A DNA stretch of 48,831 bases, from assembly GCA_017445025.1 (NCBI GenBank), contig JAFSVJ010000017.1:1-48831 (forward strand). The letters run 5' to 3'. Under the pieces are notes generated by a model that made no database searches, had not been told where the DNA came from, and saw only the letters and a program-made list of their open reading frames with translations. Each line of letters begins with the position of its first letter. Positions within the stretch are counted from its first letter, which is position 1. Made by a program: the position numbers and the translations under genes. Shown piece after piece: positions 1-48,831 of this stretch. The DNA comes from Abditibacteriota bacterium (GTDB lineage: Bacteria > Armatimonadota > UBA5829).

Positions 1-280
1 AAACAACAACAGTTTTGGATACGTTTAATTTTTTGATATAGGGTTCAAAACCATGACAGAATAAAATGTCCGCTTCTTGGGCTTTTTTTATGGTAGCCGG
101 GGTGATTTCCACATGACCGGGACAGGATGATAGTGCCACCACATTTGTCACAGTTACGCTACCTTTTCCTACATCTCGTACAGCACATTCCAACAGAGTT
201 GATGTCACCAATACTCTGCAATTTGCAAATGCGGTAATTGTAATAAAAATTAATAATAAAACAAATATAGTTTTCTTCAT
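1..280 (-). CDS. Metal (Zn/Mn-type) ABC transporter solute-binding protein, partial
   Basis: Only the first 93 codons are in the window; the C-terminus runs off the left edge. The protein starts with a signal peptide (MKKTIFVLLLIFITITAFA) and continues with a TroA/ZnuA-like N-lobe. VLVTSTLLECAV is followed by a CPGHVEITPATIKKAQEADI segment that corresponds to the PGxxPHxYEPTPxD metal-loop region of the family, then ILFCHGFEPYIKKL. In this family the protein captures a divalent metal in the periplasm and hands it to a membrane permease. The start is the ATG at 280, preceded by GGAAA. It lies 20 bp after the stop of the upstream one-TM gene and probably shares its transcript. The usual His after PGxDPH is replaced here (CPGHVE), so the metal is uncertain. 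Confidence 0.7.
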   Translation of the reverse strand, partial: MKKTIFVLLLIFITITAFANCRVLVTSTLLECAVRDVGKGSVTVTNVVALSSCPGHVEITPATIKKAQEADILFCHGFEPYIKKLNVSKTVVV

Positions 281-300
281 TTTTGTTTCCTTTATTAAAT

Positions 301-849
301 TTATTGTTTATTTGTATTTTGTTCGGTATTTTGTGGATTTGGAACAGCTTCCATATCATATTGAAATTTCCCTTGTGGGGTTATAATAATGGGTGGGAAA
401 GGATAGGCATCTTTTAGTTTATGTCTTGAACATCTTGTTATGAACTTTGCACCCTTAACTTTTTCCGGGTTTTGATATTCATATCCTTCTTTATTTGTGT
501 CAAGAGGACAGTAAAGAGAAGATTTGTCTTTTAAATATTCTGCTTCCAATTCCTTTAAACTTTCGGGATATGTATTGTTTAGATCTTTATATCTTCCTAT
601 AGCTTCGTAGATTTCCAGTTGATTTTGAAGACAGGACATAATAGGTTTTGTGTATGGCTGGTTGTAAACATATATACACATGCCCACAAATAATAATATA
701 ATAATTATTATTGGTGTTAAACAACCCAAACAACAAGGGGAAGGTCCTTTATTTATTTGATTTTGATTGTTTTCAATTTCTGTCTCGTTAAGCTGTTTTT
801 TTAATTGGTCCTCTATTTCGTTGAGCTTGTCAATGGGGTTTTTATCCAT
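301..849 (-). CDS. Single-pass membrane protein with Cys-rich juxtamembrane segment, function unknown
   Basis: 182 residues. An acidic, Asn/Gln-rich cytoplasmic N-terminus (1-36) is followed by PCCLGCLTP and one strong TM helix (about 46-60). The external domain contains CLQNQLEIYEAIGRYKDLNN and YPESLKELEAEYL, then SSLYCPLD, a layout reminiscent of the soluble part of GspG-like pseudopilins, but there is no prepilin cleavage motif. A Gln/Asn-rich tail follows. It is the first gene of a minus-strand pair with the metal-binding protein gene, separated by 20 bp. I do not recognise a specific family. Confidence 0.6.
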   Translation of the reverse strand: MDKNPIDKLNEIEDQLKKQLNETEIENNQNQINKGPSPCCLGCLTPIIIIILLFVGMCIYVYNQPYTKPIMSCLQNQLEIYEAIGRYKDLNNTYPESLKELEAEYLKDKSSLYCPLDTNKEGYEYQNPEKVKGAKFITRCSRHKLKDAYPFPPIIITPQGKFQYDMEAVPNPQNTEQNTNKQ

Positions 850-897
850 AATAATTCCTATTAATTTTTTATTAACTTTTATTTTTTTGTAAAAATG

Positions 898-906
898 TGT
901 TATAAT
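898..906 (+). promoter_or_regulatory. Extended -10 promoter for hisD
   Basis: TGT directly precedes a perfect TATAAT at 901-906, an extended -10 element; the -35 region is poor. It points at hisD, whose ATG is at 1000. Confidence 0.5.
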
Positions 907-926
907 AATAATGTAGTATCATAAAT

Positions 927-955
927 ATTATAACAAAAATCAGTGAAAATATCAA
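927..955 (-). promoter_or_regulatory. Sigma70-type promoter for the 849-280 minus-strand pair
   Basis: On the minus strand, TTGATA (955-950), a 17-bp spacer and TATAAT (932-927). It drives the one-TM gene and is divergent from and interleaved with the hisD promoter. Confidence 0.55.
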
Positions 956-999
956 TTTAATGGAAAATTAATAAATAGATAGAGAATATAGGAACTTTA

Positions 1000-2283
1000 A
1001 TGAAAGTATTCAATACTGAAAATGATGATAGGAAATTAATAGAGTCTGCTCTTTCCCCAAATACAAATACAGAAGACGATAAAATATTTGGCATTGTTAA
1101 GGGGATAATCAAGGAAGTGAAAGAAGGAGGAGATGACACTCTCCTAAAACTCGGACAAAAGTTTGACAGTCCTTTATTAACATCCTTAAGGGTCACCGAA
1201 AAAGAAATAGAAGAAGCTAAAAGCCAAACAGATCCAATTCTTTTGTCTGCTCTCAAACAAGCTAAAGAAAATATATATAATTTTCATAAAAATCAAATAC
1301 AAACCGGTTGGAAGACTACCATTGGAGGTTGCACTTACGGTCAAGTTGTGACTCCCTTAGAAAAAGTAGGTATTTATGCGCCGGGAGGTTTGGCTTCATA
1401 TCCTTCAACGGTGCTTATGACAGCAGTTCCCGCTCTTGTTGCCGGTGTTGGACAAATTGTTATGTGCGCCCCGGCCCAAAAGGATGGGAAAATGAATCCG
1501 GCTATGATAGTGGCAGCGGATTTGTGTGGAGTTAAAGATATATTTAAAATAGGTGGTGCCGGAGCCATAGCCGCTATGGCTTTCGGAACAGAAACTGTGC
1601 CAAAGGTTGATAAAATCGTAGGTCCCGGTAATGCATTTGTAGCTGAAGCCAAGCGTCAGCTTTTTGGGGTTGTGGGAATTGATCAGGTTGCCGGGCCCAG
1701 TGAAATCTTGGTTATAGCTGATGAGAGTGCAAATCCAAAATATGTTGCAGCCGATCTTCTCTCACAAGCAGAACACGCCAAGGATTCAAGGTGTGTATGT
1801 GTCACAACTTCACTGTCTCTTTCAGACGAAATAATTAAAGAAGCAAAGGCTCAAACAGAAACAGCTCTCCGAAAGGATTGTATAGAAGAAAGCATGAGTG
1901 ATGGGGTTTTGGTTGTTTGTAAAGACCTTGACGAGTGTATATATTATGCCAATTATTTTGCTCCCGAACACTTGGAAATTCAAACCAAGGACCCTTGGGA
2001 AGTGGTTTCTAAAATTAAAAATGCGGGAACCATAATGGTAGGGTCTTGGACCCCGGTTCCCCTTTGTGATTTTGCCGCAGGTCCCAATCACACTCTTCCC
2101 ACCAATGGAACCGCAAGATTTTCTTCCGCTCTGTCGGTAGATGATTATATAAAGAAATCCGGTCTTCTTTCATTTACTCAAGAGGGCATAGAGGATATAG
2201 CTCCAACTGCTCTTAAAATTGCGGAAACAGAAGGTTTTGACGCTCACGCCGAAACAATAAGAAAGAGAATAAATAATAAATAA
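1000..2283 (+). CDS. hisD: Histidinol dehydrogenase
   Basis: 427 residues, normal length. It catalyses the last two steps of histidine biosynthesis, L-histidinol to L-histidine with two NAD+, in the cytoplasm. Zinc ligands are recognisable as Gln256 and His259 (SQAEHAKDSR), Asp357 (PLCDFAAGPNH) and His416. The catalytic Glu-His pair is E323-H324 in NYFAPEHLE. The dehydrogenase signature GPGNAFVAEAKRQ and AGPSE are intact. The ATG at 1000 follows ATAGGA. No other his genes are adjacent; the only other one in the window is hisF at 42382, so the pathway is scattered. A U32-family gene follows 67 bp later. Confidence 0.97.
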   Translation: MKVFNTENDDRKLIESALSPNTNTEDDKIFGIVKGIIKEVKEGGDDTLLKLGQKFDSPLLTSLRVTEKEIEEAKSQTDPILLSALKQAKENIYNFHKNQIQTGWKTTIGGCTYGQVVTPLEKVGIYAPGGLASYPSTVLMTAVPALVAGVGQIVMCAPAQKDGKMNPAMIVAADLCGVKDIFKIGGAGAIAAMAFGTETVPKVDKIVGPGNAFVAEAKRQLFGVVGIDQVAGPSEILVIADESANPKYVAADLLSQAEHAKDSRCVCVTTSLSLSDEIIKEAKAQTETALRKDCIEESMSDGVLVVCKDLDECIYYANYFAPEHLEIQTKDPWEVVSKIKNAGTIMVGSWTPVPLCDFAAGPNHTLPTNGTARFSSALSVDDYIKKSGLLSFTQEGIEDIAPTALKIAETEGFDAHAETIRKRINNK

Positions 2284-2350
2284 AATCAGAACCGGAACCT
2301 TTTGTTTTAGATTTCTTATCTTTAAAATTAAAAATCAGAAAGTATATAAA

Positions 2351-3535
2351 ATGAATAAGTGTGAATTGCTTGCTCCCGCAGGAGATTTCAGAAAATTAAA
2401 ATGGGCAGTGGAATACGGTGCAGACGCTGTGTATATGGGAATAAACGAATTTTCCCTTCGTGCTTATGCGGGAAACTTTGGCTTAGAAGAAGCGGGAGAA
2501 GCTTTAAAATATCTTCACGAAAGAGGCAGAAAAGGGTATGTGACTTTAAATATCTACCCTTGGACAAGTGAATTTGAGCCTATTTTGGATTGTGCCAAAG
2601 CTCTTGAAGAAATGTCAGCAGATGGGTTTATTGTGGCTGATTTGGGTGTGATAGATGCTATTTTGAAAGCAGGGATTAAAGTTCCGATTCATGTTTCCAC
2701 TCAGGCTAATACAACATCTGCTCAAACAGCTCTTGTTTATGCGGATATGGGTTGCTCTCGTGTTAATCTTGCCAGAGAATTATCTTTTGAAAAAATAGCA
2801 GAGATTATGGATAGGGTAGAGGATAGAATAGAAATAGAAGTATTTATTCACGGATCCCAATGTTTTTCCTATTCCGGCAGGTGTGCCATAAGTGATTATT
2901 TGGTAGGTCGCGGAGCAAATAGAGGGCAGTGTTCTCAACCTTGCAGATGGTCTTATCACTTGACTGAAGAGAAAAGAGACGGCTCTTTTATGCCTGTATT
3001 TGAAGATAATAGGGGTTTGTATTTGTTTAATACAAGAGATTTGGCTCTCTATGATTATGTGGACAGACTTCAAAATATCGGGGTTAAATCACTAAAAATA
3101 GAGGGTAGAATGAAGACAATTCATTACATTGCCCAAGTTTTAAATATTTACAGAAGAGTTCTTGACGGAGTGAGTGTTTCTGATGAAGAGGCAATAACTT
3201 TATTAAACAGAATTTCCAATCGTGGATATACTAAAGGTTTTATGAAAGGCTATATGGATCCCCAAGGGGATTATAAAACGGATAGTGCTGATTATTTATG
3301 TGATTCAAGAATGGTGGGTCATACGGAAGAGACCAATATTTTACAAGTAAATAATAATATAGCAGGCGGAGAAACTCTTGAATTATTAGATCATGATAAA
3401 GTCACCATGTATACCATGCCTAAACTTATGAAAACCACAAATGGGGCTTTAAAACAAGAAGTTAATAATTCAATGAGAGTTATAATGCCGGAAGATTTTC
3501 CGAAATATGCTATATTAAGAAGAATAATAAAATAG
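2351..3535 (+). CDS. U32 family protein (YegQ/TrhP-RlhA-like)
   Basis: 394 residues. It begins with the family signature CELLAPAGDFRKLKWAVEYG and continues as a TIM-like barrel. The conserved four-cysteine cluster is complete: C171 and C178 in GSQCFSYSGRC, C194 and C198 in RGQCSQPCRW. Family members were called collagenase-like peptidases, but the characterised bacterial ones (TrhP, RlhA) are needed for hydroxylation of tRNA or rRNA bases and probably carry an Fe-S cluster on these cysteines. The C-terminal part after about 320 is short. It lies in line with hisD and the LacI regulator. Which RNA it modifies cannot be told from sequence. Confidence 0.85.
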   Translation: MNKCELLAPAGDFRKLKWAVEYGADAVYMGINEFSLRAYAGNFGLEEAGEALKYLHERGRKGYVTLNIYPWTSEFEPILDCAKALEEMSADGFIVADLGVIDAILKAGIKVPIHVSTQANTTSAQTALVYADMGCSRVNLARELSFEKIAEIMDRVEDRIEIEVFIHGSQCFSYSGRCAISDYLVGRGANRGQCSQPCRWSYHLTEEKRDGSFMPVFEDNRGLYLFNTRDLALYDYVDRLQNIGVKSLKIEGRMKTIHYIAQVLNIYRRVLDGVSVSDEEAITLLNRISNRGYTKGFMKGYMDPQGDYKTDSADYLCDSRMVGHTEETNILQVNNNIAGGETLELLDHDKVTMYTMPKLMKTTNGALKQEVNNSMRVIMPEDFPKYAILRRIIK

Positions 3536-3555
3536 GAAAATAGGAGCAGAAAACT

Positions 3556-4521
3556 ATGTCAATTAGCAGAAATGATGTTGCAAAAGAAGCTGGAGTTTCT
3601 CCAACAACCGTATCTTTTATTTTAAACAATAAGATAGAACATTTTAACCCTTTGACTGTAAAAAAGGTCAGAGATGCCGCAAAGAAATTAGGTTATACTC
3701 CCAATAAAATTGCTCAAGCTCTTAAAACAGGTAAATCCAATATAATAGTTATGTGGGTATATAGGATGACTTCTATGTATACATCCACTATTATTAAATA
3801 CACTCAAGAATACCTGCAAGAAGCGGGCTATGATGTAATTGTTAAAGATGTTAGAAAACTACACAATTTCACCAATGAAATGATTGTTGATGGTATCTTG
3901 GCATTTGATTGTTTGGATTATACCTTATTGTATAAAAAAGAAGTTCAAATAAGATTACCTATTGTTTCTGTTGGAAAGAATATTGTTAATTCATTTGATA
4001 ATGTTAGTTATGATTTATCTGACGGTGTATTAACCGGATTGACATCTTTTGTTAAAAAAGGATACAAAAAAATAGGTTTCTTGTATGTATCCGGTGAGAG
4101 TGAAAACGATGTTCGATATAATACTTATAAAGATTTTATAAAGAAAAACGGTCTAAAAGAATACATCCTTAAATTAGATGATCAATTTGATGATATAAAA
4201 ACAGAGAAAAATATTAAAGAATGTCCTTTTTTGAAAGACTTGGATGCTATTCTTTCTCATAATGATTTTAATTCTTTTAGATTTATAAAGATAGTTAAGG
4301 ATTTAGGTATCAATGTTCCTAAAGACTTGAAATTAATATCAACAGATAATGTATCTATGAGTAATTATTATATTCCGACTTTGAGCACCGTAGAAATACC
4401 TATTAAATCTATGTGTAGAACAGCAGTAGACTTTTTAATAAATCGTATTAAAGATCCTAATATTCCTGTTCAAGAAAAAGTATATGTTTCTTCTTTTATA
4501 GAGAGAGAAAGTTCAATATAA
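3556..4521 (+). CDS. LacI-family transcriptional regulator
   Basis: 321 residues. The N-terminal helix-turn-helix is classic: ISRNDVAKEAGVSPTTVSFI, then the hinge helix region KKLGYTPNKIAQALKTGKSN. A periplasmic-binding-protein-like sensor domain fills 60-321, ending with TLSTVEIPIKSMCRTAVDFL, typical of LacI/PurR-type proteins. The ATG at 3556 has TAGGAG upstream. It is last on its strand and converges on a minus-strand SGNH/sialidase cluster, so it may control sugar or glycan-ester use there; that is inference. A rho-independent terminator follows. Confidence 0.9.
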   Translation: MSISRNDVAKEAGVSPTTVSFILNNKIEHFNPLTVKKVRDAAKKLGYTPNKIAQALKTGKSNIIVMWVYRMTSMYTSTIIKYTQEYLQEAGYDVIVKDVRKLHNFTNEMIVDGILAFDCLDYTLLYKKEVQIRLPIVSVGKNIVNSFDNVSYDLSDGVLTGLTSFVKKGYKKIGFLYVSGESENDVRYNTYKDFIKKNGLKEYILKLDDQFDDIKTEKNIKECPFLKDLDAILSHNDFNSFRFIKIVKDLGINVPKDLKLISTDNVSMSNYYIPTLSTVEIPIKSMCRTAVDFLINRIKDPNIPVQEKVYVSSFIERESSI

Positions 4522-4530
4522 TAATAAAAA

Positions 4531-4549
4531 AACCTGCCTGAGGCAGGTT
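4531..4549. terminator. Bidirectional rho-independent terminator
   Basis: Perfect stem AACCTGCC / GGCAGGTT with loop TGA, preceded by A-run and followed by T-run, so it can stop both converging transcripts (LacI gene and the 4556-5260 gene). Confidence 0.9.
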
Positions 4550-4555
4550 TTTTTA

Positions 4556-5260
4556 TTAAAAGTTTTCTCTTATTCCGGGGTATTTGTATCCGAAGGAGTG
4601 GTAAAGACCCACCTTCTTGAAATCTTCCAAATTTTCTTCAATAATCTTGTTGGCGGCTTTTTCAAAAGCAAGGGAAGCTTTGTAATAACCAATGGTGTTG
4701 TAGTGACCGTTGAGAGTTATTTCCTCTTCTCCGAGAATAGCTTCTCCCTGACCTATAAAGTCTAAGTAATAGGCTCTTTCGTAGTGATCCGCAATTTCTT
4801 TAACAGCTCTGTTAAAATCTCCTCTTGTGACACCTTTTTCGTTTTTGTCTTCTTCGGGAGAATACATGGAACAAAGGAATAAGTATGCGTAAGGGTTGGT
4901 GGTTCTGATACATTCAACTATGGTTTTGTAATAACCCATATATGTTTTGGAGTTGCAATCGTCGTTAATAGTTCCCAAATCATAGCAACAACCAAAATCA
5001 TTAGATCCCAAACAAATAAAGTAGCAAGGGCACCTTTCAATTTGCTGATAGGTTTCTCTGTTGAAACTGTTAAGCCAGGATTCGCAAGTGCATCCCCCGT
5101 AGGATTTTATGGTATATTTAATACCGTTTCTGCGACACATATATGCAAGCCAAGCATAATCATAGTTGTCTAAATAATCAAATTTATCTGTCACATGCTC
5201 TCCTGACATTAAACTGTCACCTATGCCTGTGATATGCGGAAAAATTTGTATAAGACTCAT
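4556..5260 (-). CDS. SGNH/GDSL-family hydrolase
   Basis: 234 residues, no signal peptide. Block I is GIGDSLMSG with nucleophile candidate Ser16, block II is SYGGCTC (G56) and block III is LGSNDF with oxyanion Asn87. Near the C-terminus NGHYNTIGY gives His186 as the catalytic His. The Asp expected three residues before it is Leu, so the third triad member is missing or supplied elsewhere. The family removes acetyl or other acyl esters, often from carbohydrates. It is very cysteine-rich for a hydrolase (ERCPCYFICLG, GCCYD). The ATG at 5260 has GGAGATAGA upstream. It sits in a minus-strand cluster with a sialidase-like gene and another SGNH protein. Confidence 0.75.
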   Translation of the reverse strand: MSLIQIFPHITGIGDSLMSGEHVTDKFDYLDNYDYAWLAYMCRRNGIKYTIKSYGGCTCESWLNSFNRETYQQIERCPCYFICLGSNDFGCCYDLGTINDDCNSKTYMGYYKTIVECIRTTNPYAYLFLCSMYSPEEDKNEKGVTRGDFNRAVKEIADHYERAYYLDFIGQGEAILGEEEITLNGHYNTIGYYKASLAFEKAANKIIEENLEDFKKVGLYHSFGYKYPGIRENF

Positions 5261-5270
5261 ATTCTATCTC

Positions 5271-5348
5271 CTAAAGTATTAAAGTTATTATATTTATTAA
5301 ACTGTCTCCTATACCTGTAATGTGAGGAAATATATTTAATAAACCCAT
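5271..5348 (-). pseudogene. Remnant of a duplicated SGNH hydrolase N-terminus
   Basis: A 25-codon minus-strand frame (ATG at 5348, TAG at 5271-5273) encodes MGLLNIFPHITGIGDSL followed by eight unrelated residues. IFPHITGIGDSL is identical to residues 5-16+ of the hydrolase directly downstream (4556-5260), with an RBS-like AGAGA before it. It therefore looks like the start of a second gene copy from which everything beyond block I was deleted, or the scar of a tandem duplication that collapsed. Confidence 0.75.
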
Positions 5349-5365
5349 ATTTATCTCTTTATATA

Positions 5366-6544
5366 TTAATAATCGTTAATGTCATCGGTTTGGGCGTAGG
5401 TAGCTTCTTGGTTTCGAGCCCATTCGGTTATTATACCCTTAGGTTTGCAAACAGTTATTATTTCGGGAATTTTATCTGTTAAAAGGTCTTTTTCGTCAAA
5501 GATCATAAGACAAATTTCTTTATCTGTATATCTGTTGTGGTCATAAACCAAATACAATTTTCCGTTTCTGTAATCAAGGTCCGGATAAGCTACCGTATAC
5601 CTTTTGTCAATTATTTTTTTATTCCAAGTTTTTCCGTCATCCTTTGATGTATATAAACAAAGATTTTGTCTTTTCCTTTTGTCATCATTATGACACAAAA
5701 CTACCAAGCCGGAAGGTAATTTAATAACTGCGGGTTTGGTAAAAGGAGTTTGAATATCCGTTTCTTCTATTTCCGTCCAAGTTTCTCCGTTATCATAAGA
5801 ATAGTTTATATTTAAGAAATTAAAGCTTCTCCAAATACAAACTATGACGCCGTCATCTCTTTGGAAAAGACAAGGTTCACAGTGATCAAATCTTTTTTGG
5901 CAAGGATGGGGAACAGGTTTAAAAGTCTTTCCCATATCATCCGAATATTCAAAGGGAATGATTTTTTCAAATTTATATTTTGAATATATAATTCTGCCGG
6001 ATTTGGTATACAAAGGTTTATTTATCATATCCTGATCAAAACAATAGCGAGGATTGTCAAATTTGGGGCTTTCCTCATCCGGATTTTCACAAACTATTTC
6101 CCAAGTGGTTCCTTTGGTGTCCTCAAAATAAACCCAATTCCCTGCATTAACTAATTTCCTTTGTGTAACCCCATATAATTCACTGTCCAAAGGGTCATCG
6201 TCAGATTTTCTCAAATCAACCTGGGTCCAAAACAAATGCAATTTATCATTGGGATCTAACCATAAACAAGCATCTCCTGTAATGATTTGTTTATCTTCTA
6301 CTGTATCTATATATAAAATTTCGTCGGAGAAAGTTTTGCCTTGGTCATCACTGTATCTTAAAGTCACAAAGTGATTGGGGTTTCTGGTTTCATCTCCGGG
6401 CCACCCTGTATCATAAGCAATGAAAATTCTTCCTCCTTTTGTCACAGCAATGGTGGACATGCCTTGCCATACTCTTTTTTCTTCTGAATGTTTTAAGGAA
6501 TCATATTTATATGTTATTTTTGAATAAATTTGTCCTTTTCGCAT
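5366..6544 (-). CDS. Sialidase-like (BNR/Asp-box) glycosidase family protein
   Basis: 392 residues from the chosen start. Four Asp-box motifs mark a six-bladed propeller: SDDQGKTF (65-72), SDDMGKTF (201-208), SYDNGETW (249-256) and SKDDGKTW (300-307). YPDLDYRNGKLYLVYDHNR near the C-terminus resembles the sialidase Tyr/Glu region. A longer frame begins at 6592, but the ATG at 6544 is preceded by TTAGGAGAAA and is preferred. No signal peptide is visible with either start, so if it is an enzyme it may act on imported sugars. The catalytic Arg triad was not verified. Neighbours are two SGNH esterase-like genes. Confidence 0.75.
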   Translation of the reverse strand: MRKGQIYSKITYKYDSLKHSEEKRVWQGMSTIAVTKGGRIFIAYDTGWPGDETRNPNHFVTLRYSDDQGKTFSDEILYIDTVEDKQIITGDACLWLDPNDKLHLFWTQVDLRKSDDDPLDSELYGVTQRKLVNAGNWVYFEDTKGTTWEIVCENPDEESPKFDNPRYCFDQDMINKPLYTKSGRIIYSKYKFEKIIPFEYSDDMGKTFKPVPHPCQKRFDHCEPCLFQRDDGVIVCIWRSFNFLNINYSYDNGETWTEIEETDIQTPFTKPAVIKLPSGLVVLCHNDDKRKRQNLCLYTSKDDGKTWNKKIIDKRYTVAYPDLDYRNGKLYLVYDHNRYTDKEICLMIFDEKDLLTDKIPEIITVCKPKGIITEWARNQEATYAQTDDINDY

Positions 6545-6638
6545 AAATAATATTTCTCCTAATTTAATATTGTTGCTATTCCTCAAATCCATAAAAAATC
6601 AAAGAAGCAATTTTATTGGGAATCTTTGGGAAGGTAGT

Positions 6639-7721
6639 TTATTGTTTTTTTAATAAAGATTTAACCATTTTAATTATGGGTTTGCTCATTCTCATAAACC
6701 CAAGGTCTGTGGCGTGGATTCGGTCCACTGTTGCTTCACCGTCAGTGCCATACAATTCGTCTTTGTATATATAGTATAGGTTTTTATCTGTTTTTGACCA
6801 TTCATTAAAGTGTTTTTGCACAGTTTCGTTAATGGGGCATTGACCACTGTCTGTGTTATAACGATATAAAAAAGTGGGGTCATCCAATAAAATCAAAGGA
6901 GTTGTGGGATATTTCTCACGGAATTTTGTGTAAAAGTGAACATATCTTTCTTCGCTTGATTTATCATTGCTAAGATTGGCAATAGGGTCAAAAATCATTA
7001 TTTCAGGGTCATAAGTCAGCAGAATATCAGTCATTTCATATTCTATTTTTCCACTGCCTGAGAAACCGAGATTATAAACATCTCTGTCTATGTTTCTTCT
7101 TAAAATGTTGGTGTAAGTCATACCGGGGCGAGAAGCACACCCACCTTGGGTTATACTGGTTCCGTATACAACAACAGGCTTTTTGGTTAACAGGTCGGCT
7201 TTAATTTCACACCCTTTGTCAATACCTATTTTAACTGATGTGACTTCTATATATATAGGAAAATTAAGGGAAAAAGAATTATAGCCTTCCGGAACAAGTT
7301 TCTCTAAAACTATGTGTTTGTAAACATGGGTTTTGTATTCCGGTAAAATTGAATCGTAGTATTCCCATTTACCCTTTTCTTTTATGTATAAATCCATACC
7401 GTGAGAGCCGGTTAAGGGCATGTGAATCAAGGGGTTTGTATTTAATATTGTGTAAGAAAAATCAAGTGTCCTTGAGTTAGTGGTGAAATCAATGTGAAGC
7501 CCAGCTCCGTAAGTGGAAAGATTTGGAACCGAAAGATAGGGAACACATTCCTTATCGGGTGTCATTATTTCTATTTGTTCATCGGTTAATCTGTGATAAT
7601 TCTTAAGGTTATAGGGACGACCTTGAACACCCAAATCATATCCTTCTATCCATTGAAGTGTAGTGTTTTTTTCAAGGTTTTTGGCATTTAATCTTTCGTC
7701 AAATTTTATTTCTTCAGACAT
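6639..7721 (-). CDS. Two-domain SGNH hydrolase (carbohydrate esterase-like)
   Basis: 360 residues. An N-terminal beta-sandwich domain (about 20-175) precedes an SGNH domain. Block I is VVYGTSITQGG (nucleophile Ser189), followed by CASRPGMTYTNIL, characteristic of the carbohydrate-acetylesterase-like SGNH group. Asn249 (DPIANLS) is the probable oxyanion residue, and D333/H336 in VDRIHATDLGF complete a DxxH triad. No signal peptide. The ATG at 7721 has TTTGGAATAA upstream. Together with the sialidase-like gene it suggests deacylation and trimming of decorated glycans; the substrate is not evident. The stretch upstream is repeat DNA with no clear promoter. Confidence 0.8.
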   Translation of the reverse strand: MSEEIKFDERLNAKNLEKNTTLQWIEGYDLGVQGRPYNLKNYHRLTDEQIEIMTPDKECVPYLSVPNLSTYGAGLHIDFTTNSRTLDFSYTILNTNPLIHMPLTGSHGMDLYIKEKGKWEYYDSILPEYKTHVYKHIVLEKLVPEGYNSFSLNFPIYIEVTSVKIGIDKGCEIKADLLTKKPVVVYGTSITQGGCASRPGMTYTNILRRNIDRDVYNLGFSGSGKIEYEMTDILLTYDPEIMIFDPIANLSNDKSSEERYVHFYTKFREKYPTTPLILLDDPTFLYRYNTDSGQCPINETVQKHFNEWSKTDKNLYYIYKDELYGTDGEATVDRIHATDLGFMRMSKPIIKMVKSLLKKQ

Positions 7722-7762
7722 AATTATTCCAAATTAAATTTGCTGTTAGCAAATTTAAAATT

Positions 7763-7827
7763 CCATCCCCCCGTCTTTTTGCTTCGCAAAAATCCACCCC
7801 CCCACAATCAAAGATTGTAGGGGGACA
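7763..7827 (-). repeat. Paired-hairpin intergenic repeat, copy 1
   Basis: Read on minus: TGTCCCCCT, arm ACAATC-TTT-GATTGT, GGGGGGGTGG, arm TTTTTGC-GAA-GCAAAAA, then GACGGGGGGATGG. The frame matches the copies at 29891, 38995, 39092 and 44331, but both stem arms have different sequences that still pair. A separate G/C hairpin (ACCACCCTAAGC / GCTTGGGGGGTGG, 7854-7883) follows and may end the fmdB transcript. Flanking AGAAAGCAGAAAGCAAAAC (7833-7851) recurs inverted near 40660. Confidence 0.75.
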
Positions 7828-7895
7828 AAGTAGAAAGCAGAAAGCAAAACAATCACCACCCTAAGCGATAGCTTGGGGGGTGGCACTGTGCATTA

Positions 7896-8132
7896 TTACC
7901 TGTTATGTGCACAACAGGCACATTTATCTGAGTGGGGGTTGGCGTTAGGGCATGCACCTTTATTGTCATTTACATAAAAGCCGGAACCCTTAAAAGCAAT
8001 TCCCCCTATATTCATGATTTGGCTGACTACTCCTCCGCATTTCGGACAAGTAACCATGCTGTGATCAGACATAGAATGCTTTACAGAAAACTTATGACCA
8101 CATTCTTTACATTTATAATCGTAAGTAGGCAA
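7896..8132 (-). CDS. FmdB-family zinc-ribbon protein
   Basis: 78 residues. It starts with the family motif MPTYDYKCKECGHKF and has two knuckles, C8/C11 and C29/C32, for one zinc. IAFKGSGFYVND is the usual conserved segment, and a Cys-rich tail (CPNAN..KCACC) follows. Small regulatory-type zinc-ribbon proteins of this kind occur widely as the last gene of unrelated operons; their biochemical role is poorly known. Start ATG 8132, 17 bp after the thrC stop, so it is the last gene of accB-hom-thrC-fmdB. Confidence 0.9.
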   Translation of the reverse strand: MPTYDYKCKECGHKFSVKHSMSDHSMVTCPKCGGVVSQIMNIGGIAFKGSGFYVNDNKGACPNANPHSDKCACCAHNR

Positions 8133-8149
8133 AATAACCTCCGTTAAAA

Positions 8150-9226
8150 TTACTTAAGATTTAATATTTTGGCAACTTCATCAAGGTCGTTTTTGGCATT
8201 AATGAAAGGATCGCAAATAGCCATAGCTCTTTGGGGATCTTTTAATCCGTGACCTGTTAAGATACATACTATAGAACATTTTTCTTTAAAGAAACCTTCT
8301 TTGGCTTTCTTTATTACACCGGCAACTGATGCGGCAGAGGCCGGTTCGCAGAAAACACCTTCTGTGCTTGCAAGAAGTTTTTGGGCTTCTGTGATTTCTT
8401 CATCTGTCACTTTTTCAATCAATCCCATTGATTCGTCTCTTGCGGCTTCAGCCTTTTTCCAAGATGCCGGGTTTCCTATTCTTATAGCTGTGGCAATGGT
8501 ATTAGGTTCTAAAATGGGATGTCCCTCAACAATCGGAGCTGATCCGGCAGCTTGAAAACCTATCATTTTAGGCAATCTGTCAATTATCCCTTTTTCAAAA
8601 TATTCCTTATAACCTTTCCAATAAGCTGTAATATTTCCTGCGTTACCTACAGGTATTGCGTGATATGTGGGAGCCTCACCAAGGGTATCACAAATCTCAA
8701 AAGCACCTGTCTTTTGACCTTCAATTCTATATGGGTTAAGGGAGTTTACCATGGTTATGGGGTATTTTTGAGTAATTTCTTTAACAATGGTTAAGGCGTC
8801 GTCAAAATTACCGTCAATGGCAATAACTTTAGCACCGTGCATCATGGACTGAGATACTTTACCTAAGGCTACTTCTCCTGCCGGGAGAATAACGCCACAG
8901 GTTAATCCTGCTCTTGCTGAGTAAGCAGCAGCGGATGCGGCAGTATTTCCTGTGGATGCACAAATAACGGCTTTTGAACCTATTTCCACTGCATTTGCTA
9001 TGGCCATAACCATTCCACGGTCTTTAAAAGAACCTGTAGGGTTCATTCCTTCAAACTTTGCATATAATGTAATATTAGGACTGATTTTTGCGGATATTTT
9101 AGTTAAAGGAATTAAAGGAGTGCTTCCCTCCATTAAAGATAATGCCGGAGTTTTGTCTGTAATAGGTAAAAATTCCTTATATCTTTCCAAAAGGCCCACT
9201 CTTTGATAATTAGGTTTACAACACAT
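8150..9226 (-). CDS. thrC: Threonine synthase
   Basis: 358 residues, the short class. It converts O-phospho-L-homoserine to L-threonine with PLP. The Schiff-base lysine is K68 in [10 protein letters not shown], and the phosphate/PLP loops [20 protein letters not shown] and [14 protein letters not shown] are intact; [13 protein letters not shown] is typical of the C-terminal part. The ATG at 9226 follows AAGGAAG. It lies 13 bp after hom, the enzyme two steps upstream of it in threonine synthesis, so the two are co-transcribed. Homoserine kinase is not in the window. Confidence 0.95.
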
Positions 9227-9239
9227 ATTAACTTCCTTA

Positions 9240-10538
9240 TTATAATACTCTTATTCTGTTGGAGATTTTTTCAACAACATCAAGAGCGTCAATTTCTTCA
9301 AGAGATTTGTTTATAAGTTTTTCCGGAGCTTCATGGGTAAGCCAAATAATAGTGGCATAACCGGATTCGGTAAATTTTTGTATAATGGATTCCAAAGAAA
9401 CATCATTTTTGGCAAAGATACCGGATATTCTTGAAATGCACCCGGGTAAATCTTTAGCTTTCATTCTGATATAGTTTTTGCAAGAAAGGTCATCAATAGA
9501 TGCCATAGGTTTATAACTTATACATTTACAGGGAATTCTGCTCGTATTGTTTGCTATAACATTTCTTGCGGATTCAATAATGTCTCCCACAATAGCGGAT
9601 CCTGTTGCAACAGAACCGGCACCGGGGCCGAAATACATTGATTCTTGAACGCCGTTAGCTTTTATATAAATAGCGTTCATAACCCCGTTTACTGAGGCTA
9701 AGGGATGAGATTTAGGAACCAGTGTAGGGTGAACTCTGCCTTGAATCTTTCCTTCAACTTCATTTGAAATAGCAAGAAGTTTGATAACATATCCCATTTC
9801 TTCTGCATATTTTATATCTTCAATGCCTATATTTCTTATACCTTCTCTGTAAATTCCTTCGTAATCCGCTCTGGAATTGTATGCAATAGATGATAGAATG
9901 GCAAGTTTGTAGGTGGCGTCAAAACCATCCACATCGGCGGTAGGGTTGGCTTCGGCGTAACCCATTGCTTGTGCTACGGAAAGAACCTTTTCAAAATCTG
10001 CACCTTTCTCTTTCATTTCTGTGAGAATATAGTTTGTGGTTCCGTTTACAATTCCTATTATTTCAAGTATTTTATTGCCTGCAAGAGAGGTTTTAAGTGG
10101 ACCGATTATGGGGATACCGCCACCTACACTTGCTTCAAACATAAAGTCTACACCATATTCTTTTGCAAGAGGTAACAATTCTTTTCCGTGTTTGGCAATA
10201 AGCTCTTTGTTGGCAGTGACTACATTTTTTCCGGCCTTAATAGCTTTTATAATAATATCTTTTGCAAAACCGCAACCTCCTACGGTTTCAACAACTATTT
10301 GAATGTTGGGGTCTTCTATAATTTCATCTGCATTGGTGGTCAAAATCTCCTTTGGGACATTAACACCTCTGTCAGTGGTAATATCGATATCGGCTATTTT
10401 TGCCAAATTAATGGGAATGCCAACTCTGCTTTTAATTATGGCACTGTTTTCAAGCAAAAGGTGAGCGGTTCCGCTTCCTACTGTTCCAAAACCGATTATA
10501 CCAACATTTATTTTATGGTAATGTATTTTATCACACAT
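9240..10538 (-). CDS. hom: Homoserine dehydrogenase with C-terminal ACT domain
   Basis: 432 residues. It reduces aspartate semialdehyde to homoserine with NAD(P)H. The Rossmann motif is [12 protein letters not shown] (G16-G23), followed by VVTANK (K111) and [11 protein letters not shown]. The catalytic Asp/Lys pair is D207 and K211 in [13 protein letters not shown]. An ACT domain (about 350-432: [20 protein letters not shown]) suggests threonine feedback control, as in other monofunctional Hom proteins. ATG 10538 has CGAGGA upstream. It is 18 bp after accB and 13 bp before thrC. Confidence 0.96.
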
Positions 10539-10556
10539 ATTAATCCTCGGGTTAAA

Positions 10557-11018
10557 TTAACTCAATCTGATTTTCATTAAAACTTGACCTTGTTTTACAA
10601 GTTCACCGTTTTTGGCATTTATGGAAATAACTTCTCCCGCAACTTCGCTGGGTATGGGAGAAAAGACTTTCATAGCTTCGATAAGACCCAATTCAGTGCC
10701 TACGGAAACCATATCACCAACAGCCACATAGGGAGGCATATCCGGAGATTGGGATGTATAGAAAGTTCCGACTAATGGACTGGTGACGCTGTAAACAGAG
10801 GGGTCATCTTGAATATCTTCTGTTTCTGCTGTTGTTATATTTTGGGAAACTTGAGGGGTGGGAATATAATGAGGGATTTCTTCTTTTACTGAAGCTCTTC
10901 CTTTGATCTCTACCAAAATAGGTCCGTCGTTGACACTTAATAATTCTAAGTTGTTGTTATCTACAACTTGAACAAGGGATTTTACGTAATCTACGTCAAC
11001 TCTGTTATCTTTTCTCAT
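10557..11018 (-). CDS. accB: Acetyl-CoA carboxylase biotin carboxyl carrier protein
   Basis: 153 residues. An N-terminal helical segment (about 8-40), a Pro/Thr/Glu-rich linker (48-75) and a biotinyl domain (76-153) carrying GLIEAMKVFSPIPSEVAG; K117 is the biotin site. The usual EAMKVMN/EAMKLMN ends here in VFS, a mild variation. It carries carboxybiotin between carboxylase and carboxyltransferase for malonyl-CoA synthesis. accC, normally next door, is absent; instead accB heads the threonine genes hom-thrC. Confidence 0.9.
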   Translation of the reverse strand: MRKDNRVDVDYVKSLVQVVDNNNLELLSVNDGPILVEIKGRASVKEEIPHYIPTPQVSQNITTAETEDIQDDPSVYSVTSPLVGTFYTSQSPDMPPYVAVGDMVSVGTELGLIEAMKVFSPIPSEVAGEVISINAKNGELVKQGQVLMKIRLS

Positions 11019-11060
11019 GTTATTACTCCATAAACAAATTTAGATGATTTACACCATAAT

Positions 11061-11090
11061 ATTATACCACTTTTTTGGGTATTTTTTCAA
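11061..11090 (-). promoter_or_regulatory. Promoter for accB-hom-thrC-fmdB
   Basis: On minus: TTGAAA (11090-11085), an 18-bp spacer and TATAAT (11066-11061), about 40 bp before the accB ATG. Confidence 0.65.
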
Positions 11091-11134
11091 ATTATAAAGG
11101 GAAATTTTATATGTAATATATTAACGGAACTCTT

Positions 11135-13231
11135 TTATCTCACATCAACCAATGCTTTATACTCTTTTATGATATAGTCCACTTTATCTCTGAAGAGTTT
11201 TTTTTCTTCTTCTAAGGATACATTTTCAAGTTTTTCCAGTTGTGAGCAGACATGATTGTAAAAGTCCTCGTTGTCTTCGTAGTTTTTCAAGGATTTTTGA
11301 CCGTTTACAAGAGAAATTATGAGGAAATTAATATTTTCCGGCTTGAGCCATTTTTCATATCTCTCTTTGGCTTTAGTGTAGTGTTCTATGGCTTTGTCAT
11401 TGTTTTCTTTGTCAAAGAACTTATCTCCGAAATATATGTGAGCTTCGGCGTAGGAGGTGTCTACCAGTTCCGGTATACCTTTTATTTTTTCATATTTACT
11501 GTTTTCTTGGTCAATTAACTTTTGGTAATATTTTTCTGTAATGTCATCCCTGTTGTTTTCTTTGGAAAGGTTAATGATTCTGTTCATAATTAATGTGGAG
11601 TGGGGGTGATATTTTAAGGCTTTCTCGTAGTTAAGAATGGCCATATCCATATTGTTTCCTTGTGCATAGTAATCTCCCAAAAGCTGATATGAATAGTAGT
11701 CATAAGCTGCTTTGTCCTTGGCTCTTTTAAGATATTCCAATCTGTTATTATCGTTTACTGACATGCGAGCCATATCTCTAAGGGCAAGATAGTTTTCCGG
11801 AAAGATTTTGTAGCTACGGGCTTGCATAGTAAAGTCCTTTGTATAGTAATGATTAAATGTGGGAAGAATAGAGCAAGTGAGCCATAGGCATCCGAGAAGG
11901 TATATCAAAGCCAAGTTGGGATAGGTTCCTATGAGGAACTTTGGCATTTTTATCGGCTCTGAGAAGGATAAAAATACTCCGCAAATTAGGGCAAAAATCA
12001 AAAGGATGGAGCCTATGTAGAGATCGCTGTCAGCTATGTTATGACACAAAACGCATATAAAAGCTCCCGCAAAACCTGAGTATAGCCATTTTAATTTGGT
12101 TGAATCTATAATGGAGAAAACTTCCTCCCCATTTTCACTTTCTTTTTTAATTTTGAAAAGGTTAAGAAAAATAATAAACAAACCTATTAACAATCCTATG
12201 AAAAGGATTATTCCGTATTCGGAAGCAAACTGGAGATAGGTATTGTGAGCGTGCTTGGTGAGAGAAGCAATGGCATAAGCGGGGAAACTTTCGCTGAACC
12301 TTCCCGGGAAGACACCATATAACGGATTAGCTTTAATTATATTTATGGTAGCTTTCCAAGTTTCTATTCTAAACTCTGTGGAGTGGACTTCTGTGCCTGT
12401 GGCGGATTCAATTCTCAGTATGAGAGTTTGGCAGAATATACAGAAGAAAACTATACAACAAACAGAAATGGTTATTAGGGATTTTATGGTATCCTTGGTA
12501 AAGGCTTTTGTTAAGAAAAGGGAAATTATCATTGTGAGGATCCCGAAGAAGAGGGAAATGAGACCGAATTTGGATCCTGTCAAACATATATTTATAAGAA
12601 TAAAAATTGAGAAAAAACCTGTTAGGATTTTGTATTTTGTTTCTTTAAAAATAAATAAAAGACCTAAGGATATGGGGAAAACCATAGTTAAGTATCCGGC
12701 ATAGAAGTTAGGGTTTAGATATGTTCCGAAAAGCCTGTCTAATTTTCCTGTGGAAAGTTTTTCCCAAAAGAGAGAACCACCTCCCGCACTGATAGCACTT
12801 TCTCTAAAAAACCATATAGATAATAGCCCACAAACAGTCACAAGTGCTATGGCGAAAAAGATGATAAACTTTTTGTCTTTAAATATATTTCCGGAAGAGA
12901 GAGTCGTGAATACTCCCGTTGAAAATAGGATGATAGCACCAAGGGATAAGTAAACGTTTGAAGAGAAAACCGTTAAGAAAAGACTGGCGAGAAGGATTAT
13001 AAATGATATGACGGCGAGAGGCTTGTTTTGGGTGCTCTCTTTGGTGGTGAGAAGGTTTATATAGGAACAAAGAAGAATGATAAAACATACAGGCAGAGTG
13101 TATGAGTATTCAAATCCACCACAAAATAGGGGAGTTATAACAGATAATCCTATGATAATATAGGATGCAATTATGTTGATTTTTTTCAAAAGATCTTGTT
13201 TCTGATTGGGTTTAGTGTTTGTTTTTTTCAT
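11135..13231 (-). CDS. O-antigen ligase/polymerase (Wzy_C-like) membrane protein with C-terminal TPRs
   Basis: About 698 residues. Some ten or more TM helices fill the first 440 residues. The Wzy_C/WaaL signature region is present: ETWKATINIIKANPLYGVFP, then HAHNTYLQFASEYGIILFIG. After a last TM near 450-465 a helical domain contains TPR-like repeats (YYSYQLLGDYYAQGNNMDMA, NYEKALKYHPHS, KAIEHYTKAKERYEKWL). Such proteins polymerise or ligate surface polysaccharide at the outer face of the inner membrane, or glycosylate proteins. I take the ATG at 13231; a TTG at 13258 gives nine more residues, and neither has a good RBS. It lies just after the antiporter gene and is probably in its operon. Confidence 0.8.
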   Translation of the reverse strand: MKKTNTKPNQKQDLLKKINIIASYIIIGLSVITPLFCGGFEYSYTLPVCFIILLCSYINLLTTKESTQNKPLAVISFIILLASLFLTVFSSNVYLSLGAIILFSTGVFTTLSSGNIFKDKKFIIFFAIALVTVCGLLSIWFFRESAISAGGGSLFWEKLSTGKLDRLFGTYLNPNFYAGYLTMVFPISLGLLFIFKETKYKILTGFFSIFILINICLTGSKFGLISLFFGILTMIISLFLTKAFTKDTIKSLITISVCCIVFFCIFCQTLILRIESATGTEVHSTEFRIETWKATINIIKANPLYGVFPGRFSESFPAYAIASLTKHAHNTYLQFASEYGIILFIGLLIGLFIIFLNLFKIKKESENGEEVFSIIDSTKLKWLYSGFAGAFICVLCHNIADSDLYIGSILLIFALICGVFLSFSEPIKMPKFLIGTYPNLALIYLLGCLWLTCSILPTFNHYYTKDFTMQARSYKIFPENYLALRDMARMSVNDNNRLEYLKRAKDKAAYDYYSYQLLGDYYAQGNNMDMAILNYEKALKYHPHSTLIMNRIINLSKENNRDDITEKYYQKLIDQENSKYEKIKGIPELVDTSYAEAHIYFGDKFFDKENNDKAIEHYTKAKERYEKWLKPENINFLIISLVNGQKSLKNYEDNEDFYNHVCSQLEKLENVSLEEEKKLFRDKVDYIIKEYKALVDVR

Positions 13232-13281
13232 AATATTATGTTTTGAATTAATGCACAAAGCATTATTTTTTAAGTTTTTAT

Positions 13282-14628
13282 TTATACTTTCTCGTCGTGG
13301 ACTATTTTGTCGTTTTTGTGGGTTTCTTTTCGAGAGAGAACAGCTTTTAGGACAGGTGGGGTAATCATGGTAGTGATAATTACCATAATGATTATGGCAG
13401 AGTAGGTATTGGAATTTACAACCGGCTGACCGTCCAAAACCAATCTGGCACCTGTGGCGGCAAAAATAAGACCTACTTCACCTCGAGGTATCATTCCCAC
13501 ACCTACGGAAAGTTTGTTGAGACCTTTTTCACAAACAGCCAAGGCACAAGCCTGTTTTCCTAAAATGGCGGCTATGGTTAGACATAATGCTAAAAGCAAA
13601 ACAGAAGGTTTGGCAAAGGTGGATAGGTCTACTGAAGCTCCCATTCGAACAAAGAATATGGGAACCATTAAGCCTGCAATGGGAGCAATAATTTCATCAA
13701 TTTTCTTTTCTCTAAATTTTTCATAATCTCTGTAATGAATGTCATCCATAACAAGACCTGCGGCAAAAGCACCTACAATGGGGGCTAAGCCTATAAGTCC
13801 TGAGATGAAAGCAAAGACAAAACAGAGAGTAATACCCACGGAGAGCACTACATTATCCGCTCTTAGTTTGGAACCGGCTTTGAACATATATTTAGACAGA
13901 AGCCGACCTAAAACAATTGCCAAAATCAGGAATATGAAGGCTTTTACCACAATCATAACAATGCTCATGACACTCATAGTTGTGCCTTTTGCCACAGATT
14001 CAATAAGACCTGTTATGGTGGCAAGGACAATAAGACCCAAAACGTCGTCTATAACCGCAGCTCCGAGAATGATTTGGGCTTCTTTAGTAGCAATTTTTCC
14101 CAAATCCATAAGGACACGAGCTGTCAGACCAACAGATGTGGCACAGAGAGTTGCACCTATGAAGAGATGGGCGTATAAGCCTTCGTCTTTAATGAAAATG
14201 TGAGCAACGAGAAAACCTAAAAGAAAAGGTGTTATAACACCTATACAGGCAACGAGAAAAGCGGAGAGCCCAACTTTCATCATTTGTTTTATATTAGATT
14301 CAAGACCTACTTGGAAGAGTAATAGGATAACACCAATCTCCGCAAGGACTTCGATACCCGGATCTGTTTTTATGAATTCAAAACATGAGAAACCAAAGAG
14401 AGAGAGGTTTCCCACAATCATACCGAAAACCAGCTCACCGAGAACGGCGGGCTGTTTGAGACGAACGAATAAATCACCTCCTAACTTGGCGGCAAAGATA
14501 ACGATAACCACTCCTATTAAGAGATCTTGCATATTAATATTGGCTCCGTTGGCATAAGCCTGTGGCACTACCACCAACAAAAGGAGCATTATTAATAAAA
14601 GTTTTGGATACTTTTTAAAGAAATACAT
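13282..14628 (-). CDS. CPA2-family cation:proton antiporter (Kef/NapA type)
   Basis: 448 residues, about 12-13 TM helices after a cleavable-looking N-terminus (MYFFKKYPKLLLIMLLLLVV..AYA). The ion-binding aspartate pair is D194-D195 in GAAVIDDVLGL. LKQPAVLGELVFGMIVGN, FQVGLESN and MIPRGEVGLIFAATG are signatures of the family. It exchanges Na+ or K+ for H+ across the inner membrane. There is no TrkA-N/RCK regulatory domain, unlike KefB/KefC. ATG 14628 is preceded by CCGGAGAG. The Wzy_C-like gene follows after a short gap. Confidence 0.9.
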   Translation of the reverse strand: MYFFKKYPKLLLIMLLLLVVVPQAYANGANINMQDLLIGVVIVIFAAKLGGDLFVRLKQPAVLGELVFGMIVGNLSLFGFSCFEFIKTDPGIEVLAEIGVILLLFQVGLESNIKQMMKVGLSAFLVACIGVITPFLLGFLVAHIFIKDEGLYAHLFIGATLCATSVGLTARVLMDLGKIATKEAQIILGAAVIDDVLGLIVLATITGLIESVAKGTTMSVMSIVMIVVKAFIFLILAIVLGRLLSKYMFKAGSKLRADNVVLSVGITLCFVFAFISGLIGLAPIVGAFAAGLVMDDIHYRDYEKFREKKIDEIIAPIAGLMVPIFFVRMGASVDLSTFAKPSVLLLALCLTIAAILGKQACALAVCEKGLNKLSVGVGMIPRGEVGLIFAATGARLVLDGQPVVNSNTYSAIIIMVIITTMITPPVLKAVLSRKETHKNDKIVHDEKV

Positions 14629-14671
14629 ATTTCTCTCCGGAAAAAAGTAAAATTAGTCACACACCATATAT

Positions 14672-14701
14672 TATTATACTATATTTATATATAAAATTTC
14701 A
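14672..14701 (-). promoter_or_regulatory. Promoter for the antiporter operon
   Basis: On minus: TTGAAA (14701-14696), an 18-bp spacer and TATAAT (14677-14672). Confidence 0.6.
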
Positions 14702-14712
14702 AATCACTTGTT

Positions 14713-15087
14713 TCCCAAATCACAAAGTTAAATTTACGTTGCAAATTTATTATGGTATTTATCTTGAGTATAAAAAACTCAAATCCATTTGGGATTTTAT
14801 TTTTTATCTTGAGTATAAAAATCCCAAATCTTCCGAAAATCTCTAATTTTTTTTACGAAAATCTTTTCGCTCCTTAACTGCGATTTTTTGTAGCCGCATA
14901 AAATTCTAAGCTCCCAATTTCTTTATAAATGGAACTTTTTATAAATAAAAAAGCCCCATTTCTTTTGAAATTGGGGCTTATGGACGGCTTACGCCTTTTT
15001 ATGTGCTTAACAAAAAAATCGTGTTATAGTCGCTTGATATTTTCAATAAAAAATTGATCTTTTTGGTTCTTTGGGATTTTTATACTT
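14713..15087 (-). repeat. Terminal-inverted-repeat element, copy A (fills the 14629-15085 gap)
   Basis: Read on minus it begins immediately at the C1-protease stop codon with GTATAAAAATCCCAAAGAACC and runs through a G/C hairpin to GGAGCG..TTTTCG and TTAGAGATTTTCGGAAG. It ends at the inverse repeat TTTGGGATTTTTATACTCAAG (14828-14808), then a degenerate second end near 14763 and AACTTTGTGATTT near 14720. It is an inverted relative of the copies at 19105 and 47832. No protein is encoded, and no transposase gene is nearby. Confidence 0.75.
14951..14979 (-). terminator. Terminator carried inside element A
   Basis: On minus: AAGCCCCAATTTC, loop AAAA, GAAATGGGGCTT (one bulged A) followed by TTTTATTTAT. 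It would end the 18588-15086 minus-strand transcript. Confidence 0.7.
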
Positions 15088-16288
15088 ATTTTACCAATAA
15101 ACCACAGCCTATATTGTTTTTGGTTTCTTTCCAAAACTTATTGTTTGGAGAGATATAGTTTGTTCCTGGAATGCAAGTTGCAATATAGTTTTCTTGGTTA
15201 ATCTCTATAGGTATTTTGGCTTTTGGTTCTTCTGTTTTATATAATAATAAAAGTGTCACAGTATCATTGAAATTAACTTTAATAGGATTATTTAGATAAA
15301 CTGTTCTAAAACCCGGTGATGTATAATCTTTGGTTATTGTGTCTGCTTCTTTATCATTAACAAATACTTTAATTGTAATGTTATTATCTTGAGCTAAAAA
15401 TAATTTAATTGCCTCAATGGTGTAGTTTTTATGTTCTTTGAATATTATTTTTCCATATATTTCTTGGGTGTTATATGATATACTGCCCAAACAATTGGTT
15501 TTTATATATGAGATAATATTGTTATAAGGCACTTTATCAATTCTTGTGAAAGTGTAGCAAACAGGATTATCTATTGAAGCATCATAGTATGAAATCCAAA
15601 CAAAACCTTTGTTTATTTCCGTTCCCCATGAACCTTTTATTAAAAATGCACCATCATAAGGTGGCTTATTCTTAAAATTATTTCTGGAGTAATTGTCGTC
15701 CCAACCTATTATTACAACTTGATGATTTGAGTTATATTCTTTGGGGCAGTAATAACTAATCATATCATTAGAATAATATTCATCCGTATCACAATATGAA
15801 ATGGCAACTCCGCCATAAATACCAACACACATTTTTATGTTTTTTCTCTCTTTTTCTGATAGTTTTCCATTATTATCCGAAAGAATATAAACATTTTCAC
15901 TGTATCCTAATGGGGCGGGGTTAATATAAGGAGATTTGAACGGTGGTGTGTAGGGGTCATCTTTTTCTTCTACAGGTCCCAATAAGTTAAACAAATAACT
16001 CATTGCAATATAACAATTTCCACCGCTTTCAATATTAGTTCCGAGAGGGTTTTTGTTTACAATGTTAAGGGGTGAAAATGTGTAATTTTGGCCATATCTT
16101 TTTAAAGCACAAGCTTCCATAGATGCACAAGGGGCGAAAGCCCAGCAGGTTCCAAGTTCTTTTTGGTTCCTAACCGGGCTTACTTCATAAAGATTGTTTA
16201 CATCTGTATTATATGCTTCCGGAATATATTGTCCAAAAACATTAATATATGAGAAAAAAATGAAAATTATGAGAAATAACTGCTTCAT
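15086..16288 (-). CDS. Secreted C1-family (papain-like) cysteine peptidase
   Basis: 400 residues with a signal peptide (MKQLFLIIFIFFSYINVFG). The oxyanion Gln42 and nucleophile Cys48 are in RNQKELGTCWAFAPCAS, and the catalytic His189 in NHQVVIIGWDDN. The third papain residue, Asn in KNSWG, is Gly219 here (LIKGSWGTEINKGFVWISYY). Residues about 260-400 form a beta-rich domain like the lectin-like domain attached to bacterial secreted C1 peptidases (YTIEAIKLFLAQDNNITIKV). ATG 16288; the RBS is weak. It ends a minus-strand series of secreted proteins, and its stop codon abuts repeat element A. Confidence 0.85.
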   Translation of the reverse strand: MKQLFLIIFIFFSYINVFGQYIPEAYNTDVNNLYEVSPVRNQKELGTCWAFAPCASMEACALKRYGQNYTFSPLNIVNKNPLGTNIESGGNCYIAMSYLFNLLGPVEEKDDPYTPPFKSPYINPAPLGYSENVYILSDNNGKLSEKERKNIKMCVGIYGGVAISYCDTDEYYSNDMISYYCPKEYNSNHQVVIIGWDDNYSRNNFKNKPPYDGAFLIKGSWGTEINKGFVWISYYDASIDNPVCYTFTRIDKVPYNNIISYIKTNCLGSISYNTQEIYGKIIFKEHKNYTIEAIKLFLAQDNNITIKVFVNDKEADTITKDYTSPGFRTVYLNNPIKVNFNDTVTLLLLYKTEEPKAKIPIEINQENYIATCIPGTNYISPNNKFWKETKNNIGCGLLVK

Positions 16289-16355
16289 AATGTTTTCTAA
16301 TATTAATGAACATTAACAAAATTATTCTTAAATGTATAGAAAATTGATAAATGGA

Positions 16356-17066
16356 TTATTGTTCTTTTGGTATCAAGATTCCAGTTATATTATTTCCTTC
16401 AACAGAATCTATTTCAATAATATTGTTATCTATTTCAAAACTTTCTAATAAATCCAAAAAATTGTCTTGTTCTGATTTTGTTCTAACATTAAATATAGCA
16501 CTATTATTTGATAATTTGGGATCTTTGCTAAAACTTTTGAAGAATCTATCTTTTTGTTCAATTAAGGATTGTAAAGTTTTAAATTGTCCTCTTTTGATAT
16601 TTTTAATTTCTAAAGAATATACATTTAGATTAGCTACATCAACCCATTTATTGAATAATTCTGCTTTCAATTCTTCTGCATTTTCTTTAAAGAATTTACT
16701 AATAGCTTTTTTAACAGTATCTTCTTTGCCACCAATTCCAAATAATGTAACTCCTCCGGTTTCAGCAGTTACGTCTTTGGTGAAGTATACTTCTCCATTA
16801 TCTATATCTATAAATCGGAGAACTAATTTGGTTTTTGCTTTATCTACTGTCAAATTATTTATTACAGCACCAAATAATCCACCTTTATTTGTTCTGGTTT
16901 TTGTTGATTGCTCAGCAGTTTCAGCTTGTAACCAAACAAAGAGCTTTATTTTATTCTCTTTTAAAACTTTATATATGTTTTCTAAACCATCATTTGGACG
17001 AGCTTTTAAAACGATAATTGTTTTGTCTACTACATCAAAACCAAAATTTTTTAATTCGTCGCTCAT
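16356..17066 (-). CDS. FlgT-like protein, C-terminal half (downstream of in-frame stop)
   Basis: 236 residues from an internal ATG with no RBS. It is in the same frame as the 17073-17582 ORF and separated from it only by TAA-AGT-ATT. Residues 1-70 (LKNFGFDVVDKTIIVLKARP, then KIKLFVWLQAETAEQS) look like the middle domain of FlgT-type proteins, which follows directly on the KLGKPKFFIIADT end of the upstream half. The rest repeats similar alpha/beta elements (LESFEIDNNIIEIDSVEGNN). Most likely the two ORFs are one gene of about 408 codons broken by a nonsense mutation or read through. Independent translation is possible but poorly supported. Confidence 0.6.
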   Translation of the reverse strand: MSDELKNFGFDVVDKTIIVLKARPNDGLENIYKVLKENKIKLFVWLQAETAEQSTKTRTNKGGLFGAVINNLTVDKAKTKLVLRFIDIDNGEVYFTKDVTAETGGVTLFGIGGKEDTVKKAISKFFKENAEELKAELFNKWVDVANLNVYSLEIKNIKRGQFKTLQSLIEQKDRFFKSFSKDPKLSNNSAIFNVRTKSEQDNFLDLLESFEIDNNIIEIDSVEGNNITGILIPKEQ

Positions 17067-17072
17067 AATACT

Positions 17073-17582
17073 TTATAATTGATCTCTATTTTTTCCATCA
17101 TTAGTATCAGCTATAATAAAAAATTTAGGCTTGCCTAATTTTTCATAAACACCTTGAATATCTTTTAGTGAATCATAAACTTGATTAACATTGATTTCTG
17201 CTTTTATTTTAACACGCATGATTTTGCTGTCTTCTATATCAATGGTTTCTTCATTTATGACTTTGTAGGAAGAAATATATCCCTTTGTGTTTTTACATAT
17301 TTTTTGTTCAACTTCGTCAAAATCTGAACCAATTGTTTCTGCGTCAATGAAAGCACCGCAAACTTCTTCAAGGGCTTTAATTTGAGCGTCGGTTATAGCT
17401 GCATCTTTTGCTAAAGCAGTATCACCATTTACTATTACTGCTTCACCTATAGATTCAACAGTTTTCTCTATTTTAACAGGTTCTTCTTTCTTTTCATCTT
17501 TTTTGTCTTTTGCTGCGAAAACACAGCTTGCCATTAGTACTAATATAAGTGCAAAAATTGAAAGGGTTTTAATGTTTTTCAA
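17073..17582 (-). CDS. FlgT N-domain-like secreted protein, N-terminal half
   Basis: 169 residues. It starts with TTG at 17582, supported by AGGAGATAATT. The signal peptide ends in LMASCVFA, which could also be a weak lipobox. A Lys-rich linker (24-40) precedes a FlgT_N-like domain: VESIGEAVIVNGDTALAKDA, AITDAQIKALEEVCGAFIDA, then KGYISSYKVINEETID and RVKIKAEI. FlgT itself is a flagellar basal-body protein, but this domain is widespread in non-flagellar exported proteins, and no flagellar genes are here. The ORF stops at TAA (17073-17075), and the same frame reopens at once, so the gene is probably interrupted. Confidence 0.7.
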   Translation of the reverse strand: MKNIKTLSIFALILVLMASCVFAAKDKKDEKKEEPVKIEKTVESIGEAVIVNGDTALAKDAAITDAQIKALEEVCGAFIDAETIGSDFDEVEQKICKNTKGYISSYKVINEETIDIEDSKIMRVKIKAEINVNQVYDSLKDIQGVYEKLGKPKFFIIADTNDGKNRDQL

Positions 17583-17604
17583 AATTATCTCCTAAAATAT
17601 TTTT

Positions 17605-18588
17605 TTAAATTTTATAATGGTCGCATACAACCAATACATTAAATTTATCTAAGAATTTTCCTTTAATGTTTTCGTTTTTTAATATTGCCGCATCATGATC
17701 GGTTATTATCATATCACATTTGATTTTTGGACTTCCGCAAATGTTAACAACTTTAATAATAAGTGGATTATTGCCTGCATATTTGTGAGTTTTTCCTTCA
17801 TTAATGTTTTCACAATATGCTACAATACCTCTATCCGGTAGAGAATCAATATCAAAATTAGCTCCACACCAAACCACATCACCATTAGATAATCTAATTT
17901 TGGGACTCATAGATCTTGTTAATGATAATCCTGTCACATCAAATATAACACTTGTATATGGTGCTCCGTTAGAAGCTTGTGCATAAGGGAAGCTTTCTTC
18001 TATTGTAATCTCTCTTTTTGGCAATTCAACCGGAAAATCATTTTGTGTTGCTATAGTAATAGGAACAGATACTTTGACATCAACTTTAGGTTGTTGTATA
18101 TCTTTTGGTTTTATGTTTTGAATAGTGTCATAATCTTTGTCTAACTTTTTTTGAAGTATTTGTCCGCTGACAGAATTGGAACTGAACATTGAACAAACAG
18201 CGGTCACTTCTACAACTTCACTACCGTTTCTTTCAACTTTTTTGTCGGAAATGATTTGTAAACCGGTCACGTGACCTGATACACGACCTGTCATTAGTTG
18301 GTCCACTTCATCAAAATCTCCACCGGTTGTGACAGAGTCAAATGAGATGCCATGGATTAATTGACCCAAATTTCGGACTGCATCTAATTCGGCATAAGCT
18401 TTTGCTTTGAGATATGCTTTTCCTCTGTTAGGTTCTTTTTCAGGAAGCTGAATTGCACCATAACCTTTTATGGTGTAAAGTCCTGTTGTCCAGTTTATGG
18501 AACCCCGATCTCCTAAGTTTTGAATACTATCAGCAAACAATACACTTGTGAGTAAAAGAATGCTAATAATATATAAAAATATTTTCAT
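17605..18588 (-). CDS. Secreted LPP20/FlgT_N-like protein
   Basis: 327 residues with signal peptide MKIFLYIISILLLTSVLFA. The N-terminal domain (20-150) matches the LPP20-type pattern: SINWTTGLYTIKGYGAIQLP, then KAYLKAKAYAELDAVRNLGQ, and SGHVTGLQIISDKKVERNG ending in VVEVTAVCSM. A beta-rich domain follows (YTSVIFDVTGLSLTRSMSPK, LSNGDVVWCG, RGIVAYCE). ATG 18588 has AAAGGAGAAAATA. The FlgT-like gene begins 22 bp later, so two related domains are encoded side by side. Such proteins are surface or periplasmic; the function is unknown. Confidence 0.65.
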   Translation of the reverse strand: MKIFLYIISILLLTSVLFADSIQNLGDRGSINWTTGLYTIKGYGAIQLPEKEPNRGKAYLKAKAYAELDAVRNLGQLIHGISFDSVTTGGDFDEVDQLMTGRVSGHVTGLQIISDKKVERNGSEVVEVTAVCSMFSSNSVSGQILQKKLDKDYDTIQNIKPKDIQQPKVDVKVSVPITIATQNDFPVELPKREITIEESFPYAQASNGAPYTSVIFDVTGLSLTRSMSPKIRLSNGDVVWCGANFDIDSLPDRGIVAYCENINEGKTHKYAGNNPLIIKVVNICGSPKIKCDMIITDHDAAILKNENIKGKFLDKFNVLVVCDHYKI

Positions 18589-18686
18589 TATTTTCTCCTT
18601 TTACATATTTCTATGCATTAATATTTTTAGTTATTTGGCAAATTTACCTTGTTTTGTTTATAATTATTATATTTTTACTACTTTTT

Positions 18687-18839
18687 TTATGTTTTATAAA
18701 ACTCCTCTATAGTATAATTAAATATATTCTGTTTCTTTTGAATAGTAATTATATTTGAACCTAATAAAGTAAAAACAGTTGAAAATATGATGCAAGAATT
18801 GTAAATATTAATTATATTTTCTTTATTCTTATTTTTCAT
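18687..18839 (-). CDS. Small (50 aa) possible membrane protein
   Basis: Short frame MKNKNKENIINIYNSCIIFS continuing TVFTLLGSNIITIQ and ending EEFYKT. It has a polar start, a hydrophobic middle (about 16-32) that could span the membrane, and a polar tail. The ATG at 18839 is preceded by GGGAGATAATATTAT, and a TATAAT (18915-18910) lies upstream in a region that resembles the upstream region of another small membrane protein at 41886. No family recognised; could be non-coding. Confidence 0.45.
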   Translation of the reverse strand: MKNKNKENIINIYNSCIIFSTVFTLLGSNIITIQKKQNIFNYTIEEFYKT

Positions 18840-19104
18840 ATAATATTATCTCCCGTTATACGATTTGTTAGGTCGACAAAAGGTGAAAAATGCCCACATA
18901 ACCATTATTATTATACACCGTTTTTTTTTTCAAGTTTTAAGGCATATTTGGTGGAAAATTATAAAAAATCGCAGGTTGGGGCATTTAAAGAGCAAAAATA
19001 GATAATTTAAAATCAATATCGTGGTGCTACACACCTAACTGGTAGATGGGATTTCTAAATTATGCATTTTAAATTTGCAACGCAAATTAAATTTTCTTAT
19101 TTGT
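18840..19104. other. Intergenic region with poly-T promoter-like block
   Basis: 18901-18960 (ATTATACACCG, T10, CAAGTTTTAA, then GCATATTTGGTGG) closely resembles 42090-42150, where the T-run is 14. On minus this gives TATAAT at 18915-18910 with a 12-bp gap to TTGAAA, too short for a normal promoter. 19021-19050 holds a degenerate GTGGTGC hairpin. No other gene seen. Confidence 0.5.
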
Positions 19105-19500
19105 CTTGAGTATAAAAATCCCAAAGAACCGAAAAGATCAATTTTTCGCAAGCATTTACGAAGCGACTATAATAAGATTTTTATGTTAAGCAAATAAAAA
19201 GGCGTAAGCCGTCCATAAGCCCCAATTTCAAAAGAAATGGGGCTTTTTTATTTATAAAAAGTTCCATTTATAAAGAAATTGGGAGCCTAGGCAATTATGC
19301 GTCTACTAAAATGTCTGTCGTTAGGGAGCGAAGACCTTTTCGTAATAAAAAATTAGTGATTTTCGGTGATTTGGGGAATTTACAAAATGCGTTTTTCCGC
19401 AGGAAAATATAAGAATAAATAATTGTTGTTTCGTAGGAAAATCTATATATTTAGAAATTTTCGAGGGATTTGAGATTTTATGCTCGCTTTAACTTTGTGA
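19105..19500 (+). repeat. Terminal-inverted-repeat element, copy B
   Basis: Left end CTTGAGTATAAAAATCCCAA at 19105; then AGAACCGAAAAGATC, the GGCGTAAGCC stretch, a terminator-like hairpin (AAGCCCCAATTTC / GAAATGGGGCTT, 19217-19244, plus T-run), GGAGCGAAGACCTTTTCG and TTAGTGATTTTCGG. The inverse end is degenerate (GATTTGGGGAATTT), with a further similar end and AACTTTGTGATTT at 19491. It is inverted relative to copy A. Confidence 0.7.
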
Positions 19501-19555
19501 TTTCTGATTTTAAATTGACTTTGGGATGGAATCACTTATTAGACTTTTATAAAAA

Positions 19556-19577
19556 AAACGCTCCTTTTGGAGCGTTT
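19556..19577 (-). terminator. Rho-independent terminator of the glycosidase-like gene
   Basis: Perfect stem AAACGCTCC / GGAGCGTTT with loop TTTT, A-run and T-run on either side. Confidence 0.9.
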
Positions 19578-19593
19578 TTTTAGTTAAAATTTC

Positions 19594-22428
19594 CTAATAC
19601 TCTATTATTACGCATTCGTAGGGTTTTAAGAAAAAGGTCACATTATCCCCTTCTCTTGTGTATGAATAAGAATATTCTTTGAAGAAAGGTCTTATTTCCT
19701 CATTAATTTTGAAGGTGTCTTTTTGGGCTGTTGGCTCCGGATTGACTATTATGGCATAATTCTTATTTCCTACTTTCCAGGCGTTGGATTGGACTATATT
19801 ATTTCTACCCAAGGGTCCTATGGATATACCTTTAAATAGGATTTGTGCGAATTGGGTAATCTCTCTGTTTAGAGTTTTGAAATAGTCCCACTGCTTTTTA
19901 TATTGATAAATACAAAAAGAGTTATAGGGGGTGTTTTTGTCTTCTTCCCCTGAGACGAAGGCATACCAACAGAGGCCTGTGGCACCACAAACTATATAAT
20001 AATAGGCTTGGCATCTCATTTGCTCACAGGTAGGCATTATTTGGTTGCCGTAATGTTTCCAACCAAATGCTTGGGGGACCCCCCATAAAGGTTTACCTGT
20101 CTTTTCTTTAAAATCTTTTATCCAAGACATATCTTTAAGTGAGGGGTTGGGATTTTTCCTTATAAAAATATAGGGGTCCGGCATGAGAACATCGTAGGCA
20201 TCTGCCACTTCTGAATTGACTACTGCGGCACCGCAAGGTCTGTATGGATCCATTTCTTTCAATATATTATACATTTCTATACTGTGGGCGACTTTTTCTT
20301 CACTTAAAGGTTCGTCTATTGTATAGTGAAATATACCATTTTTATTCCTGTTATATGCGTCGATGAACTGTTGCAATGTGCCTCTGTCTCGACAGTCGCC
20401 GATTTCAACAACAATATTTATACCGGCGTCCTTATATCTGTCTGCTACACTAAGGTCGTCCATCATGGTGTGACCTAAGGTGAAGCCTCTTTCCTTTATT
20501 TCTTTAAGGGTTTGGCTTTCGATTATTTCCGGAGTTTTTGGGTTTCTCATGGCGTTAACCAAGGCGACCATCATTCCGCTTGTGTGATATAACATAATAG
20601 GAAAAATAGGCTTTCCGTTTTCGTAGCAGATGTTTCTTTCGTCAAAGGTTATTTCCACATCCTTTGGTGGAAGGATTTTAAAGAATTTGTCTATATTACC
20701 TATAACTTTTCCCTTACTGTCAGAAATCTTTATATTATAGGAATAATTACCCACAGGGAGATTTTCCAAATTATATGTAATTAAGGAAGGAGTCTTGGGG
20801 GTTAGATTGTATTTATTTGTATATATTTCTTTGTCACTTTTCAAAGAGAAGAGAGCGGTCAGCGGTTCTGTGGCTGTGAGATTTATTCTTAAATTCTTGT
20901 TTGGATCTTTGGACATTACTTGATCTCTATATTTCGGATAGATTATATCCATGGAATAAAGGTCATTTATTCTCACCTTGTAAATGGGGGTGAAGCCTAC
21001 ACATGTATCACCATTAAAAGCCACTGCCATTATTTCGTTTTCGCCCACTTTCTTGAAGTTGATAGGACAGACGCCTTCCTTTCCGGTAAAAGTTTCGTTG
21101 GTGGTCAGGTTTACCACCCGGAAAGTATAGGGGTGACTGAGTGTTATTTTGTTTTCTCCGAAATTGTAGGTTTCTTTTATGTTTAAAGTCAAGTCTTTGA
21201 CAGGGTGTATTTGGAGAGGTGTTGTTAATGTCACCGATTGCCAAAAGGTTGTGTTTGTCAAATCTTCCGCCGGAAGGGATGCTATGGCAGAAAGATTATT
21301 GGATTGGCTATGGATAAGGTTGATTTTTATGTTTTGGTCATCTGACCTTATGTCAAGAGATTGGAGTGGAATGCGGAAGGTGGCAGTTTGAGTGTTTCCT
21401 TCTGTTTTTATTTCACTTTCCCAATAAGTGTCATAGTTTTTATTTCCGTTTTTGGCATCATAGCGAGTGTATTTGTTAAGGGCAAACCTGTAAATATCTC
21501 CCTTATATTCTATTAATACCTCTATACTGTCGTCTTTATAAACTTCGCTGTCTCTTGTGGTTCTTTCGGCAACTGTCTCTTTGTCAATGTTCTCCCATAT
21601 AAAATCTACATTTATAAAATTCTTATCATAATTAAAGGAGTATTTGGTTTTGTTACTCCTTTCGCCGAGAATGGGTTGAAGTTCACCATCTATTTTTTGG
21701 TTTATTTCTAAGAACATCGGATTAAGGGGTTTTTTGTTTCCGTTCTTTTTGGATTTGGCAAAATTAATGGCGTTTTTAACAAATTCGCCTCTTGGAAAAT
21801 CCATTTCTTTGTAAGGAGTGCCAATGATTAATAAACCTTTGCCTATTTCTGTATAAACTACCACAGGACGTCCTTTTAAATCCATATATAAGGGCTTAAA
21901 CTCAGGGGAAAGGCTTGACACCACACTCCAACCGATTTTTGGGGCTTTTGTGTTTTTTAGAATAGGGTGGTGGATAGGGTATTCTATGGCAAGGTCTAGG
22001 GCGTCGTTTCCTTCATGGATATCTGAAATCTCACCGGCTTTGAATTCCAAACCAAAGGTTTGAGGAAGGAAATCCAAAACCGATCTATAGCTGGCATCAC
22101 TTATAATAAGGACACCGCCGTATTCAACATATTTTTTGAAATTATACTTTGATAAATCTTGGGTGTTTTCACCGTTTCCGACAGTGGACAGAAGAATACA
22201 GTCCACATTGAAATCTAACCTGTCAAGACTTGTGTTTTCGTATTCTTCACAGGTTAAGCCGGAAGCGATGAAACTTTCTTTGTAGGCATTTTTATACTTA
22301 TAGTTTCCGTTTTGGAAGGAAGAGTAAATTACGCTTACGGATTGGGAATAGGACGTGTTGGTGGCAGTGAAAGTTATTATTAAAATTGCTATAAGAATTA
22401 ATGAAATGGTAAAAATAAGTTTTTTCAT
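19594..22428 (-). CDS. Large secreted multidomain glycoside-hydrolase-like protein
   Basis: 944 residues. The ATG at 22428 has AAAGGA eight bases upstream and is preferred over an earlier in-frame start. The signal peptide (MKKLIFTISLILIAILIITF) is followed by a glutamine-amidotransferase-like/ThuA-like domain (about 30-230: VDCILLSTVGNG, YVEYGGVLIISDASY, GKGLLIIGTPYKEM). A CBM9-like beta-sandwich follows (about 233-405: YKDDSIEVLIEYKG, YWESEIKT), then Ig-like segments (420-590) and a TIM-barrel domain (595-845) with GKPIFPIMLYHTSG and HYTIDEPLSEEKV (D705, E706). The C-terminal beta-domain ends YECVIIEY, as in many glycosidases. I infer extracellular polysaccharide binding or cleavage; the exact GH family was not identified. 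Confidence 0.65.
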   Translation of the reverse strand: MKKLIFTISLILIAILIITFTATNTSYSQSVSVIYSSFQNGNYKYKNAYKESFIASGLTCEEYENTSLDRLDFNVDCILLSTVGNGENTQDLSKYNFKKYVEYGGVLIISDASYRSVLDFLPQTFGLEFKAGEISDIHEGNDALDLAIEYPIHHPILKNTKAPKIGWSVVSSLSPEFKPLYMDLKGRPVVVYTEIGKGLLIIGTPYKEMDFPRGEFVKNAINFAKSKKNGNKKPLNPMFLEINQKIDGELQPILGERSNKTKYSFNYDKNFINVDFIWENIDKETVAERTTRDSEVYKDDSIEVLIEYKGDIYRFALNKYTRYDAKNGNKNYDTYWESEIKTEGNTQTATFRIPLQSLDIRSDDQNIKINLIHSQSNNLSAIASLPAEDLTNTTFWQSVTLTTPLQIHPVKDLTLNIKETYNFGENKITLSHPYTFRVVNLTTNETFTGKEGVCPINFKKVGENEIMAVAFNGDTCVGFTPIYKVRINDLYSMDIIYPKYRDQVMSKDPNKNLRINLTATEPLTALFSLKSDKEIYTNKYNLTPKTPSLITYNLENLPVGNYSYNIKISDSKGKVIGNIDKFFKILPPKDVEITFDERNICYENGKPIFPIMLYHTSGMMVALVNAMRNPKTPEIIESQTLKEIKERGFTLGHTMMDDLSVADRYKDAGINIVVEIGDCRDRGTLQQFIDAYNRNKNGIFHYTIDEPLSEEKVAHSIEMYNILKEMDPYRPCGAAVVNSEVADAYDVLMPDPYIFIRKNPNPSLKDMSWIKDFKEKTGKPLWGVPQAFGWKHYGNQIMPTCEQMRCQAYYYIVCGATGLCWYAFVSGEEDKNTPYNSFCIYQYKKQWDYFKTLNREITQFAQILFKGISIGPLGRNNIVQSNAWKVGNKNYAIIVNPEPTAQKDTFKINEEIRPFFKEYSYSYTREGDNVTFFLKPYECVIIEY

Positions 22429-22494
22429 GGCGTTAGTCCTTTTACATTTATATAATAACATATATTAGGTGAATATGTAAATATAGATAAAAAA

Positions 22495-22513
22495 GGGGAG
22501 ATTTTCTCTCCCC
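22495..22513 (-). terminator. Terminator downstream of the prepilin-like gene
   Basis: Stem GGGGAGA / TCTCCCC with a 5-nt loop; on minus it is followed by TTTTTT. Confidence 0.85.
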
Positions 22514-22528
22514 ATTTGTTTGATTTGA

Positions 22529-23344
22529 TTAATCTAATTGTGGAGTGTATGTACCTTGCCAAATGTTATAATATGTGTATGTGTCATCGCTTGCGTTTGG
22601 CAAAATATCATCTATACCGAATTGCAAACCGGCAGAAGCTGGATTAACACCGAAATTACGGAAAGTGCAAGATCCGGTTTTAGCAAATTTAGCATGACCG
22701 TCAGCATATACTATGTTTTGACCGCCATTGTGAACTTCATTTCCTTGCCATTTCGGAAGCATACCTACTCCCCAAAATTGATTATTGCCCAAAGGAGCAG
22801 GGAAAATAAAAATGGTGCAAGGATATTGAGTGTAATCATCCCAATTTCTTGTGTGATTAGCTTCCCAAGCAAACATTAATGAAGAAGGTTGCCCTATCTG
22901 TGATAATGTTCTTCCGTCACTGTATAATACACCGTTAAAGTTGTAAGAAGACCCATTGATGTTGACTCCGTTAAGGGTGTAATATGAACGCACAAGTAAA
23001 TCCTTTTGCTTTGCAGAGGGACATACAAAAATGCTTCCGTTTTTGATATAGGGATAAAGTTTGTATGTAGGGGCGTCTAAAGCGTGGACATCATCCCCAA
23101 AAGCCGCATAATCCAAATAACCGTAAGGTCTTATGTTATAGGCGGCAGGGTAGGTTTCGTCATAATCATCAACGTAAAGTTGAAGACCTGTTCCTATTTG
23201 TTTTAAATTGGACAAACAAGAAGTCTGTCTTGCCTTTTCTCTTGCTTGAGCGAAAACGGGGAATAGAATTGCTGCAAGAATGGCAATGATTGCAATCACT
23301 ACCAACAACTCTATTAAGGTAAATCCTTTTTTGATTGTGATCAT
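22529..23344 (-). CDS. DUF1559-type prepilin-like protein with H-x9-DG tail motif
   Basis: 271 residues. The type IV prepilin leader ITIKKG is cut before [19 protein letters not shown]; the helix continues [20 protein letters not shown] and [19 protein letters not shown]. The C-terminal part has [16 protein letters not shown], the H-x9-DG motif seen in the large prepilin families of planctomycetes and Armatimonadota. It is probably exported and assembled or displayed by a pilus/type II-like system encoded elsewhere. ATG 23344 has GGAGGAT. A GntR regulator is encoded divergently, and another gene of the same family begins at 48475. Confidence 0.9.
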
Positions 23345-23384
23345 CTTAATGATCCTCCTTGATTTGAATGTTCAGGAAATTAGT

Positions 23385-23396
23385 TATAACCAGTTT
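23385..23396. promoter_or_regulatory. Candidate GntR operator, prepilin side
   Basis: TATAACCAGTTT, identical over 12 bp to 23506-23517. It lies in the prepilin 5' leader, downstream of its -10, inside a longer inverted repeat TTAGTTATA / TATAACTAA (minus). A related GGTTATGACT occurs at the same relative place before the prepilin at 48475. Confidence 0.5.
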
Positions 23397-23433
23397 GATA
23401 AGTAATATATAACTAAATTTTTCCATCACTTAT

Positions 23434-23463
23434 ATTATATCATATTGACAACTAAAAAGTCAA
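23434..23463 (-). promoter_or_regulatory. Promoter of the prepilin-like gene
   Basis: On minus: TTGACT (23463-23458), an 18-bp spacer and TATAAT (23439-23434), followed by ATAAGTG, which is also found after the -10 of the 48475 prepilin. Confidence 0.7.
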
Positions 23464-23505
23464 GCCCTTATCGGCACAAAAATTAAAATTTTAAAAGATT
23501 TTAGA

Positions 23506-23517
23506 TATAACCAGTTT
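23506..23517. promoter_or_regulatory. Candidate GntR operator, gntR side
   Basis: TATAACCAGTTT placed directly before the -35 (23522) of the gntR promoter; exact repeat of 23385-23396. Confidence 0.5.
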
Positions 23518-23521
23518 TTGT

Positions 23522-23550
23522 TTGCTTTTTTTTGCAAAAAATGGTATAAT
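23522..23550 (+). promoter_or_regulatory. Promoter of the GntR-family gene
   Basis: TTGCTT (23522-23527), a 17-bp spacer and TATAAT (23545-23550); RBS GGAGGG follows at 23557. Confidence 0.65.
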
Positions 23551-23568
23551 ATAATTGGAGGGATAATT

Positions 23569-24633
23569 ATGACCAAGCAAGAAAAAGTAATTAATTTTAT
23601 TAAAAAACAAATAGAAGAAGGAAAATATAAACCCGGAAAGCGAATTCTTTCCGAAGAGGATTTGGCATATTACTTAAAGGTTTCCCGAATAACTGTTCGA
23701 GGTGCTCTTAATGTTCTTGAAAAGGAAAATATTGTAGAAAGGCTACCTCGTAGCGGAACTTATGTTAAGGGCAATTCCAGAAAACATATTATAATTTCTA
23801 CCAACGAGATTTTTCTTTTAAGTGAGATTAGCAGTTTTCAAAAGCAGATAATTAATTTGCTTAACATTAAAATTGAAGAGAATGGTTTTATACCTTTTTT
23901 ACACATGGAAAAGAGTAAAAAGAAGGATAGGTATGGGTTTACGGAAGATATAGATATTTCAAATACTCTTCATGTTCCCTTAGAAGAAATTGCCGGGCTT
24001 ATATCTCTCAACGGAAACCAAGATGCCTATAACAGTTTCAAAGAAAATAATATTCCCATTATTCTTATATCTGATACTTATGGGAATAAATATCCTACAA
24101 TTATTCACGATAATGAGTTTTATTATTCTACAATTAATAATCTCATTACCAAAAATAATTTTAAGGATGTGGTTTTTCTTAGATATGAAGTGCACGATTT
24201 TATTATAGAGTTGGAATCTTTAATTCATTATGCCATGAATAATTATTATAAAAATAATTACTATTTGATAGATATTCCAATTTCCATAAAAAAGAGTGAT
24301 ATTATAAATAAAATAGATACAGAACTTAAGAAAATTAAAAAGGCTCCGGATTGTGTGGTATTTTTGGACAATACTCTTTATATTAACACTCTTCCTTTGT
24401 TAAGCAAATATAGCAAAATATTTGAGAAAACCAAGATAATTACACAGTCAAACAATGATGAGGTATATCCTGCCGGTTACAAAATTTGTAGGCTTGCATA
24501 TAAGCCGGAAGATTTTGTGGAGAAAGGAAGCGAAGTTTTATTTAAACTCATAAAAGGTGTTTATCCTATTCAAGTTTCTCATAATATTAGGTGTGAAATA
24601 ATAGATGAAGAAGCACTTTTAGGTGATTTGTAA
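23569..24633 (+). CDS. GntR-family transcriptional regulator with LacI-like sensor domain
   Basis: 354 residues from the ATG at 23569, which follows GGAGGGATAATT; a longer frame from 23518 overlaps the promoter and is rejected. The winged helix is at 1-70: INFIKKQIEEGKYKPGKRIL, SEEDLAYYLKVSRITVRGAL, NVLEKENIVERLPRSGTYV. The remaining 280 residues resemble a periplasmic-binding-protein sensor (EIAGLISLNGNQDAYNSFKE, IPIILISDTYGNKYPTI), as in AraR-type GntR proteins that respond to sugars. It is divergent from a prepilin-like gene, and both promoters carry the same 12-bp motif, so it probably represses itself and that gene. The inducer is unknown. Confidence 0.85.
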   Translation: MTKQEKVINFIKKQIEEGKYKPGKRILSEEDLAYYLKVSRITVRGALNVLEKENIVERLPRSGTYVKGNSRKHIIISTNEIFLLSEISSFQKQIINLLNIKIEENGFIPFLHMEKSKKKDRYGFTEDIDISNTLHVPLEEIAGLISLNGNQDAYNSFKENNIPIILISDTYGNKYPTIIHDNEFYYSTINNLITKNNFKDVVFLRYEVHDFIIELESLIHYAMNNYYKNNYYLIDIPISIKKSDIINKIDTELKKIKKAPDCVVFLDNTLYINTLPLLSKYSKIFEKTKIITQSNNDEVYPAGYKICRLAYKPEDFVEKGSEVLFKLIKGVYPIQVSHNIRCEIIDEEALLGDL

Positions 24634-24656
24634 TTTTAAATTATTTATGTTATAAT
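24628..24656 (+). promoter_or_regulatory. Promoter of purC
   Basis: TTGTAA (24628-24633, overlapping the gntR stop), a 17-bp spacer and TATAAT (24651-24656). A second TATAAT is at 24664. Confidence 0.55.
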
Positions 24657-24689
24657 AATAGTGTATAATAATATATTTTGGAGATTAGA

Positions 24690-25622
24690 ATGGTTGTAAC
24701 TCAATTTGAAATTGAAGGATTAAAAAAACACGGGTCAGGAAAAGTTAGAGAAATTTATGATCTTGGGGACAGTCTTTTGATGGTTGCCACAGACAGATTA
24801 AGTGCTTTTGATGTTATTTTACCCGACGGAATTGAAAATAAAGGAAAGGTCTTAACCCAAATCAGCCTTTTCTGGTTTGATATGGCTAAAGATATTATCA
24901 AAAATCATGTTATAACAGCTGATATAGAGGAAATACTTAAAAAGATAGGTGAGGTAGGATGTCCCAATCCTGAAGCTTACAGAGAGATTCTTGACGGTAG
25001 AAGCATTATTACAGTTAAAGCCAATCCGGTGCCTATTGAATGTATTGTCCGAGGTTATTTGACAGGATCTGCCATGAAGGAATATAAGAAACTTGAAAAG
25101 GAAACAGAGGGTGATTTTGTAAATCTTTTTGGAATTAAACTTCCAAAGGGTATGAAAGAAGCTCAAATTATGCCTACTCCTGCTTTTACTCCTTCCACAA
25201 AGGCAGATGAAGGTCATGATATGAATATAAGTGCTGCACAAGCAAATGAAATAGTAGGAGATGAGATAGGTAATAAGTTAGCCTCTTATTCTGTTAAAAT
25301 ATATGAAATGGCTCGTGATTATGCTGCAAAGAGAGGAATTATCATTTGCGATACTAAATTTGAGTTTGGTATGTATAACGGAGAACTTATAATAATTGAC
25401 GAAGCCTTAACCCCTGACAGCTCCAGGTTTTGGCCGGCCGATACCTATGAAGCCGGAAAGGTTCAGCCAAGTTTTGACAAACAATATGTAAGGGACTTTT
25501 TGGAAACTCTTGACTGGAATAAGGAATATCCCGGTCCGAAACTTCCCGAAGAAGTTATTAATGTCACAGTTGATAAATACACCTCTTGCTATAAAATGCT
25601 TACCGGAAAAAATTTAAACTAA
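24690..25622 (+). CDS. purC: Phosphoribosylaminoimidazole-succinocarboxamide synthase
   Basis: 310 residues from the ATG at 24690 (GGAGATTAGA upstream; an in-frame TTG at 24678 lies before the RBS and is rejected). SAICAR synthase joins aspartate to CAIR with ATP in purine synthesis. Recognisable: GSGKVREIYDLGDSLLMVAT, DRLSAFDVILPDGI, ECIVRGYLTGSAMKEY, and DTKFEFGMYNGELIIIDEAL followed by TPDSSRFWP. The length of about 300 is that of the longer, yeast-like class rather than the 240-residue E. coli type. It stands alone among purine genes here. Confidence 0.96.
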   Translation: MVVTQFEIEGLKKHGSGKVREIYDLGDSLLMVATDRLSAFDVILPDGIENKGKVLTQISLFWFDMAKDIIKNHVITADIEEILKKIGEVGCPNPEAYREILDGRSIITVKANPVPIECIVRGYLTGSAMKEYKKLEKETEGDFVNLFGIKLPKGMKEAQIMPTPAFTPSTKADEGHDMNISAAQANEIVGDEIGNKLASYSVKIYEMARDYAAKRGIIICDTKFEFGMYNGELIIIDEALTPDSSRFWPADTYEAGKVQPSFDKQYVRDFLETLDWNKEYPGPKLPEEVINVTVDKYTSCYKMLTGKNLN

Positions 25623-25683
25623 ATATTTGCCGTTTTTTTAAAGGCTATTTTTTGATTTTTATTTTTTGAGTTAGGAGTAAAAT

Positions 25684-26202
25684 ATGGGACTTGTTCATGT
25701 ATATACAGGCGACGGAAAAGGTAAGACTACAGCGTCCTTGGGGCTTATTCTCCGTTCTTTAGGTTGGGGAAGAAAAGTTTGTATGATTCAGTTTATAAAA
25801 GGATACAGTGAAATAGGAGAAGCCTTTTTTGCCAAAGACAATCCTAATTTTACCTTTATTCAAGTGTCTGATTCAAAAATTAGAGATATTAAAGAAGATC
25901 AAGTAAAACAAATGAAAGCTGATGCTGAAAAGTCCTTTGAAATAGCAAAGGAAGAGATTTATTCCGGTAAATATGATTTAATAGTCCTTGATGAGATAAA
26001 CAACGCTATAAATTACGATTTACTGGATATAAATAAAGTTATAGACCTTATTAAAAATAGACCGGAAAACATTGAACTTGTAATGACCGGCAGACATGCC
26101 AAAGATGAAATAATAGAACTTGCGGATTATGTGACTGAAATGAGGCTTGTTAAACATCCATATCAAAAAGGTATTTTTGCCAGGGAAGGGATAGATTATT
26201 AA
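25684..26202 (+). CDS. cobO: Cob(I)alamin / cobyrinate a,c-diamide adenosyltransferase (CobA/CobO/BtuR family)
   Basis: 172 residues. The P-loop HVYTGDGKGKTTASLGL (G9-T16) is followed by KVCMIQFIKG, DLIVLDEINNAI and LVMTGRHAKDEII; the tail TEMRLVKHPYQKGIFAREGI is typical. It transfers the adenosyl group of ATP to cobalt to make adenosylcobalamin or its precursors. ATG 25684 has TTAGGAGT. No other cobalamin genes or B12 riboswitch are nearby, so it more likely serves salvage. Confidence 0.93.
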   Translation: MGLVHVYTGDGKGKTTASLGLILRSLGWGRKVCMIQFIKGYSEIGEAFFAKDNPNFTFIQVSDSKIRDIKEDQVKQMKADAEKSFEIAKEEIYSGKYDLIVLDEINNAINYDLLDINKVIDLIKNRPENIELVMTGRHAKDEIIELADYVTEMRLVKHPYQKGIFAREGIDY

Positions 26203-26224
26203 TTTTTATTTTTATAGTGATTTA

Positions 26225-26233
26225 TGATATAAT
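26225..26233 (+). promoter_or_regulatory. Extended -10 promoter for the GYF gene
   Basis: TGA directly before TATAAT (26228-26233); the -35 is weak. RBS AGGAGATAAC at 26255. Confidence 0.45.
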
Positions 26234-26265
26234 ATAATTAGAAAGATTATTTTTAGGAGATAACA

Positions 26266-27210
26266 ATGAATTATCAAGTCATCGGAAAAGAACAAAAATT
26301 ATTCGGACCTTATACTGTGGAAAGGCTTTCTGCTTTTGCGGAAGCCGGGAAGCTTAGGGGAAATATGATTCTTGTGGACGAAAACGGTTCTAAAATTTAT
26401 GCTTCCAATGTGGTTCCTTCTTTAATGGATCATCCTACTCACGGATTGAATGTTCCCGGGGAGACTCCCACTGCTACCAATGTCACAAACACATCTTCCG
26501 ATGATTATGTGGTAATTGAACCTGATGATTCTCCCACACCCACCACTGTTTCAAATTCAAACAGTTATGTGGAAATAACTCCCGACCCCATAACCCCAAA
26601 GGAGCCGGTTTGGACTATGATAGGTGCTGATGGTAATTCTTATGGGCCATATACAAAAGCTGAGCTTACTTCTTTTATTTCCGAAAACAGAATAACTCCC
26701 AATACAATTTTAACGGATGAATATGGAAGACAATCTCAAGCCAATTCAATATTAAGCTTTGGATATCAAAGCCAAAGTTATGGCAATCAAGGTTATGGCG
26801 CTACATCAAATTACGGTGGACAGTATGGTGCCGGTCAGGGTTATGGAAGACCTAACTATGTTGGTAATGATAGTGGAACAGGGACAGGTGCTGTTTTGCC
26901 TTTGGAACTTCGCGGTCTTAACTGGGGTGCATTTTTCCTTCATTGGATATGGGGAATTCCTAATAAAACATATTTAGCTTTTTTGTGGTTTGCTATAGGT
27001 TGGATTATGTGTTTTGTTCTTTTATTTAAAGGCAACGAATGGGCATGGCAAAACAGAAGGTTTTCTTCTGTTGAAGAGTTTAAAGAAATACAAAGACAAT
27101 GGACTATATGGGGTATAATTTGCTTTGTTTTTCTTGAGTTACCTGCTATAATTTTCTTTGTTATTGTACCATTTATAGCTATGATTGGTGGTATGGCGTC
27201 AAGTTTTTAA
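26266..27210 (+). CDS. Membrane protein with two GYF_2-like domains
   Basis: 314 residues. Two GYF_2-like domains lie at about 2-50 (IGKEQKLFGPYTVERLSAFA) and 122-165 (GADGNSYGPYTKAELTSFIS); a Pro/Thr/Ser linker separates them, and a Gly/Tyr/Gln-rich low-complexity segment (about 165-200) follows. The C-terminus has LRGLNWGAFFLHWIWGI, a TM helix, FKGNEWAWQNRRFSSVEEF and a second TM pair. GYF_2 domains bind proline-rich or other peptides; the membrane part resembles the small NWGAF-type membrane domain found in many bacteria. The next gene is a paralogue of just the C-terminal part. The role is unknown. Confidence 0.7.
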   Translation: MNYQVIGKEQKLFGPYTVERLSAFAEAGKLRGNMILVDENGSKIYASNVVPSLMDHPTHGLNVPGETPTATNVTNTSSDDYVVIEPDDSPTPTTVSNSNSYVEITPDPITPKEPVWTMIGADGNSYGPYTKAELTSFISENRITPNTILTDEYGRQSQANSILSFGYQSQSYGNQGYGATSNYGGQYGAGQGYGRPNYVGNDSGTGTGAVLPLELRGLNWGAFFLHWIWGIPNKTYLAFLWFAIGWIMCFVLLFKGNEWAWQNRRFSSVEEFKEIQRQWTIWGIICFVFLELPAIIFFVIVPFIAMIGGMASSF

Positions 27211-27248
27211 AAGTGTCAATTAAAATTGCAAGTTAAAAAATATTTTTT

Positions 27249-27701
27249 ATGGAAGAAGAAAATAATAAATATAAAAATAAACACGGCACTTTTACCGGTC
27301 AAGCTGAAGATGCAGAAGTTAATACTCCTGAGAATATTGACTATGGAGATTATGAAAACGATAGTGGAGAAGGTGAGGATGCAGAACTTCCTCCACAGCT
27401 TCGTGGTCTCAACTGGGGTGCCTTTTTCTTGGGCTGGATATGGGGTATAGCTCACAATTTACTTATAACTCTCTTGACTTTAATTCCATACGTGGGATTT
27501 ATTATGAATTTTGTTTTACTTTTCAAAGGTAATGAATGGGCATGGCAAAACAGAAGGTTTAAATCTGTGGATCATTTCAAAAAGGTTCAGAGAATTTGGC
27601 TTATTTGGGGTATTATATATTTCTTATTTTTACTCTTTGTTGTGGGAAGTTGGCTTTTTGTGGCTTATATGATGTTAATGACGAGAAGTAAGGTTGGTTA
27701 G
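27249..27701 (+). CDS. Membrane protein, paralogue of the GYF protein C-terminus
   Basis: 150 residues. After an acidic N-terminus (DYENDSGEGEDAEL) it repeats the preceding protein: LRGLNWGAFFLGWIWGI, NFVLLFKGNEWAWQNRRF and the RIWLIWGI helix. The GYF domains are absent, so it looks like a partial tandem duplication that has since diverged. Start ATG 27249; RBS not obvious. Two to three TM helices. Confidence 0.65.
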   Translation: MEEENNKYKNKHGTFTGQAEDAEVNTPENIDYGDYENDSGEGEDAELPPQLRGLNWGAFFLGWIWGIAHNLLITLLTLIPYVGFIMNFVLLFKGNEWAWQNRRFKSVDHFKKVQRIWLIWGIIYFLFLLFVVGSWLFVAYMMLMTRSKVG

Positions 27702-27707
27702 ATTTCT

Positions 27708-28793
27708 GTGAATATAGTTTTAACGGGTGGAGGCACCGGCGGTCATGTTTATCCCGCCATAAGTATAGCCCAAACTCTTAAAGATTTAGATGAAAAAATA
27801 AAAATATTATACATAGGAAGTTCTTCTTCAATTGAAGAAAGAGTATCCGCAAGTCATAATATAGATTTTATAGGCGTTCACAGTGCATCACTGCCTGAGA
27901 TAAAAAGTTTTAAATGTTTAAAAGCTATTAAGGATGTGGCACAGGGTGTTGTGGAGGCTAAGAAAGCCCTTGACAGCTTTGACTGTGACCTTGTATTTGG
28001 AACAGGTGGCTATGTTTGTTATCCTGTATTTATTGCTCAAAAAATGAGAAAGAAGCCCATAGTTATTCATGAGCAAAATGCCATTGGCGGAAAGACTAAT
28101 AAAGAATTTGCCAAATATGCCACCTATATATGCACTACCTTTGATAACAAAGATTTTCCTTTGGAAAAGATAGTTCAAACCGGGCTTCCCATTCGTAAGT
28201 CTTTTAAAATCCAAATTCCCAAAAAATATTATTCAGAAGATTTTGGTATTCCAAAAGATAAGTTTGTGATTCTTGTTTGTGGTGGTAGCCAAGGTGCCAA
28301 GGCCATAAACGATACTATTGTTGAAATACTTCCGCAGTTAAAGGATGAGAATATAGAAATTATCCATCAGACAGGAAAAAAGAAATATGAGGATGTTATT
28401 AATGCCACCAAAGGTATAGAGGCTCACAATTATCATCCCTATGATTATATTGATATGTATAAGGCTCTCAATGTAGCCGATTTGGTTATAGGACGGGCGG
28501 GAGCTTCCACTTTAACGGAAATCTTAACTCAAGGTGTGCCTTCGGTTTTGATACCTTTTCCCTATGCGGCAAGTAATCACCAGTTTTACAATGCAAAGCA
28601 TTCTTCCGACGAAGGAGCAAGTATTCTTATAGAAGAAAAGAACTTAAAGGGAGAGGAACTTTTAAAAATTATTAAGGACCTTATTCAAAATCCCGAAAAG
28701 CTTAGGGAAATGAGCCTTGCCACAGAAAAGGTTATTATCCCCAACCCGGAAGAAAAAATAGTGGAAGTTATCTTCAAAACTTTAAATAAGTAA
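27708..28793 (+). CDS. murG: UDP-GlcNAc:lipid I N-acetylglucosaminyltransferase
   Basis: 361 residues, GT28. It adds GlcNAc to lipid I to make lipid II on the cytoplasmic membrane face. N-terminal Gly loop TGGGTGGHVYPAISIAQTL (G7-H13), then HEQNAIGGKTNKEFAKYA, the second Gly loop VCGGSQGAKAIND, and IGRAGASTLTEILTQGVPSV near the donor site. The start is GTG at 27708, six bases after the previous stop, with only a weak RBS. The UroD-family gene starts one base after its stop. No mur/fts cluster is present. Confidence 0.96.
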   Translation: MNIVLTGGGTGGHVYPAISIAQTLKDLDEKIKILYIGSSSSIEERVSASHNIDFIGVHSASLPEIKSFKCLKAIKDVAQGVVEAKKALDSFDCDLVFGTGGYVCYPVFIAQKMRKKPIVIHEQNAIGGKTNKEFAKYATYICTTFDNKDFPLEKIVQTGLPIRKSFKIQIPKKYYSEDFGIPKDKFVILVCGGSQGAKAINDTIVEILPQLKDENIEIIHQTGKKKYEDVINATKGIEAHNYHPYDYIDMYKALNVADLVIGRAGASTLTEILTQGVPSVLIPFPYAASNHQFYNAKHSSDEGASILIEEKNLKGEELLKIIKDLIQNPEKLREMSLATEKVIIPNPEEKIVEVIFKTLNK

Positions 28794-28794
28794 A

Positions 28795-29880
28795 ATGACA
28801 GAATTAGAATTATATAAAAATACCGTAGGTCACAAAGGTGTGGGCAAATTTCTATTTTATACCCAATTTGTCCATGATATGTTAATCCCTTTTGCGGAGT
28901 ATCTCGGTCTTGACACAAATGAAGAAGACGAAATACTTTGTCATAAAATATCCGAAAAGTTTGGGATGTTTGCCCCTGTATTTTTGGTTCCGAAAAATGT
29001 AAAGAAGCCTTCAGTGGACCGGTTTTTGTCATATTATAAAGATTTTGATATTCCAAAGGGTGCTTTTATTAATTATTTGGGAGTATTGGAAGCCCCCAGC
29101 CCGGATAGCGGTTTTCATTTCACCCAATATATAAGTCCTTTGAGAAACAGGGACTGTTTAAAAGACATGGAAGAGTATCCCATAGATAATTATATTGATG
29201 CTGATTATTCTCACTTTAAAGAAGTGGCAGACAAGGCTCACAGTGAAGGAAAAGCGGTCACTTGTTGGGTAGGACAGATATATGAGAGTGCATGGCAAAT
29301 AAGAGGGTATGAAGAATATCTTATGGATATGATAGAGGCTCCTGAAAACTGTGAGTGTTTGCTTGACAGAATTACTGAGAATTGTATAAAAATAGCCAAG
29401 GAAGCAGCCAAGGCGGGAGCCGACTATATCAGAACCGGTGATGATGTGGCAAATCAAAGAGCTTTAATGTTTAACATTGATATGTGGAGAAAGTTTCAAA
29501 AGAAACATTGGAAGCGTGTTTATGATGCCGCAAGAGATATTAATCCTAATATAGGTATATGGTATCACAGTGACGGAAATATTATGGATATTATTCCCGA
29601 ACTTATTGAAATAGGGGTCACCATACTCAATCCCATACAACCTGAATGTTTGGATGTGGAGAAAGTAAAGAGAGAATTCGGTAAGGATTTGGTCCTTGAC
29701 GGATGCATAGGAACTCAAACTGTAATGCCTTTCGGAAAGCCGGAGGATGTTCGCGAAACAGTAAAAAGGTGTAAAGATATAGTTTTTGACGGAGCTTTGA
29801 TTTTAAGTCCCACTCATGTTTTAGAGCCGGAAGTTCCCATTGACAATATAATGGCGTTTATTGAAGAAAGCCTCAAATAA
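28795..29880 (+). CDS. Uroporphyrinogen decarboxylase (UroD) family protein
   Basis: 361 residues. UroD/MtaA-like TIM barrel with KEAAKAGADYIRTGDDVANQ, GIWYHSDGNIMDIIPELIEI, NPIQPECLDVEKVKREFGKD and GCIGTQTVMPFGKPEDVRET. The N-terminal Arg-rich substrate motif of true HemE is not present. The group to which it is closest is the paralogous family often seen with corrinoid methyltransferases or in sugar-degrading bacteria; its substrate is not known. The gene starts one base after murG. Confidence 0.8.
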   Translation: MTELELYKNTVGHKGVGKFLFYTQFVHDMLIPFAEYLGLDTNEEDEILCHKISEKFGMFAPVFLVPKNVKKPSVDRFLSYYKDFDIPKGAFINYLGVLEAPSPDSGFHFTQYISPLRNRDCLKDMEEYPIDNYIDADYSHFKEVADKAHSEGKAVTCWVGQIYESAWQIRGYEEYLMDMIEAPENCECLLDRITENCIKIAKEAAKAGADYIRTGDDVANQRALMFNIDMWRKFQKKHWKRVYDAARDINPNIGIWYHSDGNIMDIIPELIEIGVTILNPIQPECLDVEKVKREFGKDLVLDGCIGTQTVMPFGKPEDVRETVKRCKDIVFDGALILSPTHVLEPEVPIDNIMAFIEESLK

Positions 29881-29890
29881 TGCACAAATC

Positions 29891-29955
29891 TGTCCCCCTA
29901 AAACTCGAAGAGTTTTGGGGGGTGGCAGTTGCGAAAGCAACTGACGGGGGGATGG
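29891..29955 (+). repeat. Paired-hairpin intergenic repeat, copy 2
   Basis: TGTCCCCCT, arm AAAACTC-GAA-GAGTTTT, GGGGGGTGGC, arm AGTTGC-GAAA-GCAACT, then GACGGGGGGATGG. Same frame as copies 1, 3, 4 and 5 with different but self-complementary arms. It begins 10 bp after the UroD-family stop. Confidence 0.8.
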
Positions 29956-30310
29956 AATTTAATGCATAATGCACAATGCACAATGCAAAATTTAATGCAG
30001 AATGCAAAATAATTGTGGTGCTTCGCACCACTAAGGTTGGCGGGCTCTAAATTTTACAGTCGCTCTATAAAATTTAGACGTCACCAATTCCCCCCTTTAA
30101 GCCATTTCCCAAAAAGTTTCACAAGTTCAACTTTTCGGGAACCCTTAGGCTTTCTCCCACCCACCCGGGATTATAGGGGGGTATATTATTCATTTTTCAT
30201 TAAATTTTGCATTTTTCATTTTGCATTTTTCATTAAAAAAGACGGTGGGATGGAAAAAAATGAAAAATGCACAATGCATAACAAATTTCTTTTTTAATAG
30301 GAGAAAGAAA
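29956..30310. repeat. Repeat-filled intergenic region with GTGGTGC hairpin
   Basis: 29961-30010 holds imperfect copies of AATGCACAATGC. 30011-30083 has an invariant hairpin GTGGTGC-TTC-GCACCAC and a second hairpin CTAAATTTTA / TAAAATTTAG, matching 39191-39265. Between 30100 and 30200 is G/C-rich palindromic sequence (CCACCCACCCGGGATTATAG, then GGGGGG). Then ATTTTGCATTTTTCATT repeats and a half element GACGGTGGGATGG at 30241. No gene and no convincing promoter seen. Confidence 0.6.
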
Positions 30311-31498
30311 ATGAAAAAAAAATTTTTAGTATTAGTCTTAATATTTATGACAGTTTGTGCTTTTGCCAATGAAATGATAGAAACTCAAAAAGGAAACTTT
30401 ATCTATGGAGTAAATGTGACTGAATTTGATTTGGAAAAGCCAATTTGGTCAGATATTAAATCAGATTTTAAAGGTGACACGGATATTTATCTTGTAGAGT
30501 TTAACTATCAAGGAGAAGTTCAAAGAAAAGTTCTTTTTGGTGGAGCCGGTGAAGAATGTATTGTAAAGCTTTTAGAAGATAAAGATGGATATATTTATCT
30601 CATTGGCACCGCATGGGAAGAAACTTTTGGAAGCGGTGATTTTGCAAAACTTAAATCTCACGGAAACAGGGATTGTTTTATTGCTAAACTTGATAGTGAA
30701 TTAAAAACTGTTAAAGTTGTAAATTTTGGAACTAAGGATTATGATTTTGCAGAAGATTTTATTTTAACGGATAAGGGTTTTTGTGTTGTCGGAAGAACTT
30801 TTTACAGTGATAACACTGAAGTTGCTTTTATCAGATTGTTTGATAAAGATTTAAATACACAAGCTCAAACAGAATTTAAGGGTTCATTTAATAAACCGGG
30901 AGATGCCATGGCTACATCTTTTGCTTCTGTTTGTCTCTCAGACACCGGAAATTATGTGTGTTGTGGGGCTGCTTCAACAGAAAGTGAGTCTGATGCAACC
31001 ATAGGTATTCTTGTGGAATTTGATAAAAATTTGGAAATAGTCAGAAAAGCATCAATAAAAGAAGGACCTTTATCTTTTACTTTACATAAAGTTATGACAA
31101 ATGAGGATGGTTATCTTGTTGCCGGAAACGCCACTCCTTATGAAACTCCTGTAGGTTTCTTTACAGCTTTTACAAAGAATTTTGATTTTATAAACAGACT
31201 GACATATACTCCGACAAGTCCATCTCAAGGAGAGTATTTTGTATATTGTTCTTTTCAAAATATTTTAAAAACCACACCTATAGTTGTTGTGGGATTTGCC
31301 GGAGAGTATAAAGGAAACGGAGATTATGAGGATGATTTCTTCCATCATTTCTATATTCCTTATGATAAAGAATTAAAAATAAAGAATGCGGTAAAATTGC
31401 CTAAAAACACCTTTGCTACCGTTAATACCAAAAATAACACTTTAATGAGTGTGGTTGAAGGAAAAGATAAGTTTACTCTTGTGGAAACAAAGTTATAA
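30311..31498 (+). CDS. Secreted propeller-like protein, paralogue 1 of 6
   Basis: 395 residues from the ATG at 30311 (ATAGGAGAAAGAAA upstream); the open frame extends back into repeat DNA without an RBS. Signal peptide MKKKFLVLVLIFMTVCAFA. The mature part repeats a blade-like unit: LEDKDGYIYLIGTAWEETFG, then SGDFAKLKSHGNRDCFIAKL, DSELKTVKVVNFGTKDYDFA, GFCVVGRTF, and the array-specific FKGSFNKPGDA. The pattern GxxDxFxxKxDxxL plus xDGxxxVVG resembles bacterial SBBP-type beta-propeller repeats. Predicted to be periplasmic or extracellular. It heads a gene series that ends with hypA-hypB-thioredoxin. Ligand unknown. Confidence 0.75.
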   Translation: MKKKFLVLVLIFMTVCAFANEMIETQKGNFIYGVNVTEFDLEKPIWSDIKSDFKGDTDIYLVEFNYQGEVQRKVLFGGAGEECIVKLLEDKDGYIYLIGTAWEETFGSGDFAKLKSHGNRDCFIAKLDSELKTVKVVNFGTKDYDFAEDFILTDKGFCVVGRTFYSDNTEVAFIRLFDKDLNTQAQTEFKGSFNKPGDAMATSFASVCLSDTGNYVCCGAASTESESDATIGILVEFDKNLEIVRKASIKEGPLSFTLHKVMTNEDGYLVAGNATPYETPVGFFTAFTKNFDFINRLTYTPTSPSQGEYFVYCSFQNILKTTPIVVVGFAGEYKGNGDYEDDFFHHFYIPYDKELKIKNAVKLPKNTFATVNTKNNTLMSVVEGKDKFTLVETKL

Positions 31499-31510
31499 AG
31501 GAGAAAAATA

Positions 31511-32671
31511 ATGAAAAAAGTTTTGTTTGTGTTTTTAATGGTATTGGTTGCAATGTCTTGCTTTGGTGCAAAATTAATCGAATCCGGTGATGGTTTGATT
31601 TTCATTACAAGTATGTCCCGTGATGATGAAAAAATAGGTGATTTTAAGAATATCACTCCTAACGGAATTACAGACGGTGTCATTTTCAAATTCAGTTATG
31701 ACACATCTTTATACAAGACTGCAAACATAGGTTCAAAGGATAAGGAAACAACTTTTTGGGGAGCTTGTGAAGGTGAGTATGGTGATACTTATGTAGTGGC
31801 AACTCAAATAGGGGAGGATGATCCCAATTACCGTGGCAGAGGTCAAGAAGATATTCTTGTGGCAAGATTTGACGAAAATCTGAATTGTCTTAATTATGAA
31901 ACCGCGGGAACCAAAAATATAGATTGTGCCTATGATATTATATTTACCAAAGACAAGAGAGTTGTTATTTGCGGTAGAAAAGGAACCTTGGATCAAAGCA
32001 GAGGTCTTGTTATGTCTTTCAATAATGAACTAAAAGATCAAAAACCTTTCACTTATGCCGGTTCTTTTGTGAAAGAAAATGACGCAGAATGGACAGAATT
32101 TGAGAGAATTATAGAAACAAAAGACGGTAATTTCTTTGTAGTAGGTTATACTACCGATAAGCTTAACGAAGACGGTGTATCAAAAGCAATAGTATTTTTG
32201 CTTGACAAGAACTTTAATGTTTTAAAGAAAAATACCTATGGTGGAAACGGAACAGATTTAAAATTTAGCGGTGTTATTGAAAAGCCTGAAGGTGGATTTA
32301 TTCTTGTAGGTTACAACGATTACGGAATGGATCAAAAAGGTTGTGTTATGGAAATAGACAAGAACCTTAACAAGATTAATTATTATGCTTATATGCCGGT
32401 GGTAAAAGGTAAAAAAGTTAGATTTAACAATTTAAATTCCATTCAGCCTTTCCAAGGTAACACAGGTGGATATTTGATATTCGGAGATTGTGGCGATACC
32501 GAAACCACAAGTTATTATGTTTTGTATAATAAAGGTGTATTTAGTGAATTTTGTGACTTGCCGGAGCGAGATTTTATGTTCCCAATAGCTTGTCGCGGTG
32601 ATCAATTGTTTATTTTGAGCAGAAATTTCCAAAAGGGTAAAGTGACCTTAGAGGAAATCGGCTGGTTCTAA
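31511..32671 (+). CDS. Secreted propeller-like protein, paralogue 2 of 6
   Basis: 386 residues, 12 bp after paralogue 1, RBS AAAGGAG. Signal peptide MKKVLFVFLMVLVAMSCFG. Repeats include RGQEDILVARFDENLNCLNY, VVICGRKG, AGSFVKENDAEWTEFERIIE, FFVVGYTT and GGFILVGYNDYGMDQKGCVM. The C-terminal unit IQPFQGNTGGYLIFGDCGD is shared with paralogue 3. It ends in EEIGWF, similar to the NAWF end of paralogue 3, whereas 1, 4 and 5 end in Lys/Leu/Ser-rich strands. No enzyme motif recognised. Confidence 0.75.
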   Translation: MKKVLFVFLMVLVAMSCFGAKLIESGDGLIFITSMSRDDEKIGDFKNITPNGITDGVIFKFSYDTSLYKTANIGSKDKETTFWGACEGEYGDTYVVATQIGEDDPNYRGRGQEDILVARFDENLNCLNYETAGTKNIDCAYDIIFTKDKRVVICGRKGTLDQSRGLVMSFNNELKDQKPFTYAGSFVKENDAEWTEFERIIETKDGNFFVVGYTTDKLNEDGVSKAIVFLLDKNFNVLKKNTYGGNGTDLKFSGVIEKPEGGFILVGYNDYGMDQKGCVMEIDKNLNKINYYAYMPVVKGKKVRFNNLNSIQPFQGNTGGYLIFGDCGDTETTSYYVLYNKGVFSEFCDLPERDFMFPIACRGDQLFILSRNFQKGKVTLEEIGWF

Positions 32672-32707
32672 TTTTGCCTTTGGCATCTCCTTTTTCGAGG
32701 TGAAATT

Positions 32708-33886
32708 ATGAAAAAAATAATATTATGTTTGTTGATATTAAGTTTAACGGCTTCCGCTTTTGCCTCCCGTTTGCTTAGGGCGGGGGACAGTCTTATATAT
32801 GTTTTAACCATAGACAATACCCAACGTGGCACGGGAGATTTTTTTGAACTCAAAGGTGACGGTTTATCTGATGGTGTTGTAGTCAAGTATGACAAAGATT
32901 TAACCTTCAAAAAAATGGTTAATTCGGGGTGTTCATATCAAGTTTCTTTTTTTGATGCGGTTTATGACAGCAAAGGTTATATAACAGTTATGGGGTATGC
33001 CTCTAAGGAAGCCTTTGGCACAGGTATTTTAAAGGATCTGAAGCCCAAAGGTGGAGCAGATATAATCCTTGTAAAATATGATATGGACTTAAACATAGTC
33101 AAAATTAACAATATAGGAACAAAATTAAACGATTGGGGCAACAGAATAATCCTTTCAAGCAAAGGGAACTATATAGTTGTGGGTCATGAAACAGACCAAA
33201 CTCTCACCAAAGCTATTATATATTCTGTGGATGAAAATTTGGAAATAAACAATAAAGCCACTTTTTTAGGCAGTTTTAACAAGCCTTCCGATTCCAAGTT
33301 TAATATTTTTTATAATGTAATTGAAACCAAGTCCGGTGATTTTGCACTTTGTGGTGTTATAGCAAAGTCTTATCCCGAGGGCTCTTATGCGGATAAGGGT
33401 TTAGTGGTGGTTTATGATAATAAATTTAAGATAAAGAATAAGGCTTCCTTTGGCACAAGCACTCAATGGATTACTTTGGCAGATTTGATAGAAAAGCCGG
33501 AAGGCGGTTTTATTATCATCGGACGGACTGGAGGAGAATCCGAGAAAGGAGTTCTTTTGGATTTAGATAAAAATCTTTTGAAAACAGATGTTAAATTCCA
33601 TTTCCCCACTCTTTCCGGAGGAATGCCCAATTACAATGATTTATTATCAATTCAGCCTTTTACAGGTAACGGTGGAGGATATTTGATTTTCGGAGCCGCT
33701 TTTTATAACAAAAGAGGTTATGTCACTTATTACATGGTATATGACAGCGAAAACGGTTTTGAAGAGATATGTCCCTTGCCTGAATTGACTGACATAAACT
33801 ATTATGTGGGTCCCGATTCAAGTTTTTATATAATAGGTTATGATAAAGAGGGAAATCTGTCCCCGAATACTAACGCTTGGTTTTAA
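32708..33886 (+). CDS. Secreted propeller-like protein, paralogue 3 of 6
   Basis: 392 residues, 36 bp after paralogue 2; RBS CGAGGTG. Signal peptide MKKIILCLLILSLTASAFA. Units: YGYASKEAFG-type blade, LKPKGGADIILVKYDMDLNI, YIVVGHETD, LGSFNKPSDSKFNIFYNVIE, GGFIIIGRTGGESEKGVLLD, IQPFTGNGGGYLIFGAAFYN. Closest to paralogues 2 and 6 by these shared segments. Exported, soluble, function unknown. Confidence 0.75.
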   Translation: MKKIILCLLILSLTASAFASRLLRAGDSLIYVLTIDNTQRGTGDFFELKGDGLSDGVVVKYDKDLTFKKMVNSGCSYQVSFFDAVYDSKGYITVMGYASKEAFGTGILKDLKPKGGADIILVKYDMDLNIVKINNIGTKLNDWGNRIILSSKGNYIVVGHETDQTLTKAIIYSVDENLEINNKATFLGSFNKPSDSKFNIFYNVIETKSGDFALCGVIAKSYPEGSYADKGLVVVYDNKFKIKNKASFGTSTQWITLADLIEKPEGGFIIIGRTGGESEKGVLLDLDKNLLKTDVKFHFPTLSGGMPNYNDLLSIQPFTGNGGGYLIFGAAFYNKRGYVTYYMVYDSENGFEEICPLPELTDINYYVGPDSSFYIIGYDKEGNLSPNTNAWF

Positions 33887-33902
33887 GTAAGGAGATATAA
33901 AA

Positions 33903-35066
33903 ATGAAGAAATTATTACTTAGTTTATTGATTGTTATTATGGTAAGTTCACTTTATGCGGGTAAATTTATCGAAACAAGTGATCACAATTTTCTTTATGT
34001 AGGCGGTGCCTCACCGGAGACAAGAGAAGCTTGTGGAATTAAAAGCACAGAAGCTTTCGGTTTTTCTGATGCTTATATTATAAAATATAATGCTAAACCT
34101 GAATATGTATCTGACGCAGTTTTTGGCGGAGAAGGTAGTGAATATTTTTCCGGTGTATGCGAAGCTGCTGATGGAACCTACATTGCTGTAGGTTGTGTTG
34201 ATGCCAAATCTATTGGAACAGGCAAATTTACCGGTATGAAAGGTGTAGGCGGTCAGGATCTTTTTCTTGTTAAGTTTGATAAGGATTTAAAGGTTCTTGA
34301 TGAAACTGTATTAGGAACAGCGGGTGATGATCAGGTAAACGATATTTTTGCGGACAAAGAAGGAAATATATTTGTTATAGGTTCTTCCTTAACCGATGCC
34401 AAAAAAGCTTATGCTTATAAACTTTCAGAAGATTTGACATTAATTAAGACCGCAACTCATGTGGGCAGTCATAAAAAGGCAAGAGACGCTAAGTATACAG
34501 ATTTTGAAGGGGGTTCTCTTATAAAAGGCGGTGAATTACTGTTATACGGTTTCTCTTCTCTGGATATAAACACAGAAAACGAAGCTAAAGTTTTTATGGT
34601 TATCTATGACAAGAACTTAACTGTAAAGAAATATCAATTATATTATGTTGATGATATTCACATTTATGGGATAGCTGAAAAAGAAGACGGATTTATAGGT
34701 GTGGGCACTTTAGAAGAAAACGATAAAATGTATGGTTATGTTTTGAACGTTGATAAAGAATTAATGCAAAAGAGCAAAGACAGATTCTCTGCTATAGATG
34801 ATGAAGGAAAACCGGATGAAACATTTTTCTTTACAGTTCATCCTTACAAAGAGGGCTTTTTCGTAACCGGTGATACTTTTGATAAAACCGAGGATATTTT
34901 CTTCCCCGTTAATTTTGGTATAATTTATAAAGGTGACAAATTCGGAGAAGTAATTTCTCTACCTCAGCTCACAAATGTGGAATATGTAAAATTAAATGAT
35001 ACAGACTTTGCCACAGCCGGATTTGAAGGAAGCAAATTTGTTATAAAGAAAATAAGTCTTAAATAA
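33903..35066 (+). CDS. Secreted propeller-like protein, paralogue 4 of 6
   Basis: 387 residues, 16 bp after paralogue 3; RBS AAGGAGATAT. Signal peptide MKKLLLSLLIVIMVSSLYA. Units: GEGSEYFSGVCEAADGTYIA, GTGKFTGMKGVGGQDLFLVK, FDKDLKVLDETVLGTAGDDQ, IFVIGSSL, VGSHKKARDAKYTDFEGGSL, LLLYGFSS. With paralogue 5 it forms a pair (both begin KFIETSDHNFLYVGGAS or a close variant and end VIKKISL/VIKSISL). Exported; function unknown. Confidence 0.75.
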   Translation: MKKLLLSLLIVIMVSSLYAGKFIETSDHNFLYVGGASPETREACGIKSTEAFGFSDAYIIKYNAKPEYVSDAVFGGEGSEYFSGVCEAADGTYIAVGCVDAKSIGTGKFTGMKGVGGQDLFLVKFDKDLKVLDETVLGTAGDDQVNDIFADKEGNIFVIGSSLTDAKKAYAYKLSEDLTLIKTATHVGSHKKARDAKYTDFEGGSLIKGGELLLYGFSSLDINTENEAKVFMVIYDKNLTVKKYQLYYVDDIHIYGIAEKEDGFIGVGTLEENDKMYGYVLNVDKELMQKSKDRFSAIDDEGKPDETFFFTVHPYKEGFFVTGDTFDKTEDIFFPVNFGIIYKGDKFGEVISLPQLTNVEYVKLNDTDFATAGFEGSKFVIKKISLK

Positions 35067-35138
35067 TGGCATAAGGTGCAATAGCACAAAATATGTTTAG
35101 TGTTTGTTTTAAATTTCGTTTTTAAATAGGAGAAGAAA

Positions 35139-36329
35139 ATGAAAAAAATAGTCTTTCTTTTGATTTTACTTTTAATAGGTTCCTGTGTTTTCTCAAACGG
35201 ACTTATCCAAATAAAGGATAACAGTTTTGTATGGGCAGGTGGAGCCAGCAACTTTGCAGATATAGATTTCTTTGGTAATCTTGATATCCTCAAAGGTGAA
35301 GGCGATGCCTATATCATGAAATACAGCTCTGACCTTAAAAAAACTGCCGAGCGTCTGGTAGTAGGGGATGCTTATGAATACTTTACCGATGTATGCGAAG
35401 ATCGTGACGGTTACATTTATGCTGTAGGAGATGTTCAATTTGCTTCTATAGGAACGGGAGATTTTAAAGGTCTTAAAGGCCATGGTCAACAAGATATGTT
35501 TGTTGCCAAGTTTGATAAAGATCTAAATCTTATAAAGATCCTTCTTTTGGGCGGACCTTCCGAAGATTATTCCAACGATATTATAGCTTCAAGAAACGGT
35601 TTTGTATATGTTGTGGGCAGAACTTATGATGAAAGAGGAGTCTGCAGCGGTGTTATATATAAAATTTTTGAAGATAATATGAGTATGACAAACGCTTCTT
35701 ACTTTAAGGGAAGTTTCAAGACTGCTGAGGACGCCAAGTTTACCAATTTTACCAAAATAATCGAATCAAATGCAAGTAAGCTCATAGTATTAGGAAATAT
35801 CAATTCATCAGACGGTCCCGACGGAGTTAGCAGAAATATAATTATGATGTATAACAGTGATCTCAATATAATGACCAAAAATTCTTTTAAAGAATTAGAT
35901 GGTAATTCAAACCTTCAAAATATAATTGAAAGAGAAAACGGTGGTTATTATATAGTTGGAAACAAGGGTGTAGACTTTGATTGTAGCGGATACTTGTTCT
36001 CAGTTGATAAAGACTTAAAATTTGTAAGCGGATATAGTTACAGAAGTTATGATGCTGACAATAAAAAAGCTGCTATGACTTTCTTTAATTCCATAGATTT
36101 CTTAAATAACGGAGAGGGTTATTTGCTTGTGGGTGAAGCCAGCAACGATATCCCCGATGCTCCGAGAGATTTTTATGTTATATTCAGAGACGGTAAATTT
36201 ATATCTACTTATGATACAAAAATTGACAGATTTGGTGGTTCTTCTCAATTAGTCACAAGTGATAACAAACTTATAATCTGCGGAATACTTGACGAGAAAT
36301 TCGTTATCAAATCTATATCATTATTTTAG
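35139..36329 (+). CDS. Secreted propeller-like protein, paralogue 5 of 6
   Basis: 396 residues, 72 bp after paralogue 4, the largest gap in the array; RBS TAGGAGAAG. Signal peptide MKKIVFLLILLLIGSCVFS. It shows the repeat most clearly: CEDRDGYIYAVGDVQFASIG, TGDFKGLKGHGQQDMFVAKF, DKDLNLIKILLLGGPSEDYS, NGFVYVVGRTYDERGVCSGV, FKGSFKTAEDAKFTNFTKII, GGYYIVGNKGVDFDCSGYLF. Exported; function unknown. Confidence 0.75.
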   Translation: MKKIVFLLILLLIGSCVFSNGLIQIKDNSFVWAGGASNFADIDFFGNLDILKGEGDAYIMKYSSDLKKTAERLVVGDAYEYFTDVCEDRDGYIYAVGDVQFASIGTGDFKGLKGHGQQDMFVAKFDKDLNLIKILLLGGPSEDYSNDIIASRNGFVYVVGRTYDERGVCSGVIYKIFEDNMSMTNASYFKGSFKTAEDAKFTNFTKIIESNASKLIVLGNINSSDGPDGVSRNIIMMYNSDLNIMTKNSFKELDGNSNLQNIIERENGGYYIVGNKGVDFDCSGYLFSVDKDLKFVSGYSYRSYDADNKKAAMTFFNSIDFLNNGEGYLLVGEASNDIPDAPRDFYVIFRDGKFISTYDTKIDRFGGSSQLVTSDNKLIICGILDEKFVIKSISLF

Positions 36330-36336
36330 ATAGAAA

Positions 36337-37509
36337 ATGAAAAAACTGTTATTTATATTAGTAATAATTTTCCTTTCTCTTTCCTCTTTTGCGGGAAGGT
36401 TAATAGAGGCAGACGATAGTAATCTCTTGTTTATAGATACCATTGACGGCACAAAAATAGGTATGGGCTCTTTTATAAATATTAGCCCCAAAGGTGTATG
36501 CTTTGGTGTTATACAAAAAATGTCCAAAGATAAGTCTATGTCTTTTTTGGCAACTTTTGGAAGTGTGGATGAAGTTCACTTTATAGATGTGGTCAAGGAT
36601 GAAAACGGAGATTTTATCGTTTTGGGTGTGGCTTCCGAAGGCTCCTTTGGAGAAGGAGATTTGAAAGGCATAAAATCCTATGGTGATGATGATATAATCT
36701 TTATTCGATACGATAAGAGTCTAAAGGTGAAAGATGTTCAAAAGTTTGGATCCGACGCCAAGGATTATGCCTCTCAAATAATAAGGACATCCTCCGGTAA
36801 ATTTGTAATTGTGGGCAGAACCACTCTTAAAGACGGTATCAAGTCTAACGCTTTTATAGCTTCTTTGGATAAAAATTTTAAACTTGAGAATATTTTTGAG
36901 TTTAAGGGTAGCTTTGATAAAAATAAAGATGCGGACAGAACAGATTTTTACAAAGTTATTGAGAATAAAGAGCATGACTTTTTGGTTTTAGGAAACACTA
37001 TAGACGGTGGAAATTCCACAGAAGAGAAGACCTTTATAATTAAATTATCTAAAAATTTTAATGTTAAAGATAAGAGGGCTTACGGATTAAAGAACAATAT
37101 TATAAGGCTTACGGATATAGTAGAGTTTCCTCAAGGTGGATATTTGACTGTGGGCTGGACTACGGGAGATAAGCAAAAAGGGTATGTTATGGAACTCACT
37201 CCGGGCCTTAATAAATTATCTTCTTTTGATTTTATGCCTACTTATGATAGGGTTCAGGCTCTCCATAACAGTTTATATGCAATTGAACCTTATAACAATT
37301 ACAGAGCCTATATTATTTCCGGTGTGGCTGTTTGGAGCAAGGGTGAAAGCAGTGACTATTATACCTTGTATCTCCCCTATGACGGTTTTAAAGATTTGGC
37401 TCTTTATCCAAAATTAAAAGGTAAATCTCACTTTTTGGACAATAATATTTTATATGTGGCAGGTTATGATGAGGAAGACAGATTAGTTTTTGTTTCCTTA
37501 GGCGAATAA
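36337..37509 (+). CDS. Secreted propeller-like protein, paralogue 6 of 6
   Basis: 390 residues, 7 bp after paralogue 5. Signal peptide MKKLLFILVIIFLSLSSFA. Units: FIVLGVASEGSFGEGDLKGI, YGDDDIIFIRYDKSLKVKDV, KFVIVGRTT, FKGSFDKNKDADRTDFYKVI, GGYLTVGWTTGDKQKGYVME. The stop codon is followed immediately by the ATG of hypA, so translation is coupled to the nickel-chaperone genes. Function unknown. Confidence 0.75.
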   Translation: MKKLLFILVIIFLSLSSFAGRLIEADDSNLLFIDTIDGTKIGMGSFINISPKGVCFGVIQKMSKDKSMSFLATFGSVDEVHFIDVVKDENGDFIVLGVASEGSFGEGDLKGIKSYGDDDIIFIRYDKSLKVKDVQKFGSDAKDYASQIIRTSSGKFVIVGRTTLKDGIKSNAFIASLDKNFKLENIFEFKGSFDKNKDADRTDFYKVIENKEHDFLVLGNTIDGGNSTEEKTFIIKLSKNFNVKDKRAYGLKNNIIRLTDIVEFPQGGYLTVGWTTGDKQKGYVMELTPGLNKLSSFDFMPTYDRVQALHNSLYAIEPYNNYRAYIISGVAVWSKGESSDYYTLYLPYDGFKDLALYPKLKGKSHFLDNNILYVAGYDEEDRLVFVSLGE

Positions 37510-37842
37510 ATGCATGAGTTAAGTATAACCCAAGATATATTGAAATCCGTTTTGGAAGAGTGCGGAGATAGGGAAGTTAAGAAAATCACTCTTGTTATAG
37601 GTGATATGTCTTCTATTTTGGACGAAAGTGTAAAAATGTATTGGGAGCTTTTGGCAGAAGGCACCAAAGCGGAAAGGGCAGAACTGGTGTTTAAAAGGAT
37701 TGAAGGGGTCTTTATATGTAAGAAGTGTGGTGAAGAATTTCCCATAAAGCACAGTGAGTTTAAATGTCCAAAATGTGGTGCCCAAAGTTTTACCATTCCC
37801 CAAAGGTGTAAATCTTTTTATATAGAGAGCATTGATTTATGA
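37510..37842 (+). CDS. hypA: Hydrogenase/urease nickel-incorporation protein HypA
   Basis: 110 residues, standard length. The Ni-binding N-terminus MHELSI (His2, Glu3) is intact, and the zinc site is C70/C73 and C86/C89 (CKKCGEEF..FKCPKCG). HypA delivers nickel with HypB to [NiFe]-hydrogenase or, in some bacteria, urease. It begins directly at the stop of propeller paralogue 6 and overlaps hypB by 4 bp (ATGA). No hydrogenase, urease or hypC-F gene is in the window, so the client enzyme is unknown. Confidence 0.95.
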   Translation: MHELSITQDILKSVLEECGDREVKKITLVIGDMSSILDESVKMYWELLAEGTKAERAELVFKRIEGVFICKKCGEEFPIKHSEFKCPKCGAQSFTIPQRCKSFYIESIDL

Positions 37843-38471
37843 AAATAATGATGATGAAAAATATATCAGCCAATAATGATATATACGCTTATAACAACAG
37901 AGATTATTGCAGAAAGAAGAGTATTAAACTGATTAATGTAATGGCTTCCCCGGGAGCGGGAAAGACTTCTGTTATAACAGGGCTCTTATCCTTGTTTCCA
38001 AATAAAGACGCTTTAGGGGTAATTGAAGGTGATATAGCTTCCGATATTGATGCTGAAAAGCTAAACAATTTGGGCTATAAAACTGTCCAAATCAATACGG
38101 GGGGCGGTTGCCATTTAAACGCTGTATCTATAGGTGACGCTCTTAAGGAGCTTGATATAGAAAAGGGGTGTGTTTTTATTGAAAATGTGGGAAATTTAAT
38201 ATGCCCTTCAGCCTTTGATTTGGGGGAAAGCTTGAAACTGTTGATAGCCAGCGTTCCGGAGGGTAGCGACAAGCCTTTTAAGTATATTTCCATGTTTGAA
38301 TGTGTGGATTTAATAGTTTTGAACAAATGGGATTTGGCTCCTTATATGAGATTTGATTATGAGGAGTTTGAAAGGGGAGTCCGAGCAGTAAACGAGAAAG
38401 CCCCTATAATAAAGGTATCTTGCTTTGAAGGTCTTGGACTTGATGAATTGTATAGGTTAATTGAGGTGTAA
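37839..38471 (+). CDS. hypB: Nickel-incorporation GTPase HypB
   Basis: 210 residues. G1 loop MASPGAGKTS (K42), IEGDIASDIDAEKL, the dimer-interface metal site GGGCHLNA (C91, H92) with C122 in NLICPSAFD, and the NKxD specificity motif as LNKWDLAPYM. The His-rich N-terminal Ni store of some HypBs is absent. It hydrolyses GTP to hand nickel on with HypA. It overlaps hypA by 4 bp and is followed after one base by a thioredoxin-like gene. Confidence 0.95.
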   Translation: MKIMMMKNISANNDIYAYNNRDYCRKKSIKLINVMASPGAGKTSVITGLLSLFPNKDALGVIEGDIASDIDAEKLNNLGYKTVQINTGGGCHLNAVSIGDALKELDIEKGCVFIENVGNLICPSAFDLGESLKLLIASVPEGSDKPFKYISMFECVDLIVLNKWDLAPYMRFDYEEFERGVRAVNEKAPIIKVSCFEGLGLDELYRLIEV

Positions 38472-38472
38472 T

Positions 38473-38991
38473 ATGAAAGTTGTCAAAATAATAATATTAG
38501 TTTTAATTGTAGTTGTTGTTTTGGGGCTATGGACTTTGAAACATGCGGGAAGCAGAGTAAACACACCCACAGGAGTAGGGGAAACCGTCACCTTAGGCCC
38601 TTCACCCTTGGATTTCAAATCTTTGGATGAAATTGTGGGAAAGGGAAAGCCTGTTATTATAGATTTTGGTGCAAACTGGTGTGGACCTTGCCGAAGTTTT
38701 CATCCTAAATTGGAGAAAATGTCAGAACAGTATAAGGATGTGGCTTTTATTAAGTATGTGGATGTGGATAAACGAGGAGATATAGCAGACGATTATCCAA
38801 TAAATGTAATTCCTTCTCAAATATTTTTAACCGGGGACGGAGTGGCTTATAACCCTTCAGCTTTTGTTTCTTCCATAGATTTTCAAAGAGCTACCACTAC
38901 ACAAACAAAAGTTCCCTGTATCTATCATGTGGGTGCATTAAGTGATGAAGAAATGCAAATGATACTTAGAGATATGGGAGCCTTAAATTAA
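38473..38991 (+). CDS. Membrane-anchored thioredoxin-like protein
   Basis: 172 residues from the ATG at 38473 (GAGGTGTAAT upstream, inside the hypB end). One N-terminal TM (5-21), a linker, then a thioredoxin fold with active site ANWCGPCRSF (C70, C73), KYVDVDKRGDIADDYPINVI and cis-Pro in VIPSQIFL. The domain probably faces the periplasm and works on disulphides there. An insertion (AFVSSIDFQRATTTQTKVPC) with a third cysteine precedes the last helix; the next thioredoxin gene has a similar insertion. Last gene of the propeller-hyp series. Confidence 0.85.
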   Translation: MKVVKIIILVLIVVVVLGLWTLKHAGSRVNTPTGVGETVTLGPSPLDFKSLDEIVGKGKPVIIDFGANWCGPCRSFHPKLEKMSEQYKDVAFIKYVDVDKRGDIADDYPINVIPSQIFLTGDGVAYNPSAFVSSIDFQRATTTQTKVPCIYHVGALSDEEMQMILRDMGALN

Positions 38992-38994
38992 ATC

Positions 38995-39056
38995 TGTCCC
39001 CCTAAGCCGAAGGCTTGGGGGGTGGCATTTGCCAAAGGCAAATGACGGGGGGATGG
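38995..39056 (+). repeat. Paired-hairpin intergenic repeat, copy 3
   Basis: TGTCCCCCT, arm AAGCC-GAA-GGCTT, GGGGGGTGGC, arm ATTTGCC-AAA-GGCAAAT, then GACGGGGGGATGG. It starts 3 bp after the thioredoxin stop and can form a strong hairpin there. Confidence 0.85.
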
Positions 39057-39091
39057 AAATTTTTAAAATCAGAAATATGAAATCAGAATTT

Positions 39092-39153
39092 TGTCCCCCT
39101 AAGCCGAAGGCTTGGGGGGTGGCATTTGCCAAAGGCAAATGACGGGGGGATGG
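39092..39153 (+). repeat. Paired-hairpin intergenic repeat, copy 4 (tandem duplicate)
   Basis: Sequence identical to copy 3 over the whole 62 bp, offset by 97 bp: a recent local duplication. Confidence 0.85.
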
Positions 39154-39315
39154 AAATTTAATGCAAAATGCAAAATGCATAATGCACAATAATTGTGGTG
39201 CTTTGCACCACTTAGATTTGGGGGGCACTAAGGTTTATAGACGTTCTATAAGATTTAGTCGACGCTAATCTCTCACTATTTTTCGAAGAAAAATAAAAAA
39301 TACAAGGAGAACATT
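39154..39315 (+). repeat. GTGGTGC hairpin repeat and leader of the thioredoxin-ccdA pair
   Basis: 39160-39190 has AATGCAAAATGC-type repeats. 39191-39265 has GTGGTGC-TTT-GCACCAC and a long hairpin ACTAAGGTTTATAG / CTATAAGATTTAGT with one mismatch. RBS AAGGAGAAC at 39303. No clear promoter. Confidence 0.6.
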
Positions 39316-39816
39316 ATGAAAAAATTTTTATTTTTAATTTTGGTATTACTGTTTGCTTTTTCTGTCTGTGCTATGGCAGATAAGGAAAACAAAAAAGAAA
39401 AGGAAGTAAAAATCCCGGACAGCGTTTGGAAATTAGATATCCAAAAAGATACCATTGAGGGCTTAAAGAAATACAAAAAGCCTTTAATTATTGACTTCGG
39501 CGCCGAGTGGTGCGGACCTTGTCAAAAATTTCACCCCATTCTTGAAAAAATGAATAAAGATTATAACAAAAAGGTTATAATTAAATATGTGGATATTGAC
39601 GAAAACCGCAAAATGATAGAGAAGCTACCTATTGAGTGCGTTCCTACCATTATGTTTTGGACTGCCGAGGGCAAACCCTTTATTCCTTCAAAGAAATATA
39701 AGGACTATTTTGTATTTACAAAAGATAAGAAAGGAAATGTCACCTATAGTTTTATTCAAGGTTCTATTCCCGAGAAACTTTTTAAAGAAATTATTGCCGA
39801 TATGGGAATAAAATAA
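39316..39816 (+). CDS. Secreted thioredoxin-like protein
   Basis: 166 residues. Signal peptide MKKFLFLILVLLFAFSVCAM, a Lys/Glu linker, then a thioredoxin fold: IIDFGAEWCGPCQKFHPILE (C66, C69), KYVDIDENRKMIEKLPIECV with cis-Pro in VPTIMFW. Closely related to the 38473 protein (shared WCGPC, FHPxLEKM, YVDxD). It ends exactly where the CcdA-like gene begins, so the pair is co-translated: the membrane protein would pass electrons to this periplasmic thiol protein. Confidence 0.88.
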   Translation: MKKFLFLILVLLFAFSVCAMADKENKKEKEVKIPDSVWKLDIQKDTIEGLKKYKKPLIIDFGAEWCGPCQKFHPILEKMNKDYNKKVIIKYVDIDENRKMIEKLPIECVPTIMFWTAEGKPFIPSKKYKDYFVFTKDKKGNVTYSFIQGSIPEKLFKEIIADMGIK

Positions 39817-40503
39817 ATGGAAAACATCTATAATTTTTGTGTAGATTTAGTCCGTAATAATTATTTTTTTGGTGCTCTTATTAGTTTTATTATAGGAGCA
39901 CTTATGGCTTTTACTCCCTGTTCCTTGTCTAAAATTCCATTGGTAATAGCCTATGTGGGCAACGTTCACAGCGACGGAGTGAAGACAGACTTTTGGCTCA
40001 GTGTGGTTTTTTCTGTGGGATCCGCCATTTTGTATACAGCCTTTGGAGTGCTGGCAAGTGTGGTGGGCTCCGGCTTTATGATTTCTAAGTGGACTTTTGT
40101 GCTGCTGGGTGTGGTAATGCTGTTAATGGCACTCCAATTGACCGAAATAGTGAGTTTTATCCCGACCATAGATATTAGCCATAAGAATAAGAAAAAAGGC
40201 ATCATTGGGGCTTTTATTGCCGGAATTTTAGGCGGTTTGGTTATGTCACCCTGTGCTACTCCCTTTTTGGTAGTAATTTTAGGGATTATAGCAAGTAAGC
40301 ATGATATAGTTTATGGTGTGATATTGATGCTGATGTATTCTTTGGGTAACGGTGCCTTGACCATAATAGCGGGAACTTATACGGGTTTTGTGCGAAAGTT
40401 GAAACAAAATGAAGCTTATGGTAAGTTTGACAAAGTAATGCGTTGGTCTTTGGCAATAATCGTCGCCATAATCGGCTTCTATTTCCTTTACCAAGCCATG
40501 TGA
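39817..40503 (+). CDS. CcdA/DsbD-type thiol:disulphide transmembrane electron carrier
   Basis: 228 residues, six TM helices. Redox cysteines: C35 in AFTPCSLSKIPLVI and C146 in LVMSPCATPFLVVI, the two-cysteine pattern of CcdA and of the DsbD core domain. It carries reducing power from cytoplasmic thioredoxin to the periplasm for disulphide reduction or cytochrome c maturation. The ATG follows the stop of the secreted thioredoxin directly. No cytochrome c biogenesis genes are nearby. Confidence 0.9.
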   Translation: MENIYNFCVDLVRNNYFFGALISFIIGALMAFTPCSLSKIPLVIAYVGNVHSDGVKTDFWLSVVFSVGSAILYTAFGVLASVVGSGFMISKWTFVLLGVVMLLMALQLTEIVSFIPTIDISHKNKKKGIIGAFIAGILGGLVMSPCATPFLVVILGIIASKHDIVYGVILMLMYSLGNGALTIIAGTYTGFVRKLKQNEAYGKFDKVMRWSLAIIVAIIGFYFLYQAM

Positions 40504-40741
40504 TTTTTTTAAATCACAATTGTTAAAGTAAAAAGCATAAAGCAGAAAATAGTGGTGCTTCGCACCACTGAGGTTGGTGGGCTCTAAATTTCAAGGCCGA
40601 CTCTGGTGGATAGTCAGTCCCCCCTATTGTATTAGGGGGGATTTAGGGGGGTGATCGTTTTGCTTTCTGCTTTCTGCTTTTCAAATTTGCATACTTGCAA
40701 ATTTTATTTGTGCATTGTGAATTGTGCATTTTAAAAAAACT
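40504..40741. repeat. Repeat-filled gap: GTGGTGC hairpin and AGAAAGC block
   Basis: 40551-40570 GTGGTGC-TTC-GCACCAC; 40575-40620 degenerate continuation; 40619-40650 CCCCCC/GGGGGG palindrome (degenerate paired-hairpin element); 40655-40680 TTTTGCTTTCTGCTTTCTGC, the inverse of 7833-7851; 40686-40710 AAATTTGCATACTTGCAAAT hairpin; then TGTGCATTGTG repeats. No promoter recognised. Confidence 0.6.
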
Positions 40742-41275
40742 ATGATTATTATAATAACAGGTGCGTCACATACGGGGAAAACTCTCCTGGCACAGAGAAT
40801 GCTTGAGAAGTATAAGTATCCCTATTTGTCAATAGATCATCTCAAAATGGGCCTTATTCGAAGCGGTAATACCCATCTCACCCCAATGGACGATGACCTT
40901 CTCACAGAATATCTTTGGCCCATTGTTAGGGAAATAATCAAAACTGCCATTGAAAACAGCCAAGATTTAATCCTTGAAGGTTGTTATATCCCCTTTGATT
41001 GGAGAAGAGATTTTGAAAAATCTTATTTGGAAAATATTAGGTTTATATGTCTTGCCATGACGGATAATTATATAGATAATCATTTTGGTGATATAGTAAA
41101 ATACGCTTCTGTAATTGAAACAAGGTTGTGTGATGATTGCTCTCTTCACCGGCTCAAATCCGAAAATAAAAGAATAATTGATGGATTTACCAAAGCAAAG
41201 GAGCATATAGTCTTAATCCATGACAATTATGAAAAGACTATTAACAGTTTATTTAAAAATAAAGATAATTATTAA
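40742..41275 (+). CDS. P-loop kinase-like ATPase
   Basis: 177 residues from the ATG at 40742; a GTG at 40724 would add six residues, and neither start has a clear RBS. Walker A ITGASHTGKTLLAQ (7-14) and a LILEGCYIPFDWRRDF segment like the lid/Walker B region of small AAA_33 or zeta-toxin-like kinases; YLSIDHLKMGLIRSG may be the acceptor site. It probably phosphorylates a small molecule. Only 10 bp separates it from a DUF1871-like gene. Confidence 0.6.
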   Translation: MIIIITGASHTGKTLLAQRMLEKYKYPYLSIDHLKMGLIRSGNTHLTPMDDDLLTEYLWPIVREIIKTAIENSQDLILEGCYIPFDWRRDFEKSYLENIRFICLAMTDNYIDNHFGDIVKYASVIETRLCDDCSLHRLKSENKRIIDGFTKAKEHIVLIHDNYEKTINSLFKNKDNY

Positions 41276-41285
41276 GGAGATAAAT

Positions 41286-41552
41286 ATGACAAAATATGAT
41301 ATAATTAAAAAATACATAGATGAGTATGATTATTACGGTTTGCTTGAAATGGGTTGTCCTGACGACGAATTTGACACTGAAAATGATATGATATGCAAAA
41401 GAGTTTCAACAAATTATTCTGTAGAAAGAATAGCAAGAATTATCACAGATGTATTTAATGAAATGTTTTCAGAAAATGATAAACCTGAATTGTTTATGGA
41501 AACTGCCAAAAAAATCAAAAACGCTTTCATTGAAAATAACATAACAGATTAA
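41286..41552 (+). CDS. DUF1871-like small protein
   Basis: 88 residues from the ATG at 41286, supported by AAGGAGATAA; the earlier frame overlaps the kinase gene. All-helical acidic protein: YDIIKKYIDEYDYYGLLEMG, CPDDEFDTENDMICKRV, SVERIARIITDVFNEMF. The first segment (helix, DxYGLLxMGxPxDEYD) resembles DUF1871 (YugE-type) proteins, whose function is unknown. Probably co-transcribed with the kinase-like gene. Confidence 0.6.
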   Translation: MTKYDIIKKYIDEYDYYGLLEMGCPDDEFDTENDMICKRVSTNYSVERIARIITDVFNEMFSENDKPELFMETAKKIKNAFIENNITD

Positions 41553-41885
41553 CTCAAAAAAAGGCTTCTCTTGTGGAGCTTTATTTGTTTATTATTTTGT
41601 CATTTATTGATAGGGAAAATATATTACTATAGGTATTAACGAAACAATAATATACGGTGCATTTTTTGTTTTTGTTCCAACAATCTTTATTTTGAGAAAT
41701 ACTATACTTATTACAAATCACACAATCTTATTGTAAGATTTTTAACTCTTTTTGACAATAATTGCAAATATTTATTTTTTTTATTTGTCATAATATTTAA
41801 AAGCTGTTCATTTTGGTTGAATGTTTTTTTAAAGGATAGTTTTATATTAACTATTTTATTTAAACCTTATCTATAAAAAATAATA
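41553..41885. other. AT-rich gene-free stretch
   Basis: A weak bulged hairpin AAAGGCTTC / GGAGCTTT (41560-41582) with T-rich tail may end the upstream transcript, and an A/T stem AATCTTA-TTG-TAAGATT sits at 41724-41740. No coding frame with an RBS was seen on either strand. Confidence 0.4.
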
Positions 41886-42020
41886 TTAAAAAATAAGACA
41901 TATAACTAAAATTGTTATAATTATTAGAATTAATATAAAAATACCACCACAACAAGAGGAGCACAAACCGCAACTCATTAGATCCATACAACCCCAAAAG
42001 ATTTTATCTTCTTTCCTCAT
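41886..42020 (-). CDS. Small Cys-rich single-TM protein (44 aa)
   Basis: Start ATG 42020 with AAAAGGAATACTAAA; a longer frame reading back to 42089 covers the promoter and is rejected. Sequence: MRKEDKIFWGCMDLMSCG, then LCSSCCGG and a hydrophobic tail FILILIIITILVICLIF that runs to the last residue. Four cysteines lie in an eleven-residue stretch just before the helix, similar in style to PCCLGC before the TM of the 301-849 protein. It has its own good promoter. Not recognised; might bind metal or form disulphides at the membrane. Confidence 0.6.
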   Translation of the reverse strand: MRKEDKIFWGCMDLMSCGLCSSCCGGIFILILIIITILVICLIF

Positions 42021-42319
42021 TTTAGTATTCCTTTTGCTTATCTCAGTGTTTTTTTGTTTGGCTCGTGGCAAAAAACGATACAAAACCATATATATTATAC
42101 ACCGTTTTTTTTTTTTTTCAAGTTTTAAGACATTTTTGGTGGGTTTTTGAAAAAAGTCTCGTTTTGGGGCAAATTTGAAAGAATAAGGAAATATAGGTTT
42201 TGTGTGTTGGCAGAGGTTTTGTTATTGTTTTTATGATTTGAATTATTAATGATAATAGTTCTGTGGTTATAAAATCTTTCATATAAAATCAATATCTTAT
42301 ACTATAAATGTTTAAAAAT
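42021..42319. other. Intergenic region between small-protein promoter and hisF
   Basis: Contains the minus-strand promoter and its poly-T spacer. 42119-42180 is similar to 18931-18990 (CAAGTTTTAAG, TTTTTGGTGG, TTGGGGCA). No gene seen on the plus strand before hisF. Confidence 0.5.
42094..42121 (-). promoter_or_regulatory. Promoter of the 44-aa protein with poly-A/T spacer
   Basis: On minus: TTGAAA (42121-42116), a 16-bp spacer made largely of A, and TATAAT (42099-42094). The homopolymer is T14 on plus. Confidence 0.6.
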
Positions 42320-42349
42320 TTGATAAAACCCCCTTGTTTGTGATAAAAT
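42320..42349 (+). promoter_or_regulatory. Possible promoter of hisF
   Basis: TTGATA (42320-42325), an 18-bp spacer and TAAAAT (42344-42349) preceded by TGA. Confidence 0.45.
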
Positions 42350-42381
42350 AAAAATGTAATTAGAAATATATGGAGAAAAAT

Positions 42382-43140
42382 ATGTTAGCAAAGAGAATTA
42401 TCCCTTGCCTTGATATGAAAGGCGGGAGAGTAGTTAAAGGTATTAATTTTGTAGGTTTATCCGATGTGGGTGACCCTGTTGAGAGAGCAGCCTTTTACGC
42501 AAAGGAAGGTGCCGATGAAATTACATTCCTTGACATTACAGCATCAAACGAAGACAGAGACATCATGGTTGATATAGCAGCCAAGACAGCCGAAGCTATC
42601 CAAATCCCCTTTGCAGTAGGTGGCGGTATCAGAACTGTGGAAGATTTCAGAAAAGTTCTCTCAAAAGGTGCCGACAAGTGTTCTATAAACACAGCAGCAG
42701 TAAAGACTCCTCAATTAATTAAAGATGCCAGTGAAACCTTCGGCTCCCAAGCTGTTATAGTTGCCATTGACGTTATTAAAGTAGGGGACAACAAATGGGA
42801 AGTTGTGGTTAAAGGCGGAACTGAAAAGACAGGTCTTGACGCAGTTGAATGGGCAAAGGAATGTGAAAAATTAGGTGCCGGTGAAATCCTTCTCACCTCT
42901 ATGGATAAAGACGGAACCAAGGACGGTTACGACCTTGAAGTTACAAGAGCTATAGCCGAAGCGGTAAATATTCCCGTAATTGCCTCCGGTGGTGCCGGAA
43001 CCTTAGAAGACATTTACCTTGCTGTTACGGAAGGAAAAGCCGATGCCGCCTTGGTTGCATCCATGGTTCACTATGGTATTCACTCTATTAAAGAAATTAA
43101 AGAGTATTTAAAATCTCGCGGAGTGGAAGTTCGTCTTTAA
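42382..43140 (+). CDS. hisF: Imidazole glycerol phosphate synthase cyclase subunit
   Basis: 252 residues from the ATG at 42382; the ATG at 42370 contains the GGAG RBS of this start and is rejected. TIM barrel with catalytic D11 ([16 protein letters not shown]) and D130 (VIVAIDV), phosphate-binding [10 protein letters not shown] and [10 protein letters not shown]. With HisH ammonia it forms IGP and AICAR from PRFAR. hisH and hisA are not adjacent. The SGNH-like gene starts 2 bp after its stop. Confidence 0.96.
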
Positions 43141-43142
43141 AT

Positions 43143-43778
43143 ATGAAAATAGCTGTTTTTGGAGGCTCCATATCAAGTGTCCCGGAAAGTGAGGTTGCCA
43201 AAGATATCTGGCGAGAAGAATTAAATGCCAATGTTGTCACATACGGTGTGGGTGGTATGGGTTTCTCTAAAAATACAGGTGAGGATAATATCCAAGCTCA
43301 AGTAGAAAGAGCCATAAAAAAAGAGCCTTACGATGTCTATGTTTTTTGGGCTTCAAACAATGATATATTTCAAGGTCATCCCATAGGGGACTACAAGGAT
43401 TACACCGAAGCTGACAATTTTGATAAAGAAAAATTAATTACTCAATGCGGTGGCATAAACTATTGTTTTAAGAGAGTTTTTGAAACCAACCCTTGGGCAA
43501 ATATTATTTTCTTTACCACTTTTAAATCCACTTATGACGGTGAAAAATCCTTTGATCCCTTTTATGTGGGCGGAGCTTATGAATATTTAAAAGCTCAAAT
43601 CAAGTGTTGTAATTATTGGGGTGTCCCTTGCCTTGACCAGTTTACCAATATTCCTTTTAACAAATATAATATTCCTTTATATTTTATGGAAGATAAAGTT
43701 CACTTGACCGAGGAGGGATATTCTTTTGTGGGCAATATCCAAGCACAATTTATAAAAAACAATATTTCAAGGAGATAA
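43143..43778 (+). CDS. SGNH hydrolase-like protein
   Basis: 211 residues, no signal peptide. Possible block I AVFGGSIS (Ser9), block III FWASNND (Asn), and a C-terminal DKVHLTEEGY giving a DxxH pair, so a complete Ser-Asp-His set is plausible. YWGVPCLDQFTNIPFNKYN and the IGDYKDY segment are not otherwise familiar. It may be an esterase related to those at 4556 and 6639, though overall similarity looks low. It starts 2 bp after hisF and ends 3 bp before mscL. Confidence 0.65.
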   Translation: MKIAVFGGSISSVPESEVAKDIWREELNANVVTYGVGGMGFSKNTGEDNIQAQVERAIKKEPYDVYVFWASNNDIFQGHPIGDYKDYTEADNFDKEKLITQCGGINYCFKRVFETNPWANIIFFTTFKSTYDGEKSFDPFYVGGAYEYLKAQIKCCNYWGVPCLDQFTNIPFNKYNIPLYFMEDKVHLTEEGYSFVGNIQAQFIKNNISRR

Positions 43779-43781
43779 ATT

Positions 43782-44216
43782 ATGAAAAAATTTATGACAG
43801 AGTTTAAAGAATTTGCCATGCGTGGCAATGTAATGGACCTGGCTGTCGGTGTAATCATAGGTGCAGCTTTTAAGAGCATAGTTGACTCTCTTGTGACCGA
43901 CATTATTTCACCTATAATAGGTATGTTATGTAAAGGTAATTTTGATACTCTTCAAGTAGGTTTTTTGGGTGTCACCTTAACCTATGGTAAATTTATAACC
44001 GCTGTTATAAACTTTTTAATTATGGCTTTTGTGGTATTTTTGTTGATGAAAGGTATAAACGGTTTATCTAAAATAGGTAAAAAAGAAGTTCCGGCTGCTC
44101 CTACCACAAAGGTTTGTCCTTTCTGTAAGTCAGAAATAAACATAGAAGCTACAAAATGTCCAAACTGCACTTCAGAACAACCGAAACCAAAACCGAAAGA
44201 AGAAGTGAAGTTATAA
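43782..44216 (+). CDS. mscL: Large-conductance mechanosensitive channel with C-terminal zinc ribbon
   Basis: 144 residues. Family signature [20 protein letters not shown] and pore helix, [20 protein letters not shown] as TM2. The C-terminal [20 protein letters not shown] zinc ribbon replaces the usual plain helix and is seen in many MscL proteins. It forms a pentameric inner-membrane pore that opens on osmotic downshift. ATG 43782 has AAGGAGATAAATT; the gene is followed by a long terminator. Confidence 0.95.
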
Positions 44217-44241
44217 ACTTTTCTTTCATTAAAAATAAAGG

Positions 44242-44297
44242 AAATAACACTCCAATCTTCCGTCCCCCTCGTAAAGGGGACTTGTGGAGTGTTATTT
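44242..44297 (+). terminator. Long nested terminator after mscL
   Basis: 13-bp stem AAATAACACTCCA / TGGAGTGTTATTT followed by T-run; the loop itself holds an inner hairpin GTCCCC / GGGGAC. Confidence 0.8.
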
Positions 44298-44330
44298 TTT
44301 TAAGGAAGGAAAAAGTGAAATCTGAAATCT

Positions 44331-44382
44331 CTCCCCCTAAGCGAAGCTCGGGGGGTGGCAGTTTCAAAGAGCTGATGGGATG
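44331..44382 (+). repeat. Paired-hairpin intergenic repeat, copy 5 (degenerate)
   Basis: CTCCCCCTAAGC-GAA-GCTCGGGGGG, then GTGGCAGTTTCAAAGAGCTG and GATGGGATG: hairpin 1 kept, hairpin 2 decayed. A GTGGTG hairpin (44421-44437) lies beyond it in reverse orientation. Confidence 0.65.
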
Positions 44383-44455
44383 TTAACCCAAGTAGGACGA
44401 GATTCCACATTCTGCATTCAGTGGTGTGAAGCACCACAATTATTGACCGTGCTCA

Positions 44456-44794
44456 TTACAGAGCATCTTCTCCGTGTTCTTCGGTTCTTATACGAATACA
44501 GTCCACGATATCAGATATAAATATCTTTCCGTCTCCTACTTCACCTGTTTGAGCCTTTTCTATAATTATGCTTGTGATTTTTTTCAAATCTTCGTCTTTA
44601 ACAACGAGAGTAAACATAATCTTAGGGAGCATGTTAATGATAACCATCTGTCCTCTAATCTCATCAGTATATCCTTTTTGGTTACCGCAACCCATAACTT
44701 GACTTATGGTTAGTCCACCTACTTCTTGCTCAAGGAAAGCGTTCTTTAGCGGTTCCAACATTTCGGGTCTGACAATAGCTTCAATTTTTTTCAT
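44456..44794 (-). CDS. glnB: P-II family nitrogen regulatory protein
   Basis: 112 residues from the ATG at 44794 (TTAGGAGTTTAAT); the longer frame overlaps amtB. KKIEAIVRPEMLEPLKNAF start, T-loop region NQKGYTDEIRGQMVIINMLP, and C-terminal signature TGEVGDGKIFISDIVDCIRI ending RTEEHGEDAL. P-II binds ATP/ADP and 2-oxoglutarate and blocks AmtB when nitrogen is plentiful. Position 51, the uridylylated Tyr of enteric GlnB/GlnK, is Val, so control must be by ligands alone. It follows amtB by 25 bp in the usual amtB-glnK arrangement. Confidence 0.95.
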   Translation of the reverse strand: MKKIEAIVRPEMLEPLKNAFLEQEVGGLTISQVMGCGNQKGYTDEIRGQMVIINMLPKIMFTLVVKDEDLKKITSIIIEKAQTGEVGDGKIFISDIVDCIRIRTEEHGEDAL

Positions 44795-44819
44795 AATTAA
44801 ACTCCTAATTTTACCTAAT

Positions 44820-46061
44820 TTAATCCAATCCCAAGAATGATGGGTAAGCAGATTCTCCGTGTTCGGAAACATCCAGTCCGTTATCTTCGTTCTTTTCGCT
44901 AACCCTAATAGGTCTACAAACACTCATTACTTTTAGAATTATGAATGTCATAACTCCGGATAACAGAATACTTACAATTATGCTAAATATTTGAACAAGT
45001 ATCAGTTTGTAATCTCCGAAGAACAATCCGTTATACATAATATCCGGATTAATGGTTTTTGTTGCAAATAATCCTGTCACGATGCCACCATAAATTCCGC
45101 CTACACCGTGACAACCGAAGGCGTCTAAGGCATCGTCATATTGGAAACGTCTCTTAATATGTCCTATTGCCAAATAACAAATAGGGCTTACGAATAATCC
45201 TATCAAAAAACTTGACCAAATGGGAACAAATCCCGCACCGGGTGTTATGGCAACAAGTCCCAAAACAGCACCTGTGGCACTACCTAACAATGTCACTTTT
45301 CCACGACGAACTTTTTCAATAAACATCCAGCTTAACATGGCTACAGCCGCACTTGTGCTTGTGGTGATAAAGGCGTGACAAGCAAGTTCGTTAGCACCGA
45401 GAGCACTACCTGCATTAAATCCAATCCAACCAAACCATAAGAGAGCTGCTCCAAGAAGAACAAAGGGAATATTATGAGGATTGTAGCTAAGCATACCGTG
45501 TCCTCTTCTCTTTCCCACAACCAGACAAGCTGTAAGTCCCGCAATACCTGAGGAAATGTGAACAACGTTTCCTCCTGCAAAGTCCAAGCTTCCGATCATT
45601 TTCAGGAAACCGCCTTCTCCCCAAACCATGTGTGCCAAAGGATAATATACCAAAAACAGCCAAAATACTATAAATAAGAATAAAGCACTGAATTTCATTC
45701 TTCCCATAACGGATCCTGTAATAATAGCACAAGTAATAAGTGAAAACATCATTTGAAAAAGCACAAATGAAGTTTCCGGAATTGTGCTTGAGTATGCAGG
45801 GTTAGGGTCAGTATTAATATTCATTAAGAAACAATTCTTTAGTGAACCTATTATTCCGTGAAAATCTCCTGTAAAGGATAGGGAATATCCTACCGCAATC
45901 CACAAAGCAGTTGCCAGTCCGCATATAAAGAATGAGGACAGCATTGTGTTGATAACGTTTTTTCTGCGGACCATACCTCCGTAGAAAAATGCCAGTCCCG
46001 GTGTCATGATAAATACCATGGCACTTGCAATCAGGACAAACGCAGTGTCACCTGTATTCAT
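44820..46061 (-). CDS. amtB: Ammonium transporter
   Basis: 413 residues, eleven TM helices. The twin pore histidines are H168 (FAGGNVVHISSGIAGL) and H318 (DAFGCHGVGGIYGG), with GIGFNAGSALGAN-type central motif as WIGFNAGSALGANELACHAF. No signal peptide; the outer N-terminus is short. It conducts ammonia/ammonium across the inner membrane and is gated by the P-II protein encoded next. ATG 46061 has GGAGGTAAAAA. Its leader (46062-46167) holds two terminators and two small hairpins. Confidence 0.96.
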   Translation of the reverse strand: MNTGDTAFVLIASAMVFIMTPGLAFFYGGMVRRKNVINTMLSSFFICGLATALWIAVGYSLSFTGDFHGIIGSLKNCFLMNINTDPNPAYSSTIPETSFVLFQMMFSLITCAIITGSVMGRMKFSALFLFIVFWLFLVYYPLAHMVWGEGGFLKMIGSLDFAGGNVVHISSGIAGLTACLVVGKRRGHGMLSYNPHNIPFVLLGAALLWFGWIGFNAGSALGANELACHAFITTSTSAAVAMLSWMFIEKVRRGKVTLLGSATGAVLGLVAITPGAGFVPIWSSFLIGLFVSPICYLAIGHIKRRFQYDDALDAFGCHGVGGIYGGIVTGLFATKTINPDIMYNGLFFGDYKLILVQIFSIIVSILLSGVMTFIILKVMSVCRPIRVSEKNEDNGLDVSEHGESAYPSFLGLD

Positions 46062-46081
46062 TTTTTACCTCCAAAAAAAAA

Positions 46082-46161
46082 GAGCTTTAGATTTAAAAAA
46101 CCTAAAGCTCCTTTGCTTTAAAAAAATAAGACACCGATAGTGTATTATCAGCGTCTTTGCT
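46082..46161 (-). promoter_or_regulatory. amtB leader: tandem terminators overlapping two A1/G4 hexaloop hairpins (candidate ANTAR target)
   Basis: On minus, in order: hairpin P1 AGC-AAAGAC-GCT (46161-46150); terminator 1 AAGACGCTGATA-ATACAC-TATCGGTGTCTT (46157-46128) with T-run; hairpin P2 TAAAGC-AAAGGA-GCTTTA (46120-46103); terminator 2 GAGCTTTAG / CTAAAGCTC (46110-46082) with T9. Each hairpin shares bases with the 5' arm of the following terminator, so they exclude each other. Both loops are hexamers with A at 1 and G at 4, the loop rule known for ANTAR target RNAs. P1 has only three base pairs. Terminator pairing is seen directly; ANTAR binding is inferred. Confidence 0.65.
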
Positions 46162-46173
46162 TTTTACACTTAT

Positions 46174-46203
46174 ATTATACTACTTTTCAAAACCCTTTGT
46201 CAA
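46174..46203 (-). promoter_or_regulatory. Promoter of amtB-glnB
   Basis: On minus: TTGACA (46203-46198), an 18-bp spacer and TATAAT (46179-46174). The start would be near 46167, just before hairpin P1. Confidence 0.75.
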
Positions 46204-46230
46204 GTTTTAAATTATATTTTTTACAAAAAA

Positions 46231-46259
46231 TTGTATTTTTTTTTGAAATATGGTAAAAT
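46231..46259 (+). promoter_or_regulatory. Promoter of the glutamine synthetase-like/ANTAR pair
   Basis: TTGTAT (46231-46236), a 17-bp spacer and TAAAAT (46254-46259); RBS TTGAGGTAA before the ATG at 46290. Back to back with the amtB promoter. Confidence 0.6.
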
Positions 46260-46289
46260 TAATTGTATGATAAATATTGAGGTAATACT

Positions 46290-47249
46290 ATGAATCAAAC
46301 GGAAAAAGATGTTTTGACATTTGTAAATGAGAACGATGTAAAGTTTATCAGACTTGCCTTTTGTGATTTAAAAGGAAATATGAAAAACATTTCTATTATG
46401 CCTAATGAATTGGAAAATGCCTTTGATAGGGGAATAGCCGTTAAAGGTAATTATATATTTGATACAGAAGAGGAGATTGACCTATTCTTGTTTCCCGATG
46501 CCGCTACATTACATATTCTTCCCTGGCGTCCTCAAGAAGGAAGAGTTATGAGGCTTTTCTGTTATATAAAGGAGAGAGAAGGAAACATTTCTCCTTTTGA
46601 TTGTCGCCATATATTAAAGGAAAAAATATCAGTTATAGATGATTTGGGATTAAAAATAAAAGTAGGTTTTGAATGTCCATTTGCTTTATACAATTCAAGA
46701 GAAGAGAAAATTCCCATTGATTTTGCCACTTATTTGGATGTGGCTCCTTTTGATAAGGGTGAGAATATAAGAAGAGAAATTTGTTTGTCTATGGAGAAGA
46801 TGGGAATATATCCAAAGGGTAGTTTTCACCAAAAAGCTCCGGGACAAAATGAAATAGATTTTGAAAGCGATCTTGACAGTGCTTGTGATAATTTTGTGGT
46901 TTTTAAAAATCTTATTTATGTAATTGCTTGGAGAAGCGGTCTTTATGCGGACCTTGAAGAAGAACCTTTTGTTCTTAATATAGAGATAGAAAATGAATAC
47001 ATCAAAAAGCAGTTTAAGAAAGATTCTTTGAATATGTTTAAGAAATTGATAAATAATACTTTGAAAGAGGTTGATAAATATAGCCTTGATGTTGCCTATC
47101 TTGACAAGAAATTAACCATAAAAACTTCTTTTGATTATAATATAAATATATTTATGGTATTACCCTTGATTTTATCTTGCTGTATAGATATTATAAAACA
47201 AAGGTCACCTCAAGAAAGAAAGAAAAGGTCCGGAAAATCATCTGATTAA
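46290..47249 (+). CDS. Catalytically degenerate glutamine synthetase paralogue
   Basis: 319 residues against about 440 for GSI. The beta-grasp part is clear (VKFIRLAFCDLKGNMKNISI), then FLFPDAATLHILPWRPQEGR and IPIDFATYLDVAPFDKGENI, with APGQNEIDFESDLDSACDNF. Active-site motifs are lost: ExEFF is ECPF (second Glu is Pro130), HHE is H180-Q181-K182 following Phe179, and the FMPKP loop is DLEEEP. The C-terminal third no longer resembles GS, and the ATP/adenylylation region is absent. It probably binds but does not make glutamine, a possible nitrogen sensor for the ANTAR protein encoded 19 bp downstream. Confidence 0.85.
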   Translation: MNQTEKDVLTFVNENDVKFIRLAFCDLKGNMKNISIMPNELENAFDRGIAVKGNYIFDTEEEIDLFLFPDAATLHILPWRPQEGRVMRLFCYIKEREGNISPFDCRHILKEKISVIDDLGLKIKVGFECPFALYNSREEKIPIDFATYLDVAPFDKGENIRREICLSMEKMGIYPKGSFHQKAPGQNEIDFESDLDSACDNFVVFKNLIYVIAWRSGLYADLEEEPFVLNIEIENEYIKKQFKKDSLNMFKKLINNTLKEVDKYSLDVAYLDKKLTIKTSFDYNINIFMVLPLILSCCIDIIKQRSPQERKKRSGKSSD

Positions 47250-47268
47250 TATATGGAATTAACTAAGA

Positions 47269-47826
47269 ATGAGTAATGCTGTTATAATTTCTCAAAATCA
47301 AGATCTTATAAATCATTTGAGAGAGTTTTTTCTTGATAATTCCATAGAAGAAATATGTGTATGTGATTCCGGGGATAAGGCAAGAAAAGTTTTTCAAGAT
47401 AAGGATTTTGATTATATCTTTATAGACAGAGAGGGTAAATCTGAAGAGGAGTTTGCTATTGATTACAGTGGTAATTATATGTGCCAGGTAATTATCTTTG
47501 TGGAAGAAGATATGTTTGAATATATAGTTGACCAAATGTCCGAATATGGAATTATTACAATAGAGAAGCCTTTGGATTTAAGATTCTTGCAATTGTGTTA
47601 TAAACTCTCTGTTGCTTTTCAAAATAGGTTTATAAAAATTGAAAATGAGAACAAAAAATTATTAAGTAAAATAGAAGAAATAAAACTGGTTAATAAGGCC
47701 AAGGCCCATTTAATCAAGAAATATAAAATCTCAGAAGAAGATGCTCATAAATTAATTGAGCATCAAGCAATGAACTTGCGTAAAACCAAGGCTCAAATCG
47801 CAAATATAATTCTAAACGATAAGTAA
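47269..47826 (+). CDS. ANTAR-domain RNA-binding regulator with pseudo-receiver
   Basis: 185 residues. The N-terminal domain (1-115) has a receiver fold: DYIFIDREG keeps Asp53 and IEKPLD keeps the Lys, but the acidic pair is ISQNQ and the Thr/Ser strand is IIFVEED, so phosphorylation is doubtful. A coiled coil (120-140) leads to an ANTAR domain (about 135-184): LLSKIEEIKLVNKAKAHLIK, KYKISEEDAHKLIEHQAMNL, RKTKAQIANIIL. ANTAR dimers bind paired hexaloop hairpins and prevent termination, mostly in nitrogen genes. Likely target: the amtB leader 1.1 kb away. The same GS-plus-ANTAR gene order is known in clostridia (glnA-nitR). Confidence 0.9.
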   Translation: MSNAVIISQNQDLINHLREFFLDNSIEEICVCDSGDKARKVFQDKDFDYIFIDREGKSEEEFAIDYSGNYMCQVIIFVEEDMFEYIVDQMSEYGIITIEKPLDLRFLQLCYKLSVAFQNRFIKIENENKKLLSKIEEIKLVNKAKAHLIKKYKISEEDAHKLIEHQAMNLRKTKAQIANIILNDK

Positions 47827-47831
47827 AAAGC

Positions 47832-48121
47832 GAGTATAAAAATACCAAAGAACCGAAAATATCTATTTTTTATAGAAAATATCAAGCGACTATAACAAGA
47901 TTTTTTTTATTAAGCAAATAATAGGCAATATGTAATATTGCCGGTGGATTTGCCCCATTTTACAAGAAAAGACAATTTTACATAGTAAAATTAGGATTTT
48001 CGCAGTAAAAGGGAGCAAAGGCAATTATGCGTCTATAAAAAAATCGTAGGTTAAGGAGCGTAGATATTTTCGTGATAAAAAATTAGAGATTTTCGGAAGA
48101 TTTGGGATTTTTATACTCAAG
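47832..48121 (+). repeat. Terminal-inverted-repeat element, copy C
   Basis: Left end GAGTATAAAAATACCAAAGA starts about 5 bp after the ANTAR stop; right end TTTGGGATTTTTATACTCAA at 48101-48121 is its inverse. Inside: AGCGACTATAACAAGATTTT, a hairpin GGCAATA / TATTGCC, GCAATTATGCGTCTA, TTAAGGAGCGTAGATATTTT and TTAGAGATTTTCGG, as in copies A and B. The middle hairpin differs from theirs. About 290 bp, no ORF. Confidence 0.8.
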
Positions 48122-48342
48122 AAAAATAAATAAATATCGCAGGAATTTGAAAAAAAAGGAATTTTTAGGGATATATGACATCTTTTTAATATTAATTATT
48201 CCCAATTATTTCAAAATTCACAAATTATTTGTTAAAAATACCCCTAAAAATACAATTTTACTCTTAACAAAACCAATTATTTACAAATTATTTAAAAAAG
48301 ACAAATCATTGGAAGAAAATTCAAAAATACCCCCTTTACTCC
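48122..48342. other. AT-rich spacer between element C and prepilin promoter
   Basis: No gene seen. An open frame from 48102 overlaps the repeat end and lacks an RBS. Confidence 0.5.
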
Positions 48343-48372
48343 TTGTTTTTTCTATTTTAATTGTGGTATAAT
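48343..48372 (+). promoter_or_regulatory. Promoter of the right-edge prepilin gene
   Basis: TTGTTT (48343-48348), an 18-bp spacer and TATAAT (48367-48372), then ATAAGTG as in the 23.4-kb prepilin. The leader of about 95 nt contains GGTTATGACT (48408-48417), related to the candidate GntR operator. Confidence 0.6.
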
Positions 48373-48474
48373 ATAAGTGTAGGGTTTTTTGTGGTTTAAA
48401 TTAATCAGGTTATGACTTTTGATATTTATCCACAAAAAATGATACAAATAAATTACACTTAGGAGGATCACACA

Positions 48475-48831
48475 ATGATCACAATTAAAAAGGGTTTCAC
48501 CTTAATTGAGTTGTTGGTTGTTATAGCAATCATTGCTATACTTGCAGCAATTCTGTTCCCTGTGTTTGCACAGGCAAGAGAGAAGGCAAGATCATCAAGT
48601 TGCCTTTCAAACATGAAACAAATCGGAACAGCCCTTCAACTCTATGTTGATGACTGGGATGAAACAATGCCGTTTGGAGTAAGTATGTATATTACTCCCT
48701 CCGATGGTTATCCCGGAAAAACCTATATGGTTTATGATAACCTTGTATACGGTAACGGTGGTAACGCTTATACATGGATGGATGCAATATTCCCTTATGT
48801 AAAGAATGTTAGTTTATATCATTGCCCATCT
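48475..48831 (+). CDS. DUF1559-type prepilin-like protein, partial
   Basis: First 119 codons; the right edge cuts it. ATG 48475 follows TTAGGAGGATCACACA. The leader and helix [25 protein letters not shown], then [20 protein letters not shown] and [20 protein letters not shown], match the 22529-23344 protein almost perfectly; the globular part ([20 protein letters not shown], then [17 protein letters not shown]) is different. Residues up to about 58 are highly conserved between the two, the usual pattern for this multi-copy family. Confidence 0.92.

Follow-up and report, generated by a model that had tools for sequence, protein, structure and literature searches.

In the EutV-controlled eut antiterminators of E. 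faecalis, two hairpins 5-12 nt apart serve one terminator, and a linker of 14 nt cripples induction (PMC3369931). The hexaloops carry A at position 1 and G at position 4; part of the antitermination hairpin is also used by the terminator as its 5' arm, and the upstream hairpin overlaps no terminator. It has since been shown that a EutV dimer is unable to contact the two hairpins of a single RNA at once. The minimal ANTAR site was redefined as one hexaloop, and the natural reach of single-hexaloop sites was left open, their use being expected in settings free of a race with RNA polymerase (PMC8934654). ANTAR target RNAs have also been reported before ammonium transporter, P-II, glutamine synthase and glutamate synthase genes, and Desulfotomaculum acetoxidans carries several ANTAR attenuators per transcription unit (PMC3369931). 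In the AmiC-AmiR (PMC8934654) and NasS-NasT (PMC3795266) systems, the ANTAR protein is held by a sensor of metabolic or uptake origin.

We analyzed a 48,831-nt stretch of DNA from an Abditibacteriota bacterium (contig JAFSVJ010000017.1; hereafter the window). On its minus strand lies amtB (44820-46061), encoding an ammonium transporter of 413 aa (PF00909, E 7.6e-122; TIGR00836 above cut-off) and presumably co-transcribed with a gene for a glnB-like P-II regulator (44456-44794, minus strand; PF00543, E 2e-26). Divergent from amtB, on the plus strand, are a gene for a degenerate glutamine synthetase (GS) of 319 aa (46290-47249) and, starting 19 nt beyond it, a gene for an ANTAR protein of 185 aa with a receiver-like N-terminal half (47269-47826; PF03861, 43.5 bits against a curated cut-off of 27.3). 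A preliminary description of this DNA had placed an ANTAR gene at this position, correctly so; it is the sole ANTAR match in the assembly and lies 1.1 kb from the amtB leader.

The leader itself (46062-46203) is read on the minus strand, and all of its elements were found as first described: promoter, hairpin P1, terminator T1, hairpin P2, terminator T2, ribosome-binding site and the amtB ATG at 46061. The promoter is of the sigma-A type (TTGACA-18-TATAAT, 46174-46203, with the -35 box at 46203-46198 and the -10 box at 46179-46174) and matches the consensus at 12 of 12 positions. P1 (AGC-AAAGAC-GCT, 46150-46161) starts 12 nt past the -10 box and presents A1, G4 and a C-G closing pair. The intrinsic terminator T1 (46120-46157) consists of a 12-bp stem (46157-46128) followed by ATTTTTTT, the U tract, with a folding energy of -15.4 kcal/mol. 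P2, (TT)TAAAGC-AAAGGA-GCTTTA(GG) (46101-46122), has its core at 46120-46103 and can be extended to 8 bp. It is followed by the intrinsic terminator T2 (46073-46114), with a 17-bp stem (46114-46078), a T run forming the U tract and an energy of -17.2 kcal/mol. The ribosome-binding site, GGAGG (46068-46072), was read directly from the sequence. A terminator scan of the leader returned T1 and T2 and no others, where 0.1 would be expected in shuffles.

Both hairpins follow the hexaloop rule of ANTAR targets (A at 1, G at 4, stem of at least 3 bp), and each shares bases with a detected intrinsic terminator: the loop and 3' arm of P1 overlap the 5' arm of T1, and those of P2 the 5' arm of T2. Because hairpin and terminator use the same bases, P1 and T1, and likewise P2 and T2, are mutually exclusive. 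Folding, which had been proposed as a check, recovered both pairs of alternatives and bore out the claimed competition: both terminators win in free RNA, the whole leader folding at -38.4 kcal/mol (z -7.7), while isolated P1 folds at -2.2 kcal/mol and P2 at -5.9. The earlier judgment that P1 is weak stands insofar as only three Watson-Crick pairs adjoin its loop; however, a GUGUA close to the start of the transcript can form pairs with the UACAC beneath the P1 hexaloop, giving -5.7 kcal/mol when the first 31 nt only are folded. This extra pairing is available until the 3' arm of T1 has been transcribed and softens the weakness of the three pairs.

Such an arrangement is rare by chance. Among 2000 dinucleotide shuffles of the leader, one hexaloop/terminator module appeared in 2 and two modules in none, and the pattern GCAAAGNNGC-N5-35-GCAAAGNNGC occurs a single time in the assembly, in the amtB leader. 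When the double-GCAAAGNNGC pattern was run over 61 genomes, the matches mostly looked like coding-region chance. A pattern of -10 box plus hexaloop gave six matches (five sites) in the organism's own genome; a terminator accompanied the one at amtB alone, and no further target emerged. Inspection of the leader left no room upstream of P1 for a further hexaloop and revealed no leader peptide ORF. The suggested covariance-model search was negative in that no Rfam model matched the window at gathering score; the sub-threshold matches in the leader (PyrR, rli60 and others) have the appearance of chance matches to hairpins rich in A/T.

The leader resembles the EutV-dependent eut antiterminators (PMC3369931, PMC8934654) in its A1/G4 hexaloops, in antitermination hairpins that share bases with the terminator 5' arm and in its association with nitrogen-related genes. 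Unlike eut, it has a terminator for each hairpin and P1 stands at the transcript start. The hexaloops of P1 and P2 are 44 nt apart, and the linker measures 29 nt between the full stems or 32 nt between the 3-bp stems. A scan of ANTAR and amtB loci for dual hairpins with linkers of up to 20 nt found none, and this led to the idea that a single hexaloop might be the unit.

Relatives were reached through the degenerate GS. Used as a query, this protein found contigs bearing a full-length GS beside an ANTAR gene, two of them from Lachnospiraceae, and AmtB searches around those genomes yielded 78 amtB upstream regions, the window's included. Using a caller built for this analysis, we defined a module as a C-G-closed R1/G4 hexaloop overlapping the 5' arm of a terminator. 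Comparison of leaders in relatives, another check proposed in the preliminary description, was empty for the assembly's own kin, whose amtB leaders (L036-L064) contained no module, so that the comparison was gained only via the clostridial genomes reached through the GS-ANTAR pair. There the hairpin recurred: at least one module was present in 53 of the 78 leaders, mostly as a lone C-AAAGRN-G hairpin overlapping one terminator, although the genomes reached are related and leader counts are not independent events. A second hexaloop upstream at a short linker, as in eut, accompanied the module in only five of these 53 (L159, L160, L172, L307 and L308). In 24 distinct leaders, the glnA leaders of L032 and L034 among them, the hairpin starts 7-22 nt past a promoter-like -10 box. 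No more than some 15 nt of RNA then precede it, into which a recruitment hairpin cannot fit; in the eut-like leaders with a recognized promoter, the corresponding distance is 34-53 nt. Relatives of this kind, in which a lone hexaloop is paired with a lone terminator, point to one hexaloop per terminator as the unit. The stems of the window also have counterparts, the AGC..GCT form of P1 in L117, L291 and L299, and the P2 stem AAAGC-AAAGG.-GCTTT in the amtB leaders L116 and L308. Two further features of these leaders were seen. Three of them (L152, L157 and L173) have in common the sequence TTCCGGAAGANGTT, about 30-45 nt upstream of the hexaloop at the position of a recruitment hairpin, which forms no A1/G4 hexaloop; and in the eut-like duals L159, L160, L307 and L308 one or both loops start with G rather than A (GAAGGC, GATGAT, GATGAC).

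The hexaloop was far commoner at terminators of these leaders than at the control terminators. An R1/G4, C-G-closed hexaloop with at least 4 bp was found at 38 of 74 terminators in the amtB leaders. The other strand of those stretches gave 1 of 42, and the window outside the leader 0 of 20. When the loop was left unrestricted, 44 of 60 distinct terminator hexaloops were R1/G4, against an expectation of about one eighth with even base use, and 38 of the 44 were A1/G4; this enrichment has to be read with the caveat that an A-rich loop followed by G is partly a demand of A-tract terminators. Covariation of the stem is a separate matter: the terminator does not include the hairpin's 5' arm, so covariation of this arm speaks for the hairpin itself. 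We counted 82 cells changed on both sides, compared with 29.5 in shuffles, and none of 500 shuffles reached 82; sliding the stem partner by one to three columns destroyed the signal. Stem pairs 1-3 belonged to the selection of hairpins, whereas pairs 4 and 5 did not, and these unselected pairs formed in 47/57 and 36/57 cases, versus shuffled means of 27 and 22. With both terminators detected by scan and the covarying hairpin recurring in clostridial amtB leaders, the claim that each hairpin overlaps a terminator of its own was borne out.

The preliminary description had called this double overlap unusual. No account of it was found in the literature available to us, but about eight leaders besides that of the window have two modules in series (L153, L166, L168, L170, L269, L290, L291 and L299), the status of L304 and L117 being less certain. 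L269 (from G316) and L153 (G303) consist of a promoter, two modules with hexaloops 48 and 94 nt apart, respectively, a ribosome-binding site and a P-II-like gene; in the other six, two modules 63-217 nt apart lie upstream of amtB. In those six, AGC-AAAGGN-GCT is the usual form of the first hairpin, and the second is usually closed by CAC or TAC on one side and GTG or GTA on the other, a difference that hints at separate roles for the two sites. A strict tandem pattern, run over 391 genomes of G062's class, gave 15 matches, barely above the reversed control and none with hairpins and terminators in place; it would miss true tandem leaders because their loops and spacings vary.

These data bear on how the two hairpins of the window work together. 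We consider it probable that the amtB-glnB leader comprises two tandem single-hexaloop ANTAR attenuators in series. Sequence, folding and comparison show the elements themselves, their mutual exclusion, a hairpin that is conserved and covaries, a P1 so near the start that no hexaloop fits ahead of it, and tandems in other leaders. The reading departs from the original proposal, in which one ANTAR dimer held both hairpins. A version of that proposal is a canonical dual-hexaloop target with a long linker, whereby P1 would recruit the dimer, P2 would antiterminate and T1 would be an extra stop within the linker, all served by one complex. The nearly identical A1/G4 loops of P1 and P2 would suit such a target, as would the canonical duals that precede amtB in the five leaders listed above. 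We nevertheless regard it as unlikely. The linker of 29-32 nt far exceeds the 5-12 nt of eut, where 14 nt is already crippling for eutP (PMC3369931), and an addition of 20 nt abolishes antitermination in vitro (PMC8934654). The spacing between loops in tandem leaders ranges from 44 to 217 nt, which argues for independent modules, and many leaders have one hexaloop only. The structure of the EutV dimer likewise speaks against one dimer holding both hairpins (PMC8934654).

The gene neighborhood provides a candidate for the protein that would bind P1 and P2. The ANTAR protein of the window aligns with EutV, Rv1626 and AmiR. Of the EutV residues that contact RNA, the alignment, numbered with the help of PMC8934654, retains K143, K147 and M172 and replaces Y164 with His, a residue also found at this position in AmiR and in clostridial homologues. 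As read from the alignment, its receiver-like half has an Asp where the third strand ends and lacks the acidic pair after the first; like the pseudo-receiver of AmiR, it is apparently unfit for phosphorylation. The neighboring 46290-47249 product fails as a complete GS enzyme. Its GS match covers residues 1-227 only and falls far under the GlnA cut-off. Compared with the full-length GS of L032, L033 and L034, it has lost Glu and His at metal-site positions, reads GFECPF for GVEFEF and FHQ for HHE, and has neither the GSGMH segment with its catalytic His nor the NRSQLIR active-site loop; the catalytic positions are assigned from the general features of GS. The reading frame is preserved and the C-terminal helix, though diverged, is still present, and the assembly has a separate GS match, a 702-aa open frame (C120). 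This shortened, in-frame GS may be a pseudoenzyme sensor partner of the ANTAR protein. One genome that had seemed to share it, G007, was dropped, as its GS is full length and split over two contigs. As in AmiC-AmiR (PMC8934654) and NasS-NasT (PMC3795266), the ANTAR gene thus stands beside a candidate binder of a nitrogen metabolite; unlike in those systems, the neighbor is a degenerate GS, a putative partner by gene position. The window's AmtB matches some clostridial AmtB proteins at up to 65%, compared with up to 55% for those of its kin; the contig may be native, horizontally acquired or mis-binned. At the contig end (48475-48831), a pilin-like protein runs off the sequence; this pilin type is common outside Clostridia, which does not fit well with amtB and ANTAR genes of clostridial appearance.

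ANTAR genes also accompany the hairpin elsewhere. They lie upstream of amtB within about 1 kb on G313:C18, G280:C1, G338:C233, G334:C29 and G309:C30, and directly upstream in the first three, and an ANTAR match is present in 25 of 27 hairpin-bearing genomes (the exceptions being G253 and G268). It is present in 5 of 7 genomes without the hairpin as well; ANTAR presence thus separates the two groups poorly and is weak as evidence. Together with our indirect assignment of P1 and P2 to an ANTAR protein, this leaves some room for a reading in which the hairpins answer another RNA-binding factor, a translating ribosome or a small molecule. We hold this to be quite improbable, as the A1/G4 loop rule is that of ANTAR targets (PMC3369931) and the leader offers neither a peptide ORF nor an Rfam riboswitch match. 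Moreover, in L032 and L034, where the GS-ANTAR pair is divergent from gltB, the same module occupies both leaders between them: in either direction, glnA or gltB, a sigma-A promoter is followed by one A1/G4 hexaloop near the start and one overlapping terminator. Least credible of all is that P1 and P2 are functionless by-products of two plain back-to-back terminators, for although A-tract terminators with a U tract naturally yield AAAGG at the stem base and P1 has just 3 bp, covariation ties the 3' arm of the hairpin to an upstream arm that the terminator does not include, terminators elsewhere do without the hairpin, and a full-consensus promoter running into two immediate stops would silence the gene without regulation.

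Control of amtB-glnB by ANTAR antitermination, as originally suggested, is likely. From the loop rule (PMC3369931), the retained K143, K147 and M172, the gene neighborhood and the ANTAR matches in hairpin-bearing genomes, we infer binding by the 47269-47826 protein. The direction of control, nitrogen as the signal and a steeper response are inferred as well. With two attenuators in series, T1 would stop most transcripts when no active ANTAR protein is present, and T2 most of the remainder. When nitrogen is short, the ANTAR protein would bind P1, at the transcript's extreme 5' end, as this hairpin emerges from RNA polymerase, and T1 would be blocked; the same or a second ANTAR dimer would act likewise at P2, and the polymerase would reach amtB. 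Two serial stops would give a tighter off state and a steeper response.

More tentatively, and with somewhat less than even confidence, these leaders may represent a class of ANTAR antiterminator with a single hexaloop at the transcript 5' end and no recruitment hairpin, an element so far regarded as obligatory, used singly or serially on amtB, glnA and gltB, and here with a dead, shortened GS as sensor partner. That loss of the upstream hairpin abolishes induction in E. faecalis (PMC3369931) counts against antitermination by a single hexaloop. The nitrogen-gene ANTAR RNAs reported previously, those of D. acetoxidans included, share with these leaders the target genes, the loop rule and the occurrence of more than one attenuator per unit; they were found with a dual-hairpin covariance model, and the text available to us mentions neither single-hexaloop modules nor two modules placed back to back in a leader (PMC3369931). 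No description of a single-hexaloop 5'-end attenuator or of its tandem form was found in the literature available to us, and subscription papers on the clostridial ANTAR protein NitR may contain an earlier one.

The leaders described here look like natural single-hexaloop attenuators operating in the very race with RNA polymerase. Dozens of them, with one module, with two or with a dual hexaloop, are at hand for comparison, and they allow the recruitment-hairpin model to be tested directly. Searches built on a dual-hairpin model would overlook single-hexaloop modules, so that clostridial ANTAR regulons for nitrogen assimilation have probably been under-counted.
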